Source: Pseudoscleropodium purum
Lineage: Eukaryota; Streptophyta; Bryopsida; Hypnales; Brachytheciaceae
Length of the DNA stretch: 64,000 bases
Reading direction: 5' to 3'
Assembly: GCA_963969395.1 (NCBI GenBank)
Contig: OZ017797.1
Location: 15,376,001 to 15,440,000, forward strand
Made by a program: the position numbers and the translations under genes. A model generated the notes under the pieces. The model was not told the DNA's origin, did no database searches, and was given only the letters and a program-made list of their open reading frames with translations. How positions within the stretch are numbered: position 1 is the stretch's first letter; the number at the start of each line of letters is the position of its first letter. Positions 1 to 64,000 of the stretch are shown in pieces.

Positions 1-1289
1 AAATCTATTTCATATTCATCTTGAAAAAATTATTCAATAAAAGACTTAACATGATGAAAGAAAAATTTACCTTGCTAATCAAATCTTTGACATGAAATTA
101 AAAATTGCCAATTCTAGTAATGAAAAATTTCATAGAATTTAATGAACTAATACATTCTGAGTCCTCAACTACTTTAAGTTGAAGAGTCGCCTCATGTATG
201 GAATGATACCACCTAAATTAAACCAGGATATTTATTGGAAGTTCATTACTTGTAAGAATAAAAAATTATCAATATTATATAATTATCTAATATGTCTTTC
301 ACTGGACATTGTAGTAGTAATTTAAATTGCAATAATTGTTTTGGATAGAAGATAAAATAGTAATAACACGTTCTTTTTGTGTGTGTTAATTTGGAAAGAT
401 TTTTAACTTGATTGAAAGATTGAGCCTTTTTATTTTAATGAGTTTACTTTGAAGAATATATTTGAGATAAAAATCTAATGAAGTATTGAAGTAATCAATA
501 GAAAAAGATAGTATGTCTCTCTTCTTACTTTAAAAAGGTTTTGCATACCTTTCTATAATGCTCAATTGCTTTGTGTTTTTGTCTTAACATAAAAGACAGT
601 TACATTAATTGGCAATTTCATTTTAGAAACTTTTTGTGTGATTCTTAAATATTTTCTTAGCAATTGATATTTTATTCTTATCTTGAATACATACCACTAT
701 GACAAATGTTATGCAAAGGAGAAGAACAACAATGGCACTTCAAGAGAATGAAAGAACTTGAGTGCCTAAACCTACATGAAATCCAATAATTCCTAATTTT
801 ATTCAAAAATCTTTAATTGAGCTTGTATCCATCCATTTCTAATTTAAAAACCATTTCCTATCTAGTACTTCATAAGGGTTGGTATCTTATTCCATTCTGT
901 ACAACATTCTCTATTATCATACTTATAAAAGATACTTAATTTTTGGAATATTATTCTTGTATACAATATGCAAAAAGAATTTGAGATTCCCCTTTAATTG
1001 TCAACAAGACTTAACAATTCAATAATAGGAACCATTTTCAAATGCTTATATAGTCAAATTTGGGCCTTCTATCTCTAAGGATTCTTTCCATTGTACACAA
1101 TGATCATATTTCACCAATCAAATAGCTTGGCAATAAAATTATATTTTAGTCATGTTTATGGATGCCCAGATATTTTTGGGCATAATTCACCCCTTTAGTG
1201 CCTGCAAAAATTATTCTTCTATTACAAATCTTTTCTAACTTCTAAGTGGCACATACAACTATCTTCTTTTTCCAATTCTCTTTATCTCT

Positions 1290-1397
1290 CTCTATATTAT
1301 ATTCTACTACTGAACTCGAACATGTTCATGTATAAATCGTTCTTTCTATATTGTATTCTACTAGTGAACTCAAACGTGGTCATGTAAAAATCATTCT
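1290..1397. repeat. Two-copy tandem duplication, about 54 bp unit
   Basis: The block containing 'attctactactgaactcgaa' is followed directly by a diverged second copy containing 'attctactagtgaactcaaa', in the same order and spacing. Both copies end with a 'catgta(t/a)aaatc' segment. Nothing suggests coding. Confidence 0.7.
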
Positions 1398-1403
1398 ACC
1401 TCA

Positions 1404-1616
1404 TGATTGCAAACCAAACTTTTCCAAGTGCTGCTCCACGTAAAATACCACCAATTCCCAACCAGACTTTTCCAAGTGTTGCTCCACTTAAAATATTAGT
1501 GACCTCCAATTGCAAACTGAAGGTATCCCGGACTCTTTGCCTAACTGAAACGTTTACATATGTTGCTTCACTTTTAAAACATTAGTGACCTCCAGTTGCA
1601 AGCTGAAGGTACCCCA
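1404..1616. repeat. Diverged tandem duplication, about 55-90 bp units
   Basis: The phrases 'cttttccaagtg(c/t)tgctccac' (twice, near 1420 and 1467) and 'attagtgacctcca(a/g)ttgcaa' (twice, near 1496 and 1585) show that a short unit was duplicated and then diverged. A 60-codon open frame crosses it but has no recognisable features and is probably chance. Confidence 0.6.
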
Positions 1617-2325
1617 CATTCATCATTCATGTGTGTTTCCGACACTTTAATGACTACAATGTCATCACCACTCTGAAACCTAAAGGGTTAAAAAGTTGCA
1701 GGAAAAACAAACACAATGTCGGTTTACGAAGTCAAAGCCTCTTATAGAGTGAATGCACGAGAACATGGCAAATGGTACAGCAATTTAACATGAAATCCAC
1801 ACGGATTGCACCAGCCTAAGTCAGACACCTCTAGCCCGTACCGACTGAGTTTAGTTCGTACAGAGCTCGAGAGTCACGCGCTGTAGTTCGAGAGATGGCC
1901 AATCCCTGAGTCAAGGCCAAGAAGCATCAACAGCTAGTAACAGTCAGCAAATCAAAAGAGACTACTTTAACAGTTCTGGCAATAAACTTAATGAAGCCCG
2001 TTGATCATGCAAACCATTTACTAATACATTCCAGGGATACAAAACCGGTAGTTTGTTGTAAGAGGTGGATACATTGGGGCGTTGTCAACCAGAACCTATA
2101 TGTTGGTATGAAAAGCACTACTATTTACAGTGACGAGACTAATTCTTCTGATCTCTATACATGATATGCTTCCTTTGTTTAAAACTAACATAACATCCTT
2201 GACACCCAGGAGTGGGTTCCTTGTGAAGAAAAAACATAAGGCTCTGGGAGGGAACCATCTGTAGATCTGACGTATCTTCATTCGCCAAGCAGCTTACTAG
2301 GACGGAGGTAGGTAATCATCGTCGG

Positions 2326-4988
2326 TCACGCCACAAACATTTCCTCCTTTTTTGAGACACCTAGAGTATCTCTCACGAAATCCAAGCTTTTTCTCATCAA
2401 TTCCCAAGTCGCCCACGCAAATAGTATCCATCCTGTCAGACGCATCATCTCTTTGTTAACTTTGTCCAAAAGTTAACCCCAACACTGGGTCAAGAGGTAA
2501 TAATCGGGGTCTCATAAATTTTTTGGCACATTTTAGAGGATCATGTGGGGACTTCTTATGTTCAATTCTACGTTCAGTCTTATTTATTTTTTGACCACCA
2601 TATGTAATGTTCTTCACTGATTGTGGTGATATAAAATTTGACCCGGCCTAATTTACAGTACATCAGTAAAAATGGTCATTTAAACCATGAAATCGCGGTT
2701 CATTACAGGTTAATACTGCTTCTACAAATAAAAAGAGAACAAAAGTGATGCGATCCAGATGCACTTCATATTTATGTCTGCTTCGGTTCGAATCCCTCGC
2801 ACTCACTGAATTGCAACTCCTACAGAAGACGATTTAATAAATTGACCAAGATTTCGACAAGTAGTACCAACGCAGCCCATAACTCTAGAACGAAACAAGT
2901 TCATTTTAACAGTGTCGCTGATAGAGTTGCAAACCTGTGAAAAATAGCACTGCAGTTGAAGCCATCAACACAGCGCTTCCAATGAGGAAAGCTGTCGTAG
3001 CTAACGCTCCAATGTAGATGAATGTGAGCGAGGTGCAGAACATCGCTAGGAAAGCACCGACCGCTGACAGACACATCAGAAACCCGATGATCACTGCGTT
3101 CACCGTGGCCACGAGAACAGCCATCAGAAATGCCGATAGGCCAGTCAAAGTCGTAACAGATATCAGTCCCACCTGTCAAAACACACATGTTGACAACTCA
3201 ATCTTAAAATCACGGATTGCTGCAAACGGGGCAGATTTTGCACAGAAATACCAATATAACGTTATTAGCAATGGGGAGACACCCTCACTACTGCTGGAAT
3301 CGAATCCAAAGCATCATGCTTGTAAGAGTGAAATACAATTGAAATGGGCCCAAGACTATGGGTAATGACTCTTGAGCTATGAGAGGCTCTCAACTCATGA
3401 ACCAATCCTGTGTTTCTTTTGTGCCCACATGAGGGATTCCTACTCATAATGGTGATTCTGACTCCAAGTTGCTGGACCCCAGTCTAAAGATTGTTATAAA
3501 CGGAGAACTCAAGAGCAACTAAAATACCTATGGGGTAAGAACACGATAGAGCATTATTGGACACAAATATTCAAACTAAACTATGCAACATACCAGAGCA
3601 ACTCGACAGTTGGGATAGTTCAGTGGATTAATTTAGTTGCGCATGCACTTGTACCAGTTTCCAAAACTTTGTGCGTTAGCATTAATCCAATCGCGATGAA
3701 TTCATGGATTCACTCCCTGCTGAAATAGCGCTCTGCCTTACCAGAGTTATTAATAAATGAAAACCCGTGACGCACTAATTTAGTGTGGTGTGCACGATTA
3801 CCACGACACTATCGCATCCTTTTATACTGAACTAAATTGTTCTTATAAAAGGGGCCAAAATCAGGAGAATGCCAAGAACTTAATCCCTACAGGACCCAGA
3901 TTTCATGGTCTAAAATTGTGCAATTTGATTGATCATATTGAGAAAAATCATAAACATCAGACATGGCCAAATTTTATATCACCAGTGAAGAACATTGCTT
4001 GTATTGGTCCAAAAAATTTGACCATAACAAATTCTCCGTATAACCAACTCAAAAGTGCACGAAAACCATGAAGTAACATTTGGGTCTCTTGGTCTCGTAG
4101 AAGTTAATCTGCTCAAATCCTTCCAAAAACCTCTCATCTTCCAATCCTTCTCCGATCGCAATCAATTCAGTAACACTTGAATATCAAGTCTTCCAGCATT
4201 GCTCTATCACTTGAAGTGGTGATTCTTCAAACTAAAAGATACTCCACATTTCCTCCGATACGTAAACTCGATGAATAATGAGACAGACAGCGAGACGCAT
4301 CAATCAAAAGACCATTCAAAACTACGGCAAGAAGGGAAGTTAGCATTCATCGTTTTAACCAATTCAATTGATCATACTCTGAAAAATCAATAACTCAAAT
4401 GCAAACATACTACACTGATCACCGGAATCAGCAAAGAACATTGCATATATTGATAAAAAAAATACAGAGAGGACCAAAACTTCATGGTTCTTACATGCCC
4501 AATCCAATGCATCCAATTGCGAAAAATCAATAAATCAGATAGGGACATATTTCATATTTCCAGAATCAGCAAAGAACACCGATTGCCGGGCACCAGATTA
4601 TGAAAACGAAAGTCTCCACACGACGATTTCAGAACTTTTTCTTAAAGAAACAGTCCACTGGTCTTTAGGGTTCAAGAACGCTCACCGACATCACCAGAAG
4701 GCTTCGCCACAACCCGCCCTGGTGCATCCACTGTCCGACATCCGCTCCCACGCGGTGCGTCACCACTTTCAAGCGCGGCGCATGCGCTTCCATCACCCCG
4801 CGCGTCCGCTCCACGACCGACTCCACCTTTCCACTTCGCACCGCAGTGACGACATCCGTGACGAAGTCTCCCACCACCGTCGCAAGCTCCTGCGCACTCC
4901 GCCCCGTCTTCTTCATCATGTTATGATTTCCATCCCCCTCCTTCTCCATCATCACCAGCACCGCCTCCTCCTCACTTCCCATCCCCAT
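2326..4988 (-). CDS. LDIP/promethin-like hydrophobic hairpin membrane protein (lipid-droplet family candidate), 3 exons
   Basis: Reconstructed exons are 4988..4686, 3172..2935 and 2432..2326. Each has a clean GT-AG junction (donors GTGAGC and GTTTGC; acceptors TTTGACAG and CTGACAG), and the phases join to a single 215-residue frame. Exon 1 (about residues 1-101) is hydrophilic, acidic then amphipathic, and ends in RSLLVMS. Exon 2 encodes a nearly continuous hydrophobic block of about 75 residues, enough for three to four membrane segments or two hairpins, starting VGLISVTTLTG. Exon 3 adds GWILFAWATWELMRK and a short charged tail. Length, domain order and the final Gly-Trp aromatic segment resemble plant LDAP-interacting protein, the homologue of animal promethin/LDAF1 that works with seipin at lipid droplets. 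That assignment is from memory of the family and is tentative; the gene model itself is firm. The start chosen is the first ATG in the exon-1 frame. A telo-box lies 11 bases upstream of it. Confidence 0.65.
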
Positions 4989-4998
4989 TTTCTTGTTC

Positions 4999-5007
4999 AA
5001 ACCCTAA
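4999..5007 (-). promoter_or_regulatory. Telo-box (AAACCCTAA) in the leader of the LDIP-like gene
   Basis: The plus strand reads aaaccctaa just upstream of the minus-strand start codon at 4988. Telo-boxes in plant leaders and promoters are associated with expression in dividing tissue. Here its orientation relative to the gene is TTAGGGTTT. The site is seen directly; its function is inferred. Confidence 0.45.
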
Positions 5008-5342
5008 CCATCAATCAATCTCAGAAACAAATGTACCACTGCGGAATTGCAAAAAGTAATTGCGAAATGGCGCGTAGAGTGGCAATGGGAGGGAATCGTG
5101 TAAGTTAGAGGAGATTTCTGGGAGAGGGACTTGTAGTGGAGTGATGGATCGCCATAGCCACGAATGGAATTGCGAAAGATGGAGAGAATGGGAAGCATGG
5201 GACTCAAAAACCAAAGGTAAACGGGGAATGGGGAGTGGTGGCGCTGATTGGATGGACTCGTACTGCTTCCCACGTGGCAGAGTAAGGGGGTTCTCAGCAT
5301 TCAAAACCTGGCAGCAGGAATGTACTAGCTTTGTGGAGATAT

Positions 5343-8300
5343 AATTTTTTATTTTAATCGGTGCCCGGGAGCAAAAGTTATGCCCTTATAAGCACATTAT
5401 GCTTGAGCCCAAGTGACAAAAAAAAATCACAAAAATTCAAATTTGAATTGAATTGAAATTTTTTCATGTAGAATATATTTATATGTATATGAGAAGCTTT
5501 GATTCATTCCATTTGGATTAACAATTTGTATGTTATGAAGAATTTTGATTTGGGGGCATTCATGGCATCTATCTAAAAGTAAAATAAACATATAGGGTTC
5601 AATTACACTCTCAATTTTCACAATTTTTCAAAAAAATTAGATTTAGGGGGTTTAAATTGCTTTCTATAACAATATATATGATCATTGTTACTATTGACAT
5701 GTTTCAACTCCATTTTAGAACTATTAACAATTTGATTTTTCCTTTCATCTATTCTGCTACCTATTTCTACTTAACAATTATTCAAGGGCTGAAATTTTTT
5801 TTTTCTTGTGATATTTTTCCCCTAGATTCTCAAACTCAATTTTCTATCATAAGATTTTAACCACAAAACTCTGAAGTTCAAAAATTTTTAATTAAGAAGA
5901 TTCATTTGAAAGTCTAAAAATTAATACAACAAGGTCTCAAAATACTATATTTTTTCACTTTGAATGTTCATATCTTACAATCTACTTGGTTAAAGCATGT
6001 GAAATTTTTTTAGACATTTTCAAACAAGTCTAATGCAAGATCCTACAATTGAATTTGCAAAAAAAGATTTTTTTTTTTTTAATTCTATCTTTTTAAGCTA
6101 AAAATGACAGTTTGGGAGTGTTTTTTTTGTTGAAACATAGCCATTGAACTTGAGGAGTCAACATCAATTGAGCATATTTACTATTATTAAATATAATTTA
6201 TTTTTATTGCATTTTTCATACAAGTGAAAAGAGATTCCAATGTAATTTAGCATGCATTATTTGGACACTATGTGATTAAGTTATAAAATTCCAAAGGATT
6301 ATTTATAGGTCTATTGACAACCAATTTTTGGCTCTCCTAGGCTCTTATGTTTTGAGTGTGTACACTTTGCATTGTTAAGCTCTAGGTTTTAGTGTCACTT
6401 TGGAGTTCATATGTAGGGGGCACATTTTATGCAATGATGATTATAGGAGTTTACATACTTCAAACATTATACCAAACATGGCTTAAAATTAGGTTTCTCT
6501 TCTAATTATGAAGCCCAATTTAACCTATAGGAATATGATTAAAAATTAGATTTCTACAATGTCTATACATAGTAGAAAGTCAAAAGTATCTTATTCATCA
6601 TTTATTGATTACATAAATTATTGCAAAATGTCAAGAAAATAGTATAGGAGAACCTAATTAGTATAATTATTTGATTGTAAGGGACATGCATTTATTATCA
6701 TCACTATTGAAAATGTAACACCTATTTATTAGACTAAAAAAATAGCACTGAAATCTAAATGTTAATTACGTAATTAGGACATGAAAGCTTGTGAGAGCAA
6801 ATGTTGATTTTTGGTACATATAGAGAGAGTATTTTGAAAATTTAAATTTTCTTCATATTTTGTGAAGGAACCCTCTTTTATTACCAATAAGATCCAATAG
6901 AACTAATTTATGTTTAAAATAGTAATTGTGCTCTATTTATGTTTCACATGATTGTGGGTGTACTTACATCTCAATGAATTATTCTACCAAACATGAGAAT
7001 ATTATTTTACCAAAATCACACTCTTTTATACTAATGTAGGTTGAAAATTGTGTTGTATAAATTTCTATAACTTTTAAAAAGAAATAACTTTCAATGCTGA
7101 ATGTACTTTGATTCTATATAGTTTCATATATTAAAATTTGTTTGCTTACAACATAAAGAATTTTGGGTGTAATTTGATATCATTTGAAAATACTTTATAA
7201 AGGTAAAAAATGAGAATTTTTTAATATGGTCTCTAAAAATTTAGAGGTGGTTCATTTGAGGTTTAATGTCAAATATAATCTTTTCTTGAACTAACTCTAA
7301 GACCATCATTTTGGAAAAAATCATGTGTAAGCATGCATAGCCATCTACTAAAACGTGGACAAAACAATGGAAAAGAGGGTAGAAGAATAAAATGGTTAGA
7401 AGATAATAGAGAACTAACTTATAAGAGTTAAAAAGGTGTATATAAATATAAAATAAACCCTTGAATCTTGAAGCATCAAATTTTGATATTGATAATATTT
7501 TGAAGCTAAATTATAACTTACAAAATTACTATTTTTAATAGCTTATATGTTTGAAAAATTCTTTCTTAGGTCTAGTTTTAGCATCAAAAATCCAATTTTG
7601 AAATGAATGATTGTGATTTTTCTATTCAAGATTTTTTGCATGGGGCATTGCAAATCTTATTTTTTTAGTGTTGAGGGCTCTTTGAAATGAGCCTCAAACA
7701 CACTAGATCCTAGAGAAAAAACCACATGAAAAATTCATTAAGGAAAATTGTAGAGTAGATTTTGAGAATCTGTAAATTGATTGGAGTTATGCATATTATG
7801 CCCTTTAACCTCATATTTTTTTGGTGACCAATTTTTTATATGTGAAAAGTTCATTGAAAGACTTCAAATCACTTTCACAATTTTCACACCCTCTTGATCA
7901 AACATTATAATCTTTCAATCCATAAATGATATTGTTGTGTTTTTTTTTCCCATGTTATCTTTAACATGTTTAGTTTGAATTTTTATGGTTACAATTCAAA
8001 AAATTGATAAAACTTATCAAAATTTTGACTTTTTGTTCAATTTTAAGCAAATTTAAAGAAGTTCAAAAAAAGCCTTAAGGATTTAGGGATTAACCCTTAA
8101 AGTCCGAGGGATCTTTTTCATCAAAAAACACTCAAAACTACAATTGTATTTCAAAGAGAAAAATAAATAATTTTTTTTACATATCTAACTATAGTGTAAG
8201 AATTTGTAGAACAATTTTCAAAGAATTTTCAATAACTTTGGCTAGTACATTGCAAGGTATTTGCAATTAAAGTGAAGAAAATGTATTCCTATGCACCTTG

Positions 8301-8862
8301 TGTCACTAGATTATAAGACTTTGAATATTGTTAGCTAAAGTTTTTGCACTACAAATTTTGAATTAAATTTTCTTATGCTGAGAAATTGACTTGAAATTAG
8401 GAAAAAAACTTCAAAAACAAAAACTTGGTTTTCATTCTTTAAGAAATTGTCAATTAGAAGTAGATACAAGATTGAAGGAAATACTAAATCATTAATTTAT
8501 AGTTCTAAGATGGAATTGAAACACACTAATCCTAACAATGTGCTTGTTCTAATAATTTAATTAAACCTTGTAGAACTTATTTTGAAAATTTTGGAAATTG
8601 AACTAAAAAATGAGTCCAATATGTTATTTCCTTAAGAAATTTCTATGATTGCCTACAAAACAAGAAGCTCTTTAACTTTCACATTACTAAATCCAAATGG
8701 AATGAATCAAAGTTACCCATGTGAACAAAAATATAGTCTATGAGAAACAAATTCTTTTATTTTTTATTTCAAAATTTATCTTCTTTTATTTTATTTTTCC
8801 TCTCTAGTGAATTTCAAACGGTGGCAAAACTTTTGCTCCTAGGCACTAATTGAAATAAAAAT
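5343..8862. mobile_element. 3.5-kb element with long (about 0.8 kb) imperfect terminal inverted repeats, non-coding
   Basis: The start (5343, reading ...gtgcccgggagcaaaag near 5361) is matched in reverse complement by the end (near 8827-8862, cttttgctcctaggcac). The pairing continues inward. For example, 'tttgattcattccatttgga' at about 5497 pairs with 'tccaaatggaatgaatcaaa' at about 8692, and 'tttgggagtg' near 6110 pairs with 'cactcaaaac' near 8129. The arms therefore span roughly 5343-6140 and 8090-8862. The 2-kb AT-rich interior has no open frame of note, so this is a non-autonomous element. Long inverted arms suggest a Mutator-like or foldback type, but no target-site duplication was seen. 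Relatives of its arms occur at about 25.8, 40.8 and 43.6 kb. Confidence 0.7.
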
Positions 8863-9979
8863 TCTATTCCTAGAAATCGAATGTGTTTTTCTATCTTCCA
8901 AAAGTATTTTAGAAAATTGATTTATAAGATGGAGATTGTAGGATCATTATTCCCCATATTTAGACTTTAACTTATACTTAATCCCTAAGATAGGAGGCTC
9001 GAACTGCAAGTGGGCATTTTGAACCAAACATGACAGAGAGGTACATTTTGATTTTTTCAATGTACCAAAAATTACAAATGGTGTACATTTTAGGGGGTGG
9101 TCACTTTTACAGCCCTATGCCACTTCAACTTCAAAATTTACTAACTAATTTTATAAAGCTCCAAAAAATATGAAACAACTTCAATACATGCCATTTCTTC
9201 TTGTCTTTCAAGGAAAATTTATTGAAAAATATTTCAAGATGTTTTACCTCCCTAAAATTCAGTTCCATTGCTTAGATGATTGCTTTATGGACCTCCTACC
9301 TTAATGACTCTTACAATTATTTTGTGGGTTCTACTTGTCTTTTGATCAGTGTTTTTGGGTAATAATTTTTTTTCAAATTTTTTTATTGAAAAGAGAAATG
9401 GTTTATTTTATATAGGTAGATTATACATTGAAAGTGCTATTACCTAACTTTTAGAAATTTAGAAATGTTCAAATTATAGGAGTGTTAGAAACTATCTATT
9501 AAAAAAATTAATGATGTTTTTATGATAAAACATGAAAGAGGAAATTTTAGCCAAGCATGAAAAAAATGAAATTCTAAAAACATAAATTGTACTTTTAACA
9601 AAATTTCCAAGTGAAATGCTTTGAAATTGACTTAAATTTTTTTATAATTTAAAAAAGATATTCACAATGCATAACATAACTTTTGGAAAACCTCAAATTT
9701 TTTGCAAAAACATATCTTATGGCACATCTATGTTTAATTCAAGACATTTTGGGTCAATATTGGTTAAGAAACATTATTAAAGAGAAGGAATAACATTATC
9801 TGCTAATAGGTCAAGTACTACTACATTAGAAATCAAGTGAAGCTTATATAACACTTGTATAATAGGTTCGGCACTATACTTTGGTGCTAAATATTTAATT
9901 TAAGCCCAAAATAAAATTCAGTAGTTTAGAATATCATTTAAAAAAAATTCAGCATTAATTTCAAAGAAATTCAATACAT
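8863..9979. other. AT-rich intergenic DNA
   Basis: No coding frame, RNA gene or clear repeat is visible. It separates the long inverted-repeat element from the palindromic repeat at 9980. Confidence 0.5.
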
Positions 9980-10450
9980 TTATCTTTTGTAATTTCAAAC
10001 ACTACTTAGTATTTAGAGTGCAACAAGATGAAAAGACAAGATCTTTATACAAGTTGGGTGGTAGGAGGTGAAGCAACTTACATGAAATATGTAAATTGAC
10101 GATTAATAAGACCTCAACTGCTCATAGTTAAGTGAAACATAGGAATGTATTTACTGCAGAACTCAAACCTTACTTTAACATAGTATAATAATTTTTTCTA
10201 AAAACCTCATAACTAAGAAAAATTGGTAATCAAACTAAATTTCATCTCAACAAATTGTTTGAGATTTTGACCCTCCAATCAAAAGTTACATACAAAATTT
10301 AGAGAAAAGTTAGTAGGAACATTTTTTTAAAACTTTTTCAAACATCCTCTTTGAATTTTGTACATAACTTTTGATTAGAGGTTCAAAGTCTCAAACAATT
10401 TTTTGAGATGAAATATAGCTTGGTTTACCAACTTTTCCTAGTTTAAAGGT
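9980..10450 (+). repeat. Palindrome-containing dispersed repeat, copy 1
   Basis: The part at 10020-10210 matches, in reverse complement, the part at 47460-47650. Shared words include 'agatcttta(t/c)acaagt(t)ggg' and 'catg(a/t)gaaatatgtaaatt'. At 10256-10309 and 10349-10409 there is an inverted repeat: 'ccaatcaaaagttacataca' pairs with 'tgtacataacttttgattag'. The equivalent part of the second copy (47190-47440) has the same hairpin architecture. No protein is encoded. Confidence 0.7.
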
Positions 10451-11713
10451 TCTTGGAAAACAATTTCTACCTCAATCTTATAATGATCTTCTTATTGACC
10501 TTAATTTTGTATTCCAAAATGATTTTGATGTTGTGATTCTGGCGTTGCAAATTAGTCAAATTCAACATTCAATTGTTATCTTAGACCAACAAAACATCTC
10601 AAAGCAATAGTTCCCCCACCATCCATTCAATCTTTTATCTTAAGACAAATGAAATGATTGAGAAGGTCAATCAACATTGCTCAATCTTATTTTTTGCATC
10701 CCTTTGAGTATTGCCTAATTGAAGGAGATGAAGCTTCAAGAGGTGAAACAAAGGTCCACACATGGTCTTGAACCTATACTGAATGCCTATAAAATGACAC
10801 ACTCACATTCAATAATTAAATGCCCAATGGTGCTCTTTGAAGATGCCCCCAAAATTCCACTTTTCAATATTCCAAACCTGAATTTTGTAATGGACTTCAA
10901 AACTCAAAGTTTCTTTGACACTCAAAGTGCATCAAACTCTACTTATAGCACAAAATGAGCCTTAATCAACATTTTGTCCAACAGGATCATTTTGGGACAA
11001 TGGGAGTGTTGTACTATGCCAAAATCAGGTCTAGAGTTCAACAGTGAACACAAATCCTACATTTTGACAATGAAAGATCGAACTCTCATCTTCAAACCGT
11101 CCCATACTCTGAGGAATCATGACAATGAATTTCATTATATAAACGATCTCTCTTCACCCTGCATCCTCACTAAATGTCAATGAAATAATTCCTTCTATTT
11201 CCCATCTACTGAATTTCTTGTCGGTAGATGGTCAAATGACAGATTGGTAAAATACTCAAAGGATTCTTCTTGGATTCTTTGGATTTTCAGCAAACCGTCC
11301 TTATGTATATTTATATGTATATTTTTAGATTCGGCAGTCTGTTCCCGGAATTAGCAGAAGAATTCGGAATTTAAAAAAACGAAAAACTCAAGCCGAAGCT
11401 GCTATCCGAATACGGTAGTATTCCATCCTACTTCAAAAATATTTCAGGGACGCCATTTATACAATGAAATAAAGTGTCCAATAAAATAAACTCCAGAGAG
11501 AAAAACAAAACTACCTACGACAATTGGGTAACCGACAGATGAGTCAAGGGGTGGTGTAAATTTGGAAAATCATGATTTACATAACTCCGCAAGAGCTTCA
11601 TTCGTGAAGCTGCATTCAGCGAAGATCGTAATGTACGAAAATAAGACGAGACCCGGGAAAGAGCGAGTGTACCTAGGGTGCTGATAAAGTAGCTCCTAAA
11701 TTTGATAACCCTG
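10451..11713. other. Intergenic DNA and 3' UTR side of the TIO gene
   Basis: Two open frames of 79 and 69 codons lie at 10719-10958 and 10974-11183 (plus). They have no recognisable domain, and I treat them as unproven. The last 300 bases before 11714 are likely to be the 3' UTR of the minus-strand kinase gene. Confidence 0.45.
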
Positions 11714-14700
11714 TTATCGAGTGCTAGCATCAGGAAACTTGTTCGTGATGCGAGTTATGTATTTCACAATTGTAGGATCTGTTGACTTCTTCAGCTTCAT
11801 CAACACCTTGAAAAGTTCAGGTGATCGTAGATGGTGCCGGCAAGGTGCGTGAATACACATGTTGCCCAATGAAAATAGAGCAATTTTGAGAGGGGATTCA
11901 CTGCTTACTTCTCGCCTCTCGTTAGTTGGAGCGGCTGCACAGTCAGCAATTACTTGACACAAAGCCTGCATGTGAAACAATGTAGACTACATTAGGCACA
12001 TAAAAAGACGGAAAGGTTCTTATTATGACGTTTCAGGGCCCCATACTGAATTAATTTCGTAAGATTATTCTCGACAAGAACACGAACTTACAAAACAGAA
12101 TGAGATAAAAGACGAGCATTAACTGGAACTGTGTACACGTACTGACGTAAGTATCTCCAGCGAACAGCGCTAAGTATGCAGGGAGGTCACAATGGAATCC
12201 TCAGCTATAAGAAACGAGAGCTTAAATATTGACCAAAATTAGGTGGCGAAATTGAACCTCAAACGATGTGAGAAGAACTACGGCATATACAATTCAGCTG
12301 CAAACAGAAATAAACCGCATCGGACTTCAAATATTCAAACAACGTAGAGAGAAGACTCCAAACCTGCATTGCCCCCTTGGAGATAATATCATCACAGAGC
12401 CTGCTGGAGTTCCTCACAAGATTACTGAGAGCACCAGCTGCGTTTGCTTTAGTCTTGTCTTCCTCATCTTCTAGCAATAATCTAGTAAGATGGGGAATGC
12501 AACGTTGCAGTTGATCATAGAGCCGATCATCATGATAAGCGGCATTCCCAACCTGTACACACAGCACCCACAGGTGGTAGGTATCAAAATTATTTCATAC
12601 AACCTAGAACATGACTTCTAGGATCTACGACGGTTCCAATGGACCTTTCGGAATCTTCTTCACATACACTCGGGCTTGGCACGAGATTACAACTAGGTCA
12701 AAGAATAACCAAAAACAGTTGAAGGGAGCAAAGAAATGAGGATAGCGGACCGCAAAGCAGGCAAACTTTCGAGTATGCCTATCCGAATCCACACATCGGT
12801 CGATGAGAATGTTGATGATATCATGCTCAATCTGTCGACAGGAAAAAAACGCATTCAATCAGAACTCTTTAGGCAACAGTAGTGGAATAGAGGGCACTAG
12901 ACACTAACTAAGCGAATAGAAGACGGAACCTCTTGAGACAATATGCAGTTGTATGAGGCAAAAAAAGGAATACCAGAGGGTCGTAGAAGTAGGGCGTATG
13001 CCGACACATATTCCCTAGGGCACTACAAGCCTTAGATCGAATCCCAGGATCCGTGTGGTTAAGACAAGCTTTCAAAGCATCCCATAGATTGGCCTGTCCG
13101 ATAGGCTCATAAAAATCCTGTGTGCCGCAAACCACATCCAAGATTAGAAACTGATCTGTCCAATACATTGCAAGCACGTGGGGCATTTTCGAAGTCAAAC
13201 ACTGAGTTTTAATGTAGTTCTTGATTTTAGAGCTCAACTAAGAAAATTTAGCTCCATTCATCTACGTCTTTCTTTATTTTGAATTCTTCAAAAACTGATA
13301 ACAATGCTATTCTTGTGGCCATTTGAAAACAGCATCTTGAAAGCATAAAATACACTGCATTAAAATTCTCTTGATATGAGATCAAGAAGTAAACGAATTA
13401 TACCATGAAGTCTATCACCATTATCATTATTTTTGCTAAAAATTTCATAGTATTTAAGAACTTCGTATTTACTATGACTTTCGAAGAAATCACTCAAGAA
13501 GATCATATAAATTTCGATTTGATTTTCTTAATTATGAAAGAATGAAGATAAATCCAAGATGTAGATTATTACATAGGAAAATACAATTTTTTTGAAATGA
13601 ACGACTTAATAGAGAAACTCATGAAGTGTGAACCCGTGAGGACACAATTTGTTCTTTAAGGGTTCAAACAACCTAGGACGAAGACAAAAACAGTAGAGTA
13701 TTTAAGTGACAATGAAACGGATAGTACCTTGTTCATGCGAGAAAGGTTGGATAATGTCATTAGGACATCCCGCACAACCTCCTTGGGAGAGGCGGGGTCC
13801 AAGAGTTTGGCCATCAGGGCAGCCCCGAGAAAGTCTTCTGAAACCACTTCTCCAGCCAAAACTCTTGAACTCTGCACCATCCGAGCAATGAGACCAACTG
13901 GCCTCCCAAGATCATTCGTATCTAGTAACTCCAGGCATCTTACAAGAGGCGCGGCAGCATGTACCTAAACATTCAGGTACAAGAATCGTCAGATCGTTGG
14001 AAGTTCACCATAACTTGAAGGTGCGGGTTCAACTTGAGTGTGCCTAAAGAGGAAGCGCTGATATTTTCTGGACATTTCAAGAACCAAAAAACACCTGCTA
14101 GCACAATCATGATTAGCTTCATGTGGAAGGAGAAATAAGCGTGTAGAAGCTGCCTCTCTTCCAAGTTTGATTTATCGTTGCACTGTGGGCTACTCTGGCG
14201 AGAATGATTTTACTGTACCTTCGAGTACAAATGTATCTGAGGTTCACAGCATTGTGGAGGTCAAGAAAATTCCAAGCAGCATAGAGGCGATAAATTGCCT
14301 CAAACATTACCTCTTGAAGAAGTTGCCAGTACTGAGGCATATTTGCTGTCATAGCTCTTGCTAAATCTATGCCTGAGTCGGGCGCCGTTTTCCCACCAGG
14401 TGAGGGAGAATTTAGAGCGGCATTATTGCTTGACACTGAGCCTGGCATATTTTGTGCTTGCGCAAAAGGAAATTCCAGAACCCCAACGATCTCATGCACC
14501 AAGGCCCGCAATCCATCTCGACCACCACAATTTCCTTCCCAGAGTTGCAGATGTGACAGATGAACCCGATCCATGAGGTCCAATAAAGTCAGCACAGGGG
14601 CACGGCGAAATAAGACATCACGATAGCCGCCACCCTTAAGGGTATGTGCTAAGGCGGAAACCGCCCACGTAACTCCTATAGGCGACAATCCTATTAGATC

Positions 14701-17700
14701 ATCTCCTAAACCACTAGGCTCATCATTGTCATCCCCTGGCTTTAAGCCACCAGCTAGTAAGGTCACCAAGATGACTGGAAAACCCATTGAACAGCATTGT
14801 TCTGCAACATTTACACCTCCCCAACGAAGGCGTGCCTCAAGTAGTCCAACACACCCATCGCGGACCCCATGCCAGCTTGTGAGCATACCAGAATTACGGC
14901 CATGTGCATCTTGTGTTGGAAGGGCAGTCTGGGGAGTTATTTTGATAAGGTTACGCAGGGCAGATAAGGAGGGAAAGGTTGGCAATGACAGTGCAGTCTC
15001 AGCAGTCCAAGCTGGAACGCCACTTTTTAGTTCAAGACCTTGTTCGAGTGCAAGAATTGAGGACAAGGCTAACATGGCTGCTGCACAACGTGGTGGCAAG
15101 GAACCACCTGCAATACAAGAAAATTAAAAAACAAAGAAAAGTTTAAAATTAGACTTATTAACGTAGATCCAAGACAAGGAGTTCAACGCAGCATTCCCAT
15201 AATGTCACAGCCGCCTTCTAGGAATGAAGTATAAGGCAAGAAAGGATTGGGACTGTCTCGTTCTCTGGAGTGCCCTTAATTGAAGATATCAAATCACTTG
15301 TAGGAATTCTTTGACTGATTTTATCAATAAGATACCTACTTTAAAAAATGTAGATTTCTTAAAGTGTAATATGGGAAATAATAGTGAATTCACCTATTGA
15401 AACAGTCTCAATTGATGCCTGATGAGCAAGAGCTGCCAATCTCGCACGCTGCTTAGGTTGAGAAGTAGTGAGGATGCAGGAAGCTCCACGTCTCCCTCTA
15501 GACGCCAGTCCTTGCGCAACAGCAGCAAGAGCTAAACAAGCATGGGTGATAAGATCTCCCGTTGGGTTTGCTACAGCTCCTCCGTCACCTTCGTTTGCCC
15601 CATTTGGAGTTGCCACACCTGGAGCTCCATGTAAAGACAGGACTTTATACACTGCGGCAACTGCTGTGCCATCCCCACCTCCACTGATCGTGTTGTACGA
15701 TGGTGGTTCATGGGTTGGAATTCCCGCTAAAACGTCACATACTAGCTGAGAAAGGTTGCAACATCCAAGTAGTACCTGTATATACCAGCTATTATTAGCA
15801 GACCAGAATAAAGTGAAAGAATTGACAAAATGTTCTTTAAAGCTGAACAACGGCCAGGTTTGAAGAGGTATAGATTCACGATCCAAATCAATAGGCGGTT
15901 TTCTATATTTCTAACCTGCATTTATCTCAGACATGTACCAATTACCAACCCACTACGCAACTATTGTATGCAGACCTGTATAGTCGCAGAGAGTGCTGCA
16001 TCAGATCCATGGAGAAGGGCATAGGATCCTGCGGCCTGGACACCCCTTGACTTAGCCATACAGTCAGTCACCGTCTCAATCACTCCAGATGCTCCCTCGT
16101 CACCTCTACAGCCTTCTTCCTCTCCTTTTTTGTCATCAGCCCAATTTTCAGCGAAACCGCGCAAAGCTGCCAAAGGAAAGCCCTGCCTTTGTTCTCCCTT
16201 CCCTGACGCTAGTCTCATACTACTCATAAGAGCCCATAGGGCTTTGTATGCTTCACCAGCCACTGGTGCAGATGTACTAGCGCCAGATATGAGATTTGAT
16301 CCTGAATTGCATCATAGAATTTATTTTGAGGAATGCAATTTTCAATGGCGCACTTTGATCAGCCGAGAAAAGTTAAATAGCTCCACATTTTACATTACCA
16401 AGAATTCTCAGTTAAAAAGCTAGACCACTCAAAGGGGAATGCCTTGGTCGATCGACCGAATTGAGCACAAAAATGACGTAAGGACTGAAAAAAACGAATA
16501 AAGAAGAACTAAAAAGTCGTAAAGTCTAAGGCAGAGTAAAATTACCTGTTGCCCCCAAGCAAGAGCAGAGATGATCCGCTGTATTGAGAACCCTGGCTTG
16601 TGTGATAATCTGAGTCATAGTTTGCCCTTCGACTGTGGCCGCACCTCCAACATTCTCAGTTCCATCGGCGCCTGGTGCCAACAACGCGGCAAGTCCTGTT
16701 GCGACTCTTGTGAGTAGGACTGCTACACAAGACGTTGACTCGTATAAAACGCGACCAGATGAATCATGGGCATATGCCACAGCCTGTTAAACATGGGCAT
16801 CAACATCTCGAAGGCATGAGAATAACATAAACAGCATGCTCCAGTCAGTAGGATGTGATGATTTTGTAAATACCATCTCCGGTTGCGTCTTCTGTCACAA
16901 TTTTCATAACTACCAAATAAGAAGCATTCAAGAAGTCAACCTGAGGATATAGGCGTAAAAGTGCAACGCTTGGATGAAGAAAGGAGCCGTTTATCTTTCC
17001 CGCTCCAACTTCGATAAGTTTGCGCAAAACACCAAGTCCCTAGAACAAACAATAAAACCAATAAACTCCAGATCTAAAAAACACGTGGGCATTGCACAAA
17101 ATTACAGTACCTTTTTGTAGGTAAATCACTCGACGTACCTTGATGAGAAGGTGAACATGCTGGCCATTGGGAGCAGTCAACGTTGCTTTTAACAAAACGA
17201 CTACGGTTGGAATGACATCCTCAACAGCCACCGTCTGACTGAGAGCATTCCCAGCAAGCAGGTTTGATAAAACGCGCAGTGCTTGACTGGCTGCTGAACT
17301 TGCCTGCTCACTGTCAACTGAACTATCAGGTTCTTAAATTGACAAGGTTCCATAGTCTAAGTCTACAAGATATCAGTCACGGGAAAATAGATATCAGTGA
17401 TGGGAACAAAAAATTTAAAGTTCAGTTTCCAGTCCTGGAATTATTATGGTACCGTCACCCTAGAATCAAGAGACAGAATTTACTATGGAGGTAAGAATTC
17501 AAAGAGAAGTCACCCAGGAAACTAAATCCTTGCCTTGCAAAAGCTGCAGTGCCCTTCGCATGAAGATTGCGAAAAGGATGTAGGATATGAGCAAGAGATC
17601 CTCTGTCCTGCCCGACAGCCTGAGCCCCTTTTACTGTTCTCGATGTACTTTCTATCTTATCTAAAGTAGATACCACATCCACACCTGCACGTGCAGAGTC

Positions 17701-20700
17701 AGTTATGAACGGTGTAAAAGAGAGTAAATAAACATATATTAAAGTCTTGTGATAATCTTGTGAATATACAAGAATGGAGAGTCCATAATAAAATCATGCG
17801 GACCCCATGAAGGTACAAAATATCTTGATAAAACTAAATGCTTGTTGAATTCCAACTTCATCGTTAGAAACAAGCACAATCTCTCTTGATATAAGAAAGG
17901 GTTACAAGGGTAAGACGTGTAGAGTTGAAACATAAATCTTTGTTGTAAACACGTCGAGTTGAAAAAGAATACATTCTGTACCAGATATAGTTGGCGTAGG
18001 AGTGGATGGACTAGCCGGAACACCAGCAGCCTGAGTAGTAGAATGATTCCCATCAGTGCCTCGGGAAGCCACTGCTGTGCGGTCAGCAGGAGCTGGGCTT
18101 TCCGGTTGTGTCCGTGTTCTTCCTGGAAGATGAGAGAGAAAACAGTTGCTTCACGAACCAGACAGTTCACCAAAACTAAGATAAAAAAGAAAAAGGCACA
18201 AGAGTAGGACAAATGGAAAGCACAAGAGTCGGAGGCAAACCAGCAGCAGGACTGGCAGCAGCGCTGCGACTTGATGGCATTGGGGAAGCCAAAGAGATGT
18301 TTACTTCTCCTCTCCATGCTGCATCGCAACCCCTGGCCGCTGCAGTAGCTGCACGAACCTCCTGCAAACCATTGAACCACAAGGCATTCCTATGAGATAG
18401 ACATTCCAACATGAACAAATGAAGCAATACGTTTCTGCTACAAATAAAGAAAAATGAAAACTTCTGAAACTCCAACATCTTTCTGCTCTGCCCACATGCT
18501 TACCGATGCAACCACCTCCTCATTTGTCTCTCGTACAAATGGGTGCTCCAATAGACCTGGCCATGTAAGGCGATTTTGGGAAACCTGCCAGATAGGAACT
18601 AGCGAATGGTGAGGCGCGTACATAATGGTTATATCACTGCGTAGCACTGTCAACAGAGAGCTATTCAGAGGTCAATCCAGGAGTAGTTCAGGGATAGGTA
18701 TGTGATAACCGGAGACATATTGAACACCCAAGAAAACTGATTCACTGGCATTGACATTCGGTATTGGGAAAAATGTTCTGAAACTAAACGGACATGAGGA
18801 AAACAATTCAAAGTGAAACACGCCCATAAACGAAAAAAAATGCGGCCTAATTAGCAGGCATGCAAGTTGGAACAGTACCTTATTGAGAAGCCCTTTCAAG
18901 AAGCTCTTGAAATTTGGGCTAATGCTATCCGGGTACTTTACAGGATCCTGCATATGAACACAGCATTTAGTTTCAAGGCATGCATGCACTAGATGAGAAC
19001 GATTAACACGCAAAAATCCAAAAGATGATGCAGGGTTTCGGTGGAATCTACTGTGAACCTCAAAAATACATGTGAGAACATTGTCAAATATCTTAAATGA
19101 AACTGAACAGGAACCAAAATGACACGGAAAAGTGATTTCTATAATAAACTACCGCGTCCTCTGCCACCTGAATAACGTCACGGAGAAGTCTCGATTGCCT
19201 CGACAAATTGAAAAAAAAACCTTTGGTCTTGGTTAGGGATCTACCTTAACAATATGTCTTATAAGTGTATACACTGAATTTGTGTAGAAAGGTGGCTGAC
19301 CAACATATAGCTCATATCTGATCCAGATAACCAAGCAACCACCACAACAGAGCACCAGAGAGTTACTCAACTTTCAAACTTGCTGAGGTATCACGATAAA
19401 GATTACTAGAATATACACGAATAATTAGCTAGTACACCCTAATGTTAGGCCACATGGTTAAAACAAGCAGAGATACGCTACGAGGGGTTCTGTCCCTTGT
19501 AGCACACTATAGATCTTGCTTGCTTTTCGAGTGAGGGACCATTCAAACTTCCTCACATTCACCACAGATGCAGCTTTGTCAATGCTTCGATCCAAAGCCA
19601 AGAACTTGGAGGCAGACCTAAGTCCTATTATCTACGTGAATCCGAATTTGATTCGGTATAATATCAAGGTTCTTTTTCATTTTGTTCGCATATACATGAG
19701 TTCGTGCGACATTTGCACGATATCGATATGACCAATTATTGAGGCTTCAGATGCGCTTCAGAACAAAACTGAGGACAAGCTGAATAGGCCACCCTTGATA
19801 ATATGCAAAGGAACTTACAGAATAACACCGAGAGACCAGAGATCAGCTGTGTGGTTGTAAGGCTGCTCTCGAACTAGCTCCGGAGCCATGTACAGCGGTG
19901 TTCCTAAGTGTGCAAATCATTCGAACAATTAGTGGTAAAAGCGGAGAACAATGAGATAAAGCTAAAGCGGCTTGTATGAACAAAGTAAACCTCAGCATAA
20001 CTCACACTCAAATGCAAGAGAAATTATCAGAACTTTTTAATACTGGGATATACCTTTGATGGACCGCAAAACCATAGTGTTGCAAGACATCGCCCTTGCA
20101 AAACCAAAGTCACAGAGCTGAAAAGGCAAGAGAACAAGGATTAGTTACAGCTTTCAGAGCATACTGTAACTTGGAATACTAGAGGATGTCACTTTTTGTC
20201 AAAAACTTCTTCACAAGTTTAATGAGTTGTTTTAAGGCATTCTGTATAAAGATAATTACCTTCACTATTCCTCCAGCACCAATCAATATATTTTGTGGTT
20301 TCATATCTCTGTGAATGATTCGGTGAGAGTGAAGGTAATGTAGCGCTTTAACCTGCAGCTCACGAGACCAAGAACTCTCAGATTCTGGATAGGGTGAGAA
20401 CAACTTCTACGTTGCAGAAATTATTCGTAGAAACCAAACCAAAATTCAATCCAAAGATATCCACACGTGCAGTGAGAATTAGAGAGGGATGTTCATGCTC
20501 ACCAATTGTTTTGCTATAGCCTGTACTTGAGCCTCAGGAAGATTCTTGTCATCCTCCAGGATTTCAAACAGCTCACCCTATACAACACCCATCACGATAG
20601 ATCCAATATTTTATCGACAATCGCAGACATTAAAACTCAATACAGTACACTAAACAAACTAGTACAGAAGAACTTCGAGGTTTTCTTCCTTACATACACC

Positions 20701-21373
20701 ATGCCATCAGAAAATTCATTCCGAAACTTCCTACCTGATGAACCCTACTTCCTGTCTCGGTCATCAAAAGGTCTAGCACGACCATTCCTCAGAAATGCGA
20801 CCTGGTGACAAGATGTAGTAAAAGAAGAGCATACCTGACCAAACTCAGTCACAACACAGAACTCCTGAGGGCTTTCGAAAGCATCCAGCATTTCTATGAT
20901 GTTTTCATGCTTCAATTGTCGCAATATCTGGACAGAAAGATCAGAAAACAGAGTCAAGCATCCCAACTGCCTCTTGTGTTTTCAAGCAACACTTTCGTGA
21001 CAAATCGATTACTCATAGCAGATCAAATAGACGTTGAACAGGACAGAAGGGAAAACGCATACTTGAGAGAACACATGAAAACTTACCTCAATCTCTTGTC
21101 TGAGATTCTCGATATCCTTGTCACTCTTGCCATGCTTGAGTATGAATTTCATTGCGACAGTCTGCAAGACAACCAAGCATTCGCAATACATTTGTTGTCT
21201 GGATTTTTGGAGCAAAACATGCGAGGCAATTTAAGAACGCAATAGCTAATCTGTTGAATTGGTAAGTGGTTGCAGGAACACACCTGACCCGTGTACTTCC
21301 TTCGGCCTTTGTAGACTTTCCCAAACGATCCCTCTCCCACTAATTCTATTACATGATAATTTTCCACGCCCAT
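11714..21373 (-). CDS. TIO: FUSED-family serine/threonine kinase with ARM/HEAT C-terminus (TWO-IN-ONE orthologue), 24 exons, 1384 aa
   Basis: Plant FUSED/TIO is a phragmoplast kinase needed for cell-plate growth in cytokinesis, acting with kinesin-12 proteins. Exons: 21373..21284, 21161..21087, 20927..20835, 20577..20503, 20352..20260, 20117..20054, 19903..19819, 19317..19245, 18947..18879, 18584..18504, 18361..18241, 18122..17982, 17684..17534, 17310..17139, 17039..16914, 16783..16546, 16301..15976, 15775..15394, 15107..14311, 13964..13728, 13117..12974, 12831..12751, 12552..12364 and 11965..11714. All phases join. The kinase domain (about 1-260) is complete: glycine loop GEGSFGKV (13-20), Lys35 in [12 protein letters not shown] (Asp127), DFG (145-147) and APE (170-172). 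After a Ser/Pro/Ala-rich linker, [17 protein letters not shown] and a long helical-repeat region follow. The C-terminus ([41 protein letters not shown]) is typical of TIO. Exon 13 uses a GC donor, and the 3' limit of exon 15 is the least certain junction. The length is close to Arabidopsis TIO (about 1320). Confidence 0.93.
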
Positions 21374-21881
21374 CCTGTACGACATAGTTGACAAGTGAGC
21401 ATCAGCTACTGTCCGTCTGATGCGAGAACAAAGACCTAAACTTTTGTATTACGTTCATGATAATAAATACCAGAACTAAGCACTTACGCCGACAGGCAGC
21501 AGATTAGATGGTCCAAACCATCGTGAATTGCATTCACATAGGCTCACTCCGTTTACAACATGAATCACTTCCTTAACCAGTAAAGCTGAATCACATCCAC
21601 TACAGCAGTCTGAATAAACACAGCTGCTTTGCAAGCTCGCAGACTCAACACAACTGCGAGATTCAAAGAAAATTGAGGTACATAGCCACAACGGATCATC
21701 AGGAGTACATCCATAGTAACGTTCACCAAAATACCCCTGCATTGTCTCATACTTAATTTTCAGCTGCACAAGCACTTTCGGTAGACAACTACCTGAAAAT
21801 GCAGAGGAATCAGCTCGCAGCGACAAATAATAAACTCCTCGTCCTCCTCGAGCTTCTCGTCGCCGTCGGATTTTCGTACCT

Positions 21882-22016
21882 TCAGAGCCCTAAGCAGAAC
21901 CCAGCGAGAAAGAGGAGGTCGTGCTCGATCAGGTTGAAGATCTCCTCGTCGGTCGACGCCAGAGGCTGGTTGCCCCACTCGCCCACGCTGTACTCCAAAG
22001 CGCCCGCGGAACCCAT
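21882..22016 (-). CDS. Small upstream ORF (44 codons) in the TIO leader
   Basis: The minus strand has GCCGCCACCATGG around 22014-22016, with A at -3 and G at +4, a favourable initiation context. The frame runs 44 codons (start MGSAGALEYSVGEWGNQPLA) to a TGA at 21882-21884. A donor (AAG|GTACG) follows 2 bases after the stop, and the kinase exon begins at 21374 after an acceptor (GTACAG). Spliced, the message reads TGA-AGG-ATG, so the small ORF is in the same frame as the kinase and ends one codon before its start. I do not recognise the peptide; its first half is acidic and polar and its last 12 residues hydrophobic. It could repress TIO translation, be a peptide in its own right, or be part of an extended kinase isoform if spliced differently. 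Confidence 0.5.
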   Translation of the reverse strand: MGSAGALEYSVGEWGNQPLASTDEEIFNLIEHDLLFLAGFCLGL

Positions 22017-23200
22017 GGTGGCGGCAACAAGGGTCTTCTTCACTCCTGCTCAAGAGGGTCTGCTGCACATGCAGTAATGGTTCACAAATCACATGGATGA
22101 GCAGTCAGAGGATTTCACGACACCAAGGGGCACCTCTATTCACAAAACATTCATCTGGAACCGACACACTAAGTCACTAACTGGCGTTTCTACGAAAACT
22201 GCAGAAAATATGCATGGATCGCACTTCGCGGACCCTGGAGCATTGTGTTCGATCGCATGACAAACTCTTGCAACATGAACTAAACCAGAAAACGACATTC
22301 GAGTCGTCTCACGGATTCAGCTCGTGTGCTGCGTTAAGATCTTTCACTATTTCACGAAACGATCCAAACTCCCTCAATTTCAGTCCCCAAAGGGGTAGTG
22401 GACCGAAAACTCTGTAAAGGCACTGCCGTTCTTGACCCCACTGGCTACGGATCGAACAGAAGAATGCCATGCATGGGCAAAACCCGACACAGAGGGTGAA
22501 TGTGGGCAAATTTGAGCAAAATGCCACTTATTTGAACGACGACAGCGTCCGCTAGTCTAAAATCTCCACAACGAGTCCCAGTCTGCTAAACCCTTGAAAT
22601 GCGTCTGAAGACCGGATGAGTCCCAACCCTTAACATGATCTCCAATGCGGGGGCCCCTCACTCTCATTCTCACTCTCGATCAGCTGCACAACATTTACGC
22701 TAAAACTCTACCACCTCGAGTAAACCCCTAAAACCCAAGCATCAAGCGTCCATTTCGGTACAAACCCTGAGAGTCGGAGAACCCGAAAACCCCTGCCCCG
22801 CAAGCAACCCGACACCCAACAAGAAACGGACAATGGAGAAAAACCCAAACAAGGATCAGGACAGAGGGAAACCTCCTCACCCGCAAGCAAGCCCACTCGT
22901 CTCGAGAATGAAACTCCGATTCCAAACCAGCTACAACGAGGCTCGATTGTGGAAGAAAAAGAACCCAATACCGAATCTGAAATGAAAAATGGTTGCAATG
23001 AAGCATGGAGCAGGAAGAACTTACAAATGCGGGATGACGGCGTCGAGGGCGAGAGCTGGGTCTGGCAAGCAAAGAATTGAACCTCCTCAGCAGCCAAGCA
23101 AACAAGAACCTGCCACTTGCTGGTAGGGTTTATGCGAACTTCTTCGCGCGCAGGGAACAGTTTCTTCGAAATGAAATGGTAGGACATTTAGCTGTTACAC
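22017..23200 (-). promoter_or_regulatory. Probable TIO 5' leader, first intron and promoter region
   Basis: An acceptor (CATGTGCAG) places the start of the leader exon carrying the small ORF at 22062. A likely first leader exon lies at about 23035-23180, ending in a donor (GCATTT|GTAAGT) on the minus strand. It contains a telo-box (tagggttta on the plus strand, 23124-23132). The region is less AT-rich than the surroundings. A 159-codon minus frame (22708-23187) crosses it but has no protein features. This exon model is inference from splice signals. Confidence 0.4.
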
Positions 23201-25759
23201 TGCGTGGACTTCAGAACCTGATAGTTTCCACGGCCATCTTGTGTCGCAAACTTGCAAGACTGACGACGACAGACTTCAAAGCAGCGCAGGGCGGGAACGC
23301 CCTCACTGTGTAAGAAAGTACGTTACTCCACATTCGATTCTTTTTCCATTTGTGTTTTGTGTGCGTATTTTCGTAATTCAAATGACGCGGAATTAGGTCT
23401 CCTACGACAGCTGGAACGGTCTCTTCCCTGCAATCAGACTTTGGGCCGACTAATAAGGTATAACTTATGGTGGTGAAATGGACCTTCCTGAGATCTGGAG
23501 TTGAGGAAAAATATGTATTACATAACCAAGGAGCCACGGTAGTGGCAAGTAGGTTACTGGACATAACTAGTTGTTCACTTTTCAATCACGACCTTTGATC
23601 TTCATGATCCAAAGGTGTAGGAAGCAAGTTGAAAGGAAAGAAGGTTATGAGTTGCAACTTGTGATGGTGATGGTGATGGTGATGGGTTGCTAATGGAACG
23701 GTACCACGTTAGCATTTAAGAAACAACAACCGGTTATGTAATTATTTTTGTAATAATGGCAAATTGACTTGATAAGCATGGAGTATTTTTGTGGCATGTT
23801 TGGAGCAAGTGAGAATTCTTCATGGATCTTTTAAGCCGGTAAGATAGTAGTTGCGTATTGTGGACACATGGGGGGGGCGAAATAGCTCAATGGTACATTA
23901 TAGTCCACCACAAAAGGATTAGATAATGGTACAAATTTAATCATGGAAGGACCCTATGTGGTTGTAAAATAGGCATTAACCATGTTTGGCAAGGCTAATG
24001 TGACATGCTACCGCATTTAGCAAATGGCAAAAATTCTACCAACATATGACCTACTCCACATTGAAAAAGGAGGCCAATGGATTTGAAGACCAACTCCATT
24101 ACTATAACATGGACACTATAAGAAAACAACGTCCAAATTAACTCAACCAAATGTACTAATTGTATCTGAATTGCCAAAAAAAAATGTTGAAATTGACATC
24201 CAAATTGATACTATTCACTTAAACTTTTCTACAGCTATAGCAAACCTACTTAGTCATTAGAAGAGTTTTGGGGGGTCGAGAAGCCTGTTTCGGGCCTATT
24301 CCCCCGCAACTGTTCCTCGCAATGAGGAGAACAACCCGCTATCAGAAAAAAAATTTCATAAAAAAAAAATTTAATTTTTTAATTTTAAATTTAGTCTCCA
24401 AATGAAAAAAAAAAAATTTGGTCAATGACGTGGCAGGGGCTCGGCCATGTCAGACCGCTGCACCAAACTTGTTTCCTGCGTTCACAAGTTGTAATAATTC
24501 ACAGGCATCCAGAGGCCCCAAAAATCTTCTAATGTGCATGGCCTCCTTGAGCTTCAAAAGTGTGCCCCACCTTCAAGTAGGTTTGGATCTAATACCTTTT
24601 TTTGGCTTGGTTTTTTCAAGTTTTCTACGATTAATCCACCTTTGTTTGTTTCATGTTATATTGAGGTCATTTGCCATCCTTGCTATGCAAATTTGACATA
24701 CTCTTGCTCTTTGTCATGGTTTAGAGATGTGAAATCCTTCCTTTCTTTTAACTAGAGCAACAAAGTGGGAGGGAGTAGCAAACCTTAGCTTCAACCTTGA
24801 CCCTTTCTCCACAGACTAGGTACACTTCTCGTTTCTTGTTTTCTTTCAAAAAATAGGCAATATCAAAAAATAATAAATTCTAATGCTTTAGAAGAGTCCA
24901 TTGCTTGAAGGTATTTCAAGGGTCCCTACTCTCAACTAGCCAAAACACTCATAAATGGTGCCTCAAGTATTGAAATCAACTACTAGAAAAAACCCAAATT
25001 TTTAGTGATGCATTTTAGTTGACATCTATAGCAATTTAGTTACTTTTATGTTAAAATGACATCAAATGTAACATCTTGAAAAAACAATTGTCTTTGCAAC
25101 AAATAAAAATTGTCATTGTTTCATGTAGCCTTGAATTCAAGAAGACCAAAAGACATACATTTAGCATTGTTATCATCAAGATATATTTCTATTTAACTAT
25201 TTTGGTCATTGAATTTGAAAAGTCACTTTAAGTCTTAAACATCTAATATAGCATAAAAATTAAATTGTCTATTAAGATTCTGATCATCGTCGGATTACTA
25301 CAATTGGCTAGGTAGAAGGCAATATAAAAAACTATAAATCTTGAATAAAATTGAAAGAAGCTACAATATAATAGATTTTAGATGGAAGTGAGTGCTTGAT
25401 AAAGCCATAAATTTAAAAATGTGTAGATATATATTTAGCATTGTAATCATCAACCAATTGACTTCCAATCTATCAAAGGCTCTAAATTGTCTCTCAACAT
25501 TTTCGTTGTGAACTTTTGTAATAGGTGTGCATAGAAAGTAACTGCAATTAAATCAAGTCAATATGCAATTTTCTTATTTACATGAAATCCCTTGAATACT
25601 AAACTATTTCAATACACTTGATAATTGGCAAGATATACTACTTTAAAAATAGTTGTACCTTACAATTGATAAAAATATATTTTTAAGTTCACTTGTTTTA
25701 AGTACTTCAAATATTAAAATCAATTCATCCATTTCAACAATTTTCCGTCCATTTACCCC
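23201..25759. other. Intergenic DNA
   Basis: Holds a short GATGGT-type microsatellite (about 23664-23686), homopolymer A/T runs near 24340-24420 and no convincing gene. The stretch at about 23875-23935 begins like a tRNA A-box ('tagctcaatggt') but has no B-box. Confidence 0.5.
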
Positions 25760-26545
25760 CTAAAGTCCCAAGGCCATTTTTCTATCAAAAAACACTCAAA
25801 ACTGCCATTTTTGTTGTGTTCACCAAGAAAACAAAAAAAATCATTTTTTTAGAATCTAACCTTGGGATCTTGTACTTCACTTGTTTTAGCTCATGTTGTA
25901 AGAATTTCATGAAGTTTGACTGTATAGATTGGAAGGTATTAGCATTCAAAGTTGAAAAAGAAAGTTTTTTTGAACACTGGCTTGCAATTTCAGATGACTT
26001 TGACCACCAATTGTGGAATCTTTTTGCACTACAAACTTTGAATTAAAAATTTTTTATATTGAAGAATTGAGTTGAAAGTCTAGAATTTTTTTTAAAAAAA
26101 AAACACTTGACTTTCATTCTTTAAAAAAATGCTAAGTAGAAGTAAGTCCAAGATTGGAAAAAAAAATAAACTATCAATAACTCCAAGATGGGATTTAAAG
26201 ACAATAATCCCAATGTTGAGATTGTTTTAGCAAGCAAACACAACATTCTCCAAAAAAAATTGTGAAAAATTGTGAAAATTGCATTCAGAAATGAATCCTA
26301 TAAGTTATTTTTTCTAGAAGATGCTGAAATTGCCCAAAAAACAAGATTGTCCTTAACTTTCTCATTATTAGTTCAAATAGAATGAATCAAAGCTTCACAT
26401 GTAAACAAAAATAAAACCTTTAAAGGAATTTTTTTTTTTTAATTTATTTTGATTTTTTGCGATTTTTTTTGTGTTACTCGCTGAGATTAGTTTAGGCTTT
26501 TTGCGGTATAACTTTTGTTCCCACGCACCAATTGAAATAAAAATT
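25760..26545 (+). repeat. Solo right arm of the long inverted-repeat element family
   Basis: This segment is collinear with 8097-8862. Shared words include 'atcaaaaaacactcaaaact', 'tttttgcactacaaa(t/c)tttgaatt', 'ttcattcttta', 'gaatgaatcaaag' and the terminal 'ccaattgaaataaaaatt'. It lacks the mirrored left arm nearby, so it is a truncated or solo copy. Confidence 0.75.
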
Positions 26546-27259
26546 ACATTCCCACGTAGATAATCAGTTTTTCTATCTTACAAGAAAGTTTCAAAATAAT
26601 TCACCAAAATTTGAGGTCACAAGAACCTACCCCAAATTTGATTTGTCCCCCAAGGAGACAATGAGACTTTAGGGGTTAAACATTTTAATGAATTACATAA
26701 AATTTTCACCCATTTTTATATGTAGATAATTTTAATACTTTCAACAACCATAACTATATATTTTCTCAAAACCTTCTTTATTTTCATTTTAAAATTAATG
26801 TATATTATTTTAAATACGCACCACTATAATGTCTATTATAATAAATAAATAAATTACAAGATCTATTACTTTAAAAAAAATTAAAAGTTTAATTTCTACT
26901 ATGTTTAAAAAAAAAACATTTCTAGTTGTCATTCACTCATTAGATCCTATTCATTGATTCAAAGGAAACTATCCAAATTTAATTTCAATTGCATCATTTA
27001 TAGTAAGTTAACTCATCCAAATAAAATTCTAATAGTTCAAATAAAAATATAAAAATCACTTCAAAAATTGCTAAAAAGAGAATAAAAGATTTTAAGCAAG
27101 TAATTTATAGCCATTATGTCTCAATCATTAATCCATCTTATTTTAATGTCACTTATATTTATCAATAGATAAAAAGTTGCATATCCAAAATTTCTTCCAC
27201 CCACATAGTTCAAATATCAAAACAATCACTTGATTGATTGATTGTTTGAATATACATAG

Positions 27260-27260
27260 A

Positions 27261-27344
<84 letters not shown>
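27260..27344. repeat. (TG)n(TA)n microsatellite
   Basis: About five TG units are followed by more than 35 uninterrupted TA units. The tract is expected to be length-variable. Confidence 0.97.
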
Positions 27345-27347
<3 letters not shown>

Positions 27348-28663
27348 GCCTATTATTAAGGTAAAAGAGTTCAAAAACCAAAATACAAATATTTAGACTA
27401 GATTTATTATAACATTATAATCTCAGACACTAGGGCTTCATGTTAGTATGTACAACCGTTGATGATTGTGTTTGAACAAAGAGATCTTTATTTTTAGTAT
27501 TATTAAATTATTATTGGCATGGATTAGGAAAGAGACATTGCAAATAAACAAACACAACCAAGAAAATCCCGATGCCAACAATGCCAAAAAATGTTTCATA
27601 TTTCAATCTAAATAATCTTTTTTTGATATGTATCATCTATGGAATTAACTCCTCAAAGAGCATATGTTCAAATTTTGTAAATAGTCTATAATCAAAGGAT
27701 GTTGGTAGATCTAGCTTGAAAAAATAAAATTTTCAGTTCAAAAATGTTCTTTTTTAAATTTAAATTTTTTATTCTTTTGGTTAAAAAAATAATGACCTAT
27801 CAAAAACAACTTGAATAAAAAATAAAAAATAAAAACCTTTCAAAAATCACCATGATGAAAATTTAACATTTTAAATTCAAAAGAAAAAATTCTTGTAAAA
27901 ATTACCAATATTCAATCTACAATTGATTTTGGAAGGAATCTTTAATTTTTGGCTTCAAATTTAATTGATAAAAATATGAGTTTGTATATTAGTTGATCTA
28001 ACTATATGCATATGATCTATGGATAATATTTTACAAATATTTTTGAGGTTCATCATTAAATTATTATTCTAAGTTGTATTTTATAATACATCTTTATAAT
28101 TTTGAAAATGTAAACTACTCCTAGTCTTTTTAGGACTTAATAATATTTTCTTATTAAATAACAAGCAATTGTCAACAAAATTATGAAAAATTAGACCTAT
28201 TTGAATAACAAGCAATATCTAAATTTGCAACAAATTTACAAAACTTAGATCTATTTGAATAGTTGCAAATCAATTAAATCCAAAGATATTTTGATCATTT
28301 CTAAATTTGTACACAAATTATTTTTTGATTAAATAGAAATTGAATATTATTTTATCATAAATTTGATTTATGAATTTATCATAGAAAAATGCTCTCAAAT
28401 TCCAATAATAGTCTAATGCATACAAGGAGTCTTATATTTAATCCAAACCTTAAGACTTCCTCATGTTAATAAAATTCTATAAAGTTCATATAATCACCAT
28501 TTCTACTGGCCTATAAAGACTACTAATTTATTCAATGCTACTATTTATCTACCTACAAAATTGAATAGAATCCACTTTTTATGGCATTCGATGAGGTGCT
28601 GCACAATCATACAACAAATTAAAAATCTTTCAATTGTAAGGGGTAGTAATTTAAAGAAAAATT

Positions 28664-28755
28664 ATATACATATATATATACATATCTATATCTCTATATA
28701 TATATATAGAGAGAGAGAGAGAGATAGATATAGATATAGATATAGATATAGATAA
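28664..28755. repeat. Compound (TA)n(GA)n(GATA)n microsatellite
   Basis: Successive TA, GA and ATAGAT units form one low-complexity tract just downstream of the LRR gene end. Confidence 0.95.
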
Positions 28756-28798
28756 TTTAATTATTATTGCAAATAAATAAAATAATGTTGAGCTAACT

Positions 28799-31700
28799 TT
28801 AATTCAACTTACCACATTTGCAATACTTTGAATTAGGCAAACACTTTGGAGCATAAAAATACCTGTTTATATAATCAAAAATACAATAATTAGACTTGCA
28901 AGATTTTCTTTAGTTTAAACATTTTAAAATTTGTCAAAAATTAGAAAAATTACTTTTTTTTAAATGTAAAAAAATAATTTAAATTGACAATATCTTTGTA
29001 ATCTAACTTACTCAGAAGAAGATCTGCCAACCCTCTTTGGTACAATGCCTCTCAAACAATTGTTGCTTACATCTCTGCAATTATGGATTAATACAATGTT
29101 AATTTTTAATAATCAATCAATATTCCTATTAAATAACATGAATTTTATTATAAAAGAAATCTACTAAATAATAGTAATCAATTTTATTTTAAAAAACACT
29201 TACAAATGGTCAAATCTATTTATGCGCATATGAGGAAGCCTTCCACTAAATTGGTTATTTGCCAAATTTCTGTATAAAATTTATTAATGAATCAATGAAC
29301 ATTTGAATTTTAATTGTATCATATTAAATTATTTTCTAAAATATAGATACATTTATTAAATATAATTTTCAATGTGATTTTTATTTAATATTTTATAATG
29401 TCACAAAACTTTTTTTTAAAGTTCAAACTTTTAATCTTCAAGAAAAAAATCTTTGCAATTTAAAACTTTATTCTTATCTTTTCTTTTTGTTTTATAAAGG
29501 AAACATATGTCTTCTTGAGAAACAAATGTAGTAACAAGTAATAAAAAAAATATTTGAATGTAATTTCAAATGACTTACATAGAATTGACTTTAGATTTGA
29601 AGAAAGTACGTGGTACATTTCCTTCAAGCATGTTGTTACTCAAATCTCTACATCCCACCAACCATAACCAAGTTTATTGAAGCTTTTGATAAACTGTTAA
29701 TGAATAACATTGAATAATAGACTACCACCATACATGTATAATTTTGCTTGGTATAAAATATATCTGATGTAAATGCTTTATTTTGATGTCAAATTACTTA
29801 CATTTGTTTCAAATTTGGAAGTAAGTGATGCAAATTATCTGAAATGTCTCCAGTAAATGCATTATTTGACAAGTCCCTGCATCCATATTTAATTAATAAA
29901 ACAATTTTTTACAAATAAGATCTTTATAGAAATATAAAAAACAATTTATACATCAAGTTTCCATAATGTTTATGTTAACAATCTTAAACTCTTATTTATA
30001 AAAATTCAATTTAATTTCATATGACAACATTGTTTGTTGTAATGACTTCTACAATATTTTCAATAAACTCAATATCATCAAAATGAATTGTACAAGAACT
30101 TAAGATTGGGTAGGCCATTGATGACGCCTTCATTTACTTGAGCTCTGAAATTTACCAAAAAATACATAAAATTTAGTATTGTATACATTTAATATTGTAA
30201 CGGTTTAGAAGTTATACTATATTATAAATTATAACATCATAATTGCATTTAATACTTAGCTTTTGTATAGAAAAATCATGTACGTGGAAATATTTTAATA
30301 TTAATCCTAAATTTCATCTTCTTACAAGTTTAAATGAGTTGAATCTGATAAACGCCGCATATTATTATTCTCATTAGTGATTTTTTGTTTTTTTTCTTGC
30401 TTACTATCATCACATGGCGGTGTTCCAGGCCTATACAAAGTTGTAATATTACAAAGAAATAATAATTATATATCCCATATCAAAATATCGGAATATAACA
30501 AACTTAAATACTTATGCTTATTCTTAACAATTTTTTTTTAAATTTTAAATTTAAATAAACTAATAATTTATGATACTTGTCAAATTTAATTTTTTCATAC
30601 TTAGATACAATTAAGATTCTTCATTTTAACAAAAGCAACTTGTCGAAAATATTTCTTAGATTAAGTAACTAAGATATTTCATATTCTATTATCTAATTAA
30701 TAAAAAATTAATTGAGTCATTTTAGTTTTCACTCTATATTGACACATTTATATTTATGTTCAATTTTAGCTAAGTTTAAATGCACTTTCATTTCAATATA
30801 AAAAATTGATTGCTTACGTTGGAGGTGTGTTTTCAGGAAAAGGATTTGTGAAGTTGAGTCTACATACAATGAGGATTTGAAAATTATTTATATATATAAT
30901 AGAATAAATTACATTTTACAAAAATAAATATCTATATAATTAAATATTCTATTATTAAAATTTTAAAATTTTAAAAAATTTAAATCACAAAAATAAAATT
31001 TGAAGCTTACAATGGTTGACTTGGAATTGTGAAATTTGGTGGTGTAATAATCGGCATTGGAGGAAGACTTGGAATAGTGAAATTTGGAGGAATGAATTGA
31101 GGTAAAGGTGGAAGTGTTGGAAGTGTGAAATTAGGGGGTGCAAATTGAGGTAAATGCGGAAGGGTTGGAATGGTGAAATTAGGATGTGTAAATTGGGGCA
31201 ATGGTGGAAAAGTTGGGAGAGAGAAATTTGGAGGTGTGACTTGAGGCAAGGGTGGTATTGTAGGGAATGTAAGATTTGGAAGTGTAAAACTCGGTATAGG
31301 TGGAAAAGTAAAGTTTGGAGGTGTATACTGAGGTAATGGAGGAAATGTAAAGTTAGGCAATGGCAATTGTGGAAGCGGCGGAAAAGTGAAGTTGGGTGGT
31401 GTAAATTGTGGAAGTGGTGGAAAGGTGAAGTTGGGTGGTGTAAATTGAGGGAGAGGAGGAAGTGTTGGAAATGTGAAGTTGGGTGGTGTAAATTGAGGGA
31501 GAGGAGGGAAGGTAAAGTTTGGAGGTGTATATTGAGGAAGTGGAGGAAATGTAAAATTAGGAGGTGTAAATTGTGGAAGTGGTGGAAAGGTGAAGTTGGG
31601 TGGTGTAAATTGAGGAAGAGGAGGAAGTGTTGGAAATGTGAAGTTGGGTGGTGTAAATTGAGGGAGAGGAGGGAAGGTAAAGTTTGGAGGTGTATATTGA

Positions 31701-34700
31701 GGAAGTGGAGGAAATGTAAAATTTGGAGGTATAAATTGTGGAAGTGGTGGAAAGGTGAAGTTAGGGGGTGCAAGTTCAGGTAAAGGAGGAAGTGTTGGAA
31801 ATGTGAAATTTGGTGGAGTAAATTGAGGGAGTGGGGGAAGTGTAAAGTTTGGAGTTATATTTTGAGGAAGTGGTGGAAACGTGAAGTTAGGGGGCATAAA
31901 TTCAGATAGAGGAGGAAGTGTTGGAAATGTGAAATTTGGTGGTGTAAATTGAGGGAGCGGGGGAAAGGTAAAGTTTGGAGGTATATATTGAGGAAGTGGA
32001 GGAAATGTAAAATTAGGTGGGATAAATTCAGAGAGAGGTGGAAACGTAAAGTTAGGGGGTGTAAATTCAGGGAGAGGAGGAAGTGTTGGAATTGTGAAAT
32101 TTGGTGGTATAAATTGAGGAAGCGGGGGAAAGGTAAAGTTTGGAGGTATATATTGAGGAAGTGGAGGGAATGTAAAATTAGGCGGAGTAAATTCGGGAAG
32201 AGGTGGAAAGGTGAAGTTGGGAAGTGTAAATTGAGGTAGAGGAGGGAGTGTTGGTAATGTGAAATTTGGTGGTGTAAATTGAGGGAGGGGGGGAAGGGTA
32301 AAGTTAGGAGGTATATATTGAGGAAGTGGAGGAAAAGTAAGATTTGGAGGTGTAAATTGAGGTAGTGGTGGAAATGTGAAATTTGGTGGAGTAAATTGAG
32401 GAAGTGGTGGAAGTGTAAAATTTGGTGGTAAATACTCCGGGAGTGGCGGAAATGTAAAGTTAGGGGGTGTAAATTGAGGTAGTGGTGGAAGTGTGATGTT
32501 AGGAGGGACAAATTGAGGAAATGGTGGAATGGTAAAATTTGGAGGAGTGAGTTGAGGTAGTGGTGGAAATGTGAAGTTTGGAGGTGTCAATTCTGGTAGT
32601 GGTGGAAATGTGAAATTTGGAGGTGTATATTGAGGGAGTGGTGGAAAGACAGGAAGTGTGAAATTTGGTGGTGAAAATTGAGGTAGAGGAGGGAAAGTGA
32701 AATTTTCAGGGAAAGTTATGGTTCTATTGAAGAAACGAAATAATGGACTCTTTTGAAGAGGTGGAAATGATGGAAATGTAAAATTCCTACAAAGTCAACA
32801 ATTAGAGGTTAAATCAATATTGTTTTATTATGTAAATAGAAATGTAGTAGAATAGTAATTAATAACCATTGAATTATTTAAATATTGAAAAAAATTGAAG
32901 TTTGAGGTGTAAAAAAGTAACCATTGAATATGCTTAACTATTTTTAATAAAGAAAAAGAAGGCATGATGTAATGTAGGAAATGTCTTACGATGTTGACAA
33001 TGACAATCCTTCTGTTGTATTCCTGATCAATTGATAAGCACATAGTCATCAATCTACTTTAAGTTGAAGTTAGATGTTCCTATTTAGTGTATTTCGATTG
33101 TTTTATAATTTGTAAATCATCACATTTAAAAAAGAAGAAGAAGCAAGTTGTTAAGGATGTCATCAAAGAAAAATGGCTTACTGTGAAGGTAGCCATGGTG
33201 GCCAAAACATAAACATTGGACTACAATTGCTGCAAATTATACAAACCACCCAAAGATAATTATATAAATGATCACTCCAACATTTTTTTGAAGTTCCTAT
33301 AAATTTGTTTCATAATGCAATCATTCATTTATTTTATAAAGCAACCATTGAAAATAGTACTATTAAAGTGAAGAAAACACGTTATGGAGTATAAAGATTA
33401 ACCATGCTGGATTGAAGAGAAAATTAGAGACATTCCTGCATCACATCATAAAACAAATATTGTTTTAAATTGAATTTGTACTCTACATTCCAAATTCTAA
33501 ATTCATCTTAAATCAAAAAATATATTAGAATGTTTTTTCATAACAATTCTTGATTGAGCAAATTTATAAAACTAATTTAATCTTATATGTGTTGAGTTGA
33601 ATATTTTAAATAAAATCAATATCAGAGTAAATAATGATGCAACTTACATATAAGGTATAGTATAATTTGGATAGCCACCAAATCTGTAAAAACAAGCCAT
33701 GTCCATATTATATTTATTCATGCCCATATCTAGCTTGATGAATTTATCAATAAATTTGGCCAATGTCATCCTACTTTTGGTTCAAAATTTGAAAGACAAA
33801 ATAAACTCAATTAGAAGTTAGGAACATACGGTGGAGACAATTCAAGTGGTGGAAATCCAGAAAAATCAAATGTAGGGATTGTCCAATTTGATGTATGGAA
33901 TGTTCTGCATTTTCAATCGAGGTACCAAAATTGTTATCATTAATAGCAAGTCTACAATTACATTAGCTAACCAATATTTATTGTACTATACACCAATATT
34001 TTTTTCCAAATATTTTGGTCTAATTACAAATTTGTAGGAATTCAAGGAAGAAAATGTGATTATTTAGTTAGATTATATAGTAAATTTTTTGAAGTTTTTT
34101 TATAGTTGAAATATGCAAATTACTATGCAAAATTCTAAGTTTTCTAATTAATAGCTTCAATTAAAGTTTGGAAACTTCCTAATGAATATAGAAATATGAG
34201 ATTTATTGCCATTAAATCAATCCAATCACACTTGAAAAGGAATAAATAAGAAAATAGAAAAATGAATATGTACCTTTTGTAGAGCATCTACAAAAAGTGT
34301 TGGATTGAGATATTCAATCAAGGTTGAATGTTTCAATCCAACTATTGGCCATTAAAAATAAAAGATTTTCCTAGGGTGACTATGTATCACTCTTCTGTGT
34401 GATCCATTTTCTTGAATAATCTATAAATATTCAATCTTTCTCTAACTTTAAACTTGACTTTTACAAAAGAAAACCTATTGACTAATGATGTTGTTCTTAT
34501 TGTCATCCATTACCTCACCATGTACAACTTTGGAAAACATCAATAGTGGTAAGAATATGTAAGTTCAATCATCAAATTTATACATGCATTGATCAATACA
34601 CTTACTACATAATAGTAAATGGGTCAAAGACCATGACACCTAACATGATTACCATAATAAACAAAACCTTTTTAGTTCTAAATAAATTAATAAGGGCTAT

Positions 34701-37700
34701 AATATCTCAAAGATTTATAGTGTTTAGAAAGTGCAAGAGAAGATGCTCATGCAAGTGCACCCTCCTCTTTTCTGTCACCTATTTGACATGGAGGCTATAA
34801 AAGCAACAAGAGAGATCAATTAATTTATGACTTAAACAAAAACTTTGTTATAAGAGTAAGTTGAAAACCAAGTAACATACATATTTGCTGGGGATGGGAG
34901 CGTGCTGTTTGGACACAAGAATGCTCTGCCGGAACCATTTCACAAATTGCAAGACATGAGTACCGACATGATCAAAATCCACGTCAATAGTTCATGTTTT
35001 CCTCTTTAGAAAACATCCTCAAATGATCGTTGTAAGTTAAGATGTAAACATGATAAGGTAAACTAGCCTATGACAGTCCAAATGCCAACCAACCCATCAT
35101 ATGCAAAAAAAATTTAGTGATGCACATTTTGAAAACTAAAATGTAATCCATTAGTACAATTTTGCCTGTGATGGGTTGGCTCCCATTTGGGCTGTCATAG
35201 GCATAGTTACCTTAGCTAACTTAAACTTTGCTTGAATCTGAAGTAATTGATGAGCATGTTTTTGAAAAGACTGAGGCAGAATTTGGTTACTTACAAAGTG
35301 GGTGTGTAACTGATGTTGGTCACGTTTCTGCTTCCCCAATATCATCCCCACGAAAACGCAAAGTATTGTCTTTCAAAAAATTCTCCAAAGTGAAAAACAA
35401 AATAAAAAAATCTGCCATATAATAATTATGAAATTGAAACAATCCTAACTAAATGTATTATTTATTATTATGCTAGATTTTTTTACTTGCAGGGCGTATC
35501 CCAGTCTACAACGAGATCTACACTAATTCATTTCATTAGGTAGGGGAGTCTGAACTTACACTTTCGGAAACTTTGAAAACCACAACACTGGAACCACCAC
35601 AGCTGGTAGTGTGACATTCTGAGGCGTGAACATGACTACTGGCACATTGGGGAGAGTGAAGTTCACGAGAGAGGTGATCGGCACCGGGAAGGAAATGGAC
35701 ACATTTCCTGTTGGCATCCTGCTTGCACCAGCCACATGCCAAAGCAATTGACTTAAGAGAGAAAATAAAATTAACAATTAAAGGGGTCTTTAGAGCTTTG
35801 AATAATGACAGTAATTACAATTTTGATGTTGCTGAATATGTCTAAACCCATTCAAGAATACTCGAAAGTAATCTCAAACAACTGATCAGTTGCAGGGCAA
35901 AGTAAACACTTAGGGCCGCTTCACACATGGGCCCAAGGTTGAGAGTTCGTCGGCCTCCACCAATCAAATTTCAGAAAACCTTGACTTTGGCCTCTCGACC
36001 CTTCACACAAGGCGGCACAATCCAAAGTCCGTCACCTTCCAAAGTGCCTACATGGAAATCCAAGCTCCTACATGGCAATGGCCTCACAACAGACTCTCGA
36101 CCAAAGTTTGGGTTGCCACTTTGTGACGACCCAAACTTTGATCGAGAGTCCATCGAATTGCTCATTTATTGCCCATTTCTTTGGACTCTCACCCAAAGTT
36201 TGCCCATGAACTCCCATGGCCTCTCGACTTGGTTGGCTCATGTGTGAAGCGCCTCTTAGAATGGTTTCAAAAATTCCTTTGTGTTCAAAATCCCGAAATT
36301 GAATTTATCATGATACTGGAGTCCTTGCTATGACTTTGAACGCAGCCTGCTTACTGGCACAGCTTGTTCCCTTGTGTAAAGGAAATCTGAGCTCAATTTG
36401 AAGAGGAGAAGAGAATGATCTGCTTACTGGTCTGAGGTATTGCTGCCTGGTAAGGAGCCCGTCAAATTATTCCCAGCCAAGCTTCTGCACATACTCACAG
36501 CGATTGTCTTTAAATGTCATTGCCACACTAAGTTAAGTTAATATCACACACTAAATTATGAATTAACTTCTAAAGCTGGATTGGCATACAGAAGTTCGAG
36601 AATGGTCAAATCTTACAGCGTCTCCAGGTTCTTGAGGTTCAGTATCCACGATGGAAAAGTTCCATTCAGCTGTGGGTTGGTTGCAATGATCCTGCCAGGA
36701 GGGGGGGGGGGGAGCAATTTCTTGGTTAAAGTTATATATTTAAAAGACACATATCCTCCAACTCAGTTCATTTCCACCTCCATTAGTTAGTGAGGTGGAA
36801 GAGATTTTGAATTAGTAATCTCCAATTGATGAAAATTGTTTTTTCGAAGCAGCTCATTCTCTCACTGTGGAAAATGTAGTAATAGTGATATCATGCTTTT
36901 GGAAGAACACAGACTTCCTGGATATCGAGGCTCTCTTGGGTAATTTTAACAAGGACCCTCCTACAACTGATGAATAATGATATGTCTTTTTCTTGGAAAA
37001 AAAAGTGTTAAACTGATTCGGAAATGTTGCTAAAAAATTCTTGAAAATATGATATTGTGTCTTCCAAGAAATGTCTTGCAAGATCTTTCCATGTCTGTTG
37101 GATATACAAAAGGGAGGTCGAGTTTTGTTTTTTTTGTTTCAAATAGGAGGAAAAAGAGTGGTGTAAGAACGGATGTAAGCGGCTTCTTCTAAGGCAGTCT
37201 AATGTTCAGTAAGTTTTTCTTGCAAATAGTGTGTCTAATCAATATGCCAATAGATATTAATTGAAGAATTCTTATCGGTTCTCGTAATCTATCTCACAGA
37301 TTTTTCAAGTTCCGGAGATCGGCGATGGCCTGAGGAATGGCCCCCAGGAAGGCAGTTTTCCTGATTGTCAAGGACTTTAAGAACTTCATCCGCCGGATGT
37401 CATTCTGCACAGGAAGAGTACATGGTGATCAGACTTACTCAAGGGAATCCACACAAGAATTTCCTGCTGGTAATGAAAATTCAAAACATATGAAAATCAT
37501 CAAGTTCTAAATTATCAAACGTCAAAGCTCAGTTCAGTGCAGAGGTTGATATAAAGCTCACAGGGATGGGTCCAGTGAAGTCTTTACCCTCCAGGGTCCT
37601 GCACAGTGCAAAACAAAAGTATAAAACATCTTATGGAGGTTTCTACATACATCTTTGCCTTCGATTCTGCTTCATATAATATTCTCCAGTTCACTCATGG

Positions 37701-38313
37701 AGTTCTACTTTAAAGCGGGTAATCGAAGCTAACAATGAACGTTGTAATGGCCCCATGCCATATGTTAAACTATCCATCCGCAGGAATTAAAGGCTATAAA
37801 ATAGGTGGCGCAGCAGGAGCTTCATGAAGCCAGAATAAGTAATTAGACCCGTAGCAAATCAAGGTTAGTAGCGGTTCAGAAAGCACGCAAAATTGAAACT
37901 TACAAGCCGGTGACTTCATTCTGAGCACCGTTGCATGTCACCCCTCGCCACGAGCCCGAGCAGACACGGGTCAGCTGCGGATTCCATGACTTCAAAGCAT
38001 TCGGATGCTCCAAGGCTTGCTTGAAAGCCACCATTGCATTCTCTGCAATGAAGCGATGAAGCAATTATATTCATAAGAATGTACGCAATTGGCTCCCGAA
38101 TTGGCTATTCACTGGAATAAATGTATACGTCAGTTTTTATATAATTACCACGGTTTGTAGAAGGCGGCGCCGTTACGTACCTTGGGAGGTGAGATCCCCG
38201 GTGAGATCATCAGCAAATGCAACCGACTTCGCAAGAGGAGCAGCTCCTCCGAAGACACAAAGCACACACACAAGCACCTGCACCAGCTGCAGGGCCCTTG
38301 CCGGTCCACCCAT
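28799..38313 (-). CDS. Secreted leucine-rich-repeat protein with a giant N-glycosylation-sequon/proline repeat domain, 22 exons, about 1093 aa
   Basis: Exons: 38313..38181, 38042..37904, 37598..37562, 37404..37298, 36691..36617, 36484..36428, 35718..35560, 34925..34881, 33904..33830, 33683..33648, 33435..33403, 33229..33182, 33022..32990, 32786..31011, 30859..30818, 30430..30326, 30144..30100, 29876..29802, 29647..29579, 29269..29204, 29074..29012 and 28862..28799. All phases join, nearly all as phase-2 introns. The protein has a signal peptide (residues about 1-33), an LRR N-cap (SGSWRGVTC) and three to four LRRs (LTGSLP type). Small exons each carrying an Asn-X-Ser/Thr-X-Pro-like motif follow, then one 1776-base exon with about 43 sequon repeats (PPNFTFPPLPQF type). 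More LRRs follow (DLSNNAFTGDI, DLSNNMLEGNVP) and a short Cys tail (CLPNSKYCKC). I see no transmembrane segment or kinase, so it should be an extracellular or cell-wall glycoprotein. The 3' end is uncertain: GTAAG follows TGTG at 28813, so either the frame reads on to TAA at 28799 as annotated, or a further intron starts there. The architecture recalls LRR-extensins, but the repeat is not extensin SPPPP. Confidence 0.8.
31011..32786 (-). repeat. 39/48-bp coding minisatellite (PPNFTxPPLPxx repeats) in one exon
   Basis: The exon is built from units of 13 residues (39 bp), interspersed with 16-residue versions (48 bp) that carry an extra TLP. By my count there are about 43 units, nearly every one with an N-F/L/I-T/S sequon. 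A longer-period pattern of three 13-mers plus one 16-mer (55 residues, 165 bp) recurs most regularly between about 31440 and 31800, showing recent higher-order amplification. The frame stays open throughout, so the length is under coding constraint. Confidence 0.9.
35054..35214. mobile_element. Small foldback MITE in an intron of the LRR gene
   Basis: The outer 45 bases are imperfect inverted repeats: 'cctatgacagtccaaatg' near 35068 pairs with 'catttgggctgtcatagg' near 35184, flanked by 'taaggtaa' and 'ttacctta' at the ends. It is about 161 bp and non-coding. It lies in the intron between exons 34925..34881 and 35718..35560. No clear target duplication is seen. Confidence 0.65.
35913..36255. 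mobile_element. PIF/Harbinger-type MITE with TTA target duplication, in an LRR-gene intron
   Basis: The ends are inverted repeats, GGGCCGCTTCACACATGGGC at the left and GAGGCGCTTCACACATGAGC as the reverse complement of the right end. They are flanked on both sides by TTA (35910-35912 and 36256-36258). The 343-bp interior is non-coding and includes a second internal inversion around 'actctcgaccaaagtttggg'. It sits in the intron between exons 36484..36428 and 35718..35560, in more GC-rich DNA than its surroundings. Confidence 0.8.
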
Positions 38314-40554
38314 CTTTCGATCTCACTGCACACCAATATTGATCTATCAACCTCGATCTATATATTCTTACAAATACACTCGCATTCGATCAATTACTTT
38401 CTTAACTAATTCGAGCTACATGACACGGCTTACATCCAAATTTGGAAGTTCAGAAGCAAAATTTGTCCACAGAAGGATATATATTCGCTGACATTGACTA
38501 CCTCTCCGGCCTTGATACCAATCAATCGAGTTAGCTTACCGTAGCAGGTTCCAACTAACTTCACTTGCGATCGATACCAGATCGTTGAATCAACTAATTA
38601 CAGCATAGCACGACAAAAGCAGCGATCAGCAGGAGCTCCATCAAGATTCAATCGTCCCGATTTCCATTGATTTCATTTCCATGGCCAGATCGAAAGCCAG
38701 ATCATTCGAGTTGCTGATTGTCGACAACAAAATTGGTCCAATAACTACTACGGTCTTCAGAAACTCCAATTCTGCAGCTCCATGGTGTCATCAATCGACA
38801 TGGAATTGAAGCTAGAACTGAACTATGTCGATGAGCAGCACCCAATTGCAGGTGCACATATCTGCAAGAATATAATTATTTATATGATTTGTATGGAGAG
38901 GGACGCGGTGCAATTAAGGGTAGTGAGAAGTTAGTGGGAATGAATGGAGATTGAACTGAATTTTGGAACTGGAGGAGTTCGATCGGGAGGGGTGGTTATG
39001 GGAGCAATGCAAGAAGCGCGGCAGGCCACGTCTCCGCCTAACTGCTTTTCCTTAACCGTTTTCTTGGGCTGTCCTGGCGCCCGGACACGCACTGACGGAC
39101 GCCTTCCTTTCCTTTAGGTTTAGACTGATGGGCTGTTGGTGAGTGACACTAACTAAGGTAGGAGGTCCGTAAAGAGACCTTTTTCCAGCTGATCTGTTTG
39201 ACTTCTTGAAAATTATATTTTTCAGTGAATTTTTTTTCTTGAAAGATAAAGGGAATTGGCATCTATCCTAATTCGTTTCATACTTTTTGGATCTTTGTGA
39301 AATTAGTTATGAATTTTGAAGTTGGAATCACAAAAGGCTCAAAAATTAAGTGTCCATTCCCATGATTTGTTCACCATTGGTACATTGACAAATGCCATTG
39401 GTACATTGAAGAAAGCAATATATACCTATGCATTAGAAAACACTTTCTGAGCATGAATTGTTTTAGGTGACCTCCTACCTTAATTGAAGTATCATTTGTT
39501 ATAAGATATGCCACCTTCTTGTAGCCTCCATTCTTATTTGCTCCAAGTTAGAGAGTTGTAGAGGTATCTAGCAATGTATTGGTTGGAGAACGAAGGGGAA
39601 GAGACTTTCCATTAATAGAACCTACCCTAAGAAGTTTGAATAGCTAAATGAGCTAATTCCATGTAGATAGATCCTCTAATAGTGTACCTACTCATTTATT
39701 TTGATTTTTCACAAGTGGAAAAACATACTAGAATTACAAAGTATTAGTAATAAGTGAAACTATATTTTCTTAATGAAGTATGGATTTGTCATCAATGTTT
39801 GAAGCAATCTTCTCTAAAGTTCATAAGTAAGTACCACTAGCTTAGTCTTGATACCAACAATAAATGCATTTATAAGAATCATTTTACTCACCTAAAATTG
39901 TCATTATATTTTCTTCAAATAGTCACTATGTTGAGGTGTTGAAATATAGTAATTATTCACCAATTATAGAAAAGTGCCATTTAGGTGGCCATACTTGGCT
40001 CACATAGATAATGCTTCTTTGGGGACTATGATTATTGGATCTTCAATTCTAGTTTGGATACCTTGAAGACTATTATATAATGTTATGAATGGTTACATTC
40101 TGTGATATCTTGTTTAAAATCCAAAATTCATATGCTAACTCCATCATGACTATGAAGTCACTCCTTAAGCATTACTTTGCATTACTTTGTACCCTACAAA
40201 TGGCATTGTTACATCTCAAAAATCCCCATTGCATCATTTACTCAAACAAGACTCATGTAAGCAATTTACATTGTCATAATAGAATAATGGAGACATTCCT
40301 AAAGTGTGTGTCTATAATAGTCTAATGTCTTACTTTATAGGCAATGCTAAAATAAATACAAATCTATTCTAATGGTAAAAAATCCCACTCTTGAAAAGAA
40401 AACATCCTTAGAAAATTCCACTACATTTCTAGAATCTATAGTTTTGTATTTTGTACACAATCATTTGATTGAATACCTTTTACATGTCAAATTGCAAATT
40501 CATTTTGTTGACCAACTTCCATATATCTAGTTGAAAACACATGTGTGAAACCAT
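38314..40554. other. LRR-gene upstream region and AT-rich intergenic DNA
   Basis: 38314-39130 has near-balanced base composition and should contain the promoter and 5' leader of the minus-strand LRR gene. I could not pick a single TATA or leader exon. From 39170 the sequence is AT-rich without coding features. Confidence 0.45.
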
Positions 40555-40860
40555 TTTAACTCCTAAAGGACTAAACAATGATTTTTGCAATATAGCAATT
40601 TCAAGCAACTCACTACAAACAAATTTTTTTTTTCTATTAGAATTTTCACACAACTTGTAGTCAAAGAGTAGCTTTAAGGTGCAACAATTTTCATAACTTT
40701 TGACTATATGTTTAAAAAATTATTGCATGATATGTAGTTTCTATTGCTTAGCAAGAAGCCTAAAAAAATCACTTTAAAAAAAAAAAAAATTTTGAAATTG
40801 GTTTTCAAGATTTATAAATATGTGGAAAGCTTTGAATCATTCCATTTTGATTAACCCCTA
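40555..40860. repeat. Dispersed repeat related to 51865-52060 plus partial inverted-repeat-family arm
   Basis: 'aactcctaaaggactaaaca...tttttgcaatatagc' and 'agtagcttt(a/t)aggtgcaa' recur at about 51865-52000. The following 'ctttgaatcattccattttg' (about 40830) matches the left arm of the 5343-8862 element. This is therefore a composite of old repeats. Confidence 0.55.
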
Positions 40861-40957
40861 GAAGACTGAGCTGCATTTTTTTGCAAAATAGAAATTTTAG
40901 GCAAGTGCTTGTGGCTAGATATTTCTATGTTTTTGGCCTAAAATTGGTTTATAGATT

Positions 40958-41012
<55 letters not shown>
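40958..41012. repeat. (GA)n microsatellite
   Basis: A run of GA units with one early AAAG interruption. A short plus-strand open frame encoding Arg-Glu runs crosses it and is an artefact of the repeat. Confidence 0.97.
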
Positions 41013-41014
<2 letters not shown>

Positions 41015-43609
41015 TTTTCAATCTTTTCACCTTGATTTAGGGCATTTTCTAGCAAATCAATTTTCGCTCAATTTTGATGCAAGTTCACAAAATGTAACAA
41101 CATCAACATGAGATATCATTGCAAATAATTAAACCTTTTTTCACAAAATACTCTCATATCAAACCTTTGTGCATCATGACTTGGTTAGGAAGGAGGGGGG
41201 GTACAATATCTGTAGTACTCTATATTGGATGGAATACCAATAGCATAGATTTATGGTAATGAGTATGAATATAGAAGCAAATCTAGCAAACATGATGAAG
41301 GATGATTAGTAAGTTCCTAAACTTCAAATATGATCAAGAACATTAGCTTCAATTTTTGAATCCTAGTACCTCATATTTCACAAAACAAGTGAATATGGCA
41401 TTGTAGACATAGAAAGTAAGAAAATAAATTGCCGTGATTGTTGAGCTACTCTCCAATCTTAGGAAGTCACGCCTCACCTGTGTCTATGTCAACCCCAACA
41501 AAACACATTGTGTCAAAGGACATACAACATGTATCTTAAGCATGGTTTCATGTTGTTATCCAAAGCAAAGATTGTAGTGTAAAAATTTCAATAGAAAGTC
41601 TCAATTGCATAGCAAATAGAAATATAATATAACATTGTACATAGATATTAGCTTCACATTTCCACATATAATACACAAATCTTAGAACCTAAGTGGTTAT
41701 TTCAGTATCCATGGTACAGGGATGTGAAGTTGAGGATGATGCAGCTCCAGGCTAAGCAGGTGCAGAAGAGGACTATCTTCACGCATGCAAGTGACAATAA
41801 GGAGATGAAGACAAGCCAAAGATCGCTAGGTCATCTTCCAAGTACAAATGTTGGAGTTGAAGTTAGAGTGTCAACAAGGCAGCTTAAAATGCACCAATTT
41901 TGACACAATCACTTTGGATTCCATACCTAGGTCCTATTACCCGTTTACAATGCATTGTTGCATGTACAAGGGATCTTGTCCAATACCTAGAGTCAAATCA
42001 ACATTTTGGATATTTCACAAGTTATCTCTGAGCTATCTATAGCTTCAACTCCCAACTTTTGCATGGTATCAATCATATTTTGCTCTTTTGAGCACAATGT
42101 GGAGAATTATTTCAAGCCCTTATGGAACTTCAGATATTTGCACATGGTAGTAAAATCATATAGATTTATGTGAAACATATAAAGAAATAAATGAGCCAAG
42201 CAATTTTTTGACTTTGCTTTTATTATGTATACACCATTTGTGTAAGCTTGACTACTTGTAGATGAGAGAGAGGGAGAGAGAGAAGACAGTTACAAAACAT
42301 CCGAGTATAGGGCACTTTCTAAACAATTTATGATTCATTTTGAAGTATAACACAACAAACACCTTCCAACAATCACAAGTAGATTGACGCTTGCTGATCC
42401 TTTCCAATAGTAAGCAAAATATACAAGATTTATTGGAGTCCGAATCATAAGTATCATCCTAGTAACAACTGCAAACTCAAGAGATGGAACAGAGGTCTTG
42501 GTGTTGGAAGGATACACTTTCATGTTCACCACAACCATATTTATTATAAGGAACATTTCTCAATTTAGTCTGTAGATGGAGCAAGTTTAGAGAAATGTAG
42601 CTTTAGAGGACAAATGTAAGCAACAAGAATATTGGTCAAGAAATTTTTGGTAATGCGTGGAAAAAGTTCATAATCAAGAAGACAACAACTCTGTAGTGAA
42701 CTAGAGCCTTAGGCACTTGGGAAAACATTTTTCGTAAAGTATCAGAAGTAGCTTCCGATGCTCAGTTCAAAGCGGAATAATCTCACTTGTGCCCATGCAT
42801 CCCAATACACAAGAAGTTTGTTAGCATATGTACACAAGGTGTCTTCAATTAAACCCCAATTGTTATCCTTTGCACAAATTGAACAAACAAAGCAATGTAA
42901 ACATGTAGCAACATTTCAAAATTCACAATAAAACCTGTCCCGTGTTTGTAGCATCGCTTGTCATGGTGGATCAATACTATTGTAAATCCCCTTCACGCTT
43001 TTAATTTCCTTCAACTGCGGCATTGAACTCAAATCGCATCAAGTCGCTCTTGGGTTGCCCAAAGCAAGGCAGCACAGTGTGAGTAGAGCACAAAACGTTC
43101 ACTATTGAGAAGTGTAGTTTACGGAGTATGATAACCCAACGAAAACATCAGTAGTAGCATAGCAGTATGACAACCTGAATTTGAGCATGTGTAAGATAGA
43201 TGAAACATTGATTTTGAAAATTCAATGACTATTCATGAATGATTTAGGAAGGAAAATGGCACCAAGTTCGGGTGATGATGGAGCTTGTGGTTGTGGGTGA
43301 CCATTGTGGTACTCAGGATGGTAGTACAGTACTCATAATATTGAGTCTATTGTACCCCTGCCAAGTGCAAGAATAAAAACCCAAAAACGGAGTCAATTCT
43401 TGGAATGTATGTTTGATTAGGCACGTAGTGAGTAGGTACCAATCCATATTAGGTATTTCTTATAAAATCTATTCAAGTCCGAATGTCTTTTGAGATCAAC
43501 CTAGTGGTAGTTTTTTGTGAGAGAAATGAAACGATTTCATCTTCATAAAACTCATCATAATATGCCAAGATCATCAAACTAGTTCATAATGGCTTATTCA
43601 TGGTTAGGT
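41013..43609. other. Intergenic DNA, unrecognised
   Basis: The parts at about 41690-41860 and 42740-43150 are less AT-rich than their surroundings and might be decayed gene fragments. No frame longer than 75 codons shows recognisable features. Nothing can be annotated with support. Confidence 0.35.
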
Positions 43610-44240
43610 GTGGAGGGAGGGATTTGAATCATTCCATTTTGATCAATGAGTCAAAAGTTATGAGGAGTTTTAGTTTGGGGGTAGTTATGGATTTTCTACT
43701 CCAAAATAAAATTTGAAGTCTTTTATTGAATTCAATTTTCAATATTTTTGGAAAAAAAATAAAACCATTATATGAAATTTTTTTAATTAAATCATTATAA
43801 CTTTTGGAATTAGCATATTTCAATTCCATAAATAAATTGTTAACAATTTAGTATTTTTAATCATTTTCTACATCATTTTACTTACTATGTTTTTCCTATA
43901 TGTTGTACACTTTCAAATGGTCTAAAATTTTTCAAACATATAGCTAACATGCATTGAAGAATGAATCCAAAGAAGGAACACCATTTTGAACAATTTTTCA
44001 TACAAATGTGGCCTTGTGAAGTGCAACTGCTTGGTTTTTGGCAAGGACAAAAAAATGATTTTTGTCACTTCAAATGCTAATATTTTGCAATCTACATGGT
44101 GGAAATTTCTGAAATTTTTTCCATGTTTTTAAAAACTAGTGTACCACAAGATCCTATGGTTATATGTGCTCAAAGAAGTTTTTTTTTCTAAAATTTCAAA
44201 CTTGTAAAAGAAATAGGAGTTTAGGAGCATTTTTGGCAAT
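43610..44240 (+). repeat. Solo left arm of the long inverted-repeat element family
   Basis: Collinear with about 5490-6130. Shared words include 'ttgaatcattccattttgat', 'aagttatgaggagttttagtttgggggtag' in shortened form, 'caatctac(a/t)tgg', 'caagatccta' and the closing 'aggagttt(a/g)ggagca'. The right arm is absent nearby. Confidence 0.6.
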
Positions 44241-47189
44241 AACACTAGCATGTGAGCGTGTAAGCGTGAGCCTATGAGCGGTGAGCAGGGATTGTGTAAG
44301 CCAAGAGTTTAGAAATTTATAACATAATGTAATTTCTAATTTTTTTTAATTACTGAAAAGACTGATGTTTTTTCATTAAAATTTATTATATTTAGAAAAT
44401 ATGACCTATTACCATGGGACCCATGACCATGGATTTTAGATCTAGAAGCTTGGAAGATTGGTGCTATTGCATGTTTTGAAATTCATATCATGTTTTAAGA
44501 AGTCGTCCCAAGGTGGCCTAATCAAATGAGAGTACAAATAATTTAAAGGCAATTCTAAGGATGAAAAGAAGACAAATTCAATGAAAATATTATAGGATGT
44601 AGAATATTGTGTACATAATAAAATATTCTTATATTATAGCAAGGAATGCATGTTGGAATATGAATATAAGATTTTGCTACTTGAATGTAGGAATTTTGAA
44701 GATTATATATTGATACTACATATCTACTTTATATCATGCTAATATTTGTCAATCAACTTGCTCATTTGCACATCTTGATGATTTCAACAACAATAAGCAG
44801 TTGCTTAACTTCATCCAAATTAAGAATAAGAGTGTGGATGAACATGTCTACCTCATACTCTAGTTTGCAGAAGTAATGAAAGATGTAATAAAGGTATTTT
44901 GTAGTTTTTGTAAATGCCACACTTTCCAATGGAAGTTCCATTTATACTTCTATAATAAAGACAAATATGAAATGAAAAATTGCAAAGTATAATATGATGA
45001 ACTTCTTTGTTAAGGTCAATCCCAAATGAAAGCGTAATAATAGCACTAAGTCTAGGGCAAAAACGGAAGTTCACTTTAGTCATACTTGTAGTAATATTCC
45101 TTGCACTTTTTTGTTGATTGTGGTGATTTTCAATAGGTGTTGTATTGCTTTGGCAAACTTGCTTGCGATTCCAAATGGAGGAGATTCTAGTCAAGAATGA
45201 GTTGACAACACATAATACCTCAAATAAAGTGATTAAACATCAAGGTGACATCGGATTGGTAGACTATAGGCAAAATCCAACTTCTTGAAGCTTAATGATT
45301 TGAGTACAAGTAAGATTGGTATGAGTAAGAACATGCTAGACTTTGGAGATCTCTAGTTGGATAAGAATATGGAAAAACTTAGGTTTCATGATGTATTGTG
45401 CAATTTGGTTGTGCAAAACCAAAAATTGGTTAAGTTAGAATTGTCATATTCTTATTCTCACACTTCTATCCTTTGTAAGTAGCAGCAACAATAGATTTTT
45501 TATGTCTAACAATCAATATCTTGCATTTGACATGTATGCACTTTTGTATGGTATGATATTGTTTTCTTGATTTATATGAAATTCTCACTATGTGGCATTC
45601 TAGTGTACCACAATTTGTTTCTTCTAGAGATTAGGTATAGGGCATAACCGTGTTAAAGTCTTCAAATGTACAATTTAGAGTTGCATTCTAGTAATAACCA
45701 ATGAGTTTGAATTCAAGGATGAGAGAAGTTAACCTTCTTGGGGTGATGAGAATCTTCTTTGAATCGATCAAAAGATCTAGTTTCTTTTTGTTGAACCCGA
45801 ATACCTTTTCCATCTCTAAATGCGGAATTCAAGTGTAAATGTCTTATGTTCTAGGCATCTCATTGAGGGCATTTGCGATTTTCTTTTTACCTCTACATGC
45901 CATAATTCTCTTCAATTTCAAACCCTTTTTAGAAAGACCTTTTTCTAGAAGGGCCCCCACAAAGGTAAGCCATATATTTGGTCATGTGCATAAAGGCTCA
46001 AACCCAATCATCACATGTGGCAATTAACATATTAGATCTACATTTTCTAGAAGTTTGCATTCATTTGTAGTGCATTGTTTCTTTGAGGTTGTACACTGTG
46101 ATATCTTCTAGTTCTTCTATTCTCAATTTTTGCAAAGAATAATGATGAATGAAGTCATTATTCAAATAGTTTGTAATTTAGAGTTTAGAATAAAAAATAG
46201 AAAAAAATATATTATAGGTAATACCATTTCTATAATTCCACCCCACTAACATATCAAAAGTACCAAAATATGATCCAATCTTCCAATAAGTTCATGAATT
46301 GTTAGTTTTAATGCAACATTAGAGGAGCACTACCAAGCTTTGATTTCTAAATATATCTTGTTTGCTTCAGACATTTATATTGCACGCTTGTATTGCATGT
46401 AGAGTCAGATATGTTAATTCAAGAATTCTTTGTTGATTAGATCCTTTGTGTACTTGTGCATATTTGTTGCCTAATGGAACAAGGAAGTCTTTTCATAGTT
46501 TACTATTGAAAATACACAATGTAAATTGTATAAAAGTTGGCTTGAGCACTATCACATATGAATCCTTTGAAGGTTGGATCTAACACCCCTTTTTCTACAA
46601 TGACCTACAATAATGCCAAAAATGAGCTAGCTTTCACTACTTTAAGTAATCTACACATCACAAACAACAATAGTCATAACTTTGCAATAAGTAGAATCAT
46701 AAACGTGACAAGTAATAATTGTCCATGATTTCACCCTCTTCACATGATCAAATATGACAAAGCAATTCTCAAAGTCACCACTTGGTTGCATCCGTCATAT
46801 GATTGATTTCACTCCCAAGTCCATTGACAATCATTTTAAACAAATACCATATTTAGATAGCAAATTTAGGTTAATTATATTAAAAACAAGTGCCAATTTT
46901 TTTTTGTTCAATCTAGGACCAAACATCTAAATTTACAAAAAAAATATAAAGATGGTTTGTCAAAAATCAAAAGAATCCAATAACAATTCATCTAACCATA
47001 TATTAAATATCATTTGATCATCTACTATTAGGATTTACATGTAATGAGATTGAAGGATTGAGAGATTGTTTTTACAATGAAATCCATTGTCATGAATCTT
47101 TAAAGGGTATGGAACAATTTGAAGATGAGAGCTTGACTACTCATTGCCAAAACACAAGAATTGTGTTCAATGTAAAACTTTAGACTTCA
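44241..47189. other. AT-rich intergenic DNA with possible retroelement debris
   Basis: Around 44810-44880 a broken plus-strand frame reads like NFIQIKNKSVDEHVY, faintly reminiscent of plant retrotransposon gag proteins, but it is too short and interrupted to annotate. No intact gene is visible. Confidence 0.35.
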
Positions 47190-47660
47190 TTTTTACACAA
47201 TGGAACGATTTTTTTCAAAAAAGTTTGAATTGAGAATCAAGCTCAATTACATCCAAAATATCTTTTGTGATTTTGAATCTTTCAAAGAAAGTTATGGACA
47301 AAAATTTAGAGAAAATGTTTGAAAATGTCAAAGAAATTGTCCCTTCTAACCCCTCTCTCAATTTTGTCCATAACTTTCTTTTAGAAACTTGGAATCTCAA
47401 ACAAATTTTTAGAAATTTAATTTCCAAACTTTTCTTAGTTCAAAGTTTAAAAAAAAGTTATTTTACTATGAAAAAATGAGGTCCAAAGTTCTATATTGAA
47501 CACAATTCCTATTTTTAACTTAACTGGGTATGAGTGATTGAGCTCCTAGTAATCCTAATTTACATATTTCACATGGGTTATTTTACCTCCTAGGCTCCTA
47601 CCAACCCACTTGTGTAAAGATCTTATCTTTTCTCCTAGGATCATTCAAAATTAATGGCTT
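47190..47660 (-). repeat. Palindrome-containing dispersed repeat, copy 2 (inverted relative to 9980-10450)
   Basis: 47460-47650 is the reverse complement counterpart of 10020-10210. The hairpin arms are here at about 47255-47310 ('aaagaaagttatggacaaaa') and 47355-47405 ('ttttgtccataactttcttt'), an almost perfect stem. Confidence 0.7.
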
Positions 47661-47693
47661 TTGAATCTATGTGGTCAAAACATGAAATTTTTT

Positions 47694-48310
47694 GGGGCCT
47701 TCTTAAACTCTAGCTACTAATGGCTATGGTTTTAGAGATTCAAATTTGTTTTCAATATATGCAAGAATTAGTCAATTGCTAAAATATTTTGGGCCTTCCT
47801 AGACCCCCCTAGCCGTTAACGACTATGATTTGGAAGATTCAAATTTGCTTCCAATATATACAAAAATTAGTCAAATGTTGAAGAATTTCGAGCCTCCCTA
47901 GACATCCAACCATTAATGGCTACAGTTTTGGAGATTCAAATTTGTTTTTAGCATATGCAAGAATTATTCAAATGTTGAAATTTTGTAGATCCTTCTAGAC
48001 CTCTAGCTACTAATGGCTACAATTTTGAGGATTCAAATTGGTTTCTAGCATATGCAAAAATTAATCAAATGTTGAAAAGTTTTGGGCCTTCCTAGACCTC
48101 CAGCCATTAATAGCTATGGTTTGGAGGATTCAAATTTGTTTGTTGTATATGCAAGAATTAGTCAAATACTGAAAAATTTTGGGCCCTTCTAGACTCCCAG
48201 TCGTTAATGGCTATAATTTAAGGGATTCTTATTTGCTTAAAACATATGCTAAAATTTGGTCAAATACTAAAAATTCTAAGCTTTTATAGTGCATAGCCAT
48301 TAACACTACT
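47694..48310. repeat. 97-bp tandem array, about 6.3 copies
   Basis: Successive units start with 'gggccttcctaga'-like sequence near 47694, 47790, 47889, 47988, 48084 and 48181, with a partial one at 48278. Each contains '(c/t)taatggcta', 'gattcaaatttg' and 'atgcaa(a/g)aatta(g)tcaaat'. The spacing is 96-99 bp. Units are diverged, so the array is not recent. It abuts the palindromic repeat. Confidence 0.85.
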
Positions 48311-51300
48311 ATGTTAAATTACATGATGTACAATATATATATACACAATCTGGATTTTTTAAATGTGATTTCATAGATGTTGACACAAATAAATCCATAA
48401 GGACAGAGATTAGATGCTATATTTCAACTTTTTTCGAAAGATTAACTAAAATTTCAATTGCATGGTTTTTTAAAGGAGACTATGAACACTTCTTTTGGTC
48501 TTAAGGGGTTGATGTATCAACTAAGAATAAATCAAAATCAATATTCCTTTATGTTTTATGATTTTTTTGTTGGTTGTTAGTCCTTTTTAAAGAATGATGC
48601 CATAAATCTAATTGCATATTTTGTTACTTATGGTTAATGGTTATATGGAAGGAAATGGAAATCGTTTGCCTATTATCAATCGTGATTATATTGATGACTT
48701 CATGTGGCATTATATTGTTGAAAGTATTGTTTTGAAGGTCAAAAAGTACATTGCAACTATATTGGTAGCATTACATAATGTCAATTGATAATTCTTTGTA
48801 TTTCATTGTCATTTTTTATTTCTTTTCATTTCTTAGTCTCTAAAGCTTGTTTGGTTTAGACCATTACAATTGTGTTCATTCTACCTTGTTTTGTTTGATG
48901 TTCACTTCACATATTTGAATACAATAAATCTTGTATTGCCATGAGAAAATAGAATTTCTATGTTTCCATAAATCTTGTTTACAAGCTTCATCACATTCGA
49001 AGTATTGCTAAGCAACTGTTCTATACTTTGATGGTTACAATTACTTATGTTTTTTTTTGTTGTTAATTTGAATTAATATTGTGTTGTTCTATTATACATT
49101 ATAACATTTGTTATCATGTATAATTTTGTTTATTTTTATATGTCATTTACTTTGTGCAACAAGAACTAAATAACCTTTTTACTATAGTTCAAAATTTTTT
49201 TAGAAAAAGTTTTATAGATTCACAATTCATCAAATTAGATTCTAGGTGCAATTGATTAATGGGTCTTTAAAGTTGTTGACAAGGTGAAGGTAGCTTCTCA
49301 TTTATAATTAAAGAAATAGCTCTCCATTGCATATCTTAAGTACATCACAATTTTTTTAAAGCAAGTGAAGTGTCACTATGAAACTCATAATGAAAGTTTA
49401 GAGATGACTTAAGAGAAGTTTTGAATGTTGACAACTTTAGCAATGAACACTTCTTTGAAGATTGAGTGGCTAGAGATGTGAATGTACAAGTCTCCTACTT
49501 TTTGTGAGGCTTTCAAATTTCTTAAAGCAAAATTCAATGATATTGACTTTTTTGAGTAGCTTCGTAAAGCTAAATGATCAGTGGACTTAGATGAATACTT
49601 CTTTATTTATATTGTTTAAATAGAAATATTCTTTTAACCTTTTTATTCAATCATGATATTATTCTAATTTAAATTTTGTATATGGTAGTTGGCTATTGAG
49701 ACCAAAAAAAGCCTTTTGATGCTATAGTGGTTGATTTAGGTGTATCTATCAACTATCTTCTAGATGATATGGATCTTTTGCCCACTATATTTGATAATAT
49801 AGAGATAATGTGTATATTGTTGTGAGATACTACATTCTTTTGTAAATCATGAGCCTTGAATCGCACTCTATCATTAAACTTTATAAAATTCTACAAAGTA
49901 AAGTTTAATTTAGAATTAAATCAAACTACTACCACTTATATTAATTATGTATACTATCTCTAAAAAACTCATTATTATTTTTAGAAAAAATAAAATTTTA
50001 AAAAAGGACAATTCAAAAAAAGGACATTGATTAAAAAAATAATTGTTTAGGTCACTTAGGGTTATTATATTATTTGGTGTATAATGTATGACTACTATAT
50101 TTATTTTAAATATTTAATGTTCAAGATATTTATGTTTTTTATTTTTAAATATAATTATAAAAATAAAATAAAATAGGTGGACTATTTTCATCCTTTATAT
50201 TTATATAAAACCTTATAATGAAAACTATAGTTACCACTTAGTCATTCAAAAGCATTATTCATGACTTAGTGCTTATAATGTTTAGAGCCTTTACTTTTCA
50301 TCATATTGTATTTAGCCTTTACAGCCCATGTTTCTTGCTCCTTTTATTTTAAACTTCATAAATGTCATTCCTCTAATGTTATTATGGTATATTCCAATTT
50401 TATATTTAAATACTTTATAGTGAGACATCCAAACCATTATACCTATTTTTATCATGTACTTGCTTACAAACATTATCTATTTTAATTATATCATAATTTC
50501 TGGGAATACATTTGTTCAATTTTTTGGTACAAAATTGCACATTGGCATAATAATTTGTTGTTCATTTGGACTGAAAATCCTTATATCTAAATTCCACAGT
50601 CATAGATTCTTGATGGATTTACAAACTCTAAATGGAACCAAACAATGGAGGCTCTCAAGCTCTTGCTTACAAGCTCACATACTAGCATCTCCGTCTATCA
50701 AGAAAATCTATTAAAAAATGTTGAACTTATTTTTTCCAAAATAAAAGATGGATTTGAATCTAGAGCACATATATTCATTTTAGGTTTTAAAATAAAAACA
50801 AAAATACCTCTTAGATTACTCCACATCTTCAAATATGAACATTGAAAATAGACAAAATCAAACCAATAGGACTCTACCAAATATACAAAATCAAATACAC
50901 ATCATTTTTTGAAATTCAACAATAGATGTTATCAATGTAGCATTTGCAACATCCTTACAAATTTTTGAAATCACTTTGGTTTTTTTGTAATTAGAATCTT
51001 CTAGAATTGGTGCATTGATTTCAATAATGATGAAAAGGAAAAATTGAACCATTCTATCATCCAATCAAATGGTTTCTCTCTACTTCAAGATCTATGATGA
51101 AATGGATTTCTTCTGCCCATTTCACTCTTGTTATAAGAACCTGTCTTAAAATCTTGTCCAAGTCTTCCTTGTATAAGACTTTTTTTAAAATTTTAATTAT
51201 TGAAATATTCCACTTAAGAAAATTTTGAAAATAAAAAAGTGCTACAAATATGTGGAGGTCTCACTTTATAAAAACTTGGTTAAAAAGTAACTAATGAATT

Positions 51301-51864
51301 TTTTTTCTAATTTCCTTGAATTTACAATAATTTTTTTGAGATGATACATATTGTCTTCATAAGTCTCAAGGGGATAAGATCTTCATTAAATAATTATAAA
51401 AGAAAAACTTGAATAGCTTTACAAAATGGAGTTGAAAATGGTTGAAAAATTAAAAATGTTATAGATCACATTTTTAGCCAATCATATCACAATTCATATT
51501 TTTATCGTTTTCAATTTCTTTAATGTTTGTTATAGGTTTAATTTCTACAAAATTTATAAATATCCAAAGATAATTATGAAAATTCAACTAAATAAATGAA
51601 AAATCAAAATTATTCAAAAACAATTCATTGTTAGTTTGATATAAGATGAATTGAAAAAAAGTCATATTGAGAATCTTGTATAATTTGTTACTTATTCTTG
51701 TCAAAATGCTTATTCATTTGAGTGTTTCTTTAGATATTTTAGTTAATGAAAATATCAAGTTACATTCTTATTAGAAAAATTCTATTTAAATTAGAATGCT
51801 TAATTCTTATAAGTTCATTTTTTCAATAAAAGAACTTTCCTCTTTGTAAATAGTTAACTCCTAA
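48311..51864. other. AT-rich intergenic DNA
   Basis: No open frame above 90 codons and no recognisable family. Short frames at 50454-50845 have no domain. Confidence 0.5.
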
Positions 51865-52060
51865 ACGTCCAAACATTGTTTTTTGGCAATATAGCTTTTT
51901 TGGTCAGGTCACTATAAATAGATTAAAGTATATTTTGGGTCAAACTTTTGAGAGGATATGAAGACAAGAAGTAGCTTTTAGGAGCAATAATTTTCAAGCC
52001 TATGTGATTCATAGAAAAAAAGTTATAGCATGAGAAGTAGTTTTCTATGGTTGAAAAGTA
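51865..52060. repeat. Dispersed repeat, second copy of 40555-40760
   Basis: Shares 'aacattgttttttggcaatatagc'-type sequence in shorter pieces, 'aagtagctttta(g)gagcaa', and 'agcatgagaagtagtttt' with the copy at 40555. Confidence 0.5.
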
Positions 52061-53339
52061 GCACGAGCACTTCCTTTTACACTAAGGCCAAAAGTTTGGA
52101 ACTTTGCCCAAATGTAGAGGGAGGCAGGGGTTCTAAAGCCCACAAAAATAGGTTCCTGTTCTGACTCTTCTGGGTTTTCATGCAACATGTTCCTTCTAGC
52201 TAACTTGGACTCTGGAGCATTTATTGTTGTGTACTTTTATTTTCACACATGAAGGTGATTTCTTTGACAACAAGATACATGTAGCTGAACAATACATACC
52301 TTCAGTTACAAGGATAATTGCAACTCTTAAAGAACTATATTGAAAACTAATTACTTAGCCCAAAATAAACAGTTTCAACATCATTTTGATCGTCACCTAA
52401 GTAGTACTAAAAATTGGTACAAAGTGATCCTAACTGAATTTCCAAAAAAATATTATACAACTGAAATTTCCAAACTAAAATATAATACAATTGAAATATC
52501 CAAATTGAAATTTCCAAAGTCATTCAAACTAACATGATCCAAATTGATCCAAACGTAAATGATCTAGAGTCATCCAAACTAAATTTCCAAAAAAAATATG
52601 ATACAACTGAAGTTCAAGCCATTGGATGTGAGTGGCATACTGATTTCTAAAAAAATGTAATCAAACTGAAATTCAAAAGTATATGAGTGACAAATTATCA
52701 CTCTTCTAAAGCATCATGAAGCAAACTTCTGCCAAAGCAATTGAAGACCTTCAAAATACAGGCACCAATTCATGACTAAATCACAATACAACATTTGAAA
52801 TTCACATCTGCACAATTGAATGACCATTCAAAACATGAACACACCAACTAGATTGTCACTTACATATATGTTATTTGTCATCTCTTTGTTGATAGAACAA
52901 GTAGATTTCCCCTACTTCCATGAATGCAAAATTTGTACTAATTTTATCTCATTGTTCTCTACACCATTTCCAAGTGCATGTAATAGAAATCAACCGTAAA
53001 AAATTAGGGTTAGAACATCATCCTACAGAGCTTTCAACAGAGTTTAAAAAAATGGATCCAAGAATTCATTGTTGCTGGTTGCATTCATAATTACAACTCT
53101 ATGCACATCCAATTAAAAATGGAATGAGCTCTATTGCAAAAACCCAAAGAGCTCAAAATTGTGACCACAATCTAACATACAGTCTGTCAATGAGCATATT
53201 GAAATCATAGAGGAAAGTAGCATTGATCTACCAGAATGGAATTTCAGAGAGGGAATTAGAGTTTGGCCATAGGAGGGTGGTGAGGCAACACCGTTGGCTA
53301 CAAATGCAAAGACTAGGGCAGGTAGTTTGGTGTTGGAGC
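52061..53339. other. Intergenic DNA
   Basis: Contains a short repetitive stretch at about 52430-52610 in which 'atacaactgaaatttccaaa' variants recur. No gene is seen. Confidence 0.45.
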
Positions 53340-53575
53340 TCAGAATACACAACTTCGAGGGAGCCCAGTCAACAATGGAGCGAGGTTAGTCGTTGTTGGA
53401 GGGAACCTGACTGATGGTGAAGTCAACGTTGGAAGGAACCCAATTGACACTGAAGTCGACGTTGGCGGAAGAACGGTCAATGCTGGAGTCGACGCTCGAG
53501 GGAGCTTGGTTGATGTTGGAGTCGATGTTGGAGGGAGGTTTGCAACATTGAGGTTGATGGTCAAGGGGGCCTGAA
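53340..53575. repeat. GTTGGAG-rich minisatellite, about 33-36 bp units
   Basis: Units of the type 'gttggagggaacctgac...' with 'gtcgacgttgg' repeat irregularly. Both strands have open frames across it (Pro/Ser/Thr-rich on the minus strand), which follow from the repeat and do not show a gene. Confidence 0.6.
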
Positions 53576-55599
53576 ATTGCCATTGATACAGGCTTAGCAT
53601 CAACATTTGAGGTGGAGGACAACATCAATACCTAAGTGATCAATTTAATTCCGTTGGCCCTGTCCAATCTCATTGGAACTACATTGATTTCTAAGAACAC
53701 TGGACTTGCACAAACAAGGCAAGTTGAAAATCACTTGTTGAACTTCTTACAATTAAAGAAGGAGCATCTTATCTGCAAGCAACTAGGGTAGTAGTATTGC
53801 TTGACATTGTACACTTGCAATCCTTACCTATCCCGAGAGGAAGTTTGTAATAGCCTGCCAATCCATAACCAAGCAGCTACGATCACCATTTCTATCGTCA
53901 AGCAGTACATTGTTTAGGCTAGTGTGAAAGAAGACAGTTTCACCCAGACATTCATCTACTTATGAAAGAAAGAGGTTGGCCAGATTTTGACAAAACTTCT
54001 ACTATCACTACTCACAAATGCAATGCCTCGACCTCCAAACTTCTCCAAAGGAAAATGGGTAAGACTAAACTCACTGCAAATCTTTTTTCATGGCATCAAG
54101 TTCTATTGCTTTGAACAATATAAATGATAAGAGAGGAGTTGAAAATCACTAACTTGAAAAGCTTTGGATTGGCAACTCACCAAGGACGACCTCCCTCCTT
54201 GACGTAGTGAGTAGTTGCAAGCTTGTGGAGGCTAGACCCAAAATTCTTCCTTGTCAAACTACTCTGATGCATACCTGTCCACAACCTCTGACTCATTAGA
54301 CAATGACAATGAGCAAGAGGAAGGTGAGCATCCTCAAAATTCACGGGGACATGCCTATTAGTGAATTTGATCTAGATCTATTGGAGAATGAAGAGCAAGA
54401 CGAAGAGGAATTGGCAAGACCGCGAGATTCATCGTGTGAGGGAGCTTCGGAGGACAACAACAAAGACAAAGAAGAACGCTTTGAAAGAGAAGAATGCAGT
54501 TGGCCGCCTAAACTAATACATTCCCAAAGCCAAACCTTCAGAGAGATATCGAGGAAGAGAAGAAGATGACAACATGGAGAGAGGGGCAATAGAAGACCAA
54601 ATTTTTTAAACAAAATGATGGAGGAAGTACGGCAACAGCTAGTACGCTTGGGAATCCAAAGCCCGGGTGAAGCTGCATAGCAAGGTTGGTAGGATGATGG
54701 TAGACCTCATTGGAGGGATGAGGCTTGACCACTTGGCAAAGAGGGCACGGACTTTGAGGTCAGAGAAGGTGAGGACTAGCCATAGGAGGAAGGCATGGAT
54801 TGACTGCACGGGAGTTGGCTACAAGAAGAAGGCAAAGACAAGCCACAGAAGGAGGGTATGGAAGGACTTGCCGGCAGGGATGTTGGCCAACGGATTTGTA
54901 CACAAGGAGCTATCAAGGAGCCGTTGACTTGGGCTACAATGAAGACCAATGTGGAGCTTGGGAGGTGGGTAGCAATTAGGGGTTTTTTGTTGTCCTTGTC
55001 TTTTTTTTATTTCCTTGTAGTTGAGATTTTTGTGCAAGTTCACTTCCTAAGTAGTATGGGCCAATTGCAAATTATAGATTTTTCTATTTTCTAAACATCT
55101 CTAGTTTGGAAATGGAAATTTCTAAGATACAACATTTTGATACAACACAAAATTTTGATGAACCTTAGTAGATGTTTTATTGAAAACTTTGAAGTGAGAT
55201 TGCCTTCAAGTATTTTTTTTGGCATTTGGTAATAAATATGTATTTTCAAATATTATACAGCAATGCACTATTTTGAATTAGATGGTATTGTTTGGGGAAT
55301 CTATGAATTTGCATGTAAACACATTAGAATGAGTTGTAGAAGTACTTGTTGACTTAGATGGCTTCAAAAGCATGGTAGTGTGAGATAAGAACACCTAAAT
55401 TTGAAGGGAACTAAATTTGCATATTTAGTGGTTTAGCCATTTTAACAACATATATATATAGGATGATCATTGGAATGTTCATAAAATGATGTTTTTTGTT
55501 TCAGAAAGAAGCCAATATTGGAGGTACACCACTTACATCATGATTGACTCGATGAGGATGAACACAATTTATATTATGGTGGAGAGTCTTCTAATGCTC
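53576..55599. other. Mixed intergenic DNA upstream of the piggyBac remnant
   Basis: An 88-codon plus frame at 54303-54569 encodes an acidic, Glu/Asp-rich peptide (LLENEEQDEEELARPRDSSC), and an 86-codon frame at 54667-54927 is basic. Neither is a recognised domain. They could be decayed pieces of the transposon or of captured host sequence. No structural gene can be supported. Confidence 0.35.
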
Positions 55600-57294
55600 C
55601 TATGGCGCAACAAGACAATATGCCAGCTACCCAAGCACATGCCAACCTTCTTAGGCTACATGAGAGGAGGAGAGTTCGGCCATGGAAGGTGGACCATGTT
55701 GCTCCTATGTTTAGTAATTCATCCAATAATGAGATTCCATATAAAGGAGATGAAAGTAGCGAAGAAGGGGACCCGGACAATCCTCATAGTATGAAGCATA
55801 GGTTTTGTGATTCGACATGGGTACAATTAAATTTCACTTTCTTGCCAAAACCTAAGACATTCGGAGGTGGAAGGGGTCCTACTACATTTTTCTATAATAT
55901 GCCACCCTTTATACAATTGTTTTCTTTATTTTGGCCTTATCCTCTCTTGTAGAAAATTGTGGTAGAGAGTAACCATTATGCAACCACACTGGATGAGCAT
56001 GGAAAAACAAGAGGGGGGCAAAGATGGGTGCATTTGACTGTGAGCACTTTGAAGGCCTATTTAGCCATACGCATTTTTCATGGGGTTGAAGAAGCAACCA
56101 AACATGAGGACTTATTAGAATAAGCAAGGTATTTTTTTCCATTATCCTCGTATTTCTAAAATTTTATCTTGGGCAAGATTTGAAGCAATTATGAGGTGTC
56201 TATACATTACAAATCAATATCTATGTTATAGATAGAGCTTTGTCTGGTTATGACAAAATGGGTCAAGTGCGGTAGCTTGTCCATGACATTAGAGATAGTT
56301 TCAAGTGTGAGTGGTCTTTGGACAAGTTTATTACAATAGACAAAATGATGATTCACTATAAAGGCTCATATTGTCTAGCAAGGCAATATATGCCAAAGAA
56401 GTCTGAGAAATGGGGCATAAAGGTGTGGTACTTGGCAAACTCTTCATCCAAGTATGTTTTCAACTTTGAAATCTATTGTAGGGCCAACCATAATGGACTT
56501 GACAAAGTACCATTGGTGGTTAGTGTGGAGACCGATGTGGCTCACAATGTAGTCATGAGGTTGGTAAATGGTCAAGGGGAAAGGGACATGTAGTTGTCAT
56601 GGACAACTACTTCTCTAGCATAGGCTTGTTTATAGAATTGGCTGCAAAACATATTTATGCAACTGGCACAATGAGGACGAATCGGGTGGGACTACCTATG
56701 GCATTGAGTGCGATTTAAAATTAAAAAAGTTCTCCTCAAGGCACACTAGAATGGAGAATGCATGAATCTTTAGGCATTGCATGTGTATTGTAGAAGGACA
56801 AATGGTGGATTCTCTTCCTTTCTACTCATGCATTGCCAATTCCTTTTCCATGTATAGTAGTACCTATGGTTTCCCATAGGAATGGAAAAAGGAGGGATGC
56901 AATTCAAACCTCCTCTGTCCATTTAGAATATATCACCTACATAAGGGTGGTGGATGTGACGGATCAACTTAGAGCTTCATACTCAAGCCAAACTAAATCG
57001 CATAAGTGGTGGCATAGAGTTTTTTACTTCTTATTAGACACAATTGTAGTCAATATGTGTGTAATCTACCTAGGGCTTTTGCATCAACTCCAGCATCCAA
57101 ACGAACCCATTACTCACCTCCAATTCAAGGCCGATTTGTGTGATGCTCTCATACAAAATTGGCGTGGCCGCAAAACCAAAGTAGATGAAGAAGAAGAACC
57201 ACATCCCCACATGTCAACTTCAAGTCGTTTGAGGCATCCATGCATCACATGTGGGGACCCTAATTGTAGCTTCTACTGTTGCATTTGCAATTAG
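55600..57294 (+). pseudogene. Decayed piggyBac-like transposase (DDE_Tnp_1_7)
   Basis: Four blocks in different frames form one recognisable protein. Block 1 (55602-56120) has GPTTFFYNMPPFIQLFSLFW, an in-frame TAG at 55950, then TLDEHGKTRGGQRWV. Block 2 (about 56240-56593) has CEWSLDKFITIDKMMIHYKG. Block 3 (about 56579-56718, shifted frame) has VVVMDNYFSSIGLF and TGTMRTNRVGLP. Block 4 (56833-57294) has VDVTDQLRASYSSQTKSHKW and ends in a Cys-rich zinc-binding tail, PCITCGDPNCSFYCCICN. These match the order of piggyBac transposases: an N-terminal region, a catalytic core with three Asp motifs (all three still visible) and a C-terminal Cys-rich domain. At least three frame changes and several stops make it inactive. 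Terminal repeats and TTAA duplications were not located. Confidence 0.85.
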
Positions 57295-58847
57295 ACTTTC
57301 TTGTGTCTCAATCGGAGATGATTTGAGGAGTATCACTATAGGCCCCAAAATCACTATAGGCGGAATGGTCTCCTAAGACCATAAGGTAATTTCAATACAA
57401 TGTGGATTCAATTTGGGATGAAACATGTGTTTTGTCTTACTACGTATTTTGTCTTAGTATGAATGCAATTTCCCCAAAAGCTTATTTATTTTTCTCTTTA
57501 CCTTTTGTATTAGTTATCTACTCCTTAGTAATGTTTAGCTTATCCTCTCTACAGTTTCACTAATCCTTTTATATGTTTCCCTTCCAATTTTTATTTTTTA
57601 TAAATTATTCCTTATTTTTTTATAAGATTCTAATTCTATATTTCTCTCCTTTTACAATTTTTTCCTTGCCCTTCATTTATCTTTGTCTCTAAGCCTTTTA
57701 TATTGTTTTCATTACCTTCATTGTTGTTTTCTATCTCTCTTAAATTTGTTTTAGTACCTTTATTGTTTTTTTCTTACCTTCCTAATTTTTTCCTTAACTA
57801 CATTTTGTTTTGCTAAATTTGTTCCATTACATTCACATAATTAGATTCCTTCATAAATAGATTGCTCATATTTTGTTTCTCAAAATGTCCAAGGCATGAC
57901 AGAATTGAATCCCTGGAAGTGAGTCCCTAAAAGGCGAAGTGCATGAAGAGGATGTGAAATTTTTTCACTTAATTTTGAGTCTACTGCTAACCAACCGCTG
58001 ATGTTTGGCCACTATTGGCAGTTGTCTGGTTGAAGCAGGTTGCTGACTACTAGCTAGTCGCAACAATTGGTCAGTTTTTTTGACTTTTTGTACCATTTTT
58101 TTGTACCAGGACCAGCATGTGTCAAACTCATCCAAGCAGGTTTGAAACTTATAGCTAGCATTTGAAGGCTACCCCGAAGCCTGAAGGATGCAGCAATGGC
58201 TGGGGCTCTATTTTTTTCACCAAATTTTGAGATCTTCACATTTTTTAGAAAGGAATTTTTTTTACTATGAAGTAGGAATATATTATTGTCCCCAGTGTTC
58301 ACATTTTTTTATTGAAACTTCCATGAATTTGAAAATCATTTATGGAAAATATGGTAGTGTAAACTAGTTTTATGCAAACCTATGTCTATAATCATGCAAT
58401 TTAGATTATCTTCAAAACGTGAAATGGATTTGAATTTTTCATGGCATGTTCCTAACTTGTATGAGAACCCAAATCCAAGGAATAACAACCAAAATGGAAT
58501 TGTATACATGTCGAATTTAGCCCACAAAGTGCAGCTGCCCCGAATTTCAAGAATCCAAAAATATGTAAACACCAACTTTGGACCCTTAGATCTCACTCAA
58601 TTCAAGGAATCAATAGTTGAAGATTGGTAGGCACCTCAAGAGTGAGGTGAAGTTTAAGATCTTATGGTTGAAAACTCTCTGAAATTTGTTATTTATTGCC
58701 CACTTTTCACATTCCCCAAACACCTCATTTTTTACTACTTTCTTCAAAACCACACTCAAAACATTTAGGGGTTAAAGAATTTTGGAACAAATGGTAACTA
58801 CACTAATGAAAACCCAGACTTTACAAGTGATTGAGGATGCATACTTA
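57295..58847. other. Intergenic DNA, pyrimidine-rich
   Basis: 57480-57860 is T-rich with scattered C. Nothing coding is seen. Possible 3' end of the piggyBac element lies within the first few hundred bases ('aatcactataggc' occurs twice near 57350) but no terminal repeat was proven. Confidence 0.4.
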
Positions 58848-59550
58848 GAGCATCATCAATGGAAAGGCCTTATGTGGTGGTAATATGTCGAACTTTTGTG
58901 TACTAGTTTTGGAGTTTCCAAATTTGTTGTCCATTTGATGCATGTAAGAATCCAAAGGTCTCATATAAAAAAAGATTGTTCGGGGGACAAGTCACTTTCT
59001 TCTCTTCCATCACACTATGATGGTATAAAGACTTGTTGAGAAGGTTATTTACTTATGTTCAATTGTAAAGTATCTTATTTGCAAAAGCTCCTTCAATCTA
59101 ATGGATAGGAAAATTTGCCTTAAGACTCTTATAAGTAGGTCTTTACATTGCATAAGACACTTACATTAGGGTCTTATGCATGTAATGTGCTCTACCCCAC
59201 ATGTATTGACTCCGCCCACTACCATCTAGGCGAAGTATAAGACCTTCGTGTAGATATCTTATCATATACCTTATCCTCCATTTTATACTTGCATAAGTGG
59301 CTAGAAGTTCTTTTTGCTTTTGTGTGTCTTGGATGTTTGAGACGTCCCTATAGTCACAAAGCTTTGTTGTGCGGGGTGGGGGACGCAATACATATTGTAA
59401 AAATGTAACCTTGAGGAGAATTTTTTTTATGTGCTAAAACAAGAAATTAGGTAACATTTCTCCATTGGAACATGACTTTTAGCATTTTTGTGGCCCCCAC
59501 AGTAAATATAGTGATTATGCATCATTACATACATGCCATTGATGATGCTC
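58848..59550. mobile_element. 703-bp non-autonomous TIR element, Harbinger-like
   Basis: Both ends carry the same perfect 15-base inverted repeat, gagcatcatcaatgg at 58848 and its complement at 59536-59550. The flanking triplets are TTA (58845-58847) and TTG (59551-59553), an imperfect 3-base duplication. The GAGCATC...CAATGG end sequence is common among plant MITEs. The interior is non-coding. Confidence 0.65.
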
Positions 59551-60250
59551 TTGGCCTTTCCTAATACAAATTAACAATAACATAATTACCTCTAATTGTA
59601 ACTATACCAAAATGGTTATTTAGTATAATGTAAACTATTTATCACAAGGACCTACAATTCAACACTAGTTGTAATTGTGACATTGGAGCATTTGTAGTGT
59701 GCAATGATACTGTTATTAGATTGGTCATCCTAATTAATTCTCATGGTGGCTAATTATCCACCCATACTACTATCAATGACCAACTACGATGTAGTTACCT
59801 TATTTACTTTTACTTTTTTCAGATACTTTATTTTTTGTCGCACGCCATAGAAAAGCAAGTCGCCGGGGCGTCACGCCCTTGCCTGCACCCCCATTGCAAT
59901 ATAAGCCTGGCGTTGCACAAATTTAGCTGCACTCGCAAGAATCGCACTTTGCCACAGTCATCGTGCTCTGATCCAGATCGCAAATTCCTTCTCTCTTTCT
60001 CTCTCCCGATCGGTATCTTAGATTCGTTTTTTAGCTTCACCTTTTCTAAGCATTCATTTCATTAAAAACAATCCTCCGATCTGCTGTTTGAGAGCCTTTT
60101 GCATGTTGGGTCGATCGATTATTAGTTTGAATTGTGGCATCGTTCATGAATTTCTCCCATTCATGACATCATCAAAATCTTGTGCACTAGCTAGCTTAGC
60201 TTGTGGCATCGGTGAAGCTCTTGATCCCAGAATGCGTACGTTTTCTGTAA
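59551..60250. other. Intergenic DNA, upstream region of the TPR-like gene
   Basis: From about 59830 the composition becomes balanced and CT-rich ('ttctctctttctctctcccg' near 59987), as in plant promoters or leader regions. Whether transcription starts here or nearer 60850 is unknown. Confidence 0.4.
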
Positions 60251-60640
60251 CACATTGGGAATGGTGTCATTGCATTTTTAATTGAGTGTTTCACTTTCTG
60301 TTTCAATCCTGATCTTCTGCATTTTGAGAGGGATTTTGATCGGCTGCAGAGTGAAGACGTTTCTTGTATTCGAGGAAGTCATCACGTGTTGTGACTTTGG
60401 AGCTGTTGATCTGCGACACATTGGGAATGGTGTTATTGCATTTTTCAGCATTCCGCTTGCTGTTTCAACCCCTGTCCCAAGCCCCGGTCTCTTGCTTTTC
60501 GAGAGGGCTTTTGATCGCCTGCAAACTGAATAGATTTCTTGCATTCAAGAAGTCATCAGATTTGGCGTCTTTGGAGCTATAATTAGCTCATGTGTTTCAT
60601 TAATTTTCTTTAACACACAATGGGAATGGTGTCATTGCGT
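60251..60640. repeat. 166-bp tandem duplication with a third partial unit, upstream of the TPR-like gene
   Basis: 'cacattgggaatggtgt' starts at 60251 and again at 60417. Both are followed by matching 'attgcatttt', 'gctgtttcaa'-like, 'gagagggcttttgatcg' and 'aagtcatca' words. A partial third start ('cacaatgggaatggtgtcat') is at 60616. Confidence 0.8.
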
Positions 60641-60905
60641 GCATGCAGCTGAAATATATAAGCCATAGTGTGTGAGTACGCATTGACTGCATGGGTCTGC
60701 GTTTTTCGGAATTCTTAATGTGTGTTTGCACACAGGCATAGTTGGAAATCCTGAGTCTATTTACAGAATCTAGCGTTTTTCTTCGCTTGCATTTATTTGT
60801 TCTTCGAGGAAACTATGGAGAATTGACTCATTGGAGCATTTGCCATTGCTCATCACTTCCGGAAGCAGCGATCCAATTACAAAAGGAAAACTCGCATATG
60901 TAGTT

Positions 60906-60914
60906 TAGGGTTTA
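60906..60914 (+). promoter_or_regulatory. Telo-box (TAGGGTTTA) before the TPR-like gene
   Basis: The motif lies 20 bases upstream of the start codon at 60934. The same motif occurs in the leader regions of the LDIP-like and TIO genes in this window. Confidence 0.45.
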
Positions 60915-60933
60915 TTAACATTCATCGTTGGAC

Positions 60934-61587
60934 ATGGCGGTAGTATTGAGAACAGTGTCCACCCTGGGTCATTTGACGTGCTCATCGGGTGCAACCACGA
61001 GAGTGTGGTGCGGAATTTCCAAGCCGAACGCCTCCTTCAAAGATCAAGAGACTTCGTTCTGCAAGTCCAAGAACAACGCCGGCTTCTCCCAGGCGCCCGA
61101 TCTTCCATCTCGTTGCCAAGCAGTTGTTGCGGTTTGCCCTCTTCCGACAAGACAAGTTGTTGGAGTTTTGGAGTTGTCAATCCAGACGGAGCACCTCTCA
61201 CCTGCACCAGAGACAATTGAGCAGCACGCAGAGCCCTTACCTCGATCTTTTCTCGCTGAGTCTGTGAATGGTCTCGTAGTCGAGTGTAGTGCTCAAGGGA
61301 GTCGGCCATTGTACTCAAATGTGCTTGCAGAGTTTCAATCGAGCTTCAGCCAGGGAGAGGACCTTGCGAATGCCGATCACAATGTAGTGAAGAAGGCGGT
61401 TCGTGCCGCTCTTGCGACTGCTCCTGGCGACGCCCATCTTATGTCCAAGTTTGCAATGTTCACAGGGAAATTGTTGGGCGACTTGGATGCCGCAGAGGAA
61501 CCTTACATGAAGGCTCTGGAGCTCGCACCACACGATCCTGACATCCAGGCCAACTATGCTCTGTTTCTGTGGCAGTTTGACTCCTAG
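60934..61587 (+). CDS. TPR-like protein, probably plastid-targeted, single exon, 217 aa
   Basis: The first ATG in the frame is at 60934 in good context (GACATGGCG). The N-terminal 60 residues are rich in Ser, Thr, Arg and small residues and poor in acids (MAVVLRTVSTLGHLTCSSGA), like a chloroplast transit peptide. The C-terminal 75 residues form helical TPR-like pairs: VKKAVRAALATAPGDAHLMS, then FTGKLLGDLDAAEEPYMKAL, then ELAPHDPDIQANYALFLWQF. This pattern matches the plant TPR-like proteins in which a chain of helices with 'GDLxxAEExYxxALxxxPxDxxxxxxYAxxxW' repeats occurs. This copy is shorter than the usual family members (about 250-350 residues) and has only about two units. Function unknown; a scaffold role is the family expectation. 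Confidence 0.75.
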   Translation: MAVVLRTVSTLGHLTCSSGATTRVWCGISKPNASFKDQETSFCKSKNNAGFSQAPDLPSRCQAVVAVCPLPTRQVVGVLELSIQTEHLSPAPETIEQHAEPLPRSFLAESVNGLVVECSAQGSRPLYSNVLAEFQSSFSQGEDLANADHNVVKKAVRAALATAPGDAHLMSKFAMFTGKLLGDLDAAEEPYMKALELAPHDPDIQANYALFLWQFDS

Positions 61588-64000
61588 TCTCACATCTTCT
61601 GAGTTTTCACTTGCACTGAATTGAAGCGCTAGAGATAGTAATCCTCATCAACACGCAGAAATTCATGGCGATGAAGCAGTATGAGTAGATCTCCCCGAAC
61701 ATGAGGATTAGGTGTACTATAGAATTGATGGAAAACAACTACAGCACTTTTAAGTGAGATTTGTGACTGCATTTCTCTTCTATGTACAGATTTGTTTTAG
61801 CATAAGAATACTAGACCATGACCTGGTTCCTTGCATCGTGATACCCATGAATTGTTAAGAATTCTGAATGTCGGTTTTAGAGATCATTTTGATGACTGGT
61901 GTGCAATGGATCGAAACATCTTTGCGTCGATGCTTTTCTTGGGCGAACAAAGGTATAAGTAGACCTCCGAGAGCATGTGCGTAACATAGACAAGGTGGAC
62001 GACAACAAGAAGACGACTTGTAAGTGTTGACTTAATTTCAATAAGAGATAGGTACTGCATTTCTCTTCTCTATGGTTCAATAATCTTACAAACTTTTTGC
62101 CTCACTCTCTTCATGACTGAGTGAAGTCCACTTCTTCCCCACCTAGTTGCATGCAACATTTGGTGACTCCATCTCCATTAATTTGTAGACACGTCATGTC
62201 CCTAGTCCTAAAGTTTTACATATTGCTTCTAGGCACATTTGTGTTTCACATTAACAACTTTGAATGCTTGGTTAAAGACTACATAAGACATCATTAGGGT
62301 GGCACCTTGTTGGTGCCTTCACAACACAGATGCTCTTCTTCTCCCTTCTCCAATTACTTCACGTGCTATCTTTGCAAGTCCTTCATCAATGTTAAATTTA
62401 ATTCTTGTGGTGGTGGTTGTGGAGGGGTGGATGGAGGCTTATGTTCTGGTTGACTCACAAGACCATCTCCTAATGCAACCAATTCTTATGGTTTAAATGA
62501 CATTTTTGTTACATTGAGTAGTTTGTTCGTCATTATAATTGTTCCATTTCATGCTCCTACTCATCCACATCCATATCCACATTGAAGATATGTTTCATTC
62601 TCGTTGGTTTCTTTCTACATAGTTCTTCCACTTCATGGCTAATACTTGTGAGATTTTTTATGGCTTATCATGGTTGTTTCATAGAATTTCTTTCTGCAGG
62701 ACTTTGATATGGACAAATTGAATTCAATGATTTAATTCAAGTTACTTTGCTTCCTAAATTCAACAAGTTTCTCTTCTCATTTCCTTTATCTATCTTTTTC
62801 CGGCAACAATTTAAAGTTGATGCTTATGAGATTAGTGTTTTTTCATTAGATTCCAATTTTCACAATGTAGACAAAAACGTCAAGCACCGAAGAAAGAGCT
62901 CTAATTGTTGGAATGCATTGAGGTGGCACAAAATTTAAAGACATAGTAGAAAAATTGAACATGACCTAATCCATTGTTTCTTTTGTTTTAAAAAATTGGA
63001 AAGTATTTGAATGCATAGCAACTCGAAAACTAGGCCATTGTCTACAAAAGTTGTCTAATTGTGCATTGCAAGACTTGTCTCTTCTTGTCAATTATGATTG
63101 ACAACAAACATTAGAAATGCTTCTAGCTAATTTTTAAGTGCATTGAAATACTATACAAACATATATCTATAGGCTTTGTTTTGGGAATCACATTGCACCT
63201 AGAAGACCCTATAAAGAACATTGAGCCAAAAGATTAGCATTTGCTTGCAAACATCATCATTGGATAGAAGAAGATTGGAACAAAGTAATCTAGATGGATG
63301 AGTAGTCATTTGAGCTTGAAAAAAAAATCTTGGCATCATAGAGTTTGGTGGAAGGTTTATGAAAAGTACGCATGAAATTATTGAGGGCTCACTTTTTAGT
63401 CCAGCCAAACATTGGTGATGGTTTTGACAAAAGTCCGTTGATCATTATACCTCAAGGTGAAAGAACTACAAATGATTTTGTTCATATTTTTTACAAGGGC
63501 ACATTTAACAAATTTCATTTCATGCATGATCATCCTCATGAACTCACGTTTATAAAAGATGGTGCTCTAGTCCACTACAAAAAGTTACTAGAGAAGTGGA
63601 AAGAAGCTAAAAAAGAAGCTCGTGGTATGTAGAATTTGGATTGACTTCTGAAATTTACTCAATCTAAATTTAAAAAAATAGAGAAAGATTTGTTGTGACA
63701 TCACAGAAAGCTAAAGCACAAAAAAGAAATGATACAAACAAATTTAGTTTCTTTAGAGCAAAATTTTGCAAAAGTTCATTTCAAATATGCTTAATCAAAT
63801 GCAAGCAATAATTTTAATAAAAGATGGAAGCGCTAGATGGTAGGAAGTGTACATAAAAGATCCCAATTCTTGTATGATTTGAAATTTTACATATATATTT
63901 GTCGTGATGCTCAAGCCTTAAATACTGTTCATTCTAATTCCAATAGAATTTGCAATTTCGAAATTGGTTAATTTTTTAGCATGCTAGAGCTTTTTGAAGT
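61588..64000. other. 3' UTR and intergenic DNA
   Basis: The first few hundred bases are probably 3' UTR of the TPR-like gene. A diverged duplication may be present: 'tatgagtagatctccccgaac' shortened at 61679 versus 'tataagtagacctccgagagc' at 61950, each followed about 90-110 bases later by 'ctgcatttctcttct'. An 86-codon plus frame at 63372-63632 (NDFVHIFYKGTFNKFHFMHD) is not recognised. The rest is AT-rich. Confidence 0.4.

Follow-up and report, generated by a model that had tools for sequence, protein, structure and literature searches.

A moss gene predicted to encode a secreted leucine-rich repeat protein interrupted by a sequon-dense, proline-rich island

From its sequence, the window (the whole 64,000-nucleotide stretch of DNA analysed) is predicted to contain one coding gene which specifies a hydrophobic leader, an N-cap, about eight leucine-rich repeats (LRRs), a Cys-rich end and a 762 amino acid island lying within the fourth LRR. 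We propose, with moderate confidence, that this moss gene encodes a secreted, soluble LRR glycoprotein in which a single solenoid carries an N-glycan brush and tethers a ligand in the wall. A Physcomitrium patens protein shares this design, which suggests a kind of extracellular plant protein, a sugar brush, not described before.

Gene model and coding status

The gene occupies the minus strand, with its start codon at 38313 and its stop codon ending at 28799, and the interval 28799..38313 given in the original prediction is correct. It comprises 23 exons, has GT..AG boundaries at 22 of 22 introns and specifies a product of 1099 amino acids with, in order from the N to the C terminus, a likely signal peptide, an LRRNT_2 domain, LRRs, the island, further LRRs and the Cys-rich end. 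The features are as follows, the source of an assignment being given in brackets.

38181..38313, minus strand: exon 1, start codon and likely signal peptide, MGGPARALQLVQVLVCVLCVFGG... (gene model, hydropathy)
37904..38042, minus strand: exon 2, LRRNT_2 N-cap containing two Cys, PF08263 (gene model, Pfam)
37562..37598, minus strand: exon 3, LRR1 (gene model)
37298..37404, minus strand: exon 4, end of LRR1, LRR2 and start of LRR3 (gene model, Pfam)
36617..36691, minus strand: exon 5, LRR3 (gene model, Pfam)
36428..36484, minus strand: exon 6, opening 13 residues of LRR4, LSLAGNNLTGSLP, and beginning of the island with sequon NTS
35560..35718, minus strand: exon 7, island, three sequons
35295..35327, minus strand: exon 8, island micro-exon VNVTNISYTPT, two sequons
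34881..34904, minus strand: exon 9, island micro-exon FTLPSPAN, its sequon NIT finished in exon 10
33830..33904, minus strand: exon 10, island, NWT
33648..33683, minus strand: exon 11, island, NYT
33403..33435, minus strand: exon 12, island, NVS; its donor GTTAAT is the boundary of lowest certainty
33182..33229, minus strand: exon 13, island, NCS with P as the next residue
32990..33022, minus strand: exon 14, island, NTT
31011..32786, minus strand: exon 15, array of 43 N-[FIL]-[TS] motifs plus a single NRT, arranged in proline-rich units of 13 and 16 amino acids
30818..30859, minus strand: exon 16, final sequon, LLNFTNPFPENTPP
30326..30430, minus strand: exon 17, charged linker PGTPPCDD...
30094..30144, minus strand: exon 18, final 11 residues of LRR4 (GVINGLPNLKF)
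29802..29876, minus strand: exon 19, LRR5 (gene model, Pfam)
29579..29647, minus strand: exon 20, LRR6 (gene model, Pfam)
29204..29269, minus strand: exon 21, LRR7 (gene model, Pfam)
29012..29074, minus strand: exon 22, LRR8 (gene model, Pfam)
28799..28862, minus strand: exon 23, C-terminal Cys motif (KCLPNSKYCKC) and stop codon; the P. patens end point corresponds

The hydropathy of the leader peaks at 2.29 at residue 10, against a maximum of 1.59 beyond the first 40 residues. This second value, at residue 210 inside the island, is also the best 19-residue score after the leader, and no membrane anchor was seen there; nor was a span seen in the P. patens protein, with a top score of 1.35 at residue 208 beyond its first 40 residues. 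These results are for hydropathy only, and a further 3' exon is possible in the window, though the P. patens protein ends correspondingly. The product is likely to be secreted. An Rfam scan at gathering score and a tRNA scan gave no match in the 64,000-nucleotide window.

An open frame alone was rejected as sufficient evidence of coding: this strand is rich in pyrimidines, and a second frame is also open, for 243 and 289 codons. In the true frame the dN/dS ratio was 0.075 among the 13 amino acid units (n=27) and 0.19 among the 16 amino acid units (n=12), versus 0.83 in the single shifted frame that yielded a value; the other three shifted comparisons failed on stop codons. Candidate micro-exons that are in frame and bear a sequon are over-represented just upstream of exon 15, at 8 of 15 on the sense strand compared with 5 of 52 over ten control strands together; the opposite strand yielded no candidates.

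The best relative, P0121 (uncharacterized protein isoform X2 of P. patens, 981 amino acids, E=2.3e-85), has LRRNT, LRRs, island, LRRs and Cys end in one annotated product, which bears out the claim of a single LRR protein with a sequon array. It is scarcely credible that the repeat exon comes from a different gene than the exons for the LRRs, or that the locus is a pseudogene. The donor of exon 12 is weak and the model is built on genomic sequence, but P0121 is a single annotated protein with every part, exons 5 to 23 share a single open frame with phase-2 GT..AG introns throughout, and dN/dS is far below 1. The original prediction had named separate genes, or another frame for the repeat exon, as outcomes contrary to it; P0121, which carries all the parts, speaks in its favour. 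One coding gene for the LRR and repeat exons is supported.

Repeat array and sequon load

Among the 43 N-[FIL]-[TS] motifs of exon 15, 27 begin units of 13 amino acids, 12 begin units of 16 and four begin irregular units. These 43 units include 31 distinct protein sequences and 41 distinct DNA sequences, so their likeness is at the protein level; the earlier description of about 43 near-identical units stands as to the number of motifs and, as to likeness, for the protein alone. All 44 Asn residues of the exon sit in sequons. Because cutting at the sequon leaves every unit intact by construction, the array was recut at its PLPQ-like core, and 38 of 38 core-to-core segments contained a sequon, in keeping with the claim that nearly all units carry one. 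In 37 of these segments (one of 32 amino acids being left out) the Asn was kept in 37/37 and the sequon Thr/Ser in 37/37, versus 24/37 for the non-sequon Thr/Ser.

A tree built from 39 sequon-cut units shows no amino acid change and 5-7 third-base changes at the sequon Asn; the sequon Thr changed once, to Ser with retention of the sequon, compared with 11-13 changes for the non-sequon Thr. The tree and the Thr control cover 39 of the 43 units, the four omitted being of 27, 9, 4 and 8 amino acids. The units for the tree and for dN/dS were cut at the sequon, which itself biases toward a fixed sequon; the core-cut recount gave the same outcome. Since the units are related by duplication, their counts are not independent, and the two kinds of Thr within the same units serve as an internal control which helps to separate selection on glycans from copying of repeats. 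The sequons of the array are, on these counts, kept despite many silent changes. Selection appears to keep the glycan sites, as judged from the retention of sequon Asn, the 37/37 versus 24/37 for Thr/Ser and the dN/dS of 0.075-0.19. Together with the shuffle excess given below, these results support the sequon/proline array as the selected feature.

Within the island as a whole, 57 of 62 Asn are in N-X-S/T sequons, about one every 13 residues. Shuffling the composition 2000 times gave a mean of 7.0 +/- 2.4 sequons (maximum 15), and shuffles with the prolines fixed in position gave a mean of 6.9 (maximum 15). N-P-[ST] is absent from both the window and the P. patens islands. Pro stands at the +3 position of 2 among the 57 sequons of the window island and of 1 among the 52 of P. 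patens, where Pro content predicts 18.0 and 12.5, the copies in the window array being related to each other. The sequon context of both islands is compatible with glycosylation; sequons with Phe at X may be less efficient than some others.

The island is 32% Pro with 26 TP and 79 PP dipeptides, and, with the Asn counted as 0, the Pro codons at unit positions 4 and 12 are invariant across 39 units, features that would suit a hydroxyproline-rich wall protein in which the prolines matter and N-glycosylation is incidental or absent. We regard this as improbable. SPPP, YXY and PPV[YHE] are all absent from both islands, the sequon Thr is much more constrained than other Thr, and in P. patens TP falls to 4 while sequons hold at 52. 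In a check for arabinogalactan [AST]P glycomodules, which gives counts only, SP numbered 5 in the window island and 12 in P. patens, the TP counts being those above. Tandem units of 13 and 16 residues downstream of a hydrophobic leader might also indicate a precursor of many small peptides freed by proteolysis; against this highly improbable reading, the island has no dibasic site, 594 consecutive residues lack Lys and Arg, and the flanking LRR halves are conserved (74.8% and 64.2% identity to P. patens). GRAVY values are near neutral (-0.09 for the window island, 0.07 for that of P. patens), so an unglycosylated island would not necessarily aggregate strongly.

Arrangement of the LRR halves

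The N-terminal half matched LRRNT_2 at 38.7 bits (cut-off 20.7), and the C-terminal half LRR_1 at 46.1 (cut-off 20.6) and LRR_8 at 37.5 (cut-off 27), in agreement with the prediction that plant-type LRRs flank the island. Alone, the N-terminal half falls just under the cut-offs for LRR_8 (26.5/27), LRR_1 (20.3/20.6) and LRR_14 (32.1/40). Once the island is taken out and the halves are joined, LRR_8 (60.3) and LRR_14 (41.1, cut-off 40) both pass, the latter in this form only; P0121 passes for LRR_8 at 47.5 bits.

The original prediction placed the array between two LRR recognition modules. LRRs do flank it, and two independent modules joined by a glycosylated rod could form a bivalent linker spanning the wall, but we consider this rather unlikely. 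By sequence, the N-terminal half has an N-cap without a C-terminal cap, and the C-terminal half a Cys-rich end without an N-cap. The island interrupts the fourth of about eight LRRs, leaving pieces of 13 and 11 residues which in both species together form a repeat of 24; the score of the joined halves is maximal at this register, the P. patens peak being shallow (79.1 versus 78.3 bits at 25); the argument is partly built in, since the island borders were picked from the LRR consensus. The joined halves align through the join to solved LRR ectodomains such as ERL2 (query 4-230, chain 6-233). According to PMC6749341, the islands of BRI1, PSKR1 and RPK2 are non-LRR spacers that separate tandem LRRs within a single ectodomain.

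Structure prediction from the single sequence reached a pLDDT of 31. A second prediction, guided by an alignment of 25 generic LRR proteins, gave both halves an LRR fold (10-residue blocks of pLDDT up to 97 and 92), island blocks mostly of 25-46 and a low-confidence Cys-rich end (residues 951-981, pLDDT < 50). Each half folds with confidence in this model, which leaves them undocked (rmsd 13-24 A when both are aligned to one chain; pTM 0.40), as would suit two modules. On the half caps, the split LRR4 and the joined alignments, we prefer one interrupted eight-repeat solenoid with the brush looped out.

Fold and sequence matches include the plant LRR ice-binding protein 6w78, beside many other LRR proteins. 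An ice-binding or desiccation-protective glycoprotein, as the first of which the product had been suggested to act, is very unlikely indeed: the LRR match is generic, and NxVxG and NxVxxG, the repeats of grass-type ice-recrystallisation inhibitors, each number 0 in both islands.

For the single solenoid, we envisage that the protein passes through the ER, where oligosaccharyltransferase would fill most sequons. The proline-rich backbone would be extended and polyproline II-like, measuring up to about 236 nm fully stretched and reaching about half that as a loop, and the glycans would form a hydrated bottlebrush which keeps the aromatic chain soluble and has it entangled or spaced in the wall. 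The LRR halves would pack as one solenoid binding a ligand or partner, be it peptide, pectin or protein, and, through this, the protein would tether or present the ligand in the wall, the weakest step of the proposal.

Relatives and comparison with known proteins

P0121 has the same order of parts and the same kind of C-terminal Cys motif as the window protein, to which its N- and C-terminal LRR halves show the above identities over residues 44-174 and 970-1078, respectively. Its island is shorter (659 versus 762 amino acids), with diverged, irregular repeat units, fewer aromatic residues and shorter Lys/Arg-free stretches, and still has 52 of 62 Asn in sequons at a median spacing of 13 (shuffle maximum 18, versus 15 for the window). 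Outside the array just 9 sequons occupy a common column (P. patens has 17 there, the window protein 12), so it is density, and not the exact sites, that is conserved; across these two species the number and density of sequons are, by this comparison, kept. The suggestion of a lineage-specific protein holds insofar as P. patens supplied the sole relative found; the two plants share a design old enough for its repeats to have diverged.

P0121 ranked first of 107 proteins in a profile search, BLASTP covering 7-40% of the query in the other 106, all LRR proteins. A generic LRR search with a 523 amino acid construct, whose length range does not include P0121, passed 618 proteins, the best 120 of 618 looking, by Pfam and names, like ordinary LRR proteins. 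The three protein searches together reach lengths of 288-1923 amino acids with about 8000 candidates scored in each, and diverged, split or longer relatives may therefore be missed. Such proteins can be overlooked: the window protein runs for 594 consecutive residues devoid of trypsin sites, and the annotation of P0121 is just uncharacterized. P. patens, in which knockouts are routine, is a tractable test case.

N-x-T-[FLI]-P motifs resembling the array form a stretch in P0122 and P0123, weak matches (E=2.8e-5 and 2.6e-4) that differ in being NRF-type acyltransferases (PF20146) without LRRs. Their densest 300 amino acids contain 11 and 15 sequons; in 1000 shuffles, the former equals the maximum and the latter exceeds its maximum of 10. 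No description of such a protein family was found in the literature covered, mostly outside subscription journals and with array motifs searched as text, in line with the earlier remark that no LRR protein with such a sequon/proline array was known. A survey of plant wall N-glycoproteins (PMC9738366) supplied no usable figures for numbers of sites.

Like receptor-like proteins and PGIPs, the window protein has LRRNT and plant-type LRRs without a kinase, no kinase family match being obtained on two scanned parts of the model (359 and 164 amino acids) or on P0121. Membership of the receptor-like proteins was rejected, no C-terminal membrane span being seen by hydropathy. PGIPs, among the closest folds, are secreted, and to our knowledge have no such island. 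BRI1, PSKR1 and RPK2 likewise have a non-LRR segment interrupting their LRRs; those islands are short. They are also folded and belong to membrane kinases, whereas the islands here are of 659-762 amino acids, predicted to be disordered, in proteins without a membrane span seen.

O-glycosylation is the usual description for the proline-rich glycoproteins of plant walls; in the present gene, selection on a proline-rich stretch appears to favour sites for N-glycans. Membership of the hydroxyproline-rich glycoproteins (EXT/PRP) was rejected, with SP3-5, YXY and PPV-type repeats all zero in both islands. The LRR-extensins (LRX/PEX), which bind RALF peptides and of which LRX2 and LRX8 entries appear among the LRR structure matches, are, as is predicted for the window protein, secreted LRR proteins with a proline-rich repetitive region. 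PMC4769139 gives P. patens five LRXs and describes the extensin domain as C-terminal and of Ser-Pro3-5 type. The window protein differs in that its proline-rich part lies inside the LRRs and has N-sequons with no SPPP or YXY; LRX membership was rejected, SPPP being absent from both islands and the proline-rich part not C-terminal. We tentatively suggest that the window plant and P. patens, the two species of the brush comparison, may share a novel class of extracellular plant glycoprotein, in which an LRR solenoid bears a bottlebrush of over 50 N-glycan chains on a looped-out segment and selection acts on glycan density rather than exact position. If so, it would be an N-glycan counterpart of the O-glycosylated extensins and arabinogalactan proteins, acting in a mode akin to that of the LRR-extensins, with an N-glycan brush in place of their O-glycosylated, cross-linked extensin tail.

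Gene model and flanking features

The locus is best read as a single minus-strand gene of 23 exons (38313..28799), whose junctions were placed by hand and checked by script. GT..AG borders were present in 22 of 22 introns, and exons 5 to 23 are connected by phase-2 introns, which are common for LRR exons. The predicted product has 1099 amino acids (122.6 kDa without glycans). Its LRRNT_2 domain scored over the Pfam cut-off, as did, by far, the C-side LRR families; those on the N side were slightly under it, and the repeat exon had no Pfam match. The original reconstruction is borne out in outline. Since exon 23 (28799-28862) has an internal GTAAGT directly upstream of the stop codon, a longer 3' isoform is possible; the Physcomitrium patens protein discussed below terminates at the position matching the end of this exon.

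GC content declines in the 5'-to-3' direction along the gene (28799-38313): exons start at 0.59 and finish at 0.30, introns start at 0.40 and finish at 0.16, and the lowest intron value is 0.12. The coding strand of the array exon is rich in pyrimidines, which leaves a second frame open for hundreds of codons; GC skew is 0.57 in the 2-kb interval 30001-32000. Other features observed were:

20179-20403, minus strand (region 20179-21445): Pkinase match, 40.0 bits (cut-off 31.7)
21149-21445, minus strand: open frame adjoining the Pkinase match, without a Pfam match, which we take to resemble the start of a plant FUSED/TIO kinase
31011-32786, minus strand: array exon (exon 15), with a higher-order 165-bp period (three 13-residue units plus one of 16) that suggests local duplication
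35909-36259, inside intron 6: two 25-nt terminal inverted repeats, imperfect (84% complementary) and separated by 301 nt, with palindromes between them; the element resembles a small non-autonomous DNA transposon (MITE)
47691-48219: 5.4 tandem copies of a repeat of about 97 bp, with 75% matches
56276-57291, plus strand: two open frames matching the transposase family DDE_Tnp_1_7, presumably piggyBac-type
60919-61584, plus strand: open frame whose TPR_14 match is weak and does not reach the cut-off (20.0 bits against 23.5)

A relative in Physcomitrium patens

A protein search with the island and array alone returned three proteins. One of these, P0121, an uncharacterized P. patens protein of 981 amino acids (E 2.3e-85), is judged by its sequence to be a genuine relative. 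It contains a hydrophobic leader, N-cap, LRRs, a sequon-rich proline island, a second LRR block and a similar Cys-rich end, and shows 74.8% and 64.2% identity to residues 44-174 and 970-1078 of the window protein, respectively. As a predicted protein annotated in a separate species, it answers the chief doubt attached to the original prediction, namely the chain of exons. This relative also suggests a moss origin for the window. The remaining two matches were NRF-type acyltransferases (PF20146) with an N-x-T-proline stretch that is probably convergent. Residues 90-389 of P0122 hold 11 sequons in 300 residues (1000 shuffles: mean 3.4, maximum 11) and residues 128-427 of P0123 hold 15 (mean 3.7, maximum 10), both with N-x-T-[FLI]-P stretches; such an N-sequon/proline array may have arisen convergently in proteins without LRRs.

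Two more searches with other constructs gave, besides P0121, just ordinary LRR proteins (among the best 120 of 618, and all 107 of the second); the LRR-island-LRR architecture thus appears, within the proteins searched, in two species. Among 229 proteins compared, P0121 ranks first in sequon number (56) and in peak sequon count per 300 residues (25); the corresponding values of the window model, tallied separately, are 59 and 24.

Sequon retention and apparent selection

The window island contains 57 sequons (N-X-S/T), accounting for 57 of its 62 Asn residues, and that of P. patens 52, again from 62 Asn; in 2000 shuffles of each, the count averaged 7.0 and 8.2 and never exceeded 15 and 18, respectively. 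A proline at position +1 or +3 prevents N-glycosylation or makes it less efficient. N-P-[ST] was absent from both islands. Composition would predict proline at +3 after 18.0 sequons in the window island and 12.5 in that of P. patens; the observed numbers were 2 (of 57) and 1 (of 52). The X residue in P. patens is varied (F 15, I 8, V 7, L 6, plus others), so its repeats have drifted with the sequons retained.

Within the array the sequons appear to be under selection. Cutting the array at the sequon, a choice in the sequon's favour, gave 27 units of 13 residues with mean differences of 62% at synonymous versus 9% at nonsynonymous sites (dN/dS 0.075) and 12 units of 16 residues with a dN/dS of 0.19. 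On a tree of all 39, the sequon Asn never changed as an amino acid while its third base did so 5 to 7 times; the sequon Thr changed once (to Ser, leaving the sequon intact), and the non-sequon Thr, of the same codon type and history, 11 to 13 times. Recutting at the PLPQ-like core, away from the sequon, recovered a sequon in 38 of 38 segments. Among the 37 regular-length segments, Asn and the sequon Thr/Ser were each present in all 37, and other Thr/Ser in 24 (for sequon versus other Thr/Ser, Fisher p = 7e-5, a guide only since the units are non-independent). Prolines at codons 4 and 12 (Asn = 0) are as invariant as the sequon, so the proline backbone is constrained too.

LRR domain, proposed function and known systems

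The original prediction pictured two LRR modules joined by a glycosylated rod. The N-half has an N-cap and ends after LSLAGNNLTGSLP, 13 residues into LRR4; the C-half has a Cys-rich motif at its end and begins with GVINGLPNLKF, a repeat's final 11 residues. In both species the split repeat (13 + 11) amounts to 24 residues, one plant LRR. Against 226 matched proteins, the joined-sequence score has its peak at join 24 in both species; the peak is clear in the window protein (80.6 bits; adjacent joins 78.2 and 77.3) and shallow in P. patens (79.1 bits; adjacent joins 77.1 and 78.3). The joined halves align over the join to solved ectodomains (e.g. residues 4-230 on ERL2 6-233), and Pfam LRR_14 exceeds its cut-off solely in the joined form. 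Because the island borders were picked with the LRR consensus in mind, these findings lend support and are not proof. AlphaFold2 modelled the LRR halves confidently (pLDDT averaged over 10 residues was as high as 97 and 92) and the island and Cys-rich end with low confidence; pTM was 0.40, the relative placement of the halves was not fixed, and rows with both halves had 13-24 A rmsd. LRRs on both sides of the island are thus upheld; separate modules are less favoured, given the split LRR4 and the join score, than a single LRR domain, though the fold model does not place the halves.

The protein is probably secreted, since it has a hydrophobic leader and hydropathy analysis revealed no strong hydrophobic span elsewhere. 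Of the 762 island residues, 17.6% are aromatic, 5 are Lys/Arg and 13 are Asp/Glu; 594 consecutive residues of the protein lack Lys and Arg. The island chain may require glycans for solubility, although its mean hydropathy is near neutral. An N-glycan at about every 13 residues would create a hydrated brush. Extended proline-rich chains rise 0.31 nm per residue; with this value the island would stretch to at most 236 nm, about half that as loop reach. A partner bound by the LRR solenoid would be held or spaced in the wall by the brush.

LRR proteins, LRR islands and proline-rich wall proteins are each already known; a literature search found no description of their combination in an LRR protein that carries over 50 N-sequons in an array, and if most sites were shown to be occupied, a new class name would be deserved. 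In overall plan the protein is similar to the LRR-extensins, as defined in an excerpt of PMC4769139. However, it is not a member, with neither SPPP nor YXY, and its repeats lie inside the LRRs, whereas those of LRR-extensins are C-terminal.
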